A DNA stretch of 64,000 nucleotides from Sphingopyxis sp. PAMC25046 (lineage in GTDB: Bacteria; Pseudomonadota; Alphaproteobacteria; Sphingomonadales; Sphingomonadaceae): assembly GCF_004795895.1 (NCBI RefSeq), contig NZ_CP039250.1:4255501-4319500 (forward strand). The letters are read 5' to 3'. The notes under the pieces are model-generated. The model was not told the DNA's origin. It searched no databases and was given only the letters and a program-made list of their open reading frames with translations. Positions 1-64,000 of the stretch are shown here, piece by piece (the first letter of the stretch is position 1; each line of letters begins with the position of its first letter). Position numbers and translations under genes: made by a program.

Positions 1-699
1 CCAGGGCAGCCACGAGATACAGCGGTCGCTGTCCTGCAACTCCATGCCGTGCGAATGCGCCGACAGATTGTTGAGCAGCGCGCCGTGCGTCACGGCGACG
101 CCATGCGGGAAGCGCGTCGAGCCGCTGCTATACTGGAGATAGCAGGTCTCGTCGGTCTTTTGTTCGGGCAGGTCGACGACGGGGGCGGCGCGTTTTTCGA
201 ACTCGCTCCAGTCGATCGGCTGCACCCTCCGCTGCTCGGCCGCCTCGACCGCCATCGCGGCGATTTCGGGCGGGAAGAAGAGCATCGTCGGGTCGCAGCT
301 GGTGAGCTGGACGACGAGCTGGCCGACATAGGAATCACGCCCGCCGAAGCTCGTCGGCAGCGGTAGCGGAACCGGCCAGGCGCCGGCATAGATGGTGCCG
401 AAGAAGAGCGCGGCGAATTCGGCGCCGGTTTCGGCGATCAGCGCGATGCGGTCGTTCGGCTTCACCCCGGCGGCGATCAGGCGATATGCGGTGGCCAGCG
501 CGTCGGCCTTGAGCTCGCTATAGGGATAGGGGCGCACGAGCTTCCCGCGCGGATCGTGGAAATTGAGCCCGCGCGAACCCGCGGCGGCATAGTCGAGCGC
601 ATCGCCCACGGTGGCAAAGTCGGAAAAACGGCGCGGCTGCGCACATTCGGTCGGCGTCGGCACGAGCGCATCGGCCGAAATCATATCGGTATCGGTCAT
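1..699 (-). CDS. Fatty acyl-AMP ligase / AMP-binding protein, N-terminal part (cut by window edge)
   Basis: This is the N-terminal part (about 233 residues) of an adenylate-forming enzyme; the rest lies left of the window. The reading frame contains the AMP-binding loop YLQYSSGSTRFPHGV, where the Arg-Phe-Pro replaces the usual Gly-Xaa-Pro-Lys. That substitution is typical of fatty acyl-AMP ligases rather than acyl-CoA synthetases. Such enzymes activate fatty acids for transfer to an acyl carrier protein or polyketide/peptide synthase. The ATG at 699 is used here. An in-frame ATG at 762 would add 21 residues, and neither has a convincing ribosome binding site. The gene diverges from recX. The family call is firm; substrate and partner cannot be read from this fragment. 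Confidence 0.85.
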   Translation of the reverse strand, partial: MTDTDMISADALVPTPTECAQPRRFSDFATVGDALDYAAAGSRGLNFHDPRGKLVRPYPYSELKADALATAYRLIAAGVKPNDRIALIAETGAEFAALFFGTIYAGAWPVPLPLPTSFGGRDSYVGQLVVQLTSCDPTMLFFPPEIAAMAVEAAEQRRVQPIDWSEFEKRAAPVVDLPEQKTDETCYLQYSSGSTRFPHGVAVTHGALLNNLSAHSHGMELQDSDRCISWLPW

Positions 700-879
700 A
701 GGGGCTGCGACATCCCGCGATACGGGCCGCGCGGCAACAAGCATGTCATCTTTCTGTGCCATGTTTCGGTGCGCGAACCCTGTGTTGTTTGAACAAATCG
801 CCCATTTCCGGGCTTTAGCACCCGATATGGCGGTGTTGATCGTTCTCAATCGGGCCCGACTGTGGCACAAACATGGCAT

Positions 880-1452
880 ATGGCCAATCGCCGCGCTCCA
901 TCCGACCGTTCCAGAAGGCCCTTGAGCGCGGCAAAGCTCGACGAACTGGCGCTCGCCTATGTCGCGCGATTCGCGACGAGTCGCGCCAAGCTGACGAGCT
1001 ATCTGTCCAGAAAAGTCCGCGAATCCGAATGGATAGACGATAGTGACGCCATGGCGGCGTGTGAAGCGATCGCCGACCGGATGGAGCGTCTGCGTTATCT
1101 CGACGACCGCCAATATGCCGCGATGCGCGCGGGGGCGATGACGCGGCGCGGGCTGGGTGTGCGGCGCGTCAAGGCGCAGCTTTACGTCGATGGCATCGCC
1201 GAGAACGATAGCGGCGATGCCATCGCGGCGGCGGAGAATGCCGCGGTCGCGGCGGCGGTCGGTTTCGCGCGGCGGCGGCGGTTCGGCCCCTTTGCGACGC
1301 GCAACAGCGACGATCCCAAGCAACGCGAGCGGCAAATCGCCGCTTTTTTGCGCGCCGGGCACAGCATGACGATCGCGCGCCGTATCCTCGCCGTCCCGCC
1401 GGGGGACGAAGCGGGGCTGGCGGCGCTGGACGACGAAGCGGGGCTCGATTAG
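880..1452 (+). CDS. recX: Regulatory protein RecX
   Basis: RecX-family protein of about 190 residues, predicted to bind RecA filaments and restrain recombinase activity during the SOS response. The sequence is rich in Arg and Ala and shows the helical-repeat pattern of the family. An early segment reads YVARFATSRAKLTSYLSRK, a central one RLRYLDDRQYAAMRAG, and then comes GLGVRRVKAQL. No recA lies nearby, so the gene is unlinked from it. ATG 880 is preferred over an in-frame GTG at 862, but neither has a clear Shine-Dalgarno. It is divergent from the acyl-AMP ligase and is followed 30 bases later by the DUF192 gene on the same strand. Confidence 0.85.
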   Translation: MANRRAPSDRSRRPLSAAKLDELALAYVARFATSRAKLTSYLSRKVRESEWIDDSDAMAACEAIADRMERLRYLDDRQYAAMRAGAMTRRGLGVRRVKAQLYVDGIAENDSGDAIAAAENAAVAAAVGFARRRRFGPFATRNSDDPKQRERQIAAFLRAGHSMTIARRILAVPPGDEAGLAALDDEAGLD

Positions 1453-1482
1453 GCCGGGACACCCCCGATGGAGGAACTGCCG

Positions 1483-1938
1483 ATGCGTGCCATATTGACC
1501 GCCCTCGCCCTGTCGTTCGCGCTGCCGATGGCGGCGTGCAGCCGCGATGCGAGCGAGGCGGAGAGCGCCGCGACGATCCCGGTGACGATCGCGATGGCGG
1601 GCCAGGCGCACCGGTTCGACGTCGAGGTCGCGCGCACCGACGCCGAACAGGACCGCGGGCTGATGTTCCGGACCAGCCTGCCCGAAAACGGCGGCATGCT
1701 CTTTCCGTTCGCAAAACCGCGAATCGGCAGCTTCTGGATGAAGAACACGCTGATCCCGCTCGACATGATCTTCGTCCGCGCCGACGGCAGCATCGACCGG
1801 ATCGCCGAAAACACCATCCCCGAATCGCTCGAACCCGTGGTCAGCGGCGGCGAGGTTTCGGCGGTGCTCGAACTCGCGGGCGGCACCGCGGCCCGGCTTG
1901 GCATCGACGAAACGGCGAAGGTGACTTGGAAGGAATGA
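1483..1938 (+). CDS. DUF192 family lipoprotein
   Basis: Small exported protein of 151 residues. It begins with a signal sequence ending in a lipobox-like PMAAC, so it is probably lipidated at Cys. The DUF192 domain follows: EVARTDAEQDRGLMFR, then the family core SFWMKNTLIPLDMIF, then an Asp-rich segment and a VLEL-AGG-type C-terminal motif. The biochemical role of this family is unknown. The start was placed at the Met directly before the signal peptide; an in-frame Met 15 bases upstream would spoil the signal sequence. It follows recX closely and may be cotranscribed. A palindromic repeat begins 17 bases after the stop. Confidence 0.85.
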   Translation: MRAILTALALSFALPMAACSRDASEAESAATIPVTIAMAGQAHRFDVEVARTDAEQDRGLMFRTSLPENGGMLFPFAKPRIGSFWMKNTLIPLDMIFVRADGSIDRIAENTIPESLEPVVSGGEVSAVLELAGGTAARLGIDETAKVTWKE

Positions 1939-1954
1939 CGGCCAGTTCCGCATC

Positions 1955-2042
1955 GTCGCCCCCGCGCAGGCGGGGGCCTCCGTCGTCCTGACCCTGCGCC
2001 GCTGCGTAAACCTCCTGCGGCCCCCGCCTGCACGGGGGCGAC
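1955..2042. repeat. Sphingomonad-type intergenic palindrome, copy 1
   Basis: Two 24-base arms, 1955-1978 and 2019-2042, are inverted copies of each other with one mismatch, separated by 40 bases. Each arm is itself a small GC-rich hairpin (CCCCCGC opposite GCGGGGG). The arms match those of the element at 4822-4897 almost base for base. It lies between two same-strand genes. It resembles a REP/BIME-type element; a role in transcript ends or mRNA stability is inference. Confidence 0.85.
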
Positions 2043-2096
2043 GAGTATGAGTAATGGCTTGCGAAGCATCGCTCCTTGCCTGTAAACGCCGCAGCC

Positions 2097-2483
2097 ATGA
2101 GCATTTTGGGCAAGATTTTCACCTGGTGGGACGGCGCGACCGTCGGCACGCTGCTGAACAGCTGGAGCACCGGCGAGAAGGTTGGCGAGGACAGCCTCGG
2201 CAACCGCTATTTCCGCGCCAAGAAGGGCGGCCGCCGCTGGGTGATCTATAAGGGATCGAACGATGCGAGCCGCGTGCCGCCCGAATGGCATGGCTGGCTG
2301 CACGGCACCTTCGACGAACTGCCGACCGACGCCCTGCCCGCGCCGCGCGCGTGGGAAAAGGAGCCGAGCGCGAACCTGACCGGCAGCACCGGCGCCTATC
2401 GCCCCGCGGGCGCGCTCGAACGCGGCGGGCGCCGCGCCGCCGCGACCGGCGATTACGAGGCCTGGCGGCCCGGCGCCGACTGA
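2097..2483 (+). CDS. NADH:ubiquinone oxidoreductase accessory subunit, NDUFA12 family
   Basis: Protein of 128 residues matching the NDUFA12/B17.2 family, an accessory subunit of respiratory complex I that alphaproteobacteria share with mitochondria. The N-terminal half carries the family signature: GTLLNSWSTGEKVGEDSLGN, then RYFRAKKGGRRWVIYKG, and then the conserved PPEWHGWLHGTFDE block. The C-terminal quarter, from about residue 85, is Pro/Ala/Gly-rich and probably flexible. ATG 2097 puts MSILGKIFTWW at the start, as in relatives. No other nuo genes are in the window. The DUF2155 gene starts 7 bases after the stop, so the two are probably one transcription unit. Confidence 0.9.
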   Translation: MSILGKIFTWWDGATVGTLLNSWSTGEKVGEDSLGNRYFRAKKGGRRWVIYKGSNDASRVPPEWHGWLHGTFDELPTDALPAPRAWEKEPSANLTGSTGAYRPAGALERGGRRAAATGDYEAWRPGAD

Positions 2484-2489
2484 GCTTCA

Positions 2490-3161
2490 GTGCGGCCGCA
2501 CCCTCCCCGTATCGCGCTCCTGACGCTTGTCGCGGTGACCGCGCTGACCGCATGCGACCGGACGCCGTCGAAGACGGGCGGCAGCGCAACGGTTTCGACC
2601 GCCGCAAAATCCGAACGCGTGCAGCAGGAAGTCGGCGGCATCGAAGGCGCGACCCCGATGGCCGAGCGCGTCGCCGTGGTCGGCCTGCTCAACAAGCGCA
2701 ACGGGCTGGTCCGCGAACTCGAGATGAAGCCTGGCGAATCGGTGCGCGTCGGCCGCGCGATCGTGCGGATGCGCGCGTGCGAAATGACCGCGCCGTGGGA
2801 AGACCCGCCCGAAACGGGGGCTTTCGTCCAGCTGACCGTGCAGGACCAGCGCGACGACAAATGGCGCCGCGTCTTTTCGGGCTGGATTTTCCGCGAGCGG
2901 CCCGACCGCAACGTGATCGAGCACCCGATCTATGACGTCTTCGTCAAAAGCTGCGCGATGACATATCCCGGCGGCGAGCCGGTCGAACGCTCGGCGCCCA
3001 AATCGGCGGCCGCGCCCAAGGCGTCGAGCGCGCCCCAGTCGCCCGCGACGAACGGCGGCGAGGGCACGGCGACTCCGGCGGCACCTCCCGCGCCCGCAGC
3101 GCCGGCTCCGGTGGCGCCGCCCAAGATCGTGCCGCCGTCGCCCCCCGCCAACACCGAATAG
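2490..3161 (+). CDS. DUF2155 family exported protein
   Basis: Predicted lipoprotein or exported protein of 223 residues, with a signal sequence ending in a lipobox-like ALTAC near residue 22. The DUF2155 domain spans about residues 50-155, with VVGLLNKRNGLVRELEMKPG, then RMRACEMTAPWEDPPE and ending IYDVFVKSC. From about residue 158 the chain is a low-complexity Ala/Pro tail. The start is GTG 2490. The tail, and essentially only the tail, lies antisense to the 3' end of aat (2930-3161). Function is unknown; the NDUFA12-DUF2155-aat neighbourhood is familiar in sphingomonads from general knowledge. Confidence 0.85.
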   Translation: MRPHPPRIALLTLVAVTALTACDRTPSKTGGSATVSTAAKSERVQQEVGGIEGATPMAERVAVVGLLNKRNGLVRELEMKPGESVRVGRAIVRMRACEMTAPWEDPPETGAFVQLTVQDQRDDKWRRVFSGWIFRERPDRNVIEHPIYDVFVKSCAMTYPGGEPVERSAPKSAAAPKASSAPQSPATNGGEGTATPAAPPAPAAPAPVAPPKIVPPSPPANTE

Positions 3162-3691
3162 AGCCGCGCGAGATACTCGGCCTGGCGGATCTCGATCGCG
3201 CCGAGGCTCGCAAGGTGCGGGGTGAGGAACTGGCAGTCGAGCAATTTCCAGCCGCCGGCGATCAACCGCGCGACGAGATGCGCAAGCGCGACCTTCGACG
3301 CGTCGCGCACGCGGCTGACCATCGATTCGCCGAAAAAGGCGCGGCCGAGCGTTACGCCATAAAGCCCGCCGACGAGCTCGCCTTCCAGCCAGCATTCGAC
3401 GCTGTGTGCATGGCCGAGCTGGAATAGTCGGTCGTAGCTCGCCTTGATCACCGGGTTGATCCATGTCGTCGGCCGATCGTCGGCGGGCTCGGCGCAAAGC
3501 GCGACCATATCGGCGAAGACGGCGTCGGTAGTGACGCGAAAGCGGTCGGAAACGATGACTTTTTTCAGGCTATGCGAAAGGTGGAAGCCGTCGAGCGGAA
3601 GAATCGCGCGCAGCCGCGGTTCGACCCAATGGACCGACGGGTCGTCCGCCCCGTCGGCCATCGGGAAAATGCCCTGCGCATAGGCGCTCAA
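2930..3691 (-). CDS. aat: Leucyl/phenylalanyl-tRNA-protein transferase
   Basis: Aat transfers Leu or Phe from aminoacyl-tRNA to N-terminal Lys or Arg of proteins, marking them for ClpS/ClpAP (N-end rule). Visible family features are AYAQGIFPMAD, then WVEPRLRAILPLDGFH, LGHAHSVECWLEGELVGGLY and GESMVSRVRDASKVAL. WKLLDCQFLTPHLASLGA follows, and the C-terminus QLLTKTS is an alphaproteobacterial hallmark. Between these last two lies an unusual Gly/Ala-rich stretch of about 30 residues, encoded opposite the DUF2155 tail. TTG 3691 is the only standard in-frame start near the expected position. However, in-frame codons upstream still read ESIDPALLL, as family members do, so the true start may be the CTG at 3727, which overlaps the methyltransferase stop as CTGA. 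Confidence 0.88.
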   Translation of the reverse strand: MSAYAQGIFPMADGADDPSVHWVEPRLRAILPLDGFHLSHSLKKVIVSDRFRVTTDAVFADMVALCAEPADDRPTTWINPVIKASYDRLFQLGHAHSVECWLEGELVGGLYGVTLGRAFFGESMVSRVRDASKVALAHLVARLIAGGWKLLDCQFLTPHLASLGAIEIRQAEYLARLYSVLAGGDGGTILGGATGAGAAGAGGAAGVAVPSPPFVAGDWGALDALGAAADLGAERSTGSPPGYVIAQLLTKTS

Positions 3692-3723
3692 AAGCAGCGC
3701 AGGGTCGATGGATTCGAAATGCT

Positions 3724-4554
3724 TCAGGACGCGGGCTTCACGAATTTGAGCGTCATGCGGTCCGATTCGCCGATCGCGACATATTTGGCGCGATCGGTCT
3801 CGCCCTCGGTCAGGTTCGGCGGCAACGTCCAGACGCCCTTGGGATAATCTTTGGTATCCTTCGGATTGGCGTTGATCTCGCTCTCGCCGGCGAGCTCGAA
3901 GCCCGCGGCCTCGGCAAAGGCGACGATCGAGCTTTTCTTCATATAGCCCGACTTTTCCTCCTTCGCGCTGTCGTCGCTCTCGTTCAGCCGATGCTCGACG
4001 ACGCCCAGCGTGCCGCCGGGTTTGAGCATCGCGAAAATCTGCTTGAAGGCGTCGGCGGTCTTGTCGGCGCCGCCGAAGCGCCAGTTGTGGACGTTGCGGA
4101 AGGTCAGCACGACATCGACGCTGCCGTCGGCAACCTTCGTCCCCGCGCCGGTGGCAGGGAATTCGGCGAGCTTCAGCGCGCCATAGGTTGCGGCATCGGC
4201 CGCCTGCTTTTCCTTGATCCGGTTAAGGCCGCGTTCCCACGGCGCCGCGACATAAAGCGTGCCGCCGCCGGCCTTGGTCAACGGCGCAAGGATTTCGGTG
4301 TACCAGCCGCCGCCGGGCCACAGCTCGACCACCGTGTCGCCGGGCTTCACGCCGAAAAAGGCCAGGGTTTCGGCGGGGTGGCGATAGGGGTCGCGCGCGA
4401 CGTTCGCGGCGGTGCGGGTGGGGGCGGCGACCGCGGCGGCGATCGCATCGCCGTTCGCGGGGGTCGCATGACCGGCGTGGCCGTCATGCTGCATCGCGGC
4501 AGCGGGGACGGCGATCAGGGCGGCGGCACTTGCAAGCAACGACAGGACACGCAT
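3724..4554 (-). CDS. Exported class I SAM-dependent methyltransferase (COG4798-like)
   Basis: Protein of 276 residues with a Sec signal peptide (MRVLSLLASAAALIAVPAAA), a short His-containing linker and a Rossmann methyltransferase domain. The SAM-binding motif I is VVELWPGGGWYTEIL around residues 75-90. A later acidic segment VDVVLTFRNVHNW and the strand GGTLGVVEHR complete the fold. COG4798-type predicted methyltransferases are similar. An exported methyltransferase is unusual because SAM is cytosolic, so the substrate and true location are open. The start at 4554 has a good ribosome binding site (GAGAGGT). Its stop overlaps the putative CTG start of aat, which suggests translational coupling. 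Confidence 0.8.
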   Translation of the reverse strand: MRVLSLLASAAALIAVPAAAMQHDGHAGHATPANGDAIAAAVAAPTRTAANVARDPYRHPAETLAFFGVKPGDTVVELWPGGGWYTEILAPLTKAGGGTLYVAAPWERGLNRIKEKQAADAATYGALKLAEFPATGAGTKVADGSVDVVLTFRNVHNWRFGGADKTADAFKQIFAMLKPGGTLGVVEHRLNESDDSAKEEKSGYMKKSSIVAFAEAAGFELAGESEINANPKDTKDYPKGVWTLPPNLTEGETDRAKYVAIGESDRMTLKFVKPAS

Positions 4555-4633
4555 ATGGGCACCTCTCTCCAGGGGGATTTCGCCTCCTTGCGGAGACCGG
4601 GGAATACCCCTGTTTGCGAAGGGATGCGCGGCA

Positions 4634-4819
4634 ATGCAAGTGTCGATGCTGTCGGTGGCAATTGCGGCCGCTGTGCTGTTCGGCGTTGCCGAGATCGCCA
4701 ACTGGCGCCGCAACAACCGGCGCGACGTCGAGGAGGTCGGCTTCATGCCGTGGCGCGGGATCGCGCTGGCGGCGGCAGCGGTGGCGCTGTTCGCGACGGC
4801 ATTCGCTTTGAAGCCGTAA
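4634..4819 (+). CDS. Small two-segment membrane protein
   Basis: Protein of 61 residues with two hydrophobic segments: about 5-20 (LSVAIAAAVLFGVAEI) and about 42-58 (GIALAAAAVALFATAFAL). They are joined by a charged loop NWRRNNRRDVEEVGF. That layout suggests a small inner-membrane protein with a cytosolic hairpin. No family was recognised. It lies divergent from the methyltransferase, with about 80 bases between the two starts, and ends just before a palindromic repeat. Coding is supported by the clean membrane topology rather than by homology, so the call is moderate. Confidence 0.55.
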   Translation: MQVSMLSVAIAAAVLFGVAEIANWRRNNRRDVEEVGFMPWRGIALAAAAVALFATAFALKP

Positions 4820-4821
4820 CC

Positions 4822-4897
4822 GTCGCCCCCGCGAAGGCGGGGGCCGCCGTCGGCCTTGCGCTATCTCGCCAGCGGCCCCCGCCTTCGCGGGGGCGAC
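4822..4897. repeat. Sphingomonad-type intergenic palindrome, copy 2
   Basis: The 24-base arms 4822-4845 and 4874-4897 are perfect reverse complements with a 28-base spacer. The sequence is nearly identical to the element at 1955-2042. It lies between a plus-strand small gene and the 3' end of minus-strand cpaF, so it could act as a two-way transcript end. That role is inference. Confidence 0.88.
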
Positions 4898-4903
4898 GAG
4901 CTG

Positions 4904-6400
4904 CTACAGGCACGCCTCGAGATAGGGCTGGTCGAAGCCGTACTGGCGCGCCTTTTCGAGCGTATAGGGGCGCAGGCCCATCGCGCGATATTCGCCGACG
5001 ATCTTGCCGTCCTTGTCCTCGTCGAGATATTCGAACTTGAAGAGTTCCTGGGTGACGATGACGTCGCCTTCCATGCCGATCACCTCGGTCACATTGGTGA
5101 CGCGGCGCGAACCGTCGCGCAGGCGCTTGATCTGGACGATCAGGTCGACCGAGTCGGCGATCTGTTTCGAGATCGCTTCCTTCGGGATCTTGATGTCGCC
5201 CATCAGCACCATATTCTCCATACGGCCGAGGCATTCGCGCGGGCTGTTCGAGTGGAGCGTACACATCGATCCGTCGTGACCCGTGTTCATCGCGGCGAGG
5301 AGGTCGAAACACTCGGCGCCGCGGACTTCGCCCATGATGATGCGGTCGGGGCGCATACGCAGCGCGTTCTTGACGAGGTCGCCCATGTGGATCGCGCCAT
5401 TGCCCTCGAGGTTCGCGGGGCGCGTTTCGAGCGGAAGCCAGTGCGGCTGCTGCAGGCGAAGTTCGGCGGCGTCCTCGATCGTCAGCACGCGTTCGCCGGG
5501 GTCGATCATCTTCGACAGCGCGTTGAGCATGGTGGTTTTACCCGAACCGGTGCCGCCCGAGATAACGATGTTGAAGCGGCTGGCGCCCGCGATTTTCAGT
5601 GCGGTGCACATTTTCTGGCTCATCGCGCCCCATTGGCAGAGCATGTCGAGCGTGATCGGCTTGGCCGAGAATTTACGAATCGAGATCGCGGTACCGCGGA
5701 GGCTCAGCGGCGGGACGATCACGTTGACACGGCTGCCGTCCTTGAGGCGCGCGTCGGCAAGCGGCGTCGTCTGGTCGACGCGGCGGCCGACCATGTTGCA
5801 GATGCGCTGCGCGATCTGGAACAGATGCTGTTCGTCGCGAAACTGGATCGGCGCGATAACGAGCTGGCCCTTGCGCTCGACATAGGTCTGGTACGGGCCG
5901 TTGACCATGATATCGCTGATGTCGGGGTCGGCGAGCAATTCCTCGAGCGGGCCGAAGCCCAGGAGCTCGTCGACGAGCACCTTTTCGAGCGCGAATTGTT
6001 CGCGGCGATTGAGCGTGATTCGCAGCTCGGCGAGCACCTCGAGGATGATCGGGCGGAATTCCTCGGTCAGCTCGTCCTTGCTCAGCGTCGCGGCCGCTTC
6101 GGGATCGACGCGTTCGAGCAGGCGCGGCAGCACCTGTTCCTTGATCTTGTGGACGCTCGCCTCGAAACCCTGCGCCTTTTCGGGCTCCATCGCTTCGGCC
6201 GACGAGCGCTGGTTCAACCGCTCCATCGCCTCTTCTTCGGGCGTCAGGTTCGACGGGATCGGCGGCGGAGCTTCGGCAGGCGCGGTGTCGATCGCAGGGA
6301 ATTGCGCGCCGCCGGGCACACCGGGGCCAGTTTGCATCGGCTTCGCCACGCCAAAGGCGGGGCGGCCAGCGGTTCCGGGGCGGCGTCCGAATGCACTCAT
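4904..6400 (-). CDS. cpaF: CpaF-type secretion/pilus assembly ATPase (orphan)
   Basis: Type II/IV secretion hexameric ATPase of 498 residues, of the CpaF/TadA family that powers Flp/Tad pilus assembly in the inner membrane. The N-terminal 50 residues are Pro/Gly-rich and disordered. The ATPase carries Walker A GGTGSGKTT (282-290), then an Asp box and the family block GEVRGAECFDLLAAMNTGHDG, followed by HSNSPREC. The start at 6400 gives MSAFGRRPG; an in-frame extension to 6469 lacks support. No CpaB, CpaC, CpaE, TadB or pilin gene lies on either side, so this is a stand-alone copy. It is separated from atpC by a terminator and must have its own promoter in 6401-6533. Confidence 0.92.
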   Translation of the reverse strand: MSAFGRRPGTAGRPAFGVAKPMQTGPGVPGGAQFPAIDTAPAEAPPPIPSNLTPEEEAMERLNQRSSAEAMEPEKAQGFEASVHKIKEQVLPRLLERVDPEAAATLSKDELTEEFRPIILEVLAELRITLNRREQFALEKVLVDELLGFGPLEELLADPDISDIMVNGPYQTYVERKGQLVIAPIQFRDEQHLFQIAQRICNMVGRRVDQTTPLADARLKDGSRVNVIVPPLSLRGTAISIRKFSAKPITLDMLCQWGAMSQKMCTALKIAGASRFNIVISGGTGSGKTTMLNALSKMIDPGERVLTIEDAAELRLQQPHWLPLETRPANLEGNGAIHMGDLVKNALRMRPDRIIMGEVRGAECFDLLAAMNTGHDGSMCTLHSNSPRECLGRMENMVLMGDIKIPKEAISKQIADSVDLIVQIKRLRDGSRRVTNVTEVIGMEGDVIVTQELFKFEYLDEDKDGKIVGEYRAMGLRPYTLEKARQYGFDQPYLEACL

Positions 6401-6533
6401 CCGTTTTATCCTGCTTCGTATCTCATGCGGGAATGCCCCCGGTATTCCGGCGAAACCCCCATCCGACACGGTGAATAAATCGGAAACTTTGACATTGTCC
6501 TAATGCCGCGGGCGTTTGCCACGCGGACATGAA

Positions 6534-6563
6534 AAAGCCCGCATCGGCGAGGATGCGGGCTTT
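6534..6563 (-). terminator. Rho-independent terminator of the atp operon
   Basis: A perfect 12-base stem (AAAGCCCGCATC at 6534-6545 with its complement at 6552-6563) and a 6-base loop. Read on the minus strand it is followed by a T run (TTTTT), 25 bases after the atpC stop. It ends the atpHAGDC transcript and separates it from cpaF. Confidence 0.88.
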
Positions 6564-6588
6564 GGTCCGACCGTGAATGGCGGAAAAT

Positions 6589-6846
6589 CTATCCGGCGAT
6601 ATGTTCAGCCAGCACGGTGAGGCCCGCTTCGTTGACCTCGGCGAAGCCGCCTTCGACCTCGATCACCTCGGGCGCGGCGCCCGCGGTGGCATAGATGGTC
6701 AGCGGGCCGTTGCGCAGCGTCGCCATGAAGGGCGCGTGGCCTTCGAGCACCGAGAAATCGCCCTCGGTCCCCGGGACGGTGACCATATGGACGTCGGCGG
6801 TCCGCTCGAGGCGGGCGGGAGTGACGAGTTCGAACTTCAGGGCCAT
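6589..6846 (-). CDS. atpC: F1F0 ATP synthase subunit epsilon
   Basis: Epsilon subunit of the F1 rotor, which couples gamma rotation to F0 and inhibits ATP hydrolysis. At 85 residues it is short: it has the N-terminal beta-sandwich ([36 protein letters not shown], then [17 protein letters not shown]) and lacks most of the C-terminal helical hairpin. Short epsilon subunits are known in alphaproteobacteria. The start at 6846 gives MALKFEL. It is the last gene of the operon. The gap to atpD (122 bases) is occupied by a palindromic element. Confidence 0.95.
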
Positions 6847-6857
6847 CTTCAATCTCC

Positions 6858-6961
6858 CCCCTCCCGCTTGCGGGAGGGGTCGGGGGAGGGCTTGTTTCAT
6901 TCCGGCGAAGCGCCCGTCCCCCGACAGACCCTCCCCTAACCCCTCCCGCAAGCGGGAGGGG
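6858..6961. repeat. Palindromic element between atpD and atpC
   Basis: Two 22-base self-complementary palindromes, CCCCTCCCGCTTGCGGGAGG at 6858-6879 (first 20 bases shown) and its near-identical partner at 6940-6961. They flank a 60-base core with GGGGGAGGG and CCCTCCCC runs. It lies inside the atp operon and could fold strongly in the mRNA. Its effect on atpC expression is unknown. Confidence 0.85.
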
Positions 6962-6968
6962 AACTCGA

Positions 6969-8528
<1,560 letters not shown>

Positions 8529-9404
8529 TTACAGCGCTTCGGCGCCGGCAATGATTTCGATGAGTTCGGTGGTGATCGCCGCCTGACGCGTGCGGTTGTA
8601 AACGATGGTCAGCTTGTTGATCAGGTCGCCCGCGTTGCGCGTCGCATTGTCCATCGCGGTCATCGACGCGCCCTGTTCGGATGCGGCGTTTTCAAGGAGG
8701 CCCTTGAAAATCTGGATCGTGACGTTGCGCGGCAAGAGGTCGGCGAGGATTTCCTCTTCGCCCGGCTCATATTCGACGGCGGCGCCGCTCGACGCGGGAA
8801 CGTCGGCGGGCGGCGGAACCGGGATCATCTGCTGACCGGTCGCGATCTGAAGCAGCGCCGAACGGAATTTCGAATAGAAGAGATGCGCGACGTCGAAGAC
8901 GCCGGCTTCGTACATCTCCATGACCTTCGCCGAGATTTCGCTCGCCTGGTCGAAGCCGATGTCGCGGATGCCGGTCGTCTCATACTGCTCGACGATCTGG
9001 CCCTGGAACAGGCGCGCGATCACCGGGCGGCCCTTGCGGCCGACGAGGTAGAAGAGGACCTTCTTGCCCTCGGCCTGCAGTTCGAGCGCCTTGTCGCGCG
9101 CGGCCTTGACGATGTTCGAGTTGAACGCGCCGGCAAGGCCGCGGTCGCTGTTGAGCACGACGAGCAGATGCGTGTCGCTCTTGCCGGTGCCCGACAGCAG
9201 CTTCGGCGCCGAATCCGACGCGCCGACCTTCGACGCGAGACTCGCGACGACGCCTTCGAGCCGCTCGGCGTATGGCCGCGCGGCTTCGGCCGCGGCCTGC
9301 GCCTTACGCAGCTTCGCGGCGGCGACCATCTTCTTGGCCTTGGTGATCTTCTGGGTCGATTTGACCGAGACGATGCGCCCTTTTAGTTCCTTAAGCGATG
9401 CCAT
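8529..9404 (-). CDS. atpG: F1F0 ATP synthase subunit gamma
   Basis: Central stalk subunit, 291 residues, that rotates inside the alpha3beta3 ring. The N-terminal helix [20 protein letters not shown] and the C-terminal helix [20 protein letters not shown] with [12 protein letters not shown] are the two halves of the conserved coiled coil. [20 protein letters not shown] marks the globular domain. A loop near residues 195-215 ([20 protein letters not shown]) is Pro/Ala-rich. It lies between atpA and atpD. Confidence 0.97.
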
Positions 9405-9461
9405 TACGGCCCCTCTGGTTCGTCAGCCCGGCGCAGGTGGCCGGGCTCACGGTAACTTGGC

Positions 9462-10994
<1,533 letters not shown>

Positions 10995-11030
10995 TCAGCC
11001 TTTCATCGGGCGTTTTGGCGTAGGGGGCGT

Positions 11031-11597
11031 TCAGCCCTTCATCGCCTGGGCGAAACTGTTGAGACGGGTACGGATGCTGCCGTCGATCAGCTGGCTGCCC
11101 AGCTGGACGACGAGGCCGCCGAGGATGGCGGGATCGACGGTCGCCGCGACGGTGACGTCGCGCCCGACACGGGATTTGAGGTTCGCGGTCAGCTCCTTGA
11201 GCTGCGCTGCCGAAAGCGGGTGCGCGCTGGTGACCTGTGCGGTCACTTCGCCGCGGTGGTCGGCGACGATCGCGTTGAAGGCGTCGATCATGCCGGGCAG
11301 GTCGGCGAGGCGGCGGTTCTCGGCGAGCACGCCGAGGAATTTGGCGGTCAGCGAATCGAGCTTCAGCGCCTTGGCGACCGCAGCGATGGCATTGGCGGCA
11401 TCGGCGCGGCCGACGACGGGGCTCGCGATCAACGCCGACAGGTCGGCCGAATCGGCGAGACCGGTCTTCAGCGTTGCGAGGCTCTTCTGGACGGCGTCGA
11501 TCGCGTTCGATTCGCGCGCCAGGTCGAACAGCGCGCTGGCATAGCGGCCCGCGAGGCCCGCCGTGATGTTGCCCTGAATGCCGCCGGAATTCTCCAC
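11031..11597 (-). CDS. atpH: F1F0 ATP synthase subunit delta
   Basis: Peripheral stalk/OSCP subunit of 188 residues that holds F1 to the F0 b subunits. Recognisable parts are GLAGRYASALFDLARE, FLGVLAENRRLADLPGMI and the C-terminal block SRVGRDVTVAATVDPAILGG with VQLGSQLIDGSIRTRLN. GTG 11597 is chosen because an AGGA sits about 11 bases upstream and the family domain starts shortly after it. It is the first gene of the atp operon. The upstream 257 bases (11598-11854) separate it from a divergent hydrolase and should contain the atp promoter; no box there was identified with confidence. Confidence 0.93.
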   Translation of the reverse strand: MENSGGIQGNITAGLAGRYASALFDLARESNAIDAVQKSLATLKTGLADSADLSALIASPVVGRADAANAIAAVAKALKLDSLTAKFLGVLAENRRLADLPGMIDAFNAIVADHRGEVTAQVTSAHPLSAAQLKELTANLKSRVGRDVTVAATVDPAILGGLVVQLGSQLIDGSIRTRLNSFAQAMKG

Positions 11598-11755
11598 GCG
11601 CGAAAGTCCTTTTCTTCGATCCCGAGGGGGATGGCTGCGCGGATTTGCCCGGCATCCGAAAATGCCCCCCGCTGCAAAGTCGGGGCGCGCGTAGCAACGA
11701 TTTTGGCGCAATGCAAGGCGGGGGTTGGGAGTCTGAGCGCTGCCTTCCCAAACCC

Positions 11756-11836
11756 GTTCGCCCCGAGCTTGTCGAACGACGGTCCTTTCTTCAAAAGGGG
11801 AAGGAAGAACGGCCCTTCGACAAGCTCAGGGCGAAC
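11756..11836. repeat. Inverted repeat with AAGCTTGTCGAA-type arms (GAGCTTGTCGAA)
   Basis: Arms 11756-11776 and 11816-11836 are 21-base inverted copies with one mismatch (GTTCGCCCCGAGCTTGTCGAA against TTCGACAAGCTCAGGGCGAA plus C). The core also folds (CCTTTCTTC against GAAGGAAG). It lies 19 bases upstream of the dienelactone hydrolase start, between it and the divergent atpH. This repeat type is widely seen in sphingomonad intergenic DNA, from general knowledge. Its closeness to a start makes an effect on the 5' leader possible. Confidence 0.82.
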
Positions 11837-11854
11837 CGATGAGGGGTAAGGGCC

Positions 11855-12532
11855 ATGGGCGAGATGATCCGGATGACGATGGACGACGGCGCCGAAATCG
11901 CGGTCTATCATGCAGAGGCAGCGGGCGAACGCCGGGGCGGGCTGGTGCTGGTGCAGGAGATTTTCGGGGTCACCGACCATATCCGCGAGCTGTGCGACGA
12001 ATATGCCGCCGACGGCTATGAAGTGCTGTCGCCCGCGCTGTTCGACCGCGAACATCCGGGGTTCGAAAGCGACTATTCGGGCCCCGGGTTCGAACGCGCG
12101 GTTGAGCTGGCGCGGAAGCTGCACCCGTTCGAACAGAGCCTGAAGGATGCGCAGAGGTGCATCGACGCACTCACAGGCAAGGGTCCCGTCTTCATCACCG
12201 GCTATTGCTACGGCGGCTCGGTCGCGTGGCGGATGGCGCAGATCAGCCCCGACCTCGCGGCGTCCTCGGCCTATTATGGCAGCCTAGTGCCGACGCAGTT
12301 CAAGGACGATGCGCCGCAGTGCGCCGCGATCGCCCATTTCGGCCGCTATGACGACGGCATCCCGATGGCGGGCGTCGAGGCGCTGATCGCGAGGGATCAT
12401 CCGACCGCGCAAATCTTCGTCTATGAGGCGGGACACGGCTTCAACAGCGACCGGCGCAAGGATTATCACGAGCCGTCGAGCGAACTGGCGCGCGAACGCA
12501 CGCTGATGCTGTTCCGGGCGTGCGGGGGGTGA
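11855..12532 (+). CDS. Dienelactone hydrolase family protein
   Basis: Alpha/beta hydrolase of 225 residues resembling carboxymethylenebutenolidase, which opens dienelactones in chlorocatechol-type ring-cleavage pathways. The family's unusual nucleophile Cys is at 118 in GYCYGG. Glu35 (VQEIFG) matches the conserved Glu36, Asp166 or Asp167 (GRYDDGIP) is the acid, and His194 (AGHGFNSD) completes the triad. All line up with the Pseudomonas enzyme's C123-D171-H202. No aromatic-degradation genes are nearby, so the physiological substrate is unclear. It overlaps the next hydrolase gene by 4 bases (GTGA). Confidence 0.9.
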   Translation: MGEMIRMTMDDGAEIAVYHAEAAGERRGGLVLVQEIFGVTDHIRELCDEYAADGYEVLSPALFDREHPGFESDYSGPGFERAVELARKLHPFEQSLKDAQRCIDALTGKGPVFITGYCYGGSVAWRMAQISPDLAASSAYYGSLVPTQFKDDAPQCAAIAHFGRYDDGIPMAGVEALIARDHPTAQIFVYEAGHGFNSDRRKDYHEPSSELARERTLMLFRACGG

Positions 12533-13317
12533 GGCTGGCGGTTCAGCTCCTTCTCGGGCTGTTCGCCTTTGCGCTCGTCGTCACGGCGCTGCTCTATACC
12601 CAGCAGCGGCGCCTCATCTTTCCCGCGCCACGCGATTATCCGCGCGAAGCCCTGCCCGGCTTCCGGCTTGTCCACACGCAAACCGGCGACGGCCTGCGGC
12701 TCTCGGCCTTCTATCGCCCGGCCGCACCGGGCAAGAAGGTGGTCCTCTTCTTTCACGGCAATGGCGACAATATGATCGGCGCGATCAAGGCGACGCGCGG
12801 GCCGGCCGCCGCAGGCCACGGGCTGGTGCTCGTCGAATATCGCGGCTATGGCGGCAACCCGGGCTCACCCGACGAGGCGGGCTTCTATCGCGACGGCGAA
12901 GCGGCGATGCGCTGGCTGGACGAAGCGGGGGTCGCGCCGCGCGATATCGTCGCCGTGGGCAATTCGATCGGATCGGGCCCCGCGACCGAAATCGCGCTGC
13001 GGCACGATGTCGCGGCGCTGATCCTCGTGTCGGGATTGTCCGACCTGCCCGCGGCGGTGCAGCGTCAGGTGCCGTTCGCGCCGCGCTGGCTGGTGCGCGA
13101 CCGCTTCGACAATGCGGCGAAGCTGCGCCGCGTGAAGGCGCCGGTCTTTCTGATGCACGGCGACGCCGACACGCTCGTCACCCCCGACCATCTGGACCGG
13201 CTGGCGCGGGCGCGGCCCGATGCCACGATCGCGCGCGTCGCGGATGCGGGGCACGAACTCGCCTATACCGCGCCCGCGCAGGCGATCCTTGCCCGATGGG
13301 TCGACGGGCTGCGCTGA
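12529..13317 (+). CDS. Membrane-anchored alpha/beta hydrolase (BEM46/ABHD13-like)
   Basis: Protein of 262 residues with one N-terminal membrane segment (about 3-23, LAVQLLLGLFAFALVVTALL) followed by an alpha/beta hydrolase domain. The oxyanion region is FFHGNGDN, the nucleophile Ser146 lies in VGNSIGSG, Asp214 in HGDADTLV, and His242 in DAGHELAY. Similar proteins are often annotated as BEM46-like serine hydrolases of unknown substrate. GTG 12529 makes a GTGA overlap with the preceding stop and so is preferred to GTG 12520. It is convergent with the protease gene, with a 5-base gap. Confidence 0.88.
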   Translation: MRLAVQLLLGLFAFALVVTALLYTQQRRLIFPAPRDYPREALPGFRLVHTQTGDGLRLSAFYRPAAPGKKVVLFFHGNGDNMIGAIKATRGPAAAGHGLVLVEYRGYGGNPGSPDEAGFYRDGEAAMRWLDEAGVAPRDIVAVGNSIGSGPATEIALRHDVAALILVSGLSDLPAAVQRQVPFAPRWLVRDRFDNAAKLRRVKAPVFLMHGDADTLVTPDHLDRLARARPDATIARVADAGHELAYTAPAQAILARWVDGLR

Positions 13318-13322
13318 CCGCG

Positions 13323-14861
13323 TCAGTCGCCGGAAGATTTCGCCGCCGCACCGTTCGCCGGCTGGCAGCGATAGACGAGCCGTTCGTTGGGGGTGCCGGG
13401 AAGCGCGCTGCGGATCGCGTCCTGCTGCGCGGCGAGCCCCGCGAGTTCGTCGGGGTCAGCCGTGCAGCTCTTGAGCGTGATCGTCGCACGCGTCTCACGC
13501 GCCTTCGCCATCGTTTCGGCGTCGAGCAGATAGCGTTCGACGCGATAGTCGCGCCCCGCCGCATCGATCGAAGCGACGGTGACGGTCGCCTCCTCATTGG
13601 GCACGAGGATGCGCTGCCAGCGGTCGTCGGGCCCCTTCGTATATTGGGTGCGGCCGTTGACGCAGCCGCCCTTGCCGATGCTGATCGGCACGTCGGTCGT
13701 CGCCGACACGGTGATGCGGCTGCGGTCGGGGCGGATCGTGCAGAGAAGGCTGCCCTGCGCGAGCTTCGGCGCGTCGGTGGCGGGCGTCTTCGCCGCTTCC
13801 TCGGCGATCTCCGCATGCGCATCGGGGCGCGTCGCGAACAGCACCGCCGCGATCAGGATCAGCGCGGCGCCGGCGCCGCCCGCGATCTTGGCATTGCGCA
13901 TATTCTTCTGGCCATAGAACATCAGCCCGGCGCCCGCCGCGAGCGCGCCGATCACGAACAGCACGCCCGCGAGCGCGATGCGATTCTCGCGCGCCGCGAG
14001 CGCCTCGTCCTCGGCGCGCGCCTGTTTGAGTTCGCGGTCGAGCTTCGCGGCGGCATTTTTCGCGGCATTGGCCTCGGCATCGGCGCGCGCTTCGGCGTCG
14101 ATCGCGGCACGGTTCCGCGCGTCGGCCTCGGCCATCGACAGGCAGGGGGTGCCGACGCTGGTATATTGCTGGTCCGCATCGGCGAGGAAGCGCATCAGCT
14201 CGCGTCCAGAAATGGCGAAGGCGAAGGGCGAATCGCCGTCGTCGGCGCGCGTGATCGCGGTGTTGATTCCCGCGATCCGTCCGCACTGATCGACGAGCGG
14301 ACCGCCCGAATTGCCGCGCGAGATTTTCGCGGTGTGGATCAGCATCGCGACGCCGTCGACCGATTGCATGTTCGACATATTGCCTTCGCTGCGCGTCGGG
14401 GTGCGGGGGGTGATATAGTCGTTGGCGCTGCGCGCGGTCGCAAGGTCGACATTGCCCGGATAGCCCAGCGCGACGACGTCGGCGCCCGATTCGAGCGGCC
14501 CGGTGTAGATGGCGGCGGCGGGCAGCCGCCCCTCGGTGATCTCGACCAGCGCAAGGTCGCGCGCGGTGTCGATCGCGATCAGCTTCCCGGCATAGCTTTT
14601 CTGCCCCTCCGACGGGACGACGCCGAGCGCGACATTGCCGGGGTACCGCGCCGCCGATTCGACGACATGCGCGTTGGTGACGATGCGCGTCGGCGAGATC
14701 GCGATGCCGCTGCCATGGCCGAAACCGACGACCTCGCCATCCATCATCGCGACGGTGACGACGCGCACGACGCTGCGCGAAGCGGCGCTGATATCGTCGG
14801 CGGCGCGCGCAGGAAGGGACAGGGCAAGGAGGGCGAGCAGAAGCGTGAAAAAGCGGGTCAT
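13323..14861 (-). CDS. Trypsin-like (S1C) serine protease with C-terminal membrane segments
   Basis: Protein of 512 residues with a signal peptide (MTRFFTLLLALLALSLPARA) and a trypsin-like domain. The triad is His65 (VTNAHVV), Asp102 (ARDLALVEI) and Ser185 (RGNSGGPLV). There is no PDZ domain. Instead comes an Ala/Glu/Lys/Arg-rich, probably coiled-coil stretch (about 250-300). Two hydrophobic segments follow (about 305-325, 330-347), and then a roughly 150-residue soluble tail with paired Cys residues. The layout predicts a periplasmic protease tethered to the inner membrane with its tail beyond. Substrate unknown. The start at 14861 puts the signal peptide at the N-terminus. Confidence 0.83.
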   Translation of the reverse strand: MTRFFTLLLALLALSLPARAADDISAASRSVVRVVTVAMMDGEVVGFGHGSGIAISPTRIVTNAHVVESAARYPGNVALGVVPSEGQKSYAGKLIAIDTARDLALVEITEGRLPAAAIYTGPLESGADVVALGYPGNVDLATARSANDYITPRTPTRSEGNMSNMQSVDGVAMLIHTAKISRGNSGGPLVDQCGRIAGINTAITRADDGDSPFAFAISGRELMRFLADADQQYTSVGTPCLSMAEADARNRAAIDAEARADAEANAAKNAAAKLDRELKQARAEDEALAARENRIALAGVLFVIGALAAGAGLMFYGQKNMRNAKIAGGAGAALILIAAVLFATRPDAHAEIAEEAAKTPATDAPKLAQGSLLCTIRPDRSRITVSATTDVPISIGKGGCVNGRTQYTKGPDDRWQRILVPNEEATVTVASIDAAGRDYRVERYLLDAETMAKARETRATITLKSCTADPDELAGLAAQQDAIRSALPGTPNERLVYRCQPANGAAAKSSGD

Positions 14862-14962
14862 GGCGGCGCAGACTAGCCGCGCCAACTTTGAACGCAAGCA
14901 TCGGGACGCGGCGCGAGCGGCGTGGCGGCATGATGATCGCGAACCAGAGAAAGGACAATGCG

Positions 14963-15427
14963 ATGACTTACAAGATTACCGGGCTCGACCCCGCTCCTTT
15001 CGCGCCCTTGTTCGCGATGGACGACGCCGAGCTCGCCGCCAACAACGCGCGCCGGATCACCGCGACCGCCGATCGCGGCTGCCCGTGCCGGATCAGTCTC
15101 GACGATGCGAAAGCGGGTGAGGCGGTGATCCTGCTTCACCATGTCAGTCACGATGTCGAAACGCCGTTCCGCAGCGCCTATGCGATCTATGTCCGGGATC
15201 GCGTCGAAACGGCGACCTATTGCGACGCGCTGCCCCCTGCCTTCGCCGGACGGACGATGGCGTTCCGCGGCTTCGACGATGCGGGTATGCTGGCGGCGGC
15301 GCGGCTGGGGCCGGGCGAGGATGGCGATGCAGCGATCCGCGACCTGTTCGCCGACCCGCGCATTGCCTATATTCACGCGCAATATGCCACCAACGGCTGC
15401 TTCGCCGCGCGCATCGAGAGGAATTGA
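14963..15427 (+). CDS. DUF1203 family protein
   Basis: Protein of 154 residues with the DUF1203 layout: the opening YKITGLDPAPFAPLF, then RRITATADRGCPCRISLDDA (Cys pair), VILLHHVSHDVETPFRSAYAI and a C-terminal AYIHAQYATNGCFAARIE. The family's function is unknown. The start at 14963 is preceded by GAAAGGA, a good ribosome binding site. It ends 2 bases before ada, so the two are probably cotranscribed. Confidence 0.85.
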   Translation: MTYKITGLDPAPFAPLFAMDDAELAANNARRITATADRGCPCRISLDDAKAGEAVILLHHVSHDVETPFRSAYAIYVRDRVETATYCDALPPAFAGRTMAFRGFDDAGMLAAARLGPGEDGDAAIRDLFADPRIAYIHAQYATNGCFAARIERN

Positions 15428-15429
15428 TC

Positions 15430-16464
15430 ATGGCTTTCTCCACGATGACCGACAACGAGTGCTGGCAGGCGGTGCAGGCGCGCGACAAGGCGTTCGACGG
15501 ACGCTTCGTCACCGGCGTGCTCACCACCGGCATCTATTGCCGGCCGAGCTGCGCCGCGCGGCACCCGCTGCGCGAAAATGTTCGTTTCTTCGTCGATGGC
15601 GCCGCGGCGCGCGCGACGGGGCTGCGCCCGTGCAAGCGCTGCCTGCCCGACGATGTCGCGCGCGACGAACGCGCGGTGATCAAGGCGATCGCCGCGATCA
15701 AGCAAAGCGAGGAACCGCTCGCGCTCGCCGATCTCGCGACGCGCACCGGCTATTCGCCGACGCATTTCCAGCGCGTCTTCACCCGCCATACCGGGCTGTC
15801 GCCCGCCGCCTATGCCCGCGCACTGCGCGACGAGCGCGCGCGCGCCGCGCTGAGCGAGGGCACAAGGGTGACCGACGCGATTTACGACGCGGGCTTTTCG
15901 GGGCCGTCGCGCTTTTACGAGAATATGGAAGGACGCATGGGTATGACGGCTTCGGCGTGGGTGAACGGCGGCAAGGGCGCGACGATCCACTGGGCAGTGG
16001 TGCCGACCAGCCTCGGCGACATGCTCGTCGCCGCGACCGACAAGGGCGTGTGCCGTTTGAGTTTCGCCGAGGGACGCGAGGCGTTGGAGGAACGTTTTCC
16101 CGCGGCCGATCTGGTCGAGGGCGGCGATGACTTTGCCGCGCTGCTGGGGCAGGTCGTCGACGCGGTCGAGGCGCCGGTGAACGGCTTCGACCATATCCCG
16201 ATCGACGTGAAGGGCACCGCCTTTCAGGAAGCGGTGTGGCGCGAGCTTCGCAAGATTCCGGCGGGCGAGACGCGCAGCTATTCGGACATCGCCGCCGCGG
16301 TCGGCAAGCCCGCGGCGGTGCGCGCGGCGGGGAGCGCCAACGGCGCGAATAACGTGGCGGTGCTGATCCCGTGCCACCGCGTCGTGCGCAGCGACGGGTC
16401 CTTGGGCGGCTATGCCTATGGCTTGCCGATCAAGGAAGAATTGCTGAAGCGCGAAGGGCGCTGA
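15430..16464 (+). CDS. ada: Bifunctional Ada: alkylation-response regulator and O6-methylguanine-DNA methyltransferase
   Basis: Ada of 344 residues. The N-terminal zinc module has four Cys (37, 41, 68, 71, in TTGIYCRPSC and LRPCKRCLP); Cys37 should take the methyl group from phosphotriesters and switch Ada into an activator. An AraC-type HTH domain follows (LADLATRTGYSPTHFQRVFT). The C-terminal suicide methyltransferase has the active-site motif VLIPCHRVVRSDG (Cys near residue 315). All parts appear intact. No alkB or aidB lies nearby. Confidence 0.96.
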   Translation: MAFSTMTDNECWQAVQARDKAFDGRFVTGVLTTGIYCRPSCAARHPLRENVRFFVDGAAARATGLRPCKRCLPDDVARDERAVIKAIAAIKQSEEPLALADLATRTGYSPTHFQRVFTRHTGLSPAAYARALRDERARAALSEGTRVTDAIYDAGFSGPSRFYENMEGRMGMTASAWVNGGKGATIHWAVVPTSLGDMLVAATDKGVCRLSFAEGREALEERFPAADLVEGGDDFAALLGQVVDAVEAPVNGFDHIPIDVKGTAFQEAVWRELRKIPAGETRSYSDIAAAVGKPAAVRAAGSANGANNVAVLIPCHRVVRSDGSLGGYAYGLPIKEELLKREGR

Positions 16465-16468
16465 GCGA

Positions 16469-16509
16469 CAGTGGCGCCGGGCAGTGCGACATACGGCCCG
16501 GCGCCACTG
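16469..16509. terminator. Long hairpin between converging ada and HExxH-protein genes
   Basis: A perfect 14-base stem: CAGTGGCGCCGGGC (16469-16482) and its complement (16496-16509) around a 13-base loop, 5 bases after the ada stop. No T run follows on either strand, so it is a probable but not classical bidirectional terminator. Confidence 0.6.
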
Positions 16510-16524
16510 GTTGACGCGGTCTGC

Positions 16525-18108
16525 TTAGCTGTCTTCCTTTTCCCGATCGGCGAAAATGCTCGCGATGGTGGTGCGCGCCGCGTCGATCTGGCCGGCGTCG
16601 ATCTCGTCAACCACTTTGGCGACCTTATTTGCCTTTTCCTGCTTGTGGCTGGAAAAGGCGAGGGGTGCGAGGACCGATCGCGCGAGCTTGCCCTTGTTTT
16701 CGTTGAGCAGCTGGCGCGCAAGGACCATGCGGTAGCCATCGTCGTAGGACGAATAGTCGAACACGCTTTCCAGCGCGATGATCGCGGGTTCGGGGATCGG
16801 CTCCTTCGCTTCATAAAAGGACATATAATAGCCGATCGCCGCGCGCGGATCCTTGGGATCGAGCCGGTATGCCTCGGCGAACCAGGTACGCGCCGTCGCG
16901 TAGAGCGCGGGATTCTTTTCCTCATCGGCGCGTGTCATGAACAGGCCGCCCATCAAAACCTGCGCATCTTGCGATTGCGGATCGAGCACGAGTGCCCGTT
17001 TCAGCGCTGCCTCCGCCTTCGTGAATTCCTGGGCATCGGTATAAGCCTCGCCCGCGATCAACTGTACGGGCAGGCTGTCCGGATATTTTTTGTCCATGCC
17101 GTCGACCTCGTCCGCGACGGCGCGCGCCTGGCGCTCGTTGACGCCCCGCTCGCTGCGAATATGTGCTTGAATTACGGCTTCCTCGCCCGGCGTCAGGCGT
17201 CGGATATCGACTTTCGGGGCGACATAGTCCGCCGGCTTGACGTTGAGCGTGGGGAACGGACCGCCCTTGTACCGGCGCAGTTCGTTCTGCAACGTGTCGA
17301 GGTCGCCGAACACGCGCTGCGCCGCGGTCAGGCTGTCTTCCCCCGCGTTCAGCGCCTTCAGATATTGAGCGAGCTGCCCCTGCCTCGCCTTGTTGAAGTT
17401 CAGATAGTGGGCGATCATCCAGCCGAACGAGTAGGACTGATAATATTCCTGTCCGTCGAGCCGCTTGTTGTGATCGAACAATCGAGTGAGCCGGATGCCG
17501 GGCAGTTCGAACAGGTCGTCTCCGCGGTGCTGCGGGACGTCGCCGACGCGGAAGGCGCCGCCGTCGAGCAGCTCGAGCGTGCCGTAAAGCTCGGCGAAGC
17601 CCTCGACATACCAGTGCGGATAGGCGGTGCTGAATTTCTGCAGCATGAAGTGGTGAACATATTCGTGGAACAATATGCCTTCGGCGGTCAGCGCCGTTTT
17701 CTGGTTGAGTTCGCGCTGGTCGAGATGGCGGCTGAAGCGGTCGCGCTGGCTTTCGATCGCCGGGACGAAGGATACGGCGGCGCCGGCGCGGGGAATATAA
17801 AAGCCCGCGACGCCGGAAGTGCCTGCAAGGCGGCCGATGTCGTCGGTGTCGCCGAAGCGATAGACGCGGACCTTGTTCGACTCGCCGATGTCGGGGCCGG
17901 GTATCGGAAGCCCCTGCATATATCGCAGCGCATTGTCGAAACGCTCGAGCCGCGTCGCGAAGCGTTCGGTATCCGCCTTGCTGCTTTCGGAAACGATGAT
18001 GAAGTGCGCAGTTTCGGCTTCCCACCATTCGGCGTGAGCCACGCTGCCGAAAGCAAGCAGCGCAACGGCGAAACCACCGCGCAGGGCGGCGTTCAGATAT
18101 GCGATCAC
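16525..18108 (-). CDS. Exported HExxH (gluzincin-like) putative metallopeptidase with TPR region, paralogue A
   Basis: Protein of 527 residues with a signal peptide (to about residue 26, SVAHA). A zinc-peptidase signature HEYVH lies at 148-152, with VEGFAE (Glu169) about 17 residues later, the gluzincin pattern. After about residue 330 the sequence has TPR-like repeats (AEAALKRALVLDPQSQDAQ; ARTWFAEAYRLDPKDPRA). GTG 18108 is chosen because it sits at the signal peptide. It resembles DUF1570/peptidase-MA-type proteins. It is clearly homologous to the gene at 18986-20521 (shared opening, HEY-x-HHFM, EGFAE, TPR tail). Proteolytic activity is inferred from the motif only. Confidence 0.72.
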   Translation of the reverse strand: MIAYLNAALRGGFAVALLAFGSVAHAEWWEAETAHFIIVSESSKADTERFATRLERFDNALRYMQGLPIPGPDIGESNKVRVYRFGDTDDIGRLAGTSGVAGFYIPRAGAAVSFVPAIESQRDRFSRHLDQRELNQKTALTAEGILFHEYVHHFMLQKFSTAYPHWYVEGFAELYGTLELLDGGAFRVGDVPQHRGDDLFELPGIRLTRLFDHNKRLDGQEYYQSYSFGWMIAHYLNFNKARQGQLAQYLKALNAGEDSLTAAQRVFGDLDTLQNELRRYKGGPFPTLNVKPADYVAPKVDIRRLTPGEEAVIQAHIRSERGVNERQARAVADEVDGMDKKYPDSLPVQLIAGEAYTDAQEFTKAEAALKRALVLDPQSQDAQVLMGGLFMTRADEEKNPALYATARTWFAEAYRLDPKDPRAAIGYYMSFYEAKEPIPEPAIIALESVFDYSSYDDGYRMVLARQLLNENKGKLARSVLAPLAFSSHKQEKANKVAKVVDEIDAGQIDAARTTIASIFADREKEDS

Positions 18109-18217
18109 TTTGTTTCCCCCGGTAAATATTCCGCGCCTATCTATATCAAGCCGGACAAATGCTTCAACCGGGGCGCCAAACACCGAAGCCGCCAAGCGAA
18201 AAATCAAAGGAGAAGAC

Positions 18218-18979
18218 ATGATGATCGACAAGATTGCTGAATTTCGCGCACTGCACGTCCCCGGTGACCCGCTGATCCTCGTCAACATCTGGGATGCGGG
18301 GAGCGCGAAGGCGGTGACGGGTGCCGGCGCGAAGGCGATCGCGACGGGCAGCTTCGGCGTCGCGGGCGCGCAGGGCCGCGCCGACGGCGAGGATTTCCCG
18401 ATCGAGGATGTGTTCGAAAATCTCGGCCGCATCCTCGCGGTCACCGACCTGCCGGTCACGATCGACATGGAATCGGGCTATGGCGCCGATCCGGCGGCGG
18501 TCGGCGTCTCGGTCGGCCGCGCGAAGGATGCGGGCGCGGCGGGAATCAATATGGAAGACCGGCTGCCCGGGGCTGACGATCTGCTGCCGGTCGCCGAAGC
18601 GGTGGCGCGCTACCGCGCGGCGGCGGACACCGGCATCTTCGTCAACGCGCGCTGCGACACGTTTCGCGGGGCCGATGCGGCGAAGGACGGCGACGCGCTC
18701 GTCGCCGCGACGCTCGAACGTGCGCGCGCCTATGCCGATGCCGGGGCGGGGTCGCTGTTCGTTCCCTTCCTGCTCGATCCCAAGTGCATCGGTGCGATCT
18801 GCGACGCGTCGCCGCTGCCGGTCAACATATTGCGCGGCAAAGGCGGCCCGACGCACCAGGAACTCGCCGCATTGGGCGTCGCGCGGATCAGCCACGGGCA
18901 CCAGCCTTGGGCGGCCGCCATGGCCTGGCTCGCGGCGCAGGCCAGACAGGTGATGGGCGGCGCCGAACCCGATTATTGA
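18218..18979 (+). CDS. PEP mutase / isocitrate lyase family protein
   Basis: Protein of 253 residues of the PEP mutase/ICL superfamily, TIM-barrel enzymes that make or break C-C or P-C bonds next to a carboxylate. Seen are LVNIWDAGSAKAV, the metal-binding acidic segments TIDMESGYG and GINMEDRLPG, and FVNARCDTF. The family Cys loop (KKCGH of true isocitrate lyase) is not present, so it is not a classical glyoxylate-cycle enzyme. Such paralogues are often annotated oxaloacetate decarboxylase or 2-methylisocitrate lyase-like. The start has a strong site, AAGGAG. It lies between the two HExxH paralogues on the opposite strand. Confidence 0.87.
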   Translation: MMIDKIAEFRALHVPGDPLILVNIWDAGSAKAVTGAGAKAIATGSFGVAGAQGRADGEDFPIEDVFENLGRILAVTDLPVTIDMESGYGADPAAVGVSVGRAKDAGAAGINMEDRLPGADDLLPVAEAVARYRAAADTGIFVNARCDTFRGADAAKDGDALVAATLERARAYADAGAGSLFVPFLLDPKCIGAICDASPLPVNILRGKGGPTHQELAALGVARISHGHQPWAAAMAWLAAQARQVMGGAEPDY

Positions 18980-18985
18980 GCGGCC

Positions 18986-20521
18986 CTATTCGCCCGCTGT
19001 CGTTTCGGCGGGGGCGGCACCGGCGCGCGCTCCGCCTCGCCCGCGCATGGCTTCGAGCTGGGCGAGCAGATGCTCGCCTTGACCGCCGTCGTGCGGGTCG
19101 AACGCGACCGCCTTCGCCAATGTCAGCGCGTCGTCATACCGGCCGTCGTTGGCAAGCGCGAAGGCGTAGCTGACGCGGACGCCGATATTTTCCGGCGCGA
19201 GCTGAAAAGCGCGGTGGAGACCCTCGATCGCGATTGGCGGCGGCCAGCGGCCCTGATCGACGAAGCTTTTGAAATAGGCGTAGAGCGGTAGCGGGTCGTC
19301 GGGATTGGTGCGGTTGGCGAGTGCGATGGGTTTGCGCACCGCATTCCAGTCTTCCGGCCGGGGATCATCCTTCGCCTCGACCTCGGCGGTCAGGATGCGG
19401 CCGAGCAAGACATTCGCGCGGACATGTTTGGGATCGATGGCCAGCGCCTTGTCGACCGCGGCCCGCGCCGCCGCCTTGTCGCGCTTGTCATCATCGATCG
19501 CCCATTCGGCCCGCGCCAGTTCGAACCACACCCCGGCGTCGCTGCCATGCACGAGGCTCAATGCCTTCAGCTCGTCGCGCACCTTTGCGATCCGTTCCGC
19601 ATCGTTCTGGCCGCTGATCCGTTCGAGGCGGAGCGGCAACAGCGCATCTTCGGCGGGCGACAGTGGGGCGATGCCGATTTTGCCGGGAACCGCGACCGGT
19701 TCGGCCGAGGTGCGGTAGGTCATCGGCTTGTTCATGTATCGGTTGAGGTCCTTGTCGAGCTCGGCGAGATCGCCGAACGCGTCGATTGCCGCCTTCTTGC
19801 CATCCTCGCCGTGGTTGATCGCCTCGATATATTTGGTGAGCTGGCCCGCGCGTGCGGGGTCGTTGTAAAGCATGTGCGTCAAGAGCCATGATCGGCCGTA
19901 ATAGACGTCGGTCTGCCCCGAATTGCGCATCTCGCCCGGCCGCTGGAGCAGTATCTTCTCGGCCGGGACCTTGGGCATCGCGAGCAGGCCATAGGCGCGC
20001 GCATAAACGGGCTTGCCGATCTCGGCGCGCCCTTCCTTGGTGAAATCGGCCGTCGAATGATATTCGGCAAAGCCTTCGATGAACCACGCCGGAAAGGCGG
20101 CGGCGGCATAACGCTTCATGAAGTGATGACTATATTCGTGAAACAGCGTCTGCTGCGATTGCGGCGTCCCCTTGATCACGACGTCCTCGCGGTGCGAGCT
20201 TGCAAAGCTTCCCTCGGGGTCGGGCTTGTACCAACCCGCGATAAAGGATCCGCTCTTGCCGGTGACCAGCCGGCCGGCATCGACACCGCGCGGGACCAGA
20301 TAGATGGTCAGCCGATTGGGTTCGGGGGCTTGTTTCAACCCGAACCGCGCGCGGAGCGTCGCGTCGAACCGTTGGAGATTCTCGGCAAAGGTGCGCAGCG
20401 ATTTCTCCTTGCCCTCGCTGTAAATGATGAAATTGTCAGTGTCGGCGCGCAGCCAGTTCGCCTGCGCCGGCGTCGCCAGCGCGGCAAGCGCCGCCAATAT
20501 CGTTATGCGAAGCCCGTGCAT
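18986..20521 (-). CDS. Exported HExxH (gluzincin-like) putative metallopeptidase with TPR region, paralogue B
   Basis: Protein of 511 residues with a signal peptide (MHGLRITILAALAALATPA, cleavage near residue 21). The zinc motif HEYSH is at 128-132 with EGFAE starting at 149. TPR-like stretches occupy the C-terminal half (AAARAAVDKALAIDPKHVRA; LHRAFQLAPENIGVRVS) and the tail is Gly/Ala-rich. It shares domain order and motifs with paralogue A. ATG 20521 is preceded by a G-rich stretch GGGGGGAGC and begins the signal peptide; reading further upstream enters priA in another frame. Its stop is 7 bases from the end of the convergent PEP mutase-family gene. Confidence 0.72.
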   Translation of the reverse strand: MHGLRITILAALAALATPAQANWLRADTDNFIIYSEGKEKSLRTFAENLQRFDATLRARFGLKQAPEPNRLTIYLVPRGVDAGRLVTGKSGSFIAGWYKPDPEGSFASSHREDVVIKGTPQSQQTLFHEYSHHFMKRYAAAAFPAWFIEGFAEYHSTADFTKEGRAEIGKPVYARAYGLLAMPKVPAEKILLQRPGEMRNSGQTDVYYGRSWLLTHMLYNDPARAGQLTKYIEAINHGEDGKKAAIDAFGDLAELDKDLNRYMNKPMTYRTSAEPVAVPGKIGIAPLSPAEDALLPLRLERISGQNDAERIAKVRDELKALSLVHGSDAGVWFELARAEWAIDDDKRDKAAARAAVDKALAIDPKHVRANVLLGRILTAEVEAKDDPRPEDWNAVRKPIALANRTNPDDPLPLYAYFKSFVDQGRWPPPIAIEGLHRAFQLAPENIGVRVSYAFALANDGRYDDALTLAKAVAFDPHDGGQGEHLLAQLEAMRGRGGARAGAAPAETTAGE

Positions 20522-20595
20522 CCCCGCTGCTCCCCCCGGATGGCGATACGCATTCTGCTGCCAGCCTGCGACGAGGCTGTAAAGCCCTCTATCGG

Positions 20596-22764
20596 CTAGA
20601 CAAAACTGTAGGGGTCGATGTCGATCGCGAGCCGCGCCTTCGAAGACCATTCGACGCTGCTCACCCACTCGCGGATCGTCCCCTGCAGGTCGAAGCTGCG
20701 CGGCGCGTGGAGGAGGAGGCGAAAGCGGTGGCGGCCGCGCAGCATCGCGAGCGGCGCCGGCGCGGGGCCATAGACGGCGAGCCCGTCGGCGACGGGCGCC
20801 TTTTGCCCCAGCCGCTGCGCCTGTCCGCGCGCGACTTCGATATCCTCCGACGAGATGACGAGCGCGGCAAAGCGGCCATAGGGCGGCGCGCCCGCGAATT
20901 TGCGCGCCGCGGCCTCGGCGGCATAGAAACCGTCGCGGTCGTTCGCGACGAGCGCCGCCATCACCGGCGCCTCCGGCACGCGCGTCTGGATTAGCACTTC
21001 GCCGGGCTTCACCCCGCGCCCCGCGCGCCCCGCGACCTGCGCGATCTGCTGAAAGGTGCGCTCGGCGGCGCGGAGGTCGCCGCCGTCGAGCCCGAGGTCG
21101 GCGTCGACCACCCCGACGAGTGTGAGGTTGGGAAAATGATAGCCCTTGGTGACGAGCTGCGTCCCGATGATGATGTCGACCAGCCCGCCCTCGACATTGT
21201 CGACGAACTCGGCGGCCTTGGCGGGCGACCACAAGGTGTCGCTGGTGACGATGGCGGTTCTGGCTTCGGGAAAGCGCAGGGCGACCTCGTCGGCGACGCG
21301 TTCGACGCCGGGGCCGCAGGCGACGAGGCTGTCCTCATCCTCGCATTCGGGGCAGAGCCGCGGCGGCGGCATGACATGGCCGCAATGGTGGCAGGCGAGG
21401 CGGTGGACGAGGCGGTGTTCGACCATCCACGCAGTGCAATTGGGGCACTGGATGCGGTGGCCGCAGGTGCGGCAGAGCGTCAGCGGAGCGAAGCCGCGCC
21501 GGTTGAGGAAGAGCAGGCTCTGCTCGCCCTTTTGCAAGCGGTCGGCGAGCGCGTCGACGAGCGGCGGCGCGAGCCAGCGGCCGCGGTCGGGCGGGTCTTG
21601 CCGCATGTCGATCGCCGCCAAATCGGGCAGGGTCGCGCCGCCGAAGCGCGCGGGGAGCTTGATGTGGCGATAACGCCCCGCCTCGACCATCGCGAGGCTT
21701 TCGAGCGCGGGGGTCGCGCTCGCGAGCACCACCGGCAGCCCCTCGAAATGTCCGCGCATCACCGCGACGTCGCGCGCGTGATAATGGACGCCGTCCTCCT
21801 GCTTGAAGCTCGTCTCATGCGCTTCGTCGACGACGATCACGCCGAGCCTGGCGTAGGGCAGGAACAAGGCCGAGCGCGCGCCGACGATAATCTTCGCCTC
21901 GCCCGCCGCGATGCTGTGCCAGGCGCGGCGGCGCTCGGTGGAACGCAGCCCCGAGTGCCACGCGACGGGCTCGCAGCCGAAGCGCGCGGCGAAGCGCGTC
22001 AGCATCGGTTCGGTGAGCGCGATTTCGGGGAGGAGGACGAGCGCCTGCCTGCCCGCGGCGATCGCGGCGGCGATCGCTTCCATATAGACTTCGGTCTTGC
22101 CCGATCCGGTGACACCGTCGAGCAGCAACGTCTCGAACTTCGCGGCGGCGACCGCGTCGCGAAGCTGCCCCGCGGCGGCGGCCTGCTCGCCCGACAGATC
22201 GGGCGGCGCAAAGGCGGGATCGGGTTCGGGATAGGGCTGGTCGGCCGACATGCTGACGGCTTCGAGCGCGCCGGTATTGACGAGCCCGCGGATCACCGCC
22301 TCGCTGACCTCCGCGAGCGCCGCGAGTTCGCGCACCAGCCCTTGGCGCGTCCCGATCTTTTCGAGCGCGACGGTCCGCTGCGGCGTCATCCGGCCGGGCA
22401 GCTCGCCGGTCGCGCGATATTCGACGATCGGGCGGCGCGCGTCGGCGAAGGCGGCGCCGGGCAGCACCATGCGCAGCACCGACCCCGGGGGGCTGAGATA
22501 ATAGTCGCTCGTCCATTCGATCAGGCGGCGGAGCGGAGCGGCGATCGGCGGCACGGGCACGATCTCGTAAAGATTGCGCAGGCGATTGTCGCCGACGGGT
22601 TCGGGAGCGCCGAAGCTTTCGTCCTCCCACACCACGCCGCCCATCCGCCGCGGCCCGAGCGGCGCGACGACGACGCTGCCCAAAGGCGCCTCGCTTCCCT
22701 GCGGGACGCGATAGTCGAGCGGGCCGAGAGCGGCGGTCAAAAGGAGGACGCGAGCGCGGGTCAT
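20596..22764 (-). CDS. priA: Primosomal replication restart helicase PriA
   Basis: PriA of 722 residues, which restarts stalled replication forks by loading the replisome. Seen in order are the N-terminal 3'-DNA-binding region (RVLLLTAALGPLDYRVPQG), Walker A GVTGSGKTEVYMEAI, VVDEAHETSFKQEDG, and helicase motif III SATPALES. A zinc-binding region follows with eight Cys in four pairs (CRTCGH, CPNC, CHHCGH, CPEC). The final part is QVAGRAGRG and a Phe/Val C-terminus. The start at 22764 gives MTRARVLLL. It is 89 bases downstream of the SRPBCC gene on the same strand. Confidence 0.95.
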   Translation of the reverse strand: MTRARVLLLTAALGPLDYRVPQGSEAPLGSVVVAPLGPRRMGGVVWEDESFGAPEPVGDNRLRNLYEIVPVPPIAAPLRRLIEWTSDYYLSPPGSVLRMVLPGAAFADARRPIVEYRATGELPGRMTPQRTVALEKIGTRQGLVRELAALAEVSEAVIRGLVNTGALEAVSMSADQPYPEPDPAFAPPDLSGEQAAAAGQLRDAVAAAKFETLLLDGVTGSGKTEVYMEAIAAAIAAGRQALVLLPEIALTEPMLTRFAARFGCEPVAWHSGLRSTERRRAWHSIAAGEAKIIVGARSALFLPYARLGVIVVDEAHETSFKQEDGVHYHARDVAVMRGHFEGLPVVLASATPALESLAMVEAGRYRHIKLPARFGGATLPDLAAIDMRQDPPDRGRWLAPPLVDALADRLQKGEQSLLFLNRRGFAPLTLCRTCGHRIQCPNCTAWMVEHRLVHRLACHHCGHVMPPPRLCPECEDEDSLVACGPGVERVADEVALRFPEARTAIVTSDTLWSPAKAAEFVDNVEGGLVDIIIGTQLVTKGYHFPNLTLVGVVDADLGLDGGDLRAAERTFQQIAQVAGRAGRGVKPGEVLIQTRVPEAPVMAALVANDRDGFYAAEAAARKFAGAPPYGRFAALVISSEDIEVARGQAQRLGQKAPVADGLAVYGPAPAPLAMLRGRHRFRLLLHAPRSFDLQGTIREWVSSVEWSSKARLAIDIDPYSFV

Positions 22765-22853
22765 GGGTCGGGCAGGATATAGGCGCGCGGGGAAAATAGG
22801 AAAGCGCCGAGGGCGACCAGCGAAGGAGACGGCGCTTCCGCGCCCGCCTCCGC

Positions 22854-23324
22854 TCAAAACCGCTGGCTCATCCCCTTCAACATTTCGCGCCAATATTCCC
22901 CTAGCCGCCGCTGGAACAGCATCAGCTCGAACCCGTGCCGCGCGACGTGGCTTTGCGGGACGGCATCCCAGCCGCGATGCTCGACGGTCACGCGCGTCTC
23001 GCTGCCTATCGCCTCGAAGCGCACATCGACCTCGGTCGCCTGACCCTCCCGAAAACTCGGCAGGCGCCATGCAAATGCCAGCCTTTCGCCCGGCAGCCAA
23101 TGGCGCACCGCACCGATCTCCCATTCTTCGCCATTGTCGAAGCGCGTAACGAGCCGTCCGTCCGGCCCCGCCGGATCGAAGCGCAGTGCGCCGTCGCCGT
23201 GCCGCGATAGCTGGAACAGCGGATGGCTCCGCCACCATTTGCCGATATCGCGCGTGAAGGCGGTGAACGCCGCGTCCGGCGTCGCCGCGACGCGCAGCGC
23301 GACGATCACCGCCGCGCCGCTCAT
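22854..23324 (-). CDS. SRPBCC (START/AHSA1-like) domain protein
   Basis: Single-domain protein of 156 residues with the hydrophobic-ligand-binding AHSA1/SRPBCC fold pattern: VIVALRVAATPDAAFTAFT, then WWRSHPLF, RFDNGEEWEIGAV, TEVDVRFEAIG-type strands and a long C-terminal helix ELMLFQRRLGEYW. Such proteins paired with ArsR regulators are common and mostly uncharacterised. Its ATG overlaps the ArsR stop as ATGA, so it is translationally coupled to the regulator. Confidence 0.88.
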   Translation of the reverse strand: MSGAAVIVALRVAATPDAAFTAFTRDIGKWWRSHPLFQLSRHGDGALRFDPAGPDGRLVTRFDNGEEWEIGAVRHWLPGERLAFAWRLPSFREGQATEVDVRFEAIGSETRVTVEHRGWDAVPQSHVARHGFELMLFQRRLGEYWREMLKGMSQRF

Positions 23325-23647
23325 GGCCCTCGCTCCACATGCGCCTTGAACGCGGCAAGCTGGCGCGACCACAGCGCCTCGGTCTCGGCGAGCCATTGCT
23401 TGAGCTCGCTGGTGGCGCCGTCCTTCAATCGATAGATTCGCACACGCGCGTCGAAGGTCGGATGCCCGTCCTCGACCAGCCCGCCTTCCTTCAGCGCGCG
23501 CAAATGCCGGCTCATCGCGGGTGGCGCGAGGCCGAGTTCGCCCGCCAGCTCGCCCGCGCTGCGCGGCCGTTCACCCAGCAGTTCGATCGCGCGCCGCCGC
23601 GTGGGATCGGCGAGCGCGCCCAGCATCCGGTCGAGCGCGACGCTCAA
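23321..23647 (-). CDS. ArsR-family winged-helix transcriptional regulator
   Basis: Protein of 108 residues with one winged helix-turn-helix: ALADPTRRRAIELLGERPRS, then the recognition part LGLAPPAMSRHLRALKEGGL, and the wing ARVRIYRLKDG. There are no Cys pairs for metal sensing, so it belongs to the non-metal ArsR branch usually linked to SRPBCC partners. TTG 23647 is chosen because it overlaps the VOC stop (TTGA) and gives the usual seven residues before ALADPTRR; ATG 23626 is the alternative. It probably controls the operon through the palindrome at 24160-24181. Confidence 0.87.
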   Translation of the reverse strand: MSVALDRMLGALADPTRRRAIELLGERPRSAGELAGELGLAPPAMSRHLRALKEGGLVEDGHPTFDARVRIYRLKDGATSELKQWLAETEALWSRQLAAFKAHVERGP

Positions 23648-24117
23648 TCGTCGAGCCGCGTCTTGGTCTTGAAGCCGCCCGCGGCGTCCCATTCGTCCGA
23701 CGTCTTTTCCGCAACCGTCACGCCAAAGGTCCAGATATGCCCCTCGGGGTCCTTCGCGCGGTAGGTGCGGTCGCCATAGAATTGCGTTTCGGGTTCGGCG
23801 ATGATGTCCGCCCCCGCCGCGCGCGCCTTTTCGCAATGCGCGTCGATATCCTCGCCTTGGCCCAGCTGGACATGCACCGTCTGGGTGTTCTTGCCGCCGA
23901 GATTCGCGGGGCTGCGATGGTCGTCGGACCATTCATTGCCGATCATGATCGACGAATTTCCATATTCCATCTCGCTGTGCGCAAGATTGCCCTGATCGTC
24001 GAGCAGCACGAACGCCGGCTCGAACCCGAACGCCTCTTCCAGCCAGCGGAACGCCGCCTTCGCATCCTTGTAACAGACGGCGCTCGCAAGCCCCTTGGGT
24101 CGCGGTTGATCGGCCAT
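23644..24117 (-). CDS. VOC (glyoxalase/PhnB-like) family protein
   Basis: Protein of 157 residues with the vicinal-oxygen-chelate fold: AVCYKDAKAAFRWLEEAFGF, then FVLLDDQGNLAHSEMEYGNS, and a second half TVHVQLGQGEDIDAHCEKAR ending in RAKDPEGHIWTFG. These are the two beta-alpha-beta-beta-beta modules. It is similar to PhnB/glyoxalase-like proteins; the substrate is unknown. It is the first gene of the VOC-ArsR-SRPBCC operon, each step overlapping by 4 bases. Confidence 0.9.
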   Translation of the reverse strand: MADQPRPKGLASAVCYKDAKAAFRWLEEAFGFEPAFVLLDDQGNLAHSEMEYGNSSIMIGNEWSDDHRSPANLGGKNTQTVHVQLGQGEDIDAHCEKARAAGADIIAEPETQFYGDRTYRAKDPEGHIWTFGVTVAEKTSDEWDAAGGFKTKTRLDD

Positions 24118-24159
24118 GTCGTGTCTCCCGAGTCGCTATTTGATTTCCTATTTATAGAA

Positions 24160-24181
24160 TATTTTCACGAAAATGAAAATA
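24160..24181. promoter_or_regulatory. Candidate ArsR operator palindrome
   Basis: Inverted repeat TATTTTCA (24160-24167), 6-base spacer, TGAAAATA (24174-24181) in a short AT-rich island (24140-24185) within otherwise GC-rich DNA. It lies between the divergent starts of the VOC-ArsR-SRPBCC operon and glsA. The next bases on the minus strand include a TATAAAT-like element. Autoregulation by the operon's ArsR protein is inference from position and symmetry. Confidence 0.6.
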
Positions 24182-24216
24182 CTCGCCGATGTGCATCAAG
24201 ATGATAAAGCAGCGCC

Positions 24217-25146
24217 ATGACCGACGACCTCCGCCACCATATCGACGAAGCGATGAAGCTCGCCGCCGCACAGCTCGGCAGGGGCCGCGTCGCCAACTAT
24301 ATTCCCGCGCTCGCCAACGTCGATCCGAACAAGCTCGGCTTTGCGGTCGCGCTCCCCGATGGGACTGTCCACAGCTCGGGCGACGCCGACGAGCCCTTCT
24401 CGATCCAGTCGGTGTCGAAGGTCTTCACATTGGCGCTCGCGCTGCGCCGCGTCGGCAGTTCGCTATGGGACAGCGTCGGACGCGAGCCGTCGGGCAGCGC
24501 GTTCAACTCGATCGTCCAGCTCGAAAGCGAACAGGGCATCCCGCGTAATCCGCTGATCAACGCGGGCGCGATCGCGACCACCGACCGGCTGATCGACGGG
24601 CGCAGCGGCGATGCGACCATCGATGAGATCGTCGACTTCATGCGCGCGCGGGCCGGAGACGACAGCGTCGCAATCGACTTCGACGTCGCATCGTCCGAAT
24701 CCGAAACCGGCGCGCGCAACCGCAGCCTCGCGCATTTCATGGACGCCTTCGGCAATCTGGCGCATCGGGTCGAGACGGTGGTCGGCGTCTATTTCCGCCA
24801 GTGCGCGATCGCTATGTCGTGCCGCCAGCTCGCGCGCGCCGGGCTGTTCCTCGCGATGGAGGGGCGCGACCCGGTGACCGGCGAGCAGCTCGTCGAACCG
24901 CACCGCGCGCGGCGGATCAACGCGATCATGATGCTCTGCGGCCATTACGACAATTCGGGCGAATTCGCCTTCCGCGTCGGCCTTCCCGGCAAGAGCGGGG
25001 TCGGCGGCGGCATCCTCTGCATCGCGCCGGGGCAGGGATCGATCGCGGTCTGGTCGCCCGCGCTCAACGAAGCGGGAACGTCGCTGGCCGGGGCGATCGC
25101 GCTCGAACATTTCGCTTATGCCGCCGGCTGGTCGGTGTTCGATTAG
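24217..25146 (+). CDS. glsA: Glutaminase A
   Basis: Serine-type glutaminase of 309 residues converting glutamine to glutamate and ammonia. It has the beta-lactamase-like S-x-x-K catalytic pair Ser65/Lys68 in [10 protein letters not shown]. Family blocks follow: [64 protein letters not shown] and [21 protein letters not shown]. It is full length and appears intact. It is divergent from the VOC operon and is followed after 3 bases by the Imm5-like gene. Confidence 0.95.
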
Positions 25147-25149
25147 CAC

Positions 25150-25692
25150 ATGGCTGCCGAAATCGATCTGGATCTGGCCGATCTTCGCGAGGTCGTCGCC
25201 TATGCGGTCGGTAACGCGGAGCAGGTGTTGCCCATCTTCGAACGAGGCCACGCGTCGGACGGTCGCCCGGGCGAGGCCATCGCAGCGGCGTCGACATTTG
25301 CGTGCGGAGGTCCGCGCGTCAAAACGCTCCGCGATACCGCCTGGGCGGCGCACAAGGCCGCGCAGGAAACGGACGACCGGGCGGCGAGCGAGGCAGCGCG
25401 GGCTGCGATGTGCGCTCCGGCGGCTGCCTTCCTGCATCCCTTGGCACGTCCGGCGCAGGTCCGCCATATTCTCGGTGCCGCCGCGCACGCCGCCCGCGCG
25501 TCGGAACTGGCGGCAGGCGACGATCAGGTCGCGGGATGCGATTTTGTCGAACGGCTAGCTCGCGCGACAAATTCCAAGGTCATCGAGATATTATGCCGCT
25601 ATCCAGAGCCGCCACGCGGCGGAGGGCGAACGGGCGAATTGCTGAGGATGCTCGATCGAAAGCTTCGGGAGCGGGAAAGCGGCGCGGCTTAA
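25150..25692 (+). CDS. Putative immunity protein (Imm5-like)
   Basis: All-alpha protein of 180 residues, rich in Ala, Arg and Glu. The pattern RPGEAIAAASTFA, AWAAHKAAQE, SEAARAAMCAPAAAFLHPLA and [17 protein letters not shown] resembles the Imm5 family of predicted polymorphic-toxin immunity proteins. No toxin, Rhs or contact-dependent-inhibition gene is in the window, so if real it is an orphan immunity gene. It starts 3 bases after the glsA stop, so the two are probably cotranscribed. Its TAA is shared with the stop of the convergent RlpA-family gene (TTAA at 25689-25692). The family call is from recognised sequence pattern only. Confidence 0.6.
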   Translation: MAAEIDLDLADLREVVAYAVGNAEQVLPIFERGHASDGRPGEAIAAASTFACGGPRVKTLRDTAWAAHKAAQETDDRAASEAARAAMCAPAAAFLHPLARPAQVRHILGAAAHAARASELAAGDDQVAGCDFVERLARATNSKVIEILCRYPEPPRGGGRTGELLRMLDRKLRERESGAA

Positions 25693-26120
25693 TCGTCGTT
25701 CAGCAAAGCCAGCTTGACCCGCGCGGTACCGCTGCGCTGCATGCCGATTTCGCGCGCAGCGGCGTGGCTGACGTCGATCACGCGGCCGTGAGCGAAGGGG
25801 CCGCGGTCGTTGATGCGGACGATCACACTATCGCCGGTGGTCATGTTGGTGACGCGCACCTTGCTGCCGAAGGGCAGCGTGCGGTGCGCCGCGGTCAGTT
25901 GGCCGGGATCGAAGCGTTCGCCGCTCGCGGTGCGGTTGCCGGCAAGCTCGTTGCCGTAATAGCTCGCCATGCCGCCGTCGATTTCGGTTTCCATGTCGGC
26001 GGCGTCGGCAAGCGGAATCGCGCTGGCCGCGACGGCGGGAATGGCAGCGGCGTCACTGTCCTGTGCGGCGGCCGATGCAACGAGCATCAGCGGCATCACC
26101 ATGGTTACAAGAGCCCGCAT
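25689..26120 (-). CDS. rlpA: RlpA-family septal ring lytic transglycosylase-like protein
   Basis: Small exported protein of 143 residues: a signal peptide (MRALVTMVMPLMLVASAAA) and a double-psi beta-barrel. The barrel's family blocks are ASYYGNELAGNRTASGERFD, LTAAHRTLPFGSKVRVTN, SVIVRINDRGPFAHGRVIDV and the SHAAAREIGM helix. RlpA proteins cleave denuded glycan strands at the septum. This short form has no SPOR domain, so septal targeting is not assured. The start at 26120 has GGGAGGATGCC upstream. It ends overlapping the Imm5-like gene. Confidence 0.88.
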   Translation of the reverse strand: MRALVTMVMPLMLVASAAAQDSDAAAIPAVAASAIPLADAADMETEIDGGMASYYGNELAGNRTASGERFDPGQLTAAHRTLPFGSKVRVTNMTTGDSVIVRINDRGPFAHGRVIDVSHAAAREIGMQRSGTARVKLALLNDD

Positions 26121-26251
26121 GGCATCCTCCCTTTTCGGTGAGAGCGCCAAAAGCAGCGGCCGCCTGCCGAAACAAGCCGCCGCGCGTTAAACTGAATATA
26201 TTTCGCGTTCGAAAGTGCGTTCCGGTGGGTTTTTAAGGAACCAAACCGAAA

Positions 26252-28891
<2,640 letters not shown>

Positions 28892-28904
28892 CTAGTTTCG
28901 GCGC

Positions 28905-29339
28905 ATGAAACAAGGTCTCGTTTTCCCCCTCGCCTCGATCCTCCTCACCTCGCTCGCCGCGTGCAGCCAGCCCGCGCCACCCGCCGACAATGCCCCGGAG
29001 CTTCCGGGTGAACCGATCGCGACGCGCGCGGTGATGATCGGCACCGAGGGGCCGAGCCTGCCCGCCTGTTCGAGCATCAGCCGCGTCAAATCGGGCGGCA
29101 CCGACGTCTATTGGGCACCGAACGAGACGCGCGCGGTGAAGGCGAAGCTTGCCGGCGGCGCGAATGTGTCGCTGTGCGAAGCGGCCGAGAATGACGCCTG
29201 GTTCGGCGTCGTCTTCGCCGCGCCCGGCACCGACCCCGACATGTGCGGCGTCGGCAAGTCGGTTTCCAACGCCCGTGAATATCAGGGCCCGTGCCGCTGG
29301 GGCTGGATCAAGGGCGGGACCGTCCAGCTGGGCGGCTGA
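28905..29339 (+). CDS. Lipoprotein of unknown function (SH3-like segment)
   Basis: Protein of 144 residues with a lipoprotein signal (LLTSLAAC, Cys near residue 20). A Pro-rich linker is followed by a small domain with four Cys residues. The segment DVYWAPNETRAVKAKL with SLCEAAENDAWFGVVF and CRWGWIKGGTVQL is reminiscent of a bacterial SH3 domain. No family was recognised firmly. It is divergent from gyrB, with about 106 bases between the starts. Confidence 0.7.
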   Translation: MKQGLVFPLASILLTSLAACSQPAPPADNAPELPGEPIATRAVMIGTEGPSLPACSSISRVKSGGTDVYWAPNETRAVKAKLAGGANVSLCEAAENDAWFGVVFAAPGTDPDMCGVGKSVSNAREYQGPCRWGWIKGGTVQLGG

Positions 29340-29349
29340 TTCCAGCCAT

Positions 29350-29850
29350 CTAGCGGCAATCCTCGATCACGCGGCCGATTTCGGACTGCACCGGCAGCGT
29401 CAACGCGCCGCCGCCCGGGGCTTCGAGCGCGAAGCGGCCGCGGCTGAACGCGATGCGGTCGAGCCGCGGGTCGCGGCTCGGCAGGTTCGCGCTGCCGTCG
29501 TCGAAGCGGATCGCATCGGTGCCGGCGCTGGTGCGCAGGCTGACATTGCCATCGAGCGCCGAGGTCATGCGGATGCCCCCGCCGCTGCACGCCATCGTCA
29601 GCAAGGCGTTGGCGCTACCCGTCGGCACGAAAGCGGCGGTGCGGCTGGCGGTGTCGTAACGCCACGCGCCGCGATCGATCGCGCGATCCTCCCAGCCCGC
29701 GGTCGGCGTCGGCAGCGGGGCCGGCACCGGTGCGGGCGCGACCGGCCTCGGCGCAGGCGGCGGAGCCTCAGGCTGGGGGATCGCGGCGCAGCTCGCGATG
29801 ACCAGCGTCAGCGTCGCTGCCGCCGCATAACGGAACCCGGACATTTGCAT
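29350..29850 (-). CDS. Lipoprotein of unknown function (last gene of the MoxR operon)
   Basis: Protein of about 166 residues with a signal sequence and lipobox-like VIASC, then a Pro-rich spacer (PQPEAPPPAPRPVAPAPVP). A beta-rich domain of about 100 residues follows, containing two Cys (MACSGG and the C-terminal EDCR). No known family. Either ATG 29850 or ATG 29844 could start it; a GAGG lies just before the second. It begins within a few bases of the nitroreductase stop and so belongs to the eight-gene operon. It converges on the 28905 lipoprotein gene, whose domain also has Cys residues near its end. Confidence 0.7.
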   Translation of the reverse strand: MQMSGFRYAAAATLTLVIASCAAIPQPEAPPPAPRPVAPAPVPAPLPTPTAGWEDRAIDRGAWRYDTASRTAAFVPTGSANALLTMACSGGGIRMTSALDGNVSLRTSAGTDAIRFDDGSANLPSRDPRLDRIAFSRGRFALEAPGGGALTLPVQSEIGRVIEDCR

Positions 29851-29852
29851 CC

Positions 29853-30539
29853 TCAAAACCCCTGCCAGTCGATCACTTCATCCAGCGGCGCGCGCGGCAC
29901 CGGCCACTGGTTCACCGCCGCTTCGGTGTCGGCATAGCCGATCGCTAGCCCGGTGAACAAAATCTGTTCGTCACCCAACCCGAGCATGCGGCGGATCGTT
30001 GCGCCATACATCGCCCAGCATTCCTGCGGGCAGCTTGCGAGGCCATGTTCGACGAGCAGCAGCATCACCGATTGCAGCCACATCCCCATGTCCGACCATT
30101 GCGGCGGCCCCATGATGCGCGAGCAATGGAGAAAAAGCATCACCGGTGCGCCGAACCCCCGGTAATTGTCCATGAACCGAGCGAGTCGTCCCGCCTTGTC
30201 CTCGCGCGGGATGCCGAGCGACGCATAAAGCGCCTCGCCGACCCCGAAGCGGCGGTCGGTCCAGGGTTCGGTCAGCGCGCGGGGATAGATATCATATTCG
30301 GGCTCATGTCCCTCGCGCCCCATCGCGATCCGGCTCGCGACGGCATCCTTCACCGCCTGCCAGGGTTCGCCGGTGAGTAGCGTCACCTGCCACGGCTGCA
30401 GATTGCCGCCCGAGGGCGCGCGCTGCGCCGCCACGAAAATCTCCTCAAGCAGCGCCGGATCGACCGGCCGATCGGTAAAGGCGCGCACCGAACGACGCAC
30501 GTGGAGGGCCTCGGTAACGCTTATGTCAGTCGCTGGCAT
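29853..30539 (-). CDS. Nitroreductase family protein
   Basis: FMN-dependent nitroreductase-fold protein of 228 residues. The N-terminal block reads ALHVRRSVRAFTDRPVDPAL and is followed by AAQRAPSGGNLQPWQVTLL, the conserved FMN-phosphate region. Near the C-terminus GLASCPQECWAMYGATIRRM and LFTGLAIGYAD are the family's second flavin segment. Its substrate is not predictable. It overlaps the RDD gene by 14 bases and the lipoprotein gene follows almost directly, so it is part of the operon. Confidence 0.9.
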   Translation of the reverse strand: MPATDISVTEALHVRRSVRAFTDRPVDPALLEEIFVAAQRAPSGGNLQPWQVTLLTGEPWQAVKDAVASRIAMGREGHEPEYDIYPRALTEPWTDRRFGVGEALYASLGIPREDKAGRLARFMDNYRGFGAPVMLFLHCSRIMGPPQWSDMGMWLQSVMLLLVEHGLASCPQECWAMYGATIRRMLGLGDEQILFTGLAIGYADTEAAVNQWPVPRAPLDEVIDWQGF

Positions 30540-31392
30540 ATTTATCCTCTCGCCTTTTGCCGAACAGCAGCTTGCGTTCGAGCCGGGCTTTCAATTGCCG
30601 GTAATAGGAAAGCAGGAAGACGTCATCCTCTTCGGCGACAGGGCGCCCGATCTTGGCGCGGATCGTATCGGCGACCTCGCGCATCGCGCGCGCATCGCGG
30701 CCGCGCAGCACGCGTTCAAGCTCCTGCAGTTCGAAAATGCCATAGACCGCGAGCTCGGCCTCGGTGAACGTCATCGCGCCCCCTGCCGCATCGGTCGCGA
30801 TATCGGCGTCGAGCTTGACGCGCTGCGCCATCACCACCCACGTGCCCGCGATCAGATCGCCCATCCGCATCCGATCGCGGTTGAAGAACAGGAAGAGACT
30901 CAAAGTCAGCGACCAGAGCACGCCCGCGAGAATGATCCACCCCGACACCATATCCTCCGCGGCGCCCGCCCCGAGCATCATAAGCGGCAGGAACAGCTCG
31001 AGCTCGCGGATTAGGTTGCGCGCCACAACCGCGTCGGCGGTCAGGCGGCCGCCGTCGCGCGCGACGACGCGGATGCCCATCAGGCGCTTGCCCGGCGTCG
31101 CCGCGCGCGAGCCGAGTTCGAACCCGATGAACCAGAAGGTACGCAGCAGGAAGGAACCGAGCAGCCAGATCGCCACCGCGACGTCCGATTGCGAGGCGAG
31201 GCCTGCCCACAACACCAGAAGAAAGAAAAGAAGGAGCGCGATCTGGATCAGTATCAGGTCGACAAGCAACGCGCCGAAGCGCAGCCCCGCGCTCGCGATC
31301 CTGAGTTCGAGATCGACGCCTTCGGGGGTCACGAATTGGCGAATCTTCTTCGCGCTGGCGGCGCGCTGTTTCGCGTTGGCGAGGGCGGTCAT
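30526..31392 (-). CDS. RDD family membrane protein
   Basis: Integral membrane protein of 288 residues with an RDD domain. The signature Arg/Asp positions lie in LRFGALLVDLILIQIALLLF and FELGSRAATPGKRLMGIRV, with MRMGDLIAGTWVV at the end of the domain. There are about four to five hydrophobic segments (about 40-60, 75-95, 130-150, 160-180). A soluble C-terminal part of about 90 residues is helical and charged. The family's function is unclear in general. ATG 31392 overlaps the SpoIIM stop as ATGA. Confidence 0.9.
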   Translation of the reverse strand: MTALANAKQRAASAKKIRQFVTPEGVDLELRIASAGLRFGALLVDLILIQIALLLFFLLVLWAGLASQSDVAVAIWLLGSFLLRTFWFIGFELGSRAATPGKRLMGIRVVARDGGRLTADAVVARNLIRELELFLPLMMLGAGAAEDMVSGWIILAGVLWSLTLSLFLFFNRDRMRMGDLIAGTWVVMAQRVKLDADIATDAAGGAMTFTEAELAVYGIFELQELERVLRGRDARAMREVADTIRAKIGRPVAEEDDVFLLSYYRQLKARLERKLLFGKRREDKYASD

Positions 31393-32426
31393 GTCACATC
31401 CTCGCGCCGCGGAATGTAATAATAGGCGAGCCAGAAGAGCAGCATCAGCGTGCCCGTCGCATAGCGCAGCATCGTGTCGGTGATCAGCTGACGCCCGAAA
31501 CCTTCGAGCAGCCCGGCCGCGAACAGCATCAGGATGACGCCGACCATCACCTTGCCCGCGGTGCGCCCCGCCTGCGACGCCGCCTGCAACCGCCCGCGCG
31601 CGCCGGGAAAGACGACCGCCGTCCCGATCCGCAGGCCCGCGGCGCCCGACAAGGCGGCGGCGAATAGTTCGGTGGTGCCGTGGATGAAAAGCCAGCCGCC
31701 GAAATCGAAGCCAAGCCCCTTGGCGGAAAAGACCGCCATCATCGCGCCGAGCCCGATCCCCTGATAATATTCGAGCATCAGCGTCGGAATGCCGAAGGCG
31801 AAGCCGAGCGCGAAGGAGAGGATCGATACCTGGCTGTTATGCGTGAACAAATAGGTCGCGAAGACGTGCAGCCCGCTTTCGCCCTTCTCCGCCGCCTTGC
31901 CGTGCCCGAGCGTTGTCTGGAGATATTCGGCGGTCGCGCGCGGGTCGCGCCCGCCCGACATTTCCTCTGGAACGAAGTTGAAATACCATTCGGGATTGCT
32001 CGACACGAGCGAGTAGCTGGTCAGCGCGCCGAGCAGGATGACGAGCGCGATGATCAGCGTCTCCTTCCATACCGAGCGCACCGCGGCGGGCCAGTCGTAG
32101 AGGAAGAAGCGGCGAAGGCGGTTCCAGCGGCTTTCGCGCACGCCATAGACGAGGAAATAGCCGCGGATCGACAGTGCCTCGAGATGATCGAGCAACGCCC
32201 TGTCGAGGCTCGTCGCGCGCGCGATCGACAAGGACGACAGCGTCGCGCGATAGAAGATCGGGAGCTGGAGCAGCTCGTCGCTGGTCAGTGCCTTCGCACC
32301 CTTCTTCTCGAGCTTGGTGAGCAGAAGGTCGAAGGCGATCCAGTCGGCCTCGCGCTCGGCGCGGAAACGGCTCGTCGAGAAGCTCGGCGCATCGATGGTC
32401 CTTGCGGGGGCGGCGGGCGGGATCAC
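31389..32426 (-). CDS. Stage II sporulation protein M (SpoIIM) family membrane protein
   Basis: Membrane protein of 345 residues related to SpoIIM, which in Bacillus works in a peptidoglycan-degrading complex; this organism does not sporulate. Features: a soluble N-terminal helical part to about residue 95, a first membrane segment (TLIIALVILLGALTSYSLV), a periplasmic loop, then FATYLFTHNSQVSILSFALG with FGIPTLMLEYYQGIGLGAMM. GWLFIHGTTELFAAALSGAAG and a last C-terminal membrane segment follow. It is located between the DUF58 and RDD genes, the usual position in MoxR operons. GTG 32426 makes a 4-base overlap. Confidence 0.9.
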   Translation of the reverse strand: MIPPAAPARTIDAPSFSTSRFRAEREADWIAFDLLLTKLEKKGAKALTSDELLQLPIFYRATLSSLSIARATSLDRALLDHLEALSIRGYFLVYGVRESRWNRLRRFFLYDWPAAVRSVWKETLIIALVILLGALTSYSLVSSNPEWYFNFVPEEMSGGRDPRATAEYLQTTLGHGKAAEKGESGLHVFATYLFTHNSQVSILSFALGFAFGIPTLMLEYYQGIGLGAMMAVFSAKGLGFDFGGWLFIHGTTELFAAALSGAAGLRIGTAVVFPGARGRLQAASQAGRTAGKVMVGVILMLFAAGLLEGFGRQLITDTMLRYATGTLMLLFWLAYYYIPRREDVT

Positions 32427-33739
32427 AGGCTGCCCTGTCTTTTGATGCCGAGATAGGCCTCGACCGCGCTCGCCCCCATCGCGTCCGCGGGAACTTCGAT
32501 GACATCGGCACCGAGGCGCTGGAGCCGCGCGATCACCAGCTGCCGGTCGCGCAGCATCGCTGCAGCGACGTTCGACCGCGTGACGTCGGCGCCGGTCTCG
32601 GGCCGCCGCCGCTCCTCGCTCTCGACCTCTTCGTCGCGGATCACGACGAACAGCAGCCGGTGTTTCTGAACGAGCCGCCCCGCTGCGCGAATCATCAGGT
32701 CGGCGCTCGTCGCGTCGGTGAATTCGGTGAAGAGAATGATCAGCGAGCGGCGGTTGAGCTGCGCGCTCAGCGTGGTCAGCGCGAGGGTGAAATTGCTCTC
32801 GACATGCGCATAGTCGATCAGGCTCGCGGCGCGCTGCAACGCAGGGAAGTCCTGCGTGTGCATATAAGCGGGAGTCAGCGCCTGCGGCTTGGCAGCAAAG
32901 GAGAAGAAGCTGATCCGGTCATTCAGCTTGAGCCCCACATAGGCGAGCAGCAGCGCCGCCGACGCCGCGCGGTCGACGCGCGGCATGCCGCCGACGGGCT
33001 CGGCCATCGTCCGCCCGCTGTCGATCGCGAGGACGACGCGATTGTCGCGCTCTACGCGATACTCCTTGGCGAGCAGCTTGACGTGGCGCGCCGAGGCGTT
33101 CCAGTCGATCGCGCGCCGGTCCATTCCCGGCTGATATTCGGCGAGCGCTTCGAACTCGGTGCCTTCGCCGCGGAAGCGTTGCTGGCGGAGGCCGAACCAG
33201 CTGTTGCGCTGGAACAGCCGGCTGCCCTCGTCGGTCACCGCGCGCAAGCTGGGCACGACGTTGATTGCACCGCCGATCTCGAATTTGCGTTGTTTCCAGA
33301 CGAGCCCGAGCGGCCCCGTCCAGCGGAGCCACAGCGCCTCGACCAGAGCCTGCCCACGCCGAGAGGCGGTGAGCGAGAGTGTGCGGACGAGCACGTCACC
33401 CCTGCTCGCGCGGCGCATATCGCCCGCGAGGCGCCCGCCTTCGGCGAGCCTTCCATCGAGCGCGAGCGCGAGTTCTGCGCGCGGCGGGACACCGCGACCG
33501 CTCGCGGCCAACGACAGGTCGAAGGGATCGCCGACCCCGATCTGATGCGGGAAACGCGCGTCGAGCGTCAGGTGGCGCGGATTCGCGCCGGCGACGGTGT
33601 CGAGGATCAGGCAAGCAAGGATCACGCCGATCCAGCCGGCCGCGACGAGCCAAAGCTCGGGCCGGATCAGCCCGAGCGCGAGCGCCATCGGGGCGCCTGC
33701 GAGCAGCATGTAGATCGCGCGGCGGGTGGGGTAGATCAC
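32423..33739 (-). CDS. DUF58 domain protein
   Basis: Protein of 438 residues with two N-terminal membrane segments (about 8-50), a beta-rich cytosolic part, and the DUF58 core [20 protein letters not shown]. That core leads into [11 protein letters not shown], which resembles the metal-ion-adhesion start of a VWA domain (DxSxxM). DUF58 proteins are regular partners of MoxR AAA+ ATPases, and the VWA-like segment may take the role of the missing stand-alone VWA proteins. The GTG start overlaps the MoxR stop as GTGA, and the stop overlaps SpoIIM. Confidence 0.92.
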
Positions 33740-34701
33740 CGCGGGACTTCCTCGCGTTCGAGCAAGGCCGCGACGACCTGCTCGATGCCCCGGCCCTCGA
33801 TCTCAGCCGCCGCCGACAGGATGACCCGGTGGCGAAGCACGCCCGCGGCGAGGCGCTGGACGTCGTCAGGGATCACATAGTCACGCCCGTCGAGCGCCGC
33901 CGCCGCGCACGCCGCGCGCGCGAGCAGGGTCGCGGCGCGCGGGGACGCGCCGCATTCGAGGTCGGCACTCTCGCGCGTCGCGCGGACGAGGCGGACGATA
34001 TAATCGACGATCTCTTCGGCGAGGCGCACCGCCGCGATCGTATCGATCGCCTCGCCGATCGCCTTCGCATCGGCGACCTGCGTCACCCCGAAATCGCCGA
34101 CCGCCGGGCTCTTGAAGCGCCCACCATGGTCGGCGACGATGCGACGTTCCTCGTCGGCGTCGGGATAATCGACGACGAGCTTGAACAGGAAGCGGTCGAG
34201 CTGCGCTTCGGGCAACGGATAGACGCCCTGCTGTTCGATCGGATTCTGCGTCGCGAGCACGGTGAAGCGCGGGCTCATCGCGTGCGGCTCGCCATTGATC
34301 GTCACATGCCGCTCCTGCATCGCCTCGAGCAGCGCGGCCTGCGTTTTCGGCGGCGTGCGGTTGATTTCGTCGGCGAGGAGGAGTTCGGTGAAAATCGGCC
34401 CCTTGGTCAGCGTAAAACTCGACGTCTGGAAGTTGAACAGGTTCGACCCCAAAATGTCGCCCGGCATCAGGTCGGGGGTGAACTGGATGCGGCCGAAATC
34501 GAGCCCCGTCGCGCGCGCGAACGCCTGCGCGAGCAGCGTCTTCGCGGTTCCTGGCGGACCTTCGAGCAGCACGTGTCCGCCCGCGAGCAGCGCGATCGTC
34601 ACCATGCGGGTGAGCGGCCCCTGCCCGAAAACGGCCTTGGCGACCTCGCCCTCGATCGCGGCACCGAGCGCCTGAACGCTTTCGACGGGATTAGCTGTCA
34701 C
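33736..34701 (-). CDS. MoxR-family AAA+ ATPase
   Basis: AAA+ chaperone-like ATPase of 321 residues. Walker [16 protein letters not shown], Walker [19 protein letters not shown], and sensor region [20 protein letters not shown] with DRFLFKL are all present, followed by the small helical domain [13 protein letters not shown]. MoxR proteins are thought to mature or insert partner complexes. GTG 34701 gives the usual short N-terminus and lies inside the end of the DUF4350 gene. It is the enzyme core of the operon. Confidence 0.94.
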
Positions 34702-35929
34702 GGAGTAGGTCCTTCCTGATGTCGTGCAGCGCCTGTGCGTCTGCAAGGAATTCATGCGTGTTGCGCGAAAGCGGCAGCCGCCGCGCGAGCGACGAGAAAA
34801 GGTCGCTGCCTTTCCTCAAATGCCGGTCGATCCACGCGTCGGTTTCGGCGTCGTCGAGCCCGGTGGGGGCGTGCAGGCGCCGTGCGATTGCTATGCGCTG
34901 GCTCTTCACATAAGCATCGGCGCCGTCGAGTTCACGGCGTGCCTGCTTGATGAGGTCTGCGCTGTTCGCGATCAGCGCCGCCTTCGACACCGGGATCGCG
35001 CGGCCGGGCTTCAACGCCGGACCGAAGCGCATCCACGCCTGCCACAGCGCGAGCAGCCCGGCCGCGATCAGGCACAAGGTGATTCCGATGAACGGCGGAA
35101 CGAAGGCGAAACGCAGCAGCGAACGCTGCCCGCCGAAGCCGTTGAGCGTCAGATCGAAGGCAAGGCCGTCGGCATCGGCATAGTCGGCGATGGCGTCGAT
35201 CAGCATCGCGCCGCCGACCGCCCGATCGCGCGAGGCGAAGGCGAGATTGTTGATGAGGTCGGGGTCGGCAAGAATGTAGAGATCGCGGTCGCCGACCTGC
35301 GCCAGCACCGCCCCGCCGCCCGGCGCGGCGATCAGCTTTTCGAGATTGTCGCCCGAAATCGTCTGCACATTGGTCGGCAGCCAGGCAGTGAAGCTGTGGC
35401 CCGCAAGATGCGCGGGCATTTCCTGCGCCTTGCCCGGCGCGGCCTTGATCGCAATCTTGCCGAAATGCCCGGGCGGAAGCATGGCGTCGCGCGGCTTGAC
35501 CGGAAAGCCGACGCTGACCCAGCCGGGCTTCTCCGTCTGGCCGGGCACCGCCATCGTTTGCCATTTGGGCAGTATGATCAGCGCTGGCGCGCCGATCTGC
35601 GCGTCGAGCAGCTCGGCGATCTCGGTCGCGCGGGTGCGATGCGTCGGCGTGATGATCAGCAGCGGCTCATATTCTTCGTAGCGCGTCGTCTCGACCCTCC
35701 GCCGCAGTTCGACCTCGGCGCCGGCGCGCTCGGCGAGGTCGACGATCGCGGCATAACCCGGCGCAGCCTTCGACAGCGCGTGGCCGCCGCCGTCATTGCC
35801 GCTGCTGAGCTGCGGCCCCAGCGCGATCAGCGCCCAGAGCGCGATGAAGGCGACCACACCGATCGCGACGACGCCCGCAATCAGGCGGGGGTTGAAGCCA
35901 TGGTCGCTGGCGACGGCCGCGTCGCTCAT
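34691..35929 (-). CDS. DUF4350 domain membrane protein
   Basis: Protein of 412 residues with one N-terminal membrane segment (about 15-38, [20 protein letters not shown]). A large soluble region follows with DUF4350-like features ([62 protein letters not shown]). A second membrane segment lies near 280-300, and the C-terminal tail is helical and charged. The family recurs beside MoxR/DUF58 genes. It overlaps DUF4129 by 4 bases (ATGA) and MoxR by 11 bases. Confidence 0.85.
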
Positions 35930-36624
35930 GCGCGCGCCCAGTTCTTCGGCACCGTCAGCTCGGCATAGGCGACGCGGCATTGCTCCCACGCCGCGGCGTC
36001 GATCGATCGTCCGCCGAACAGGCTGATCTCGACCGCACGCGCGATGCGGCTGAACGCGCCGCGCGCGACCGACGGCAGGTCGTGTGCATCGGCAAGGTCG
36101 CGCGAGGTCATCGCGGGTTTGACGAGCCCGGGGCGGCGCCCTTCGATATCCTCGACGCTGCGATGGAGGAGCAGATGCACCGCTTCGGCGAAGCGCCCCT
36201 CGGCGGCGAGCGCATCGGCCTCGGCGAGCAGCGCGCGCGCGGCGCCGGCCTCCGCCTGCCCGATGGGATCGTCGGCATCCGCGTCGCCGCGCCTGCGGCC
36301 AAAGCGCAGATTGTCGACCCACCGCGCAAAGGCGGGGACGAAATGGTAAAGGAGGAACAGCAGGATCAGCGCGATCCCGATCCACATCAGCGGCTTCGCC
36401 GCGGGGGCGCTCCACTCGAAAAAATCGCCGATCGCACGCAGCAGCGACTTCAGCCACTCGGGCGTCGGCGGCGGCGGGGGCGGCGGCGGGGGAAAGGCGG
36501 TCTGAATCTCGCCGCCCGCGATCGTCTGGCTATAACCCGGATCGACGAGTTCGGGGTCGAGCAGCCACCCCTGAGCCGAGGTGTCGGCCGCAGCCGACGT
36601 CTGGGCGATCCACATGGATATCAT
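35926..36624 (-). CDS. DUF4129 domain membrane protein
   Basis: First gene of the operon: 232 residues, an N-terminal Pro-run (PPPPPPPPTP near residues 45-54), one membrane segment (about 78-96, PLMWIGIALILLFLLYHFVP). A cytosolic helical DUF4129 domain follows (AGAARALLAEADALAAEGRF; HLLLHRSVEDIEGRRPG). Similar domains end actinobacterial and sphingomonad MoxR operons. ATG 36624 was taken; ATG 36615 is a near alternative. The operon promoter should lie in 36625-36790, shared with the divergent E1 gene; no motif there was assigned. Confidence 0.85.
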   Translation of the reverse strand: MISMWIAQTSAAADTSAQGWLLDPELVDPGYSQTIAGGEIQTAFPPPPPPPPPTPEWLKSLLRAIGDFFEWSAPAAKPLMWIGIALILLFLLYHFVPAFARWVDNLRFGRRRGDADADDPIGQAEAGAARALLAEADALAAEGRFAEAVHLLLHRSVEDIEGRRPGLVKPAMTSRDLADAHDLPSVARGAFSRIARAVEISLFGGRSIDAAAWEQCRVAYAELTVPKNWARA

Positions 36625-36790
36625 GTTGAAAAGATGATCTCGCCCCGCTCGCTCATTGCCGATCTTGGTAGCGCGAGCGTGCTCTGCAAGGCAAGAGATG
36701 CTTGCGCGCCGAACTGCCCCGTTCTAGCGCGCGGAAAAATCGGCCGGTTCGTTACAATGGAAACTGCCGGCCGCGCGACAGGAGAGACAA

Positions 36791-38992
36791 GTGGACGCGG
36801 CGCAGGCGGTACATGAAAAATTCCTTGGCGCGCTGGCGGGCGGCAGACTGCCCGGCCGCGCCGATGCACCCGACCCCGCCGCGGCCGGCCTGTCGCGCGG
36901 CGAGGCCACCGACATTTTCCTGTCGCAGCTGACAAGCCGCCAGATGGACCGACTCTCGCGCCACCTACAGGCGCGCGGCGAAGGTTTCTACACGATCGGC
37001 TCGTCGGGGCACGAGGGCAATGCGGCGGTCGCGGCGGCGCTACGCGTCACCGACATGGCGTTCCTCCACTATCGCTCGAACGCGTTTCAGCTCCACCGCG
37101 CACGCCAGCTTCCAGGGGGGACGCCGACGTGGGACATGCTGCTGAGCTTCGCGGCGTCGTCGGAGGATCCGATTTCCGGCGGTCGGCACAAGGTGATCGG
37201 GTCGAAGCCGCTCGCCATCCCGCCGCAAACCTCGACGATCGCCTCGCATTTGCCGAAAGCGGTCGGCGCCGCCTTCTCGATCGGCATCGCGCGCCGCCTC
37301 GGCATGACGGGGCTGCCGCTCCCCGACGATGCGGTCGTGCTCACCAGCTTCGGCGATGCGTCGGCGAACCATTCGACCGCGCAGGGCGCGTTCAATACCG
37401 CGGGCTGGGCGGCGTTTCAGGGGTCGCCGATGCCGCTGATCTTCCTTTGCGAGGATAATGGCATCGGCATTTCGACGCGCACGCCGACCGGCTGGATCGA
37501 GGCGCAGTTCCGCCATCGCGCGGGGCTCCACTACATCAAATGCGACGGCACCGACCTCGTATCGGCCTATGCTGGCGCCGCCGAGGCGGCCGATTATGCG
37601 CGGCGCACCCGCAAGCCCGTGTTCCTCCACATGGGCACCGTCCGCCTCTATGGCCACGCCGGTTCGGACGTGCAGGGCGCCTATCTTCCCAAGGCGCTGA
37701 TCGAGGCCGACGAGGCGCGCGACCCGCTGCTCGCGGGCGCCGCGCTGATGGCCGAACATGGCTGGATGAGCGCGGCCGAGATCGCCGAAGCCTATGAAGA
37801 GATCGGCGCCACGCTCGCGCGGCAGGCCGAAGCGGCGATCCTGCGTCCGAAGATCACGACCACCGCGCATGTGATGGACAGCCTGATCCCGCCGAAGCGC
37901 GAAGTCGCGCCGCGCAACACGCCGTCGGACGAGGACCGGGGGGCGATGTTCGGCAGCGATGCGCAGGCGATGGACAAGCCGATGCACATGGCGCGGCTTT
38001 TGAGTTGGGCGCTCGCCGACCTGATGCTCGCGCACAAGGAAATCGCCGTGATGGGCGAGGATGTCGGACCGAAAGGCGGTGTCTACAACGTCACCGCGAA
38101 GCTCCACCAGCGTTTCGGATCGGCGCGAGTGATCAATACGCTACTCGACGAACAGGCAATCCTCGGGCTGGCGATCGGCATGGCGCACAATGGCTTTATC
38201 CCGATGCCCGAGATCCAGTTCCTCGCCTATGTCCACAATGCCGAAGACCAGATACGCGGCGAGGCGGCGACATTGAGCTTCTTCTCGAACGGTCAGTACA
38301 CCAATCCGATGGTCATCCGCATCGCGGGGCTGGGTTACCAGAAAGGCTTCGGCGGCCATTTCCACAACGACAACAGCCTCGCGGTCTTCCGCGACATCCC
38401 CGGCGTCATCCTTGCGGTGCCGTCGAACGGCCGCGACGCGGTCCACATGCTGCGCGAGTGCGTGCGGCTGGCGCGCGAGGAGCAGCGCGTGATCGTCTTC
38501 GTCGAACCGATCGCGCTCTACATGACGCGCGACCTCCATGAAGAAGGCGACGGCCTGTGGACCAGCATATACGAGGCGCCGGGCGAAGGTGCGCCGATCC
38601 ACCTCGGCGACGTCGGCGTCCACGGCGACGGCAGCGACCTCGCGATCGTCACTTACGGCAATGGCTATTATCTCTCGCGGCAGGCCGAGAAACTGCTCGC
38701 CGAAGAAGGCGTCAAGGCGCGCGTGATCGACCTCCGCTGGCTCGGACCGGTCGACGAGGCGAAGCTGGTGGCGGCCGTCGGCGCCGCGGAACTCATCCTG
38801 ATCGTCGACGAATGCCGCATCACCGGCTCGCAGAGCGAGGCGCTGATGGCGACCTTCGTCGAGCGGACTCCCGACAAGAAGCTGGCGCGCATCGCCGCCG
38901 ACGACAGCTTCATCCCCTTGGGCAAGGCGGCGACGCTAACCTTGCCGAGCCGCGATTCCATCTATGCCGCCGCGAAGGAGCTGCTCGCATGA
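36791..38992 (+). CDS. Fused E1 alpha/beta 2-oxo acid dehydrogenase
   Basis: Thiamine-diphosphate enzyme of 733 residues joining E1 alpha (about 1-380) and E1 beta (about 395-733), as in branched-chain or acetoin-type 2-oxo acid dehydrogenase E1. Alpha part: FYTIGSSGHEGNAAVAAAL, the ThDP motif region FGDASANHSTAQGAFNTAG (188-206; Asn202), and LCEDNGIGIS. Beta part: MGEDVGPKGGVYNVTAKLHQ, LLDEQAILGLAIGMAHNGF, and PEIQFLAYVHNAEDQI. The start is GTG with GGAGAG upstream. No E2 or E3 gene is present. The stop overlaps the next ATG (ATGA), so it is tightly coupled to the malonyltransferase-like gene. Confidence 0.92.
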   Translation: MDAAQAVHEKFLGALAGGRLPGRADAPDPAAAGLSRGEATDIFLSQLTSRQMDRLSRHLQARGEGFYTIGSSGHEGNAAVAAALRVTDMAFLHYRSNAFQLHRARQLPGGTPTWDMLLSFAASSEDPISGGRHKVIGSKPLAIPPQTSTIASHLPKAVGAAFSIGIARRLGMTGLPLPDDAVVLTSFGDASANHSTAQGAFNTAGWAAFQGSPMPLIFLCEDNGIGISTRTPTGWIEAQFRHRAGLHYIKCDGTDLVSAYAGAAEAADYARRTRKPVFLHMGTVRLYGHAGSDVQGAYLPKALIEADEARDPLLAGAALMAEHGWMSAAEIAEAYEEIGATLARQAEAAILRPKITTTAHVMDSLIPPKREVAPRNTPSDEDRGAMFGSDAQAMDKPMHMARLLSWALADLMLAHKEIAVMGEDVGPKGGVYNVTAKLHQRFGSARVINTLLDEQAILGLAIGMAHNGFIPMPEIQFLAYVHNAEDQIRGEAATLSFFSNGQYTNPMVIRIAGLGYQKGFGGHFHNDNSLAVFRDIPGVILAVPSNGRDAVHMLRECVRLAREEQRVIVFVEPIALYMTRDLHEEGDGLWTSIYEAPGEGAPIHLGDVGVHGDGSDLAIVTYGNGYYLSRQAEKLLAEEGVKARVIDLRWLGPVDEAKLVAAVGAAELILIVDECRITGSQSEALMATFVERTPDKKLARIAADDSFIPLGKAATLTLPSRDSIYAAAKELLA

Positions 38993-40035
38993 CCGCGCGC
39001 AAGACCGCGATCGTCGTCGCCCCCGGCCGCGGTACCTATGGCAAGGGCGAACTCGGCAGCATCGCGCGGTTGCACGGCGCGCCTTTCGGCGCGCTGATCG
39101 CGAACTTCGACGCACAGCGCCACGACCGCGGCCAGCCAACGGTAACCGAACTAGACGGCGCCGACCGCTTCAGCGTCGGGGTACATATGCGCGGCGACGT
39201 CGCAGCGCCGCTGATCTACACCGCAACCGCGCTCGATTATCTGAGCATCGACCGCGACAAATATGACATCGTCGCGGCGCTCGGCAATTCGATGGGCTGG
39301 TACAGCGCGCTCGCGCTCGGCGGTGCGGTGTCGATCGAGGACGGCTTCCGCATATCGAACGCGATGGGGCTCAACAGCCAGACGCACGGTCCCGGAGGGC
39401 AGATTTTACTGCAAGTGGCCGACGAGGACTGGCACCCCCTCCCCGGCCTGCGCGACCGTCTGCTCGACCTTGTCGCGGCCATCGCGGCGCGCCCCGGCCA
39501 CGACCTCGCGCTCTCGATCGACCTCGCAGGCATGCTCGTCCTCGCGGGCAATGAGGAAGGTCTCGCTGCGCTGCTCGCCGAGGCGCCGCCGACCCCCGGC
39601 CGCGATCCCTTGCGCCTCGCGGGCCACGGCCCCTTCCACACCCCGCTGATGTTCGGCAGTTCGGAGAAGGCGAAGGCCGAGCTGCCCGTCGCGCTTTTCG
39701 GCCGCCCCGACATTCCGATGGTCGACGGCCGCGGCCACATCTGGCGCCGCTTCTCCAGCGACCCCGCCGAGACTTGGGACTATAGTTTCGGCCACCAGAT
39801 CCTCGCGCCTTATGATTTCGCACGGTCGGTGCAGGTCGCGGTCAAGGAGTATGCGCCCGACGCGATCATCCTGCCCGGCCCCGGCGACACGCTCGGCGGC
39901 GCGATCGCGCAATCGCTGATCGGCATCGGCTGGCAGGGCATGACAAGCAAGACTGATTTCATGGCCCGGCAGGCGTCGGACCCGATCCTGCTCTCGATGG
40001 GCCGCGCCGAGCAGCGGGGGCTGATTACCGGATAG
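38989..40035 (+). CDS. ACP S-malonyltransferase-like protein
   Basis: Protein of 348 residues resembling the FabD acyltransferase fold. The nucleophile elbow GNSMGWYSALALGG has Ser101, matching FabD's GHSLGEYSAL, and a later GHGPFHTPLM supplies the His (217). The FabD Arg that binds the malonyl carboxylate is not obvious (the segment reads GFRISNAMG), so a non-malonyl acyl group is possible. A second domain starts near residue 240. It is translationally coupled to the fused E1. Its role with the dehydrogenase is unknown. A terminator follows 4 bases after the stop. Confidence 0.72.
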   Translation: MTARKTAIVVAPGRGTYGKGELGSIARLHGAPFGALIANFDAQRHDRGQPTVTELDGADRFSVGVHMRGDVAAPLIYTATALDYLSIDRDKYDIVAALGNSMGWYSALALGGAVSIEDGFRISNAMGLNSQTHGPGGQILLQVADEDWHPLPGLRDRLLDLVAAIAARPGHDLALSIDLAGMLVLAGNEEGLAALLAEAPPTPGRDPLRLAGHGPFHTPLMFGSSEKAKAELPVALFGRPDIPMVDGRGHIWRRFSSDPAETWDYSFGHQILAPYDFARSVQVAVKEYAPDAIILPGPGDTLGGAIAQSLIGIGWQGMTSKTDFMARQASDPILLSMGRAEQRGLITG

Positions 40036-40039
40036 CGAT

Positions 40040-40080
40040 AGGGCCGGCAGAGAGGAACGTCCCTGCCGGCCCTGTTGTTT
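40040..40080 (+). terminator. Terminator after the E1-malonyltransferase operon
   Basis: Perfect 11-base stem AGGGCCGGCAG (40040-40050) with CTGCCGGCCCT (40063-40073), then GTTGTTT. It begins 4 bases after the stop. Confidence 0.82.
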
Positions 40081-40110
40081 GCCCGGGGTCAGGTGGGGTT
40101 GACCCCGGGC
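40081..40110. terminator. Second hairpin, probable two-way transcript end
   Basis: Perfect 11-base stem GCCCGGGGTCA (40081-40091) with TGACCCCGGGC (40100-40110) and an 8-base loop. It lies between the converging malonyltransferase-like and LuxR genes. No T run on the minus strand, so a weaker terminator call. Confidence 0.5.
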
Positions 40111-40176
40111 GGATGAACGGCAGCGCCAATGGGGACCAACTCAAGGGCGGTACACCGTTCATTTTCCTTATAGGCG

Positions 40177-40917
40177 TTACGCCCGGCACCTGGCCGGGTT
40201 CCCGTGCGATCCTGCACCGAAATGGACCCGATCGCCCGGCGCGGCGCGCGCAGATTCGGCGGTGAATTGCAATCGCAGCAGTTCGGCGACATTGCCCGCG
40301 CCCGCGCGGCGCATGATATTCGCGCGATGCACTTCGACGGTGCGCGGGCTGAGGTCGAGCCGCCGCGCGATCGCCTTGTTGCCGAGCCCGGCGGCGATCG
40401 CATCCAAAATGTCGCGCTCGCGCGGGGTCAGCGCCGCCAGCCGCGCTTCGGCCTCGCGATGCCGCGCTAGCGCGCCTTGGGCCGCGCGCCAGTCGGCAAG
40501 CGCCGCGTCGATCGTGCGCCGGACGAGGCAGGGGTCGAGCGGCGCTGGCAACAGATCCCGCGCGCCGCCGCGCAGGATCGTGCGCGATTCGGCGATGCTG
40601 AGCCGATCGGCGGCAACGAAGGCGAGGATCGCGGGACGCCCTGCGATCCGTTCGAGCAGCGCGGCGCCGTCGGTTCGCCCCGGCTGGCGCCAGCGAAAAA
40701 GCAGCACGCCGGCCAGATCGTCGCCCTCGGCCTCAACCCAGGCGTCCGCGCTGGCAAAGCTGCGAACCACCCGCGCGTGACCTGTTGCAAGCGTGCGAAA
40801 ACAGGCCGCCCGTTCGATAGGGTCGGGCAGGATCAGATGGATATGGCCCCCGCTTTCGGTCACCGGGCGATGTTGCGCCCCAAGCCACCGGACCGACAGC
40901 GTGAAAAAGTCGGCCAT
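40177..40917 (-). CDS. FixJ-like LuxR-family regulator with degenerate receiver
   Basis: Protein of 246 residues: a pseudo-receiver (about 25-150) and a C-terminal LuxR helix-turn-helix (LTPRERDILDAIAAGLGNKA, then IARRLDLSPRTVEVHRANIM). In FixJ the phosphorylated Asp lies in LLDVRMPG. Here the aligned stretch is LLFRWRQPG, with no Asp, and the usual Lys-Pro is PAPLDP. So phosphorylation is not expected and it may respond to a ligand, to a partner or to constitutive expression. No histidine kinase lies nearby. The start at 40917 gives MADFFTLSV. Confidence 0.83.
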   Translation of the reverse strand: MADFFTLSVRWLGAQHRPVTESGGHIHLILPDPIERAACFRTLATGHARVVRSFASADAWVEAEGDDLAGVLLFRWRQPGRTDGAALLERIAGRPAILAFVAADRLSIAESRTILRGGARDLLPAPLDPCLVRRTIDAALADWRAAQGALARHREAEARLAALTPRERDILDAIAAGLGNKAIARRLDLSPRTVEVHRANIMRRAGAGNVAELLRLQFTAESARAAPGDRVHFGAGSHGNPARCRA

Positions 40918-40972
40918 GGCGCCATTTCGGCGCGTTTCTATCCGTTTCAAGGATCGCGCCCGCAGGCGGATT

Positions 40973-41047
40973 TGGTGACCCCTACGGGAATCGAACCCGT
41001 GTTTCAGCCGTGAGAGGGCCGCGTCCTGACCGCTAGACGAAGGGGCC
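40973..41047 (-). tRNA. tRNA-Glu (anticodon CTC)
   Basis: A 75-base cloverleaf on the minus strand, 5' GGCCCCT pairing with AGGGGTC at the 3' end, CCA encoded. The anticodon arm has CCTCTCAC giving CTC, and the T loop is GGTTCGATTCC. It decodes GAG. Confidence 0.97.
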
Positions 41048-41097
41048 TTGGGTCGGAAGTCTTGCCGGAGAAAGGAGCCGACCGCTCCTGAAACCGA

Positions 41098-41173
41098 TGG
41101 TGACCCCTACGGGACTCGAACCCGTGTTTTCGCCGTGAAAGGGCGACGTCCTAGACCGCTAGACGAAGGGGCC
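41098..41173 (-). tRNA. tRNA-Glu (anticodon TTC)
   Basis: A 76-base cloverleaf on the minus strand with the same acceptor ends and encoded CCA. The anticodon loop CTTTCAC gives TTC, decoding GAA and probably GAG. It lies 50 bases upstream of the CTC gene; the pair is probably one transcript. Confidence 0.97.
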
Positions 41174-41277
41174 GTCTGATCGGTGAGCGGGCGCCTTAGA
41201 CGGGCGTTTGGACGCGGTCAAGCATGGCGACGCCGCCCCCGCGCAAAAATATTGCGCTGCACCGAAGCGGCCCGCCC

Positions 41278-43044
41278 CTAGTCGGCCCAGGCCGCGTCCT
41301 CGAGATGCAATTCGGCGGCGGGGCGGCTGCCCCAGTCGTCCCGTTTTGCGCGGCCCGCGAGCCATAATTTGCGCCCGCGCGCGCGGAGCAAAGCCTGTCC
41401 CAGCTCGGTCTCGGCACTACGAAAAGCGATCGCCTTGAAGCGCGCGCCATCGTCGCCCGACACGATCAGGCGGACATGATCGGTGCCGACGATCCCCGAT
41501 TCGACGATTCGCACCGGGCCGGTCGCGACGCGCGGCGCGGGCCAGCCGGCGCCATAGGGGCCCGCGCTTTCAATCGCATCACACCAGAGCGGCGAAACGC
41601 CGCGTGGCGCAAGCACCGCGTCGATCAGTAGCGCCTTGTCGCCGCTCGCGCGCTCGACGTCGGCGGCGAGGCGGTCATTGAGGAACGCGCCAAGCGCATC
41701 GACCTTGCCCTTTTCGACGGTCAGCCCCGCCGCCATCGCATGGCCGCCACCCGCAACGAGCAGGCCCGTTTCCTTCGCGGCGAGGATCGCGGCGCCAAGG
41801 TCGACGCCCGAAATCGAGCGCCCCGATCCCTTGCCGACGCCCTCCTCGTCGACCGCGATCACGATCGCGGGCCGATGCAATCTTTCCTTGAGGCGCCCGG
41901 CTACGATGCCGATGACGCCCGGATGCCAACCCTCGCCCGCGACGATCGCGACGGGTGCGTTGCCGCAAGCGGCGCTCGCTTCGATTGCCTGTTCGAGCAC
42001 CGCCGCCTCGATCGCGCGGCGTTCTTCGTTCAGCCGGTTGAGCTCGGCTGCGATCTCCGCCGCTTCCTGCGGGTCGCTCGTCGTGAGCAGCCGCACGCCG
42101 AGGTCGGACTTGCCGACGCGCCCGCCGGCGTTGATCCGCGGGCCGAGCGCAAAGCCCATGTCGCTTGCGCTCGGCGGCTTGGTGAGCCGCGCCGCGTCCA
42201 TCAGCGCCGCAAGGCCCGTGTTGCCGCGCCGTGCCATCACCTTCAGCCCCTGCGTCACGAGCGCCCGGTTGAATCCGGTGAGGCGCGCGACGTCGGCGAC
42301 GGTCCCGAGCGCGACGAGGTCGAGCAGTTCGATCAGCGCGGGCTCGTCACGGTCCACAAAAAAGCCGCGTGCGCGAAGCGTGCGGAGCAGCGCGGCGCCG
42401 AGCAGGAAGGCGACCCCGACCGCGGCGAGATTGCCGTGGATCGCCGCATCGGCTTCCTCATCGAGCCGGTTGGGGTTCACGAGGGCAAGGGCATCGGGCA
42501 GCGTCGTCGCGCACTGGTGATGGTCGACGACGATCACCTCGACTCCCGCCGCCTTGGCCTCGGCGATCGCATCGAACGCCTGCGCGCCGCAATCGACCGT
42601 AACGACCAGCCTCGATCCCGCCTCGCCGATCTTGACGAGCGCGGCGCCCGACGGGCCATAGCCTTCCATCAGGCGGTCGGGGATATAGGCGCCGACGGGG
42701 AGGCCGAGCCCGCGCAGCAGCCGCACGAGCAGCGCCGCCGAGGTTGCGCCGTCGACGTCGTAATCGCCGAAGATCGTAACGGCCTCGCGCTTTTCGACCG
42801 CGTCGGCGAGCCGTGCCGCGGCGGCATCCATGTCCCGGAAAAGCGAGGGATCGGGCATGAAGCCGCGCAGCGTCGGTACGCGCTGCCGGTCGAGATCGTC
42901 GCGCGCAACGCCGCGCGCGAGCAGCAATTGCGTGACGAGATCATCGGGCGCGAGATTTTCGCTGCCCATATCGGCACTCGCCCGCCGCCAATGCCAAGGC
43001 TGCCCTGCAATCGAGCGCGTGATTCCGAGCGCCGCATCACTCAT
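41278..43044 (-). CDS. recJ: Single-stranded-DNA-specific exonuclease RecJ
   Basis: 5'-3' exonuclease of 588 residues used in recombination and mismatch repair. DHH-family motifs: FGDYDVDGATSAAL (94-99 core), VVTVDCGAQA, VVDHHQ (DHH at 174-176) and the later NAGGRVGKSDLGVRLL. A DHHA1 domain follows with VAGGGHAMAAGLTVE, and then the OB-fold. ATG 43044 overlaps the PH-domain gene stop (ATGA). RecJ is the last gene of a three-gene unit behind the two PH-domain proteins. Confidence 0.96.
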   Translation of the reverse strand: MSDAALGITRSIAGQPWHWRRASADMGSENLAPDDLVTQLLLARGVARDDLDRQRVPTLRGFMPDPSLFRDMDAAAARLADAVEKREAVTIFGDYDVDGATSAALLVRLLRGLGLPVGAYIPDRLMEGYGPSGAALVKIGEAGSRLVVTVDCGAQAFDAIAEAKAAGVEVIVVDHHQCATTLPDALALVNPNRLDEEADAAIHGNLAAVGVAFLLGAALLRTLRARGFFVDRDEPALIELLDLVALGTVADVARLTGFNRALVTQGLKVMARRGNTGLAALMDAARLTKPPSASDMGFALGPRINAGGRVGKSDLGVRLLTTSDPQEAAEIAAELNRLNEERRAIEAAVLEQAIEASAACGNAPVAIVAGEGWHPGVIGIVAGRLKERLHRPAIVIAVDEEGVGKGSGRSISGVDLGAAILAAKETGLLVAGGGHAMAAGLTVEKGKVDALGAFLNDRLAADVERASGDKALLIDAVLAPRGVSPLWCDAIESAGPYGAGWPAPRVATGPVRIVESGIVGTDHVRLIVSGDDGARFKAIAFRSAETELGQALLRARGRKLWLAGRAKRDDWGSRPAAELHLEDAAWAD

Positions 43045-44561
43045 CGCCGCGCCCTCGCGGCAAGGATGCGCGTGCGCAACGCCTGTGCCGTCGCAACGGG
43101 AATCGCAGGAATCTCGTGTGCCGCGAGCGAGCTGCCGCCCGGCACGCCGAACACCAAGGTCGCGAGGCCCAGCGGGCGCAGGATAAAATCGCTCTTGAGG
43201 TCGATGCTCTGCACCGACGCATGCGGGAGCAGCGTCGTCTTGGGCTTCCACATGCCGCGCCGGATCGCCACTTGCTCGCCGAGGTCGGTCCAGCGGTGGA
43301 AACGCGCGCCAAACAGCGATCCCGCGCCAAACAGCAGCCCGGCAAGCGGACCGAGCCAGCCGAGCGGCTGGCCGAACGACACCGCGACAAGACCGACCGC
43401 CGCTGCGCACACCGCCCCGACTAGACCGCCGAGCGCGACGATGTGATGGCTGCGCTGCCATGCCGCCTCCGCGCCCGGCCGCGCGATCGCGATCTCGTCC
43501 AGCACCGGATCGATTTCGGCCAGCTTGCCGAAGGGAACCACTTGATGATCGCGTTCCTTCTCGCCATCGCTCGCAAGGCTTTGCAGACGGAGTTCGTGCC
43601 AACCGAAACGTCGGCGCAACCAGCCGGTGACGAGGATCGCCGCTTGCACGCGCTTGACCGGCACCGCGACGTCGGTGCGCGTCGTCAGCCCGCGGGTCCG
43701 GCGCAGCGCGCGCGGTTCGCGCGTCAGGCGGAAATCCCAGTTGGCGAAAACCATCATCGCGATCCCGCTCGCGAAACCGATCAGCAAGAGCGACAGCGCC
43801 GCGCCGATCCCGGCGACCCAACGATGCGCGAGCAGCCACTGATCGAGGCCATAGCTTTCGGCGATGTCGATCCAGTCCATCGGATTGAAAATGTTGAAAT
43901 CGAACGGCAGCAGGCCGTCGAAAAACTGCATCGCGGCGCCGACCACTGCGAGCGCGGCGAGCGAGAAGTTGAAAAGCCCAGCGGTCAGCAGCCGCCCCGA
44001 ATTCATTGCGAAGAGCAGCCGGTCCTCGGGGCCCGGCGCCGCATCGGGCGCGTCGGGCGCGTCGGCCGCGACGACCGCCGCCTCGCCGCTGCGATGCGCG
44101 CGGATCGTCGTGCGCAGCGCCTGCGCGGCCTCGAGCGCGATCGCGTTGAGGCTCGCATCATTTTCCTTGCCGCCCGCGCCGGTCTCGAATCCGACCTTGG
44201 CGATACCGAGCGCGCGCGCGACCAGTCCCTGCTCGATACTGACGTCCTGAATGCGGTCGAAAGGAATCGTGCGGTGCTGGCGCGCGAAGACGCCGCTTTC
44301 GATCACCACCTCGTCGTCGCCGACGAGGAAACGGAAACATAGCCACTGGAACCAGGCGGCGAGCAGCGAGATCAGCAGGAACGCACCGATCGCCGGCACG
44401 ATCCAGATCCAGTTGCCCGTAAAGCCGAGCGCAGCCACCGCGGGCAGGAAGTTGAGCGATTTCGGCCCGAGCGCGACGACCGCGAGCGCCAACGTCGCGG
44501 GGTGCAGCCGCTGCCATCGCGACTCGTCGTCCGGCGCGGCGAGGGCGGCGGTACCGGTCAT
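43041..44561 (-). CDS. PH (bPH2/DUF304) domain membrane protein, YdbT-like
   Basis: Protein of 506 residues with several membrane segments and three bacterial PH repeats of the YdbT type. Two are clear by sequence: VESGVFARQHRTIPFDRIQD near 90 and VAIRRGMWKPKTTLLPHASV near 440. Another lies near 300 (RRTRGLTTRTDVAVPVKRVQ). YdbT/YdbS in Bacillus work together at the membrane; their exact job is unclear. The start at 44561 overlaps the smaller PH gene, forming a ydbS-ydbT pair. Confidence 0.88.
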   Translation of the reverse strand: MTGTAALAAPDDESRWQRLHPATLALAVVALGPKSLNFLPAVAALGFTGNWIWIVPAIGAFLLISLLAAWFQWLCFRFLVGDDEVVIESGVFARQHRTIPFDRIQDVSIEQGLVARALGIAKVGFETGAGGKENDASLNAIALEAAQALRTTIRAHRSGEAAVVAADAPDAPDAAPGPEDRLLFAMNSGRLLTAGLFNFSLAALAVVGAAMQFFDGLLPFDFNIFNPMDWIDIAESYGLDQWLLAHRWVAGIGAALSLLLIGFASGIAMMVFANWDFRLTREPRALRRTRGLTTRTDVAVPVKRVQAAILVTGWLRRRFGWHELRLQSLASDGEKERDHQVVPFGKLAEIDPVLDEIAIARPGAEAAWQRSHHIVALGGLVGAVCAAAVGLVAVSFGQPLGWLGPLAGLLFGAGSLFGARFHRWTDLGEQVAIRRGMWKPKTTLLPHASVQSIDLKSDFILRPLGLATLVFGVPGGSSLAAHEIPAIPVATAQALRTRILAARARR

Positions 44562-45088
44562 GCGAAGTCGGTCTGGATATGGCGGCGGATCGTCTCGCGC
44601 ATCGCCGCCGCGAGATCGCTGGGTAGTCCCGGCAACGTCACCGTGCTGTTGTGCGTGCCCGAGGTGTGGACAATCAGATGCGACAGACCGAACCAGCGTT
44701 CGATCGGCCCCTGCCCGACGTCGATATGCTGGACCCGCACGAAGGGCACGATCGTATCGGTGCGGAACAGCCAGCCGCGCGCGACGCGAAGCTGCCCCTC
44801 GCCGATCTTGTAGCCCCAGCGCGCCACGCGGCGCGACGGGAAACTGACGATGGTTACGATCGCGATCAGCCACGCCAGCGCGGTGATCAGCCCGTATGGC
44901 CCCTCGATATGCCGGATCAGCAGCGCGTCGAAGACGCTCGCGGCGATCGCGAGCGGGATCAGGTTGAGCGCCGTCGCGATACGTAGCACTTTGGCATAGG
45001 CCGGATCGACCGGGTGAAGCCCCTCGATGGCGCCCAGCGCCTCGGCGTCAAAAGGGTCGGTCGGATGCGCGGCGGGCGTGTCGGTCAT
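44558..45088 (-). CDS. PH (bPH2) domain membrane protein, YdbS-like
   Basis: Protein of 176 residues with two membrane segments (about 40-60 and 70-90) and one bPH2 domain. The domain shows the motif RVARGWLFRTDTIVPFVRVQ followed by DVGQGPIERWFGLSHLIVHT. It forms the upstream partner of the YdbT-like gene and is first in the operon with recJ. Confidence 0.88.
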   Translation of the reverse strand: MTDTPAAHPTDPFDAEALGAIEGLHPVDPAYAKVLRIATALNLIPLAIAASVFDALLIRHIEGPYGLITALAWLIAIVTIVSFPSRRVARWGYKIGEGQLRVARGWLFRTDTIVPFVRVQHIDVGQGPIERWFGLSHLIVHTSGTHNSTVTLPGLPSDLAAAMRETIRRHIQTDFA

Positions 45089-45113
45089 GATCCTCCGTTA
45101 GCGTCTTATATGA

Positions 45114-47075
45114 CTATGGCACAACCACATTGAAGCGCGGGTCGGCGGGCGGGTGAAGCCCGAACCACGACAGAAACGCTTGCCGGTCGCCATCGACCTT
45201 GATCGCGCCCGACTGGATTAACGCGGGGAATTGCGCGCGGCCCATCATCGCCTCGTCGAGGATCTTGCGGTCGATCGTGATTGTCGCGGTGGGGGCCGGG
45301 TCGGTCACGCCGTAGCGCGGGAATTCGACCCCGCCGCCGACGACGACGGCGACGCTTTCCTTGCTGTCGGGCAGGATGAACTGGAAGGTCCCCTTGAGCG
45401 CGCTGCCCTTCGCGGCGTCGAAGCGCGTCGCGAGCGCATCGAAGAAAACAGCGGTCGGGATCGCGCTGACGAAACTGCGGCTCTGCCCATTGCTCGTCGC
45501 CGCCTCGGCCGCGTTCCCGCGCAGGCTCGCCGCGCCGGCGAGATAGTAATTCCGCCACGCCCCCGATTCGGCCTGATAGCCAAGCTGGTCATAGGCCGAA
45601 GCAAGCGTCGCGCGCGCTTCCTTGTTGCCGGGCTCGGCGAAGACGAGCTTGTTCAAAAGCTCGGCCGCCCAGCGGTAATCGCCTGCCTTCAGCGCCGCCC
45701 GCCCCGCTGCAAGCAGCTTGTCGGCCCCGCCCGCGAGCGCGACATATTTGGGCGCCGATTGCTCGGGCGGTAGCGGGTTGAAGTTCGCGGGATTGCCATC
45801 CCACCAGCCGAAATAGCGTTGATAGGTCGCCTTCATGTCGTGGTTGAGCGTGCCATAATAGCCGCGCGTCGAAAAATCGGCCGCCTGCACCGGCGCCTCG
45901 GCGGTCTGGTCTGCGAGTTCGTGCAGCGTCGCGCCGCGGTTCGCGAGAAAGAGCGTGCGGTCGTGGACATAACGATACGCATCGCGCTGGTTCGCGAGCA
46001 TCGACGACACCTCGCCCGCACCCCATGTCGGCCAATGGTGCGACGCCAGCGCGACCTCAGCCGTTCCGCCCCATTTGAGCAGCATCGCGTCGATCACCTT
46101 CGACCAGCGCAGCGCGTCGCGCACCTGCGCGCCGCGCAGGGTCAGGATATTGTGGAGATTGTGGGTCACCACCTCGGTCGTGTGCAGCGCTTTATAGGCG
46201 GGGATGTAGAAGGTGAACTCCGACGGCGCCTCGGTGCCGCCCGCGTCGAGGAAGTCGAACGCCAGCCCGTCGATCGTCAGCGTGCCGCCCTGTTCGCCCA
46301 CTGTCTCGGTCGGTTCCATATAGCCGATCGTTCCCGACGACAGCTTCGGCCCCAGCCCGGTGTCGACTTGGCCCATCGGCCCCGGCGGCACGATCGCGCC
46401 GAACATATAAAGCGCGCGTCGCCCCATCGCCCCGCCCGCGAGGACATTTTCGGACGTCGCTTCTTCCGAAAAGCCGTGCGGCGCGATGATGCGGATATTC
46501 TCCGCTTTCGTCTGTTCGGCGGTCACGATCCCGCCGACGCCACCGAAATGGTCGCTGTGGCTGTGCGAAAAGATGACCGCCTTGATCGGCCGCTTGCCCG
46601 ATTTCGCTTCAACCGTATCCGCAAACAATTTCCATCCAGCGGCCGCCGTCTCTTCGGACAAGAGCGGATCGACGACGATCCAGCCGGTCTTGCCGCGGAT
46701 GATCGTCATCACGGACAGATCATAGCCGCGGATTTGCCAGATGCTGCCCGGCACCACCTCGAACAATCCATGCACCGCATTGAGCCGCGCCTGCCGCCAT
46801 AGCGACGGGTTGACCGTATCGGGCGCCTGCTTGGCATCGAGGAAGGCATAAGGCCGGCGGTCCCAGACAATCCTGCTGTCGGCGGTCTGGATCAGTCCGC
46901 CCGGAATCTCGGCGATCTTGCCGCGCGTCGCATTGGCCTCGTCGCGCGGGTCATCGATCGGCAGCCGCTTTGCAAGGTCGGCTTGAGCGGCGCGGGTCGC
47001 CTCGCTCGCGGGGTCCTGCGCGGCAACGGCAAAGGGCAGACCCATGACAAGCAGCAGGGCGGTCAATCGGCGCAT
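45114..47075 (-). CDS. Alkyl sulfatase (SdsA1-type metallo-beta-lactamase fold)
   Basis: Exported enzyme of 653 residues that removes sulfate from alkyl sulfates such as SDS. It has a signal peptide (MRRLTALLLVMGLPFAVAAQ). The zinc-binding HSHSDHFGG lies near residues 175-183, followed by GGTEAPSEFTFYIPAYKAL and HTTEVVTHNLHNI. A helical dimerisation domain comes next (AGRAALKAGDYRWAAELLNK). The C-terminal SCP2-like domain includes PRYGVTDPAPTATITID. It is full length, with GGGGGAGAGA before the start. Divergent from the flavodoxin-like gene. Confidence 0.92.
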   Translation of the reverse strand: MRRLTALLLVMGLPFAVAAQDPASEATRAAQADLAKRLPIDDPRDEANATRGKIAEIPGGLIQTADSRIVWDRRPYAFLDAKQAPDTVNPSLWRQARLNAVHGLFEVVPGSIWQIRGYDLSVMTIIRGKTGWIVVDPLLSEETAAAGWKLFADTVEAKSGKRPIKAVIFSHSHSDHFGGVGGIVTAEQTKAENIRIIAPHGFSEEATSENVLAGGAMGRRALYMFGAIVPPGPMGQVDTGLGPKLSSGTIGYMEPTETVGEQGGTLTIDGLAFDFLDAGGTEAPSEFTFYIPAYKALHTTEVVTHNLHNILTLRGAQVRDALRWSKVIDAMLLKWGGTAEVALASHHWPTWGAGEVSSMLANQRDAYRYVHDRTLFLANRGATLHELADQTAEAPVQAADFSTRGYYGTLNHDMKATYQRYFGWWDGNPANFNPLPPEQSAPKYVALAGGADKLLAAGRAALKAGDYRWAAELLNKLVFAEPGNKEARATLASAYDQLGYQAESGAWRNYYLAGAASLRGNAAEAATSNGQSRSFVSAIPTAVFFDALATRFDAAKGSALKGTFQFILPDSKESVAVVVGGGVEFPRYGVTDPAPTATITIDRKILDEAMMGRAQFPALIQSGAIKVDGDRQAFLSWFGLHPPADPRFNVVVP

Positions 47076-47140
47076 CGTCTCTCTCCCCCATATTTCGGGG
47101 TAGCTTGCGCCGCGCCCCTCGGCTTGGCAAGCATCGTCGC

Positions 47141-47629
47141 ATGACCGCCACGCCGCACCTCCTGATCGTCTGGCACAGCCGCACCGGCGGAAGCAAGGCG
47201 CTCGCCGAAGCCGCGGCCGAAGGTGCCGCTACGGCAGCACAGCTCGTCATCGCGCACGACGTCACACCGGCCCGGTTGGAAGAAGCGGGCGGCTACCTCT
47301 TCGTCGGCCCCGAAAATCTCGCCGCGCTGTCGGGCGCGATGAAGGAGATGTTCGATCGCTGCTATTACCCCTGCCTCGGCAAGCTCGAAGGGCGTCCCTA
47401 TGCGACGATAATCTGCGCGGGGTCCGACGGCGAGAATGCCCAGCGCCAGCTCGACCGCATCGCGACCGGCTGGCGGCTGAAACGCGTCGCCGAGCCGGTG
47501 ATCGTCAATACGGCGGCGCAAACCCCCGAAGCCATCCTCGCGCCGAAGACCATCGCGCCGGACCGCCTTACCGAAGCGCGCGACATGGGCACCGCGCTTG
47601 CGGAAGGGATCGCCGCCGGGATTTTTTGA
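47141..47629 (+). CDS. Flavodoxin-like protein
   Basis: Protein of 162 residues with a flavodoxin-like fold: the FMN-phosphate loop HSRTGGSKALAEAAAEGA at the start, GGYLFVGPENLAALSGAMKE in the middle (in family members a similar Gly loop contacts the flavin ring) and IICAGSDGENAQRQLDRIA. Probably an FMN-binding redox protein or NADPH-dependent reductase-like protein; the partner is unknown. It starts 66 bases from the divergent alkyl sulfatase. Confidence 0.85.
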   Translation: MTATPHLLIVWHSRTGGSKALAEAAAEGAATAAQLVIAHDVTPARLEEAGGYLFVGPENLAALSGAMKEMFDRCYYPCLGKLEGRPYATIICAGSDGENAQRQLDRIATGWRLKRVAEPVIVNTAAQTPEAILAPKTIAPDRLTEARDMGTALAEGIAAGIF

Positions 47630-47715
47630 CCCCGGGGCCCCGCAACCGGTCGCGGCATCTTCGGCGCGGGGCGGAGGCCCTTGTCCCCGCCCGTACGCTG
47701 CGCCACATCTCGTCC

Positions 47716-50133
47716 ATGCCGCTTCCCGCCCCTTTCACCGACTGGTTCGCCGCGCGCGGGTGGCGGCTCCGGCGGCATCAGGCCGATATGCTCGGCGCGG
47801 GAACGCGCGGCGAACATGCGCTGCTCGTCGCGGCGACGGGCGCGGGCAAGACTTTGGCGGGGCTTTTGCCGAGCCTCGTCGATCTCGCGCAAAACCCGTC
47901 GGACCGGCTCCACACGCTCTATGTGTCGCCGCTTAAGGCACTCGCGGCCGATGTCGAACGCAACCTCCTCGGCCCGATTGCCGAGATGGAGCTCGACATC
48001 AGCGTCGAAAGCCGCAGCGGCGACACAAGTTCGGACAAGAAGGCGCGGCAGCGCAGCCGCCCGCCGAACATATTGCTGACGACGCCCGAATCCCTGTCGC
48101 TGCTGCTGTCCTATCCCGACAGCTTCACGATGTTCGCGCACGTAAAGACATTGGTGATCGACGAGATCCACGCCTTTGCACCGGGCAAGCGCGGCGATCT
48201 GCTCGGCCTCGCGATGGCGCGGCTGCAGGCGATCGCACCGGGGCTGCGCCGTGTCGGGCTGTCGGCGACGATCGCCGATCCGGTGCAATATGCCGGCTGG
48301 CTCGCCCCCGACGCCGACGCCGGCACGGTCACGATCGTCGAAGGCGAAGCGGGCGCCGACCCCGACATCGAGATATTGCTGCCCGAGGGCGCCGTGCCGT
48401 GGGCGGGACACTCGGGGCGCTGGGCGGTGCATCAGGTGATGGAGGCGATCGCAAGGAATCGCACGACGATCATCTTCTGCAACACGCGCGGGCTCGCCGA
48501 ACTGATCTTTCAGGAGCTGTGGAAGGTCAACGACCTGTCGCTCCCGATCGCGATCCACCACGGCAGCCTCGACCGCGAAGCGCGCGAGCGCGCGGAGGCC
48601 GCGATGGCCGAGGGACGGCTGCGCGCGCTCGTCGCGACCGCGAGCCTCGACCTCGGGCTCGACTGGGGCGATGTCGACTGCGTGATCCAGATGGGGGCGC
48701 CCAAGGGGTCGTCGCGGCTGCTCCAGCGCATCGGCCGCGCCAACCACCGGCTCGACGAACCGAGCCGCGCGCTGATCGTGCCGGGCAACCGCTTCGAATA
48801 TCTCGAAGCGCAGGCGGCTCTCGATGCCGTCGAAGCGGGCGAGCGCGACGCCGACCGCTTCCGCCCCGGCGCGCTCGACGTGCTCGCGCAGCATGTGATG
48901 GCGCTCGCCTGCGCGGCGCCGTTCCGCGAGGACGAACTGCTCGCCGAAATCCGAAGCGCGGCGCCCTATCGGTGGATCGATGCGGAGGTTTTCGCACGGC
49001 TGCTCGGTTTCGTGCGCGATGGCGGCTATGCGCTCAAAAGCTATGACCGCTTCCGCCGCCTCGCCCCCGATGGGCCGGGACGCTGGCGGATCGCGCATCC
49101 CCGGCTCGCCGCGCAGCACCGGCTCAATGCCGGGATCATCGTCGAGGCGCCGATGGCCGACGTCCGCTTCAAGAACGGCCGGCGGCTCGGCAAGGTCGAG
49201 GAATATTTCGCCAGCACGCTGTCGCCGGGCGATACCTTTGCCTTTGCCGGTTTGAGCCTCGAGGTCGAGGCGATCCGCGACACCGACCTGATCGTCCGCG
49301 CGACGACGCGCCCCGCGCGCATCCCGAGCTATATGGGGGCGCGGCTCGCGATTTCGACGCGGCTCGCCGACCGGGTGCGCGGCTTCCTTGCCGATCCTGC
49401 GAGCTGGCAGCGCTTTCCCGAGGATGTGCGCTTCTGGCTGGAGATGCAGGCGCTGCGCTCGGCGCTGCCGCGGCCGGGCGAACTGCTCGTCGAGACCTTC
49501 CCGCACGAAGGGCATCATTATCTCGTCTGCTATCCGTTCGAAGGCTGGAACGCGCACCAGTCGCTCGGCATGCTGATTACCAAGCGGATGGAGCGCGCCG
49601 GGCTGCAACCCTTGGGCTTCGTCGCCTCCGACTATGCGATCGCGATCTGGTCGCTGCGGCCCGTGGCACACCCCCAAAATCTGTTCGATGCCGAGATTTT
49701 GTCCGACGAATTCGTCGAATGGGTCGAACGGTCGCATCTGCTGAAGCGCGCGTTCCGCGAGGTCGCGGTGATCGGCGGGCTGATCGAGCGCCAGCATCCG
49801 GGCAAGCGCAAGACGGGCAAGCAGGTGACCTTTTCGACCGACCTGATCTTCGACGTGCTGCGCAAATACGAACCCGACCATCTGCTGCTCGAGGCCGCGT
49901 GGGCCGACGCGCGCGAGCGGCTGACCGACGTCGCGCGGCTGGGCGACCTGCTCGACCGCGCGGCGGGGACGATGCTGCACCGAACGCTCGACCGGATCAG
50001 CCCGCTCGCCATCCCCGTGCTGGTGCTGATCGGGCGCGAAAATGTCGCCGCGTCCGATCTCGACGACATGCTGCTCGGCGAACTCGCCGATGCGCTGGCC
50101 GAGGAGGCGATGCGCGTTAACCCGCAGGAATGA
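47716..50133 (+). CDS. Ligase-associated DNA damage response DEXH-box helicase (Lhr family)
   Basis: Helicase of 805 residues. Walker A ATGAGKT (41-46), the box DEIH (149-152), motif III LSATIADP, motif V LVATASLDLGLDWGDVDCV and motif VI QRIGRANHR are intact. The C-terminal winged-helix and conserved NFRFKNGRRLG-like block match the helicase found with an ATP-dependent DNA ligase and PdeM phosphoesterase. Neither the ligase nor its exonuclease is in the window. The gene is followed by the aspartyl protease gene, which separates it from pdeM. Confidence 0.92.
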   Translation: MPLPAPFTDWFAARGWRLRRHQADMLGAGTRGEHALLVAATGAGKTLAGLLPSLVDLAQNPSDRLHTLYVSPLKALAADVERNLLGPIAEMELDISVESRSGDTSSDKKARQRSRPPNILLTTPESLSLLLSYPDSFTMFAHVKTLVIDEIHAFAPGKRGDLLGLAMARLQAIAPGLRRVGLSATIADPVQYAGWLAPDADAGTVTIVEGEAGADPDIEILLPEGAVPWAGHSGRWAVHQVMEAIARNRTTIIFCNTRGLAELIFQELWKVNDLSLPIAIHHGSLDREARERAEAAMAEGRLRALVATASLDLGLDWGDVDCVIQMGAPKGSSRLLQRIGRANHRLDEPSRALIVPGNRFEYLEAQAALDAVEAGERDADRFRPGALDVLAQHVMALACAAPFREDELLAEIRSAAPYRWIDAEVFARLLGFVRDGGYALKSYDRFRRLAPDGPGRWRIAHPRLAAQHRLNAGIIVEAPMADVRFKNGRRLGKVEEYFASTLSPGDTFAFAGLSLEVEAIRDTDLIVRATTRPARIPSYMGARLAISTRLADRVRGFLADPASWQRFPEDVRFWLEMQALRSALPRPGELLVETFPHEGHHYLVCYPFEGWNAHQSLGMLITKRMERAGLQPLGFVASDYAIAIWSLRPVAHPQNLFDAEILSDEFVEWVERSHLLKRAFREVAVIGGLIERQHPGKRKTGKQVTFSTDLIFDVLRKYEPDHLLLEAAWADARERLTDVARLGDLLDRAAGTMLHRTLDRISPLAIPVLVLIGRENVAASDLDDMLLGELADALAEEAMRVNPQE

Positions 50134-50210
50134 GACGTCCGGCGCCGCATCGCTTGCCGCAAGGGCTGCACAGGCGTAGACTGGCGCAAAGACAGTTGAG
50201 GATGCCAGCG

Positions 50211-51263
50211 ATGACCCGTGCAATCAGGTGGTCCGTCCCATTGGCGCTGCTGCTCGCCGCCCCCGGGCTCACCGCCCCCCCGCTCTCTGGCGCGATGCCG
50301 GCGCCAGCCAATCCCGCGCCCGCCCCCGCCGCGGCCCCGACACCGCCCGCCGAACTGGTCGCGCCGCCAGTCACCGTCGTCCCCTTCATCCAGCCCTTCG
50401 ACCTCGACGCGACGCGGCGCATGGCGGTGCAAGTCATGGTCGGCGGCGAAGGCCCCTTCTCCTTCCTTGTCGATACCGGCGCCGAGCGCACGGTGATCGC
50501 ACGCGAACTCGCCGCGCGCCTCGAACTCGCCGAAGGAGCGAAACTCAAACTCGCGACGATCGGCGGGTCGGCGGTGGTGCCGAGCTTCCGCGTCGCGGCG
50601 CTGCGGATGTCCGACCTGCACCTCGCCACGGTCGATGCCCCCGCCTTTTTCGGCCGCCACATCGGCGCCGCGGGGCTGATCGGGGTTGACATGCTCGAGG
50701 AGCGGCGCGTGCTGATCGATTTCCGCAAGGAAACGATGGAGATATTGGAGACGCGCAGGCGCGCGCGCCCGATCATCCGCGACAATGATGCGATCGTCGT
50801 CACAGCGCGCAATTCGGCGGGGCGACTGATCCTTTCCGACGCGCGGCTCGACGGCAAACGCATCGACGTCATCGTCGATACCGGCGCGCAGACCAGCGTC
50901 GGCAATATCGCGCTGCAAAAGCTGGTCGCGGCGAAGCGCGCGAACCGCTTGCCCTTTCTGCCGACGACGCTGGGCGCGGTGACCGGCGAGGCGGTGCCGG
51001 CGGTGCGCACCGCGATCCGCCGCATCGTGATCAACGGCATGGACGTCAATGACCTGCCCGTCAGCTTCGCCGACAGCCAGGCGTTCCGCGCGCTGGGCCT
51101 CGTCGAGCGGCCGGCGCTGCTGCTCGGCATGGACAGCCTGTCGCTGTTCGATCGCGTCGAGATCGATTTTCCGAACAAGCGCGTCGTGTTCGACCTGCCC
51201 GAACGGGCGAACCGCGACATTGGGCGGCGCTTTGCCGCCAACGGAATCCGCATCGGCGGTTAG
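50211..51263 (+). CDS. Exported retropepsin-like aspartyl protease with two domains
   Basis: Protein of 350 residues with a signal peptide (to about residue 22), a Pro/Ala-rich linker and two copies of a retropepsin-like fold. The first active-site motif is FLVDTGAERTVI (Asp88) and the second IVDTGAQTSV (Asp223). Each is followed by a GLIGVDML or ALLLGMDSLSLF block that closes the fold. Having both halves in one chain mimics a eukaryotic pepsin-like arrangement. The start at 50211 has GAGG upstream; ATG 50202 is too close to it. It lies between lhr and pdeM, 77 bases after the first. Confidence 0.82.
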   Translation: MTRAIRWSVPLALLLAAPGLTAPPLSGAMPAPANPAPAPAAAPTPPAELVAPPVTVVPFIQPFDLDATRRMAVQVMVGGEGPFSFLVDTGAERTVIARELAARLELAEGAKLKLATIGGSAVVPSFRVAALRMSDLHLATVDAPAFFGRHIGAAGLIGVDMLEERRVLIDFRKETMEILETRRRARPIIRDNDAIVVTARNSAGRLILSDARLDGKRIDVIVDTGAQTSVGNIALQKLVAAKRANRLPFLPTTLGAVTGEAVPAVRTAIRRIVINGMDVNDLPVSFADSQAFRALGLVERPALLLGMDSLSLFDRVEIDFPNKRVVFDLPERANRDIGRRFAANGIRIGG

Positions 51264-51300
51264 GCTTGCGGCGGATCGGCGCCGCCGCCATAGCGATGCC

Positions 51301-52023
51301 ATGTCCGCCACGCCGACCTTTACCTTTGCGGGCCAGCAGTTCGAGATGCTGGCCGACCGGGCGCTGTTCTGGCCGCGCCACGGCGCGCTGATCGTCGCCG
51401 ACCTGCATCTGGAAAAGGCGAGCTGGTATGCGGCGCTGGGCCAGCCGCTGCCGCCCTATGACAGCCACGACACGCTCGACCGGCTTGCCGCGCTCGCCGC
51501 CGAGACCGGCGCGCGTGCGATCTGGTGCCTGGGCGACAGTTTTCACGACCGTCACGCCGCGGCGCGCATCGTGCCGGCGGTGGCCGAGCGATTGGCGCGG
51601 CAGGCGGCATCGGCGCGGCTGCTGTGGATCGCGGGCAATCACGACGGCCTCTCCGGGGGCGCGTGGGGCGGCGAAGTCGCCGACGAACTGACCGTCGACG
51701 GCATCGTCTTTCGCCATCAAAGCCTGGCGCACGAGACGCGGCCCGAAATCTCGGGACATTTTCACCCCAAATTGCGAATCAACGTTCGCGGCCGGCCGAT
51801 TTCACGCCCCTGTTTCGCGGGCGACGCGCGGCGGATGATTCTGCCCGCTTTCGGTAGCCTGACCGGCGGCCTGACCGCCGAGGACCCGATCATCGCCGAA
51901 AATTTCGATGGCCCCTATGAAGCGATGCTCGTCGCACGTGGTCGCCGCCTCTGCTTCCCCTGCGCCGGCCGGGCGCGCGATGACGCTACGGCAAGCCGCC
52001 TCCTTCGGCGGACGGGGAGTTAA
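51301..52023 (+). CDS. pdeM: Ligase-associated DNA damage response endonuclease PdeM
   Basis: Metallophosphoesterase of 240 residues. Metal-binding motifs: DLHLEK, GDSFHD, GNHDG and SGHFHPK, the ordered set of the calcineurin-like fold. It belongs to the ligase-associated branch (PdeM) found next to the Lhr-type helicase. It follows the aspartyl protease gene after 37 bases. A hairpin begins 10 bases after the stop. Confidence 0.88.
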   Translation: MSATPTFTFAGQQFEMLADRALFWPRHGALIVADLHLEKASWYAALGQPLPPYDSHDTLDRLAALAAETGARAIWCLGDSFHDRHAAARIVPAVAERLARQAASARLLWIAGNHDGLSGGAWGGEVADELTVDGIVFRHQSLAHETRPEISGHFHPKLRINVRGRPISRPCFAGDARRMILPAFGSLTGGLTAEDPIIAENFDGPYEAMLVARGRRLCFPCAGRARDDATASRLLRRTGS

Positions 52024-52033
52024 GTCCCCTCGA

Positions 52034-52053
52034 ACAGGCGCTTTTCCGCCTGT
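52034..52053 (+). terminator. Short hairpin after pdeM, possible terminator
   Basis: 7-base stem ACAGGCG (52034-52040) and CGCCTGT (52047-52053) with loop CTTTTC, 10 bases after the pdeM stop. It has no T tract, so termination is not assured. Confidence 0.4.
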
Positions 52054-52092
52054 GACCGAAAAGCATCACTTCTTCAAAAACGACGCAAATGC

Positions 52093-52117
52093 GCGCCTCC
52101 GGCTGGATCGGAGGCGC
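52093..52117 (+). promoter_or_regulatory. Hairpin in the leader of the first TonB-receptor gene
   Basis: 8-base stem GCGCCTCC (52093-52100) and GGAGGCGC (52110-52117), 9-base loop, about 58 bases upstream of the start. It may belong to the 5' leader or to the pdeM transcript end; no T run follows. Confidence 0.4.
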
Positions 52118-52175
52118 AATTGAGTTATGCTCCCCCGGCAACAAAAATAATGAAATGTTGAGAGGAGTGCCCGAT

Positions 52176-54980
52176 ATGAAATCATCTTCCCTTCGTGCTG
52201 CCCGTTTTCTTCGCACCAGCGCGCTCGGCGTCTCGATCGCCATGGCGGCGGTCGCGGCCCCGGCCTTCGCGCAGGACGCACCGCCCGATGCGGCCGCGGA
52301 TGCCGCGACCGACGACAGCGACGATACGCCGATCATCGTCACCGCGCAGGGGCGTTCGCAGCTCTTGTCCGACGTGCCGGTCGCAATTTCGGCGGTGAGC
52401 GCCGAAACGCTGCAGAACAGCGGCGCGAACGACATTCGCCAGCTGAACCAGGTCGCACCCTCGTTGCTCGTCTCGTCGACCGGCTCGGAAGCCAATGGTT
52501 CGGCCCGTATCCGCGGCATCGGCACCGTCGGCGACAACCCGGGCCTCGAAAGCTCGGTCCCCGTCTTCATCGACGGCGTCTATCGCTCGCGTTCGGGCAT
52601 CGGCCTCAACGAACTCGGCGAAATCGACCGCATCGAAGTGCAGCGCGGCCCGCAGGGCACGCTCGGCGGCCGCAACTCGTCGGCGGGCCTGATCAGCATC
52701 TATTCGAAAAAGCCCGATTTCCAGTTCGGCGCCACGGGCGAGATCACCTATGGCAATTATGATTACTGGCGGCTCGGCGGCAGCGTCACCGGCCCGATCA
52801 GCGACACGCTCGCCGCGCGCCTCGACGGTGTGTGGGTCAAGCGCGACGGCTTTTATAACGACACCGCGAACGACCGCGACGTCAACAACCGCGATCGCTA
52901 TTTCCTGCGCGGGCAATTGCTGTTCGAGCCGACCGACGCGCTGTCGGTCCGGCTGATCGCCGACTATACCTATCGCAACGAGGAATGCTGCGCCGCGACC
53001 TATGTCGGCCCCTCGGTCAACCCCTATATCGGCAACCTCAACAATCCGGGGGTTCCCGCGAGTCCGACGACGAACAATATCGTCCAGGTGCTCGCCGATC
53101 TCGGCCAGTCGCTCGACGCCTTCGATCAAGGATACAGCCGCGACATTTCGGTCACGCCCGGACGCAGCTATGCCGGCAAGACGAAGGATTACGGCTTCTC
53201 GGGCCAGATCGATTATGATTTCGGCGGCGCGACGCTGACCTCGATCACCGCCTATCGCGAATATCGGTCGAGCCAGGCCGGCGACGTCGATTATGGCACG
53301 GTCGACATCCTCTATCGCGCGCCCGACGACGACGCCTATCGCCAGTTCCACACCTTTACGCAGGAATTGCGCCTGCAGGGCGAAGCGTTCGACGGCAAGC
53401 TCGACTGGCTCGTCGGCGGATTCTACGCCAATGAAAAGCTGCGCGTGCGCGACAACCTGCGCTTCGGTGAGGATTACGGCCGTTTCGCGACCTGCCGCAT
53501 CATCTCCGGCGGCGGCCTTGCCGGCCTCTATTCGCCGGCCAGCCCCTTGTGCGTCTTCCCCGGCGTCGGGCCGGCGACGATCGCCGGCGCATCGGGTGCT
53601 TCGGGGCCCGACATCCTCGCGGCGTTCAATGCGCTCGACGGGCTCAGCGACCTTGGCAGCATCAACGACGTCTATCGTCAGGATGGCGAGAATTGGGCGT
53701 TGTTCACGCACAATATCTTCCACATCACCGACAAGCTCGATTTCACCTTCGGGCTCCGCTACACCAACGACAAGAAGAAATTCTCGGCGAGCTTTACCAA
53801 CGACAACACGGTCTGCACCACCGTGCAGGGGCTGGTGCTCGACGATCTTTCGAGCACGAACGCCACGGCGCGCGCGCTCGCAGGCGCGCTCATCGGCCTC
53901 AGCTGTCAGGGCAATTCGACCGCCGAACTCAATGGTGTGTCGATCAACGACAAGCGGAGCGAGGACGAGTTCACCGGCACGGCGATCCTGTCGTACAAGC
54001 CGGTCGACGATTTGATGGTCTATGCGAGCTATTCGCGCGGCTACAAGGCGGGCGGCTTCAACCTCGACCGGTCGGCGCTGAAATCGCCGATCCTGCCCTT
54101 CGCGGCGGCAGGCGGGGCGCAGGCGCTGGTCGGCGCGCTGCAGTTCGATCCCGAAACGGTGAACAGCTATGAAATCGGCGCCAAATATTCGACCGGACCG
54201 TTCGGCCTCGGCCTGACGCTCTTCCGGTCGGATTTTTCGAGCTTCCAGCTCAACACGTTCAACGGCACCGTCTTCCTCGTTCAGAACATCAACGGCTGCG
54301 ACAGCGACCTCGCCGGCGGCGACCGCGACCAGAGCAAGTTCACGGGCGCGCCGAACTATAGCGCCGCGGCGGCGGCGACCGGCGCCTGCCCCACCGATGA
54401 CGTCAGCCACGGCGTCCGGTCGCAGGGCTTCGAACTCGAAGCCTCGCTCGTTCCGGCGCGCAGCTTCCGCATGACCGCGGGGCTGACCTATGCGAAAACC
54501 AAATATCGCGGCCAGTTGGTGGGCAATGATTCGGGCGCCCCGCTCGATCAGGCGCTGCGCCTGCTGCCGGGCAGTAATCTGTCGAACGCGCCCGAGCTGG
54601 TCGCGACCGGCAGCGTCGCCTGGACCCCCGACATCGGCAGCAGCGGGCTGACCGGTCTCGTCTATATCGATGGACGCATGACCAGCGACTATAACACCGG
54701 GTCGGACCTGTTCCCGCAAAAGGGACAGGACGGCTATGCGCTGTTCAATGCCCGTCTCGGCGTGCGCGGTCCCGACGAGAAATGGGGCATCGAGCTGTGG
54801 GCGCAGAACATCTTCAACAAGCAATATGCCCAGGTCGCGTTCAACTCACCCTTCCAGGAGGGCGGCACCTCGACCGGCACCGCGTTCGCCGACCCGCAGT
54901 ATCCGGGCGGTCGCCAGCTGTTCTCGCAGTTCCTCGCCGAACCGCGGACCTATGGCGTGACGCTGCGCGGCAAGTTCTGA
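52176..54980 (+). CDS. TonB-dependent outer membrane receptor 1
   Basis: Outer membrane receptor of 934 residues: signal peptide (cleavage after AFA, about 32), a TonB-box-like IIVTAQG near 48, the plug domain (NDIRQLNQVAPSLLVS; ARIRGIGTVGDNPGLES; FIDGVYRSRSGIGL; DRIEVQRGPQGTLGGRNS) and a barrel ending in YGVTLRGKF. A Phe end is typical of outer membrane barrels. Long extracellular loops hold several Cys (for example LSCQG, NGCDSD, GACPTD). It likely imports a bulky substrate such as a siderophore or oligosaccharide; nothing shows which. GAGAGGAG precedes the start. It is paralogous to the next gene. Confidence 0.93.
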   Translation: MKSSSLRAARFLRTSALGVSIAMAAVAAPAFAQDAPPDAAADAATDDSDDTPIIVTAQGRSQLLSDVPVAISAVSAETLQNSGANDIRQLNQVAPSLLVSSTGSEANGSARIRGIGTVGDNPGLESSVPVFIDGVYRSRSGIGLNELGEIDRIEVQRGPQGTLGGRNSSAGLISIYSKKPDFQFGATGEITYGNYDYWRLGGSVTGPISDTLAARLDGVWVKRDGFYNDTANDRDVNNRDRYFLRGQLLFEPTDALSVRLIADYTYRNEECCAATYVGPSVNPYIGNLNNPGVPASPTTNNIVQVLADLGQSLDAFDQGYSRDISVTPGRSYAGKTKDYGFSGQIDYDFGGATLTSITAYREYRSSQAGDVDYGTVDILYRAPDDDAYRQFHTFTQELRLQGEAFDGKLDWLVGGFYANEKLRVRDNLRFGEDYGRFATCRIISGGGLAGLYSPASPLCVFPGVGPATIAGASGASGPDILAAFNALDGLSDLGSINDVYRQDGENWALFTHNIFHITDKLDFTFGLRYTNDKKKFSASFTNDNTVCTTVQGLVLDDLSSTNATARALAGALIGLSCQGNSTAELNGVSINDKRSEDEFTGTAILSYKPVDDLMVYASYSRGYKAGGFNLDRSALKSPILPFAAAGGAQALVGALQFDPETVNSYEIGAKYSTGPFGLGLTLFRSDFSSFQLNTFNGTVFLVQNINGCDSDLAGGDRDQSKFTGAPNYSAAAAATGACPTDDVSHGVRSQGFELEASLVPARSFRMTAGLTYAKTKYRGQLVGNDSGAPLDQALRLLPGSNLSNAPELVATGSVAWTPDIGSSGLTGLVYIDGRMTSDYNTGSDLFPQKGQDGYALFNARLGVRGPDEKWGIELWAQNIFNKQYAQVAFNSPFQEGGTSTGTAFADPQYPGGRQLFSQFLAEPRTYGVTLRGKF

Positions 54981-55006
54981 TCGCGTAATGATCGCATGAT
55001 GTTCGA

Positions 55007-55039
55007 GGGGGCGGGGCCGTTGGTCCCGCCCCCTTTTTT
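55007..55039 (+). terminator. Rho-independent terminator between the two receptors
   Basis: 12-base GC-rich stem (GGGGGCGGGGCC at 55007-55018, partner at 55022-55033, one G-U pair) and a 3-base loop, followed by TTTTTT. A textbook terminator 26 bases after the first receptor's stop, so the two receptors are separate transcripts. Confidence 0.95.
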
Positions 55040-55057
55040 GCTCCGGCGAGTCAACCC

Positions 55058-55078
55058 GTCACATCTGACAGCTGTGAC
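55058..55078. promoter_or_regulatory. Inverted repeat upstream of receptor 2
   Basis: GTCACA (55058-55063) and TGTGAC (55073-55078) form 6-base inverted arms with a 9-base spacer, about 145 bases before the start. It could be an operator for the second receptor gene. The rest of 54981-55221 holds the terminator and an AC-rich leader ending in GAGAGGAGG. Confidence 0.4.
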
Positions 55079-55221
55079 ACAAAAGCCGCGCGCCCGGCAG
55101 AATGACGTTAGAGCAACGGCGGCGCGCTGGCATGACGCGCGCAAGTCGTGATACGCCTGCGTCACAAACAAAAAACCGCTCTCCCAGCACAAACGAATGA
55201 TCGTGAGAGGAGGGCCATTTC

Positions 55222-57951
55222 ATGAAAAACAATTTCCGTCACGCCGCAGGTCTGCTGCGAACCAGCGCCGCCGGGCTGTCGCTTTCGCTGGGCCTCGTCG
55301 CCGTGCCCGCCATGGCGCAGGACGCCGCGGGCGCCGAAACCGACGACAGCACGATCATCGTCACCGCGACGCGCCGCAGCGAGGCGCTGTCCGATGTGCC
55401 GATCGCGGTCTCCGCCGTCACTGGCGACACGCTTGAAAAGACCGGCGCGACCGACGTGCGCGCGCTGGGACAGGTCGCACCGTCGCTGCTCGTGTCGGGC
55501 GCGACGAGCGAGGTCAATTTCACCGCGCGCATCCGCGGCATCGGCACGGTCGGCGAAAATCCGGGGCTCGAAAGCTCGGTCGGACTGTTCATCGACGGCG
55601 TTTATCGTAGCCGCACGGGCGTCGGCCTGTCCGAGCTCGGCGACATCGAGCGCGTCGAGGTGCTGCGCGGGCCGCAGGGCACGCTTTTCGGGCGCAATTC
55701 GACCGCGGGGCTGATCAACATCGTCACCAAGGGGCCGGACCTTTCGGCGTTCGGCGCCAAGGGATCGGTTTCCTATGGCAATTATGATTATTGGCGCGTC
55801 GACGGCATGATCAACGCTCCGCTGGGCGACAAGGCGGCGGTACGCGTCGACGGCGTATGGCAGCGGCGCGACGGCTTCATCGACAATGCGACGCCGGGCG
55901 AGCCCGACATCAACGACCGCGACCGCTGGCTGGTGAAGGGGCAGATATTGCTCGAACCCGCCGAGAATATCACGCTGCGGCTGATCGCGGATTACTCGAA
56001 GCGCGAAGAGAATTGCTGTGGGGGCGTGCTGCTGAACCCCGTGCGCAGCCTGACGCGCGGGCCCGACGGCGCCCCCGTGGCGTCGCCGAACACGTTGTTG
56101 CCGCTGCTCCAGTTTCTCGGCGCGAACCATCAGGTCGCGTCGGCGGGCGACAGCTTCGTTCGCCGCCAGTCGACCACCCCGGGCGTCACCTACCGGTCGG
56201 ATACCAAGGATTGGGGCGTGTCGGGCGAGCTCAACTGGCATTTCGGCGGGGCAACACTGACCTCGATCACCGCCTATCGCGATTACAAGAATGCGCAGGG
56301 GCAGGACGCCGATTTCAACGCGCTCGACATATTGCGGCGCACCGACCTCGATCGCCGCTTCCGGCTGTTCACGCAGGAGCTCAGGCTGCAGGGCGAAGCG
56401 TTCGACGGGCGACTCGACTGGCTCGTTGGCGGCTATTATGCGAACGAGAAGCTCGATGTCGACGACGACATCGTCTATGGCGCCGACTATCAGCGCTATG
56501 CCAACTGCCTCGCCGCGGCGGCGCTCGCGCCGACCTTCCTCAACCCGGCGTCGCCGACCTGTTCGAACCTGCCCGCAGCGAGCTTTCCGGGCTTTCAGGG
56601 CATCGCCGCGCTGCTCGGCGCCGCGCCGCTGAACGGCACCGGCAACGATGGATCGACCTTTGCCCAGCGCAGCACCAATTATGCGGTGTTCACGCACAAC
56701 AGCTTCGACATCGTCGAGGATGCGCTGACGCTGACCGTCGGCGCGCGCTACACGCATGAGAAGAAGACGCTGAGCGGCGACGCGAATTTCACCAACACGC
56801 TGTGTCCGGCGATCGTCAATTCGTCCTTGCAAGCGCTGGCGACCCTAGCCTGCGTGATCAACGGCACCGCGCCCGACATCGCCCGCGACGCGCCGGGGAC
56901 CAAATTCAGCGAAGGCCAGTGGACGGGAACCGCGGTGCTGAGCTGGAAGCCCGCGCCCGAATGGCTGATCTATGCCTCGGCGTCGAAGGGCTACAAGGCG
57001 GGCGGCTTCAACCTCGACTATTCGGCGCTCGACCGGCCGTGCAGCACGACCGCGGGATCCGACGCGCAGGATGCCGCCTGCGTCGCGGCGCTCGCGCGGC
57101 CGGCGAACACGCCGGGCAACGCGCGGCCCGAAGCGAGCGACCTGCAATTCGCGAGCGAGAAGGTCGATGCCTATGAACTCGGCGTCAAATGGGACGGCCC
57201 CGGCGTCGACGTCAATCTCGCGGCTTTTTATCAGGAATATAGCAATTACCAGCTCAACACCTTCAATGGCGTCAATTTCGAGGTCACCAATATCCAGGCG
57301 TGCAAGGACGATCTGGGAACCGGGCCGATCGACAACAGCGCCGCGACCGGCGGCTGCGCGTCCGACCGGCTGAAACCCGGCGTCGTCGCCAAGGGGTTCG
57401 AGATCGAGACCTTCCTGCGCCCCGCGCGCTATCTTTCGGTCAATATGGGGCTGACCTATGTCGACACCCTATATCGCCGCAACCTCGTCGGCACGGGCGG
57501 GCGGGCGCTGTCGCCCGTCCTGTTCCAGTTGCCCGGGCGCGGGGTGTCGAACGCCGCCAAATATGTCGCGACCGCGGGGATCAGCTGGACCCCGCCGATC
57601 GGCGACAGCGGGCTGAGCGCGCTCGTCTATCTCGACACGCGCCTGCAAAGCGACACCAACACCGGGTCGGATCTCGACGTCGAAAAGATCCAGGACGGCT
57701 TCGCGGTCTTCAACGGCCGGATCGGCCTTTATGGGCGCGACCGGCGCTGGGGGGTCGAACTGTGGGGACAGAATCTGTTCAACAAGCAATATTACCAGAT
57801 CGGCGCCGACATGCCGCTGCAGGGATCGGGCTCCTTCCGTTCGGTCGCAGCGCCCGCGGCGCTTGGCTTCCCGGCGACCGCAAACCAGCTGTTCGTCGGC
57901 TTCCCCGGCGAACCGCGCACCTATGGTGTGACGCTGCGCGGCCAGTTCTGA
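55222..57951 (+). CDS. TonB-dependent outer membrane receptor 2
   Basis: Outer membrane receptor of 909 residues, paralogue of receptor 1. It has a signal peptide (cleavage after AMA near 32), TonB-box-like IIVTATRRS, plug blocks (DVRALGQVAPSLLVS; ARIRGIGTVGENPGLESSV; FIDGVYRSRTGVGL; ERVEVLRGPQGTLFGRNS) and a barrel ending in YGVTLRGQF. The plug is very similar to receptor 1 and the loops differ. Loop Cys residues recur (ENCCGG, ACVINGT, GGCAS). Its leader shares the motif GAGAGGAG with receptor 1, suggesting duplication with regulatory sequence. Substrate unknown. Confidence 0.94.
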   Translation: MKNNFRHAAGLLRTSAAGLSLSLGLVAVPAMAQDAAGAETDDSTIIVTATRRSEALSDVPIAVSAVTGDTLEKTGATDVRALGQVAPSLLVSGATSEVNFTARIRGIGTVGENPGLESSVGLFIDGVYRSRTGVGLSELGDIERVEVLRGPQGTLFGRNSTAGLINIVTKGPDLSAFGAKGSVSYGNYDYWRVDGMINAPLGDKAAVRVDGVWQRRDGFIDNATPGEPDINDRDRWLVKGQILLEPAENITLRLIADYSKREENCCGGVLLNPVRSLTRGPDGAPVASPNTLLPLLQFLGANHQVASAGDSFVRRQSTTPGVTYRSDTKDWGVSGELNWHFGGATLTSITAYRDYKNAQGQDADFNALDILRRTDLDRRFRLFTQELRLQGEAFDGRLDWLVGGYYANEKLDVDDDIVYGADYQRYANCLAAAALAPTFLNPASPTCSNLPAASFPGFQGIAALLGAAPLNGTGNDGSTFAQRSTNYAVFTHNSFDIVEDALTLTVGARYTHEKKTLSGDANFTNTLCPAIVNSSLQALATLACVINGTAPDIARDAPGTKFSEGQWTGTAVLSWKPAPEWLIYASASKGYKAGGFNLDYSALDRPCSTTAGSDAQDAACVAALARPANTPGNARPEASDLQFASEKVDAYELGVKWDGPGVDVNLAAFYQEYSNYQLNTFNGVNFEVTNIQACKDDLGTGPIDNSAATGGCASDRLKPGVVAKGFEIETFLRPARYLSVNMGLTYVDTLYRRNLVGTGGRALSPVLFQLPGRGVSNAAKYVATAGISWTPPIGDSGLSALVYLDTRLQSDTNTGSDLDVEKIQDGFAVFNGRIGLYGRDRRWGVELWGQNLFNKQYYQIGADMPLQGSGSFRSVAAPAALGFPATANQLFVGFPGEPRTYGVTLRGQF

Positions 57952-57991
57952 CCGCCTCTCCCCCTCCCCAAAAGCCGGGGAGGGCGTAAGG

Positions 57992-58033
57992 AGGGCCTGC
58001 CGCGGCCGGGCACTGTCGCGACAGGCCCTTTCC
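57992..58033 (+). terminator. Terminator after receptor 2
   Basis: 8-base stem AGGGCCTG (57992-57999) with CAGGCCCT (58022-58029) followed by TTCCTT. A second hairpin (CCCTCCCC against GGGGAGGG) lies just upstream at about 57962-57984. Confidence 0.65.
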
Positions 58034-58071
58034 TTATGGAGGAGAGGCGGTTTTGGGGTGGGAAGCGGACG

Positions 58072-58347
58072 TTAGGGCAGTTGCGATAGCGAACGGAGAA
58101 GACTCTGCCTCCTTGCAAGTAGCCTGAGTCGCTTCCGACGCGAGAAAAATCCTGCGACACCGAAAAGTGAGCAGAAAATTAGCACGGCTGCCGCTCCCTC
58201 AATGACCGCTTCCCTCGCGTCTGGATGCCGGATTGCCAACACGCCGAAAATCCCGATCGAGATCAATGACGATAAAATCCAAAATACGAATAGCCCGCGT
58301 TCTGGCATCACCGAGGGAACGGATTGATATGATGGATACTCGGCCAT
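58072..58347 (-). CDS. Small membrane protein of unknown function
   Basis: Protein of 91 residues with two hydrophobic segments, about 18-38 (LFVFWILSSLISIGIFGVLA) and about 51-68 (AAAVLIFCSLFGVAGFF), then a basic tail (RRKRLRLLARRQ). It lies 50 bases downstream of divK on the same strand. Its base composition is visibly less GC-rich than its neighbours, which could mean it is recently acquired or loosely constrained. No family recognised. Confidence 0.5.
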   Translation of the reverse strand: MAEYPSYQSVPSVMPERGLFVFWILSSLISIGIFGVLAIRHPDAREAVIEGAAAVLIFCSLFGVAGFFSRRKRLRLLARRQSLLRSLSQLP

Positions 58348-58397
58348 CTCGTGATCCTACACAATCACGGAACGTCCGCAATCGGTCGAAACCGGTC

Positions 58398-58760
58398 CTA
58401 AGCGAACGCCCCGACGCTTTCGATGAACTTGATCACCGAGATCGGTTTCGAGACATAGGCCTCGGCCCCCGCCGCCTTGATCTGCTCCTCGTCGCCCTTC
58501 CCTGCATAGGCGGTGACCGCCATGATCGGCACCGCGCGCAGCGTCAGATCGGCCTTCATCTGTCCGATAAGATCGAGCCCGCTGACGTGCGGCAGCTGGA
58601 TATCCATGATGATCAGGTCGGGAGTAATTTCGCGCGCCTTCGCCAGCGCGTCGCGTCCGTCGCGCACCGGATGCGCGCTGTAGCCATGGGCATTGAGCAG
58701 GTCGCAGAAGAGGCGGAGGTTGAGTTCATTATCCTCGACGACCAGGATGGTCTTGCCCAT
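58398..58760 (-). CDS. divK: Single-domain response regulator DivK
   Basis: Receiver-only protein of 120 residues of the DivK type, which in Caulobacter signals cell-cycle and polarity state to the CtrA pathway. The acidic pocket is VVEDNELN, the phosphorylated Asp lies in LIIMDIQLPHVSG (about residue 52), and the Thr/Ala and Lys signature is VTAYAGKGDEEQI with YVSKPIS. The start at 58760 gives MGKTILVVE. In many relatives pleD follows; here there is none within the window, only the small membrane protein. Confidence 0.93.
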   Translation of the reverse strand: MGKTILVVEDNELNLRLFCDLLNAHGYSAHPVRDGRDALAKAREITPDLIIMDIQLPHVSGLDLIGQMKADLTLRAVPIMAVTAYAGKGDEEQIKAAGAEAYVSKPISVIKFIESVGAFA

Positions 58761-58847
58761 GTGCGTTCCGTTCCCCACCTTGCGTGCGCGGCCCGTTTAG
58801 GCGAATCGGCCGCATGACACAATTGCATCACGACGAAGGGATCGGGC

Positions 58848-59111
58848 TTGCTGGAAGATGATGCGGCGCTGGCGCTTCATGCGCTCGGCTGGATTTTGAG
58901 CGACGAACCGCGCGCCGAACGGCTGCTCGCGCTGACTGGCCTCGCGCCCGACGAATTGCGCACCTCGCTGGGCGAGCAGGCGACGCTCGCGGCGATCCTC
59001 GCTTTCCTCACCGCCCACGAAAACGACCTTGTCGCCTGCGCAGATGCGATGCAGGTGCCACCCGCCAGCATCGCCGCGGCGGCGCAAAGACTCGAAGGAA
59101 CCCCCGCATGA
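58848..59111 (+). CDS. DUF3572 family protein
   Basis: Small soluble helical protein of 87 residues matching DUF3572: ALALHALGWILSDEPRAERL, then LTGLAPDELRTSLGEQATLA and AILAFLTAHENDLVACADAM. Function unknown; it often sits next to divK in alphaproteobacteria. The start is TTG 58848, and the stop overlaps the HAD gene start as ATGA. Confidence 0.85.
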   Translation: MLEDDAALALHALGWILSDEPRAERLLALTGLAPDELRTSLGEQATLAAILAFLTAHENDLVACADAMQVPPASIAAAAQRLEGTPA

Positions 59112-59749
59112 ACCGCCCGCTCGTCATCACCGATTGCGACGAGGTGCTGATGCACATGGTCGTGCCCTTCGCCGAATGGGTCGACGCCGAACATGGCGTC
59201 ATCTTTCGCATCGAGGATGCGAGCTTCGCCAATGCGCTGAAGCGCAAGGAATGCGGCACGCCATTGGAGGCGGCCGAGGTATGGCCGCTGCTCGACGGCT
59301 TTTTCCGCACCGAAATGACGCGGCAATATCCGATACCCGGCGCGCTCGCGGCAATGGCAGCGATCGGCGCCGAGGCAGATATCGTCGTCCTGACCAATGT
59401 CGGTCCCGAGCATCAGCAGGCGCGGATCGACCAGCTCGCGCTCCATGATTTCCGTGCGCCGGTGATCGGCAGCCGCGGCGGCAAGGGCGAGCCGGTGCGC
59501 CGCCTGATCGAGCAATATCGACCCTCGGTTGCGGTGTTCATCGACGATCTGGCCGGCCATCACCAGTCGGTCGCGCAAGAGGCGCCCGACGTGTGGCGGC
59601 TGCACCTGATCGGCGAGCCGGCGATCGCCGGCAAGATCGGGCCGGCAAAACATGCCCATGCGCGGATCGACGATTGGAAAGAGGCGCAGGGCTGGATATT
59701 GGCGCGCCTCGCCGAAAACACCCCCGCCCCGGCCGCCGAGCCGGTTTAA
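59108..59749 (+). CDS. HAD-superfamily hydrolase
   Basis: Protein of 213 residues. The catalytic Asp pair DCDEVL (Asp9 nucleophile, Asp11 acid/base), the segment VVLTNVG (motif II) and the acidic VFIDDLAGHHQS (motif IV) give the HAD layout. The region in between holds a small helical cap. Substrate unknown. It overlaps DUF3572 by 4 bases and the RidA gene follows after 15 bases, so all three are likely one transcript. Confidence 0.85.
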   Translation: MNRPLVITDCDEVLMHMVVPFAEWVDAEHGVIFRIEDASFANALKRKECGTPLEAAEVWPLLDGFFRTEMTRQYPIPGALAAMAAIGAEADIVVLTNVGPEHQQARIDQLALHDFRAPVIGSRGGKGEPVRRLIEQYRPSVAVFIDDLAGHHQSVAQEAPDVWRLHLIGEPAIAGKIGPAKHAHARIDDWKEAQGWILARLAENTPAPAAEPV

Positions 59750-59764
59750 GAAGGAACCACCCCC

Positions 59765-60229
59765 ATGAATATCGCCGCCAAGATCGCCGAACTCGGCCTC
59801 GAACTCCCCAAGCCCGCCGCGCCGGTTGCCGCCTATGTGCCCGTCGTCGAGCAGGGCGGCATGCTCTATGTCAGCGGCCAGCTGCCCTTCCGCGACGGAC
59901 AGGTCGTCACCGGCCGGCTCGGCGACGATATGGATGTTGCAGGCGGGCAGGATGCGGCGCAGCGCGTCGCGCTGATGCTCGTCGCGCAGATCGGGCAGGC
60001 CTTGGGTGGCGACTGGTCGCGCGTCGAGCGTGTCGTCAAGCTCGGCGTCTTCGTCAACAGCGCGCCAAGCTTCACCGATCAAGCGAAGGTCGCCAACGGC
60101 GCATCGGAGCTGTTCGAAACGCTGTTCGGCGAAGCGGGCCGCCACGCGCGCGCCGCGGTCGGCGTCGCGGTGCTGCCGCTCGGCGCGGCGGTCGAAGCCG
60201 ACGCGATCGTCGCGGTGAAGCCCGCCTAA
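59765..60229 (+). CDS. RidA (YjgF/YER057c/UK114) family protein
   Basis: Protein of 154 residues of the RidA family, whose members hydrolyse reactive enamines and imines. Family stretches are PVVEQGGMLYVSGQLPFRDG, then VALMLVAQIGQALGGDWSRV with LGVFVNSAPSF. The C-terminal part GRHARAAVGVAVLPLGAAVE carries the Arg that positions the substrate carboxylate. It belongs to the longer, archetypal-like variety. The GNAT gene follows 8 bases later. Confidence 0.9.
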   Translation: MNIAAKIAELGLELPKPAAPVAAYVPVVEQGGMLYVSGQLPFRDGQVVTGRLGDDMDVAGGQDAAQRVALMLVAQIGQALGGDWSRVERVVKLGVFVNSAPSFTDQAKVANGASELFETLFGEAGRHARAAVGVAVLPLGAAVEADAIVAVKPA

Positions 60230-60237
60230 GGCACAAG

Positions 60238-61389
60238 GTGGCCGAAGCCGACCCGCCCGCCCGGACGATTTCGCTCGGAACCGGCGTTGCCGCGATCGAC
60301 GCGGCGGCGTGGGACGCTCTGGCGGGTGGCGGCAATCCATTTGTCGGCCACGCCTTCCTGTCGCTGCTCGAACAATCGGGCAGCGTCGGGCCGGGCACCG
60401 GCTGGCAGCCCGCGCCCTTGCTCGTCGGGGATGCGGCCGGCGCGCTCGTCGCCGCGGCGCCGGCCTACCTCAAATCGCACAGCCAGGGCGAATATGTGTT
60501 CGACCATGCCTGGGCCGACGCATGGACGCGCGCGGGCGGCGATTATTATCCCAAGCTGCAGATCGCGGCGCCCTTCACGCCGGTGCCGGGCCCGCGCCTG
60601 CTCGCCAAGGACAAGAGCGACGCCTTGCTGCTGCTCCGCGCCGCCGAGGCGGTGGTGCGGCAGAATCAATTGTCGTCGGCGCACGCGACCTTCGTCGCCC
60701 CCGAACAGATGCCGTTGTTCGAGGAGGCCGGCTGGCTCGTCCGCCGCGACATCCAGTTCCATTTTGCGAACGCGGACTATGCCAGCTTCGACGATTTCCT
60801 CGCCACGCTGAACTCGCAGAAGCGCAAGCAGCTGCGCAAGGAACGAACGCGCGCGGTCGAGGGACTGCGCGTCGAGGAACTGACCGGCGATGCGATCCGC
60901 GCCGAGCATTGGGATGCGATGTGGCTCTTCTATCAGGACACTGGCGCGCGCAAATGGGGGCGTCCCTATCTGACGCGCGAAGCGTTCGACCTGATCGGCG
61001 AGCGGATGGCCGATCGGATCATCCTGCTTATCGCCTATGACGGCGACGAGCGGCCGGTCGCGGGAGCACTGCACTTCCTTGGCGCCGATACGCTCTATGG
61101 CCGCTATTGGGGATGTCTCGCCGAGATACCCTATCTGCATTTCGAGCTATGTTATTATCGCGCGATCGACATTGCGATCGAACGCGGGCTCGCGCGGGTC
61201 GAGGCGGGCGCGCAGGGCGGGCATAAACTCGCGCGCGGCTATGGCCCCGTCGCGACCTGGTCGGCGCACTTCATCGCCGATCCGGGCTTTCGCCGAGCAG
61301 TCGCCGAGTATCTCGAACAGGAAAGACAGGCCGAAGCGGCCGAGATGGAATGGCTTGAAGGGCAAATGCCCTTCAAGCGGAAGGATTAG
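60238..61389 (+). CDS. GNAT-fold DUF482/FemX-like protein
   Basis: Protein of 383 residues similar to the DUF482 family (peptidoglycan biosynthesis/FemX-like GNAT fold). Opening WDALAGGGNPFVGHAFLSLL, then the characteristic KLQIAAPFTPVPGPRLL, LNSQKRKQLRKERTRAV, and later WGCLAEIPYLHFELCYYRAI with AGAQGGHKLARGYGPVATWS. The catalytic role is unproven; a peptidyl or acyl transferase is the working idea. GTG 60238 is the start, 8 bases after the RidA stop. The stop overlaps the end of the convergent Sel1-type gene. Confidence 0.85.
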   Translation: MAEADPPARTISLGTGVAAIDAAAWDALAGGGNPFVGHAFLSLLEQSGSVGPGTGWQPAPLLVGDAAGALVAAAPAYLKSHSQGEYVFDHAWADAWTRAGGDYYPKLQIAAPFTPVPGPRLLAKDKSDALLLLRAAEAVVRQNQLSSAHATFVAPEQMPLFEEAGWLVRRDIQFHFANADYASFDDFLATLNSQKRKQLRKERTRAVEGLRVEELTGDAIRAEHWDAMWLFYQDTGARKWGRPYLTREAFDLIGERMADRIILLIAYDGDERPVAGALHFLGADTLYGRYWGCLAEIPYLHFELCYYRAIDIAIERGLARVEAGAQGGHKLARGYGPVATWSAHFIADPGFRRAVAEYLEQERQAEAAEMEWLEGQMPFKRKD

Positions 61390-61700
61390 GCCGCGAACCG
61401 CCGGGCGGCGGGACGGCGCGCCGTCTCGTCGAGCCAGGCGCGCGCCTGGCGCTGTGCCTCGGCGATTTCATCGCGCGACATTTCGCTCGACACGTCTGCG
61501 CGGCATTGCTGGCCTTCGACATTGCCGCCAAGCGCGGCGAGGTTGAACCATTTATGCGCCTGGATCAGGTCGACATCGACCCCGCCCGAGCCGGTCGAAA
61601 ACGCGATACCGAGGTCGAAATAGGCGCCCGCATCGCCGCGCGCTGCGTCGAGCAAGCGGCTCTCGATCAGATATTGGGCAGACTTCAGACTGTTCGCCAT
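61386..61700 (-). CDS. Small Sel1/TPR-like protein
   Basis: Protein of 104 residues: [20 protein letters not shown] then the Sel1-like repeat YFDLGIAFSTGSGGVDVDLI with AHKWFNLAALGGN, and a short C-terminal helix. Sel1 repeats mediate protein contacts. The start at 61700 has GGGGGTTATC just upstream. It converges on and shares 4 bases with the GNAT gene. Confidence 0.82.
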   Translation of the reverse strand: MANSLKSAQYLIESRLLDAARGDAGAYFDLGIAFSTGSGGVDVDLIQAHKWFNLAALGGNVEGQQCRADVSSEMSRDEIAEAQRQARAWLDETARRPAARRFAA

Positions 61701-61841
61701 GATAACCCCCTTATGCCTCCACCCCACATGGAGACCTCGGGCCCCAAATTTGCGGTTTATGGTCAACAAAGCGTTAACGACGATGTCGTTTTTTGTGGGT
61801 ATCGTCCAAATTTCCTAGAAATCCTCAGGCTTCCGCGCCGA

Positions 61842-62681
61842 TCAGCCCACCGGAAGATTGTCGATGAGCCGTGTTTTTCCGATACGCGCGGCGGCGAGCA
61901 GGCGTGCGGGCTTGCGGAAAACGCTCAATCTTTCGAGGCTGTCAGCGTCGGCGAGCGCGACATAATCGACGCTTTCGAAACCGCCTCCGACGATCGCCGC
62001 CTCGGCCTTGGCGAGCGTCTCGGCGACGTCGGCGCCGCCCGCGATCGCCTGCGCCGCGGCGTTCAGTGCGGCGGGAAAGGCGGGCGCCGCCGCGCGCTGC
62101 GCATCCGAGAGATAGACGTTGCGCGACGACATCGCGAGACCGTCGGCGTCGCGCGCGATCGGCGCACCCAAAATGTCGATGCCGAAATCGAGGTCGCGCG
62201 CCATGCGGCGGATGATCGCAAGCTGTTGCCAGTCCTTTTCGCCGAAGATCGCGACGTCGGGGCGGACCTGGTTGAACAATTTGGCGACGACGGTCGCGAC
62301 GCCGTCGAAATGGCCGGGCCGCGCGGCGCCGCAATAATCGGCGCCAAGTTCGGCGACCTCGATATGCGTGCTGTGCCCGCCGGGATACATGGTCGCGACG
62401 TCAGGCGCCCAGAGCAGGCTCGTCCCCTCCTCGACCAGCAGCGCGGCGTCGCGCGCTTCGTCCCGCGGATAGGCGTCGAAATCCTCGTTCGGGCCGAATT
62501 GGGTCGGATTGACGAAGATCGAGACGATGGCGTGGTCGGCGACGCGCCGGCCCATGCGGACGAGCGAGAGATGTCCGTCGTGCAGCGAACCCATGGTCGG
62601 CACGAGCGCGACGCTCTTGCCTCCCTGTTTCAGTGCCGTAACGGCACGGTGCAGCATCGCGATGTCACGGATGATTTGCAC
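61842..62681 (-). CDS. panC: Pantothenate synthetase
   Basis: PanC of 279 residues, joining pantoate and beta-alanine with ATP for coenzyme A synthesis. Motifs: LVPTMGSLHDGHLSLVRMG (HIGH-like), FVNPTQFGPNEDFDAYPRDE, FGEKDWQQLAIIRRMARDL and SSRNVYLSDAQRAAAP (KMSKS-like). Full length and intact. No panB or panD in the window. It is divergent from mipZ; the starts are 86 bases apart. Confidence 0.96.
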   Translation of the reverse strand: MQIIRDIAMLHRAVTALKQGGKSVALVPTMGSLHDGHLSLVRMGRRVADHAIVSIFVNPTQFGPNEDFDAYPRDEARDAALLVEEGTSLLWAPDVATMYPGGHSTHIEVAELGADYCGAARPGHFDGVATVVAKLFNQVRPDVAIFGEKDWQQLAIIRRMARDLDFGIDILGAPIARDADGLAMSSRNVYLSDAQRAAAPAFPAALNAAAQAIAGGADVAETLAKAEAAIVGGGFESVDYVALADADSLERLSVFRKPARLLAAARIGKTRLIDNLPVG

Positions 62682-62767
62682 GGTTCGTCGCCCTCCGATA
62701 TTGGCGCGACTATATCACTTCGCGCGACGGCCGCCCATGCCGTGCCAACAGGAAAATCGCAACGCTC

Positions 62768-63577
62768 ATGACGACGCCCGCACCGCACCGCATCATCTTT
62801 GCCAACGAAAAGGGCGGGACGGGCAAATCGACCTGCGCCGTGCATTTCGCGGTCGCATTGGCGAGCCAGGGGTGGCGCGTCGCGGGCATCGACCTCGACC
62901 CGCGCCAGCGCACCTTCCACCGCTATCTCGAAAATCGCGAGAATACCGCAAAGCGCCGCGACATCGCGCTGCCGACCCCGCGCTTCGAGGTGTTCACCGG
63001 ATCGACGATCGAAGAACTCGACGAGCAGGTCGCGCGGCTGAGCGTCGATGTCGATTATCTGATCGCCGACACGCCGGGGCGCGACGACGTCTTCGCGCGC
63101 CACCTTGCGACGAGCGCCGATACGCTCGTCACGCCAATCAACGACAGTTTCATCGATTTCGACCTGATCGGACAGGTCGATCCCGAGACCTTCCAGGTCA
63201 CCCGGCCGAGCTTTTATTCCGAACTCATCTGGGACACGCGCAAGGCGCGCGCGAAGAGCGACGGGCGGACGATCGACTGGATCATCTTGCGCAACCGCCT
63301 CCAGCATGTCGACGCGCACAATATGCGCCGCGTCGGCGAGGCGCTGACCCAGCTGTCGCGCCGCGTCGGGTTTCGCGTCATCCCCGGGCTCGGCGAGCGC
63401 GTCATCTATCGCGAGCTTTTCCCGGCTGGCCTCACCCTGCTCGACAAGGCGCATCTCGGCGGCATGGGAATCGGCCACGTCGTCGCGCGGCAGGAACTCC
63501 GCGAGGCGATGGGCGGACTGAACCTCCCGGCGCGCGAGCGATTCCATCCGGATGGGGATCTGTTCGCCGCCGCCTGA
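62768..63577 (+). CDS. mipZ: Division-plane positioning ATPase MipZ
   Basis: ParA/MinD-type ATPase of 269 residues that sets the FtsZ position in alphaproteobacteria lacking Min. The deviant Walker A KGGTGKST (15-22) and ASP-rich GIDLDPRQRTFHRYLENR are followed by DTPGRDDVFARHLATSAD, LVTPINDSFIDFDLIGQVD and the MipZ-type C-terminus GEALTQLSRRVGFRVIPGLG. The pgm gene follows 27 bases later on the same strand. Confidence 0.96.
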   Translation: MTTPAPHRIIFANEKGGTGKSTCAVHFAVALASQGWRVAGIDLDPRQRTFHRYLENRENTAKRRDIALPTPRFEVFTGSTIEELDEQVARLSVDVDYLIADTPGRDDVFARHLATSADTLVTPINDSFIDFDLIGQVDPETFQVTRPSFYSELIWDTRKARAKSDGRTIDWIILRNRLQHVDAHNMRRVGEALTQLSRRVGFRVIPGLGERVIYRELFPAGLTLLDKAHLGGMGIGHVVARQELREAMGGLNLPARERFHPDGDLFAAA

Positions 63578-63604
63578 CCCTTTCTCTCCCCAAGAGGATC
63601 AAAG

Positions 63605-64000
63605 ATGACGCACAATTTCCACCCGACGATGCTGCGCGAATATGACATTCGCGGCGTCGTTGGCGACACGCTGTCCGACAAGGACGCCTATGCCATCGGG
63701 CGCAGCTTCGCGACGCTGATTCGCCGCGCAGGCGGCAAGCGCATCGCGGTCGGCTATGACGGACGCCTCTCGTCCCCGATGCTCGCCGACGCGCTGATCG
63801 CCGGGATCAACGCCGCGGGCGTCGATGCGCTCAACGTCGGGCTCGGGCCCACGCCAATGCTCTATTATGCCGCTTCAACCGAAGATGTGGACGGCGGCAT
63901 ACAGATAACCGGCAGCCACAACCCCCCCGACTATAATGGTTTCAAGATGGTGTTTCAGGGGCGTCCCTTCTTTGGCGCCGACATTTTGGCCATCGGCGAA
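63605..64000 (+). CDS. pgmG: Phosphomannomutase/phosphoglucomutase, N-terminal part (cut by window edge)
   Basis: Start (132 residues) of an alpha-D-phosphohexomutase that interconverts sugar 1- and 6-phosphates for exopolysaccharide and lipopolysaccharide precursors. Opening LREYDIRGVVGDTLSDKDAY, then YDGRLSSPML and the active-site phospho-Ser loop ITGSHNPPDYNGFKM (Ser104). The symbol follows the sphingomonad gene for this bifunctional enzyme; that match is by family, not proof. The right edge cuts the gene. Confidence 0.9.
   Translation, partial: MTHNFHPTMLREYDIRGVVGDTLSDKDAYAIGRSFATLIRRAGGKRIAVGYDGRLSSPMLADALIAGINAAGVDALNVGLGPTPMLYYAASTEDVDGGIQITGSHNPPDYNGFKMVFQGRPFFGADILAIGE

Follow-up and report, generated by a model that had tools for sequence, protein, structure and literature searches.

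A MoxR operon of Sphingopyxis sp. PAMC25046 raises the question of which of its genes encode one conserved system and which accompany it. The operon lies within the 64,000-nucleotide stretch of DNA analysed here (the window) and comprises eight genes, all on the minus strand, from position 36624 to 29350; seven have Pfam matches (DUF4129, DUF4350, MoxR, DUF58, SpoIIM, RDD and nitroreductase). Read from the sequence, successive genes from the first to the nitroreductase overlap by 4, 11, 4, 4, 4 and 14 bases, and the nitroreductase/lipoprotein junction is either a 4-base overlap (TTG start at 29856) or a 2-base gap (ATG start at 29850), confirming the overlapping or nearly abutting arrangement described in the first-pass annotation. 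The same overlaps are repeated throughout Sphingopyxis, and the gene packing is therefore not a matter of chance. Scanning the locus returned no promoter-like sites and seven terminator-like sites (mean of 5.3 in shuffled sequences), and an Rfam search of window positions 26000-39000 and of five loci carrying the inserts described below gave no matches.

Conservation of a six-gene core

Outside Sphingopyxis, DUF4129-DUF4350-MoxR-DUF58-SpoIIM-RDD was complete, on a single strand and in the same order, in 58 of 61 loci, the remaining three being cut by contig ends. Within the genus the full core was found in 42 of 48 named loci and in all 23 added loci, and all nine incomplete cores, inside and outside the genus, are accounted for by contig ends. 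Presence does not mean intactness at every locus, as the DUF58 match is fragmented in one (L126) and the SpoIIM match in another (L166). Broken genes in one genome (G312; L100/L174) were considered as a real loss and rejected: damage in that stretch extends to gyrB and the divergent gene, making sequence quality the likelier cause. SpoIIM was found in 59 of 119 family genomes, and since about half are without it the core is dispensable. The source genome contains one DUF58 gene and one MoxR-type AAA_3 gene above the Pfam cut-off, both within this operon. The core order MoxR-DUF58-SpoIIM-RDD and its probably membrane-related role had been correctly proposed beforehand; judged from gene order across genomes, the conserved unit is six genes rather than one eight-part machine. 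A search of the open-access literature found no study on the function of this six-gene set.

Features of the core proteins

The first gene (35926..36624) encodes a protein with a C-terminal DUF4129 domain (PF13559, E 1.3e-6) and one predicted transmembrane helix (hydropathy peak 82-100). The DUF4350 protein (34691..35929) consists of a transmembrane helix, a putative GATase-like (GIFT/GldG-type) domain lacking the cysteine, a further transmembrane helix and a C-terminal helical part; its structural model resembles a GATase/GIFT-like fold at a middling mean pLDDT of 72.2, and from hydropathy only the domain is probably periplasmic.

The MoxR gene (33736..34701) begins with GTG at 34701. Of the 65 Sphingopyxis loci scored, counting the window, 63 have this start, a tally biased by a query that itself began at that GTG. 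A second in-frame start candidate, ATG, lies at 34755. The protein carries a Walker A motif (GPPGTAKT) and a DEIN motif, both read from the sequence. Its AAA_3 core (PF07726, E 3e-61), its AAA_lid_2 domain (PF17863, E 4.7e-21) and its nearest solved structure assign it to the MoxR family; that structure, PDB 2r44 (E 4e-71), is listed as an uncharacterized protein and we take it to be of MoxR type, while RavA (3nbx) matched at E 1.4e-6. A MoxR protein would be expected to form a hexamer with chaperone-like activity toward a partner complex.

DUF58 (32423..33739; PF01882, E 6.1e-22) has two N-terminal transmembrane helices by hydropathy and a degenerate VWA-like domain, whose VWA_2 match (E 1.7e-4) falls under the Pfam cut-off. 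It had been said to keep a DxSxxM motif, a reading that has to be corrected: the residues are D-S-G-R-T-M, and D240, G242 and M245 are invariant in 11 aligned sequences, such that the third position is always G. The absence of stand-alone VWA genes, also claimed earlier, is true among the eight; scanning these and the convergent neighbour detected no VWA match besides the DUF58 protein, and three further VWA_2 matches lie elsewhere in the source genome. The SpoIIM-family membrane protein (31389..32426; PF01944, E 5.8e-31) gave an all-helical AlphaFold2 model (mean pLDDT 88.6) for which no PDB entry reached E 0.001, and a second fold comparison, matching chiefly N-terminal helices, identified no clear relative. 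Single ABC, Mla and Mce permease chains appeared at non-significant ranks of the fold search. The RDD-family membrane protein (30526..31392; PF06271, E 1.5e-19) completes the core.

The nitroreductase and lipoprotein genes

The seventh gene (29853..30539; PF00881, E 1e-24) encodes a nitroreductase of the PnbA subgroup. It follows RDD in nearly all Sphingopyxis and in none of the 61 loci outside the genus. The strict adjacency count omits two loci with a short RDD alignment (L078, L079), both of which show the usual 14-base overlap, and rider/core adjacency counts omit a truncated locus (L214). The sole exception in Sphingopyxis is a MAG contig (L088) that continues for 2.4 kb past RDD without a nitroreductase. 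Aligned with PDB 7dp0, the protein matched over its full length (426 bits, E 4e-127). Residues 87, 88, 97, 100 and 101 of 7dp0 match the numbering of the NfnB paper, and beyond this agreement we presume 7dp0 to be the structure reported there. Ten of the eleven NfnB positions compared agree, Tyr88 included, and are invariant in 43 sequences (the window and 42 relatives); the other, Asp97, is Thr here. With a nitroreductase domain, full-length similarity and the wall residues all present, sequence comparison indicates that this is an NfnB-type enzyme, close kin of the herbicide-reducing one. An NfnB/PnbA nitroreductase would be expected to reduce butralin and pendimethalin.

The last gene encodes a small predicted lipoprotein (29350..29856 from the TTG or, more likely, starting at ATG 29850) with a lipobox, IASC, recognized by eye; it had no match in Pfam or NCBIfam at E 0.1. 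Of 64 scored Sphingopyxis loci, which include the window, 57 have ATG as its start. The gene holds the adjacent position in 57 of the 58 Sphingopyxis loci that could be evaluated and in neither of two additional deep-branching ones. It is a rider of the crown of the genus and is absent from the slot in the three loci that form the deepest tree branches (L171, L172, L212).

Outside Sphingopyxis the slot after RDD holds varied genes: Pfam matches of ten hand-picked ones included beta-lactamase-like proteins, GNAT acetyltransferases, a fatty-acid desaturase and a GST, among others, and no shared downstream gene emerged from ORF clustering, even when redone with a GC3 score. Elsewhere, the nitroreductase and the lipoprotein had no common home, five loci each having little in common. 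Of the family genomes outside Sphingopyxis, 28 of 57 with the core and 33 of 60 without it had an NfnB-like homolog (at least 45% identity, a threshold of our choosing) among the matches listed (Fisher p 0.58). One 100% complete Sphingopyxis genome (G303) is without SpoIIM and DUF58, and there the nitroreductase, lipoprotein, convergent gene and gyrB are still side by side. The ratio of median dN to median dS was 0.21 for the nitroreductase and 0.27 for the lipoprotein (0.08 to 0.33 for the core genes), and both look to be under purifying selection. The first-pass annotation had made their conservation in relatives the deciding point: they are nearly fixed within Sphingopyxis and so are long-standing there rather than freely varying, but the nitroreductase is absent from the slot in other genera. 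From these distributions, both genes are best described as long-standing genus-level riders in a variable tail slot.

Recurrent inserts at the MoxR/DUF58 junction

At the MoxR/DUF58 junction (33736..33739, minus strand) the window has a 4-base overlap, GTGA, without an insert. An insert is present there in 19 of 66 Sphingopyxis operons, and 18 of the 19 are self-complementary (palindrome z-scores from 30 simple letter shuffles), while the other six junctions show a large gap in 1 of 403 cases. This count groups the window, L171 and L172 with Sphingopyxis and omits L062, L100 and the truncated L214; here and in the count outside the genus a junction was not evaluable if the alignment ended more than 25 residues from the gene end, and the gap in L098 is DUF58 coding sequence rather than an insert. 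The inserts fall into six sequence clusters. On the operon tree they require about 17 gains if losses are barred, or 14 changes by presence/absence, and the nearest tree relative of the window is inserted. Taking the codon nearest the expected place as the start (here and for other genes), DUF58 begins with ATG in all 19 inserted operons versus 5 of 49 uninserted ones, the remaining 44 having GTG or TTG. A Shine-Dalgarno-like motif accompanies 14 of the 19 inserts, an uncontrolled count; in the window, GAGGAAG likewise precedes the native GTG at the MoxR end.

Large gaps outside Sphingopyxis occur at MoxR/DUF58 (3/59), DUF58/SpoIIM (3/58) and DUF4129/DUF4350 (1/56), and not at the other two junctions; the MoxR/DUF58 junction is less distinctive there. 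Insert-like sequences also lie at 23 other places in the loci compared, 12 of them between the lipoprotein and convergent genes and 4 beyond gyrB, and three more, in loci that the junction count does not include, directly precede DUF58. These sequence comparisons show that self-complementary DNA was gained repeatedly at MoxR/DUF58 and practically nowhere else within Sphingopyxis operons. No paper combining MoxR with extragenic palindromic elements was found in the open-access literature.

Proposed mechanism and alternatives

On balance we favour, with some confidence, the view that a conserved MoxR operon of six genes carries two tail riders and encodes a putative MoxR-driven remodeller of a membrane complex in which the MoxR half is expressed separately from DUF58-SpoIIM-RDD. 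MoxR would be the cytoplasmic AAA+ motor, docked at the membrane by DUF4129 and by DUF58 with its VWA-like domain and two transmembrane tethers; DUF4350 would supply a GldG/IFT52-like non-enzymatic binding domain, probably periplasmic, and SpoIIM and RDD the membrane body. Driven by ATP, MoxR may remodel this body by assembling, opening or dismantling it, in a role of envelope maintenance. The MoxR/DUF58 junction would be the joint dividing operon output, with expression of DUF4129-DUF4350-MoxR set at one level and that of DUF58-SpoIIM-RDD at another, and the nitroreductase could be an NfnB-like housekeeping or detoxifying enzyme hitch-hiking on the transcript.

The nitroreductase and lipoprotein had been regarded as additions to the machine, and an eight-part envelope quality-control system in Sphingopyxis would fit a nearly fixed RDD/nitroreductase overlap (median -14; in 64 of 65 evaluable loci no gap exceeds the median by more than 50 bases) and dN/dS ratios within the core range. 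It is nevertheless improbable, and we rejected the two genes as core parts, given that the nitroreductase never adjoins the core outside the genus, that its homologs are not associated with the core across 117 genomes, that both riders persist in the genome missing SpoIIM and DUF58, and that the deepest branches have no lipoprotein in the slot. A transport machine, with SpoIIM and RDD as an ABC-2-like channel, DUF4350 as a GldG-like receptor and MoxR replacing the ABC ATPase, we judge unlikely: the putative GATase/GIFT-like fold of DUF4350 is compatible with it, as is the account in PMC5898192 of an archaeal DUF4350 protein with GldG similarity and of a predicted system, for secretion or membrane remodelling, that uses MoxR-type ATPases. 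Against it, no PDB entry matched the confident SpoIIM model at E 0.001, although the second comparison reached chiefly its N-terminal helices.

As to the inserts, there is a nearly even chance that they are neutral, the junction simply tolerating uncoupling or the elements preferring the MoxR stop codon as a target, as insert-like sequences occur in ordinary spacers too and the native overlap is the same size as neighbouring ones. Against this, six clusters, not necessarily of one mobility system, converge on one point that the remaining junctions almost never share, and ATG is the DUF58 start in every inserted operon. We offer more tentatively the possibility that unrelated hairpin elements were recruited about 17 times as a stoichiometry joint, breaking MoxR-DUF58 translational coupling, being accompanied by an ATG for DUF58 and adjusting the MoxR half relative to the membrane half. 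If true, repeats would here have driven convergent evolution of regulation, pointing to MoxR dosage as the adaptive variable of the machine. The repeated inserts yield a testable prediction on which protein ratio matters, with sister species that differ in carrying an insert serving as natural experiments. Delimiting the unit to six genes prevents functional studies from being misled by the nitroreductase and lipoprotein.

Comparison with known systems

A close counterpart is in another phylum. The gene table of PMC8191103 numbers DUF4350, MoxR, DUF58, SpoIIM and RDD consecutively as Rv3691-Rv3695, with counterparts in M. chelonae and M. smegmatis. The table thus names five of the six parts in the order seen here, a likeness drawn from the table rather than from sequence, and at least two phyla have MoxR-SpoIIM-RDD sets. 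Adjacent genes outside the set also fall in the M. chelonae table, which therefore does not establish co-transcription (PMC8191103). A mycobacterial SigF table places DUF58 and MoxR genes near each other (PMC4694148). In several bacteria, a vWA protein and an AAA+ ATPase of COG0714 are described as being encoded together with SpoIIM homologs (PMC5898192); that description leaves DUF4129, RDD and the tail genes unmentioned. Likeness to the sporulation SpoIIM of the DMP complex, which acts with SpoIID and SpoIIP in engulfment, is at the level of the domain family PF01944.

Bat-type and RL3499-RL3502-type operons similarly have MoxR beside DUF58 and membrane proteins. Unlike these, the eight genes of the operon include no stand-alone VWA gene and have SpoIIM, RDD, DUF4350 and DUF4129 instead. 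Mutants of a Rhizobium MoxR operon are reported with envelope and morphology changes (PMC5700661), in line with an envelope role, although that operon is of another MoxR type.

The text of the NfnB paper, on the enzyme of Sphingopyxis sp. HMH, does not mention an operon or genome. The full-length match, with Asp97 replaced by Thr, suggests a likeness to this dinitroaniline reductase, and the gene of an enzyme type already studied can thereby be assigned its natural position in the genome: nearly all Sphingopyxis carry it where a membrane operon ends. Finally, strong hairpins within operons are thought to set protein ratios (PMC8219983, PMC4423207, PMC5927463; MalE as an example, PMC4942690). 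Operons with REP or other stem-loop elements likewise have a hairpin between genes, whereas Sphingopyxis differs in that several unrelated sequences were gained often at one junction.

Conservation of the six-gene core

A run of eight genes occupies positions 36624 to 29350 on the minus strand. Its first six junctions are overlaps of 4, 11, 4, 4, 4 and 14 bases, and the seventh is either a 4-base overlap or, more likely, a 2-base gap. Pfam assigned families to seven of the eight genes, and above the family cut-offs the genome holds one AAA_3 (MoxR-type) match and one DUF58 match, both within this operon. Six genes, DUF4129-DUF4350-MoxR-DUF58-SpoIIM-RDD, are treated here as the core, while an NfnB-type nitroreductase and a small predicted lipoprotein form the tail. 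A small convergent gene (28905-29339, plus strand), for which no Pfam or NCBIfam match was found at E 0.1, is kept between the lipoprotein gene and gyrB, with few exceptions, in those Sphingopyxis loci that extend far enough.

The proteins of the window were searched against the reading frames of 48 named Sphingopyxis loci, two deep-branching genus members, 24 further Sphingopyxis stretches (23 counted) and 61 loci of other genera (57 from the same family and four from the class). All six core genes were present in 58/61 loci outside the genus, with upstream core genes missing at contig ends in the other three (L125, L158, L168), and in 42 of the 48 named and 23/23 added Sphingopyxis loci, the six incomplete ones again missing genes at contig ends. 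By genome, SpoIIM was present in 57/60 of the genus, 59/119 of the family and 6/142 of the class (the window's genome counted; a Pfam-model search of the class gave 7/142, six above cut-off), and DUF58 in 75/80 of the genus. These counts indicate that the core is a block where present and patchy in its occurrence. Locus L062 (G321:C49), where two equal DUF58 matches lie on opposite strands of one contig with core genes on both, is probably a palindromic assembly artefact. In L100 and L174 (G312, the same stretch) several genes are split over two frames; because gyrB is among them, sequence errors are likely.

The nitroreductase and lipoprotein genes are a genus-level tail

The first-pass annotation had counted the nitroreductase and lipoprotein as parts of the system. 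Within Sphingopyxis both are near-constant, but the nitroreductase adjoins RDD in none of the 61 loci outside the genus. Under a strict rule it adjoins RDD in 59 of 63 evaluable Sphingopyxis loci; L078 and L079, missed by this rule, have it with the usual overlap, and L100 has it in two frames. The lipoprotein gene is adjacent in 57/58 evaluable loci, being absent from L212. The deep-branching loci L171 and L172 also have the nitroreductase, and the lipoprotein gene is adjacent in neither. Because L171, L172 and L212 are the deepest branches of the tree, the simplest build-up places the core first, the nitroreductase second and the lipoprotein third. L088, from a MAG, is the sole Sphingopyxis-type contig with 2.4 kb beyond RDD yet without a nitroreductase.

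In other genera different genes fill the slot beyond RDD, and a same-strand gene follows within 100 bases in 27/63 loci (L171 and L172 counted; GC3-based gene calling). A Pfam scan of ten hand-picked post-RDD proteins gave three beta-lactamase-like and three GNAT proteins, and one each of a fatty-acid desaturase, a GST, a hydroxyisobutyrate dehydrogenase-like protein and a thiolase; such genes fill the slot in L129, L146, L163 and others from different genera. Homologues of the nitroreductase at or above 45% identity were found in 28/57 core-bearing versus 33/60 core-less genomes of the family outside Sphingopyxis (p 0.58). In G303, a 100% complete genome without SpoIIM and DUF58 (remaining core genes were looked for within 20 kb only), the nitroreductase, lipoprotein, convergent gene and gyrB are still contiguous. 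These sequence comparisons show that, outside Sphingopyxis, the tail does not belong to the six-gene unit.

The window nitroreductase gave full-length matches to PDB 7dp0, 7dp1 and 7dp2 (426 to 422 bits), which we take to be the structures of the paper on NfnB, the dinitroaniline-herbicide reductase of Sphingopyxis sp. HMH. Chain residues 87, 88, 97, 100 and 101 of the PDB match fit the numbering in the available text of that paper. Ten of eleven compared NfnB positions, Tyr88 included, are the same in the window enzyme and invariant across 43 sequences, whereas Asp97 varies. The match and the invariant positions suggest that the herbicide-reducing enzyme is probably an old chromosomal gene of Sphingopyxis rather than a recent gain.

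Recurrent inserts between MoxR and DUF58

A stretch of 55 to 261 bases separates the MoxR stop from the DUF58 start in 19 of 66 Sphingopyxis operons (L068, L077, L078, L080, L081, L083-L086, L102, L107, L193, L195, L197, L201, L202, L207, L208, L213). The six other junctions remain tight genus-wide: one in 403 exceeds its median by over 50 bases (L212, RDD to nitroreductase). For 19/66 against 1/403, Fisher p is 1e-16, related species counted as independent. Strong self-complementarity was observed in 18/19 inserts (z -3.5 to -13.4); the 55-base insert of L213 is not self-complementary (z -0.9) and is possibly a remnant of the first cluster. The inserts form six sequence clusters (sizes 10, 3, 2, 2, 1, 1), and because these are separate there were at least five or six insertion events even with the tree set aside; a tree of four core genes gives 17 gains with losses barred, or 14 changes by presence/absence. 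Neighbours L080 and L081 carry inserts from different clusters, and L208, nearest to the window on the tree, is inserted while the window is not. Assembly error as the source is unlikely, since several inserts (L193, L201, L207, L208) come from genomes whose assemblies comprise one to five contigs.

The DUF58 start codon is ATG in 19/19 inserted operons; among uninserted ones it is GTG or TTG in 44/49. A Shine-Dalgarno-like motif precedes DUF58 in 14/19 inserted operons, counted without a control set. Insert-like sequences were found at 23 other places across 136 loci: 12 in the lipoprotein/convergent-gene spacer, four past gyrB, four at other points following the lipoprotein, nitroreductase or RDD gene, and three immediately upstream of DUF58 in loci that the 66-operon count does not include. 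In the window, 72 bases at 4824-4895 have 75% identity to the L207 junction insert. Outside the genus, large gaps were seen at MoxR|DUF58 in 3/59 loci (two self-complementary, L147 and L165), at DUF58|SpoIIM in 3/58 (one self-complementary, L138) and at DUF4129|DUF4350 in 1/56. In L170 (G125, another family of the class) about 2.1 kb separates MoxR from DUF58.

Judging by the inserts, selection or drift may have adjusted how much of the first three core proteins is made relative to the last three. For intergenic hairpins in other systems, a role in setting ratios is proposed in the available portions of PMC8219983, PMC4423207, PMC5927463 and PMC4942690.

Proposed working and known gene sets

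Hydropathy indicates that MoxR is soluble, with predicted transmembrane peaks in DUF58 (two, N-terminal), DUF4129 (one), DUF4350 (two, either side of its domain) and SpoIIM and RDD (several). The VWA site of DUF58 is degenerate in the alignment (D-x-G-x-x-M). The DUF4350 domain appears similar to GATase-like domains, IFT52 and oligosaccharyltransferase subunits among them, and contains no cysteine in that part; the portion available of PMC5898192 describes an archaeal relative as similar to GldG and suggests a role in secretion or membrane remodelling. The predicted SpoIIM structure is confident, and comparison with the PDB found no clear structural relative. The working that we infer, at every step, as most likely is that MoxR would act as an AAA+ motor that remodels a membrane body made up of SpoIIM and RDD, DUF58 being the putative adaptor.

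The core is already known as a gene set, not as a function. In the accessible text of PMC8191103, mycobacteria have consecutive Rv3691 (DUF4350), Rv3692 (MoxR), Rv3693 (DUF58), Rv3694c (SpoIIM in M. chelonae) and Rv3695 (RDD), which appear jointly in a table of lowered expression that also lists neighbours beyond the set. A SigF table for M. smegmatis includes DUF58 and MoxR genes (PMC4694148, in part), and in several bacteria SpoIIM has a vWA protein and a COG0714 ATPase as neighbours (PMC5898192, same portion). What is new, as far as the literature was searched, is the arrangement of six core genes plus tail in sphingomonads, together with the native genomic place of the NfnB-type gene and the recurrent inserts at MoxR|DUF58.
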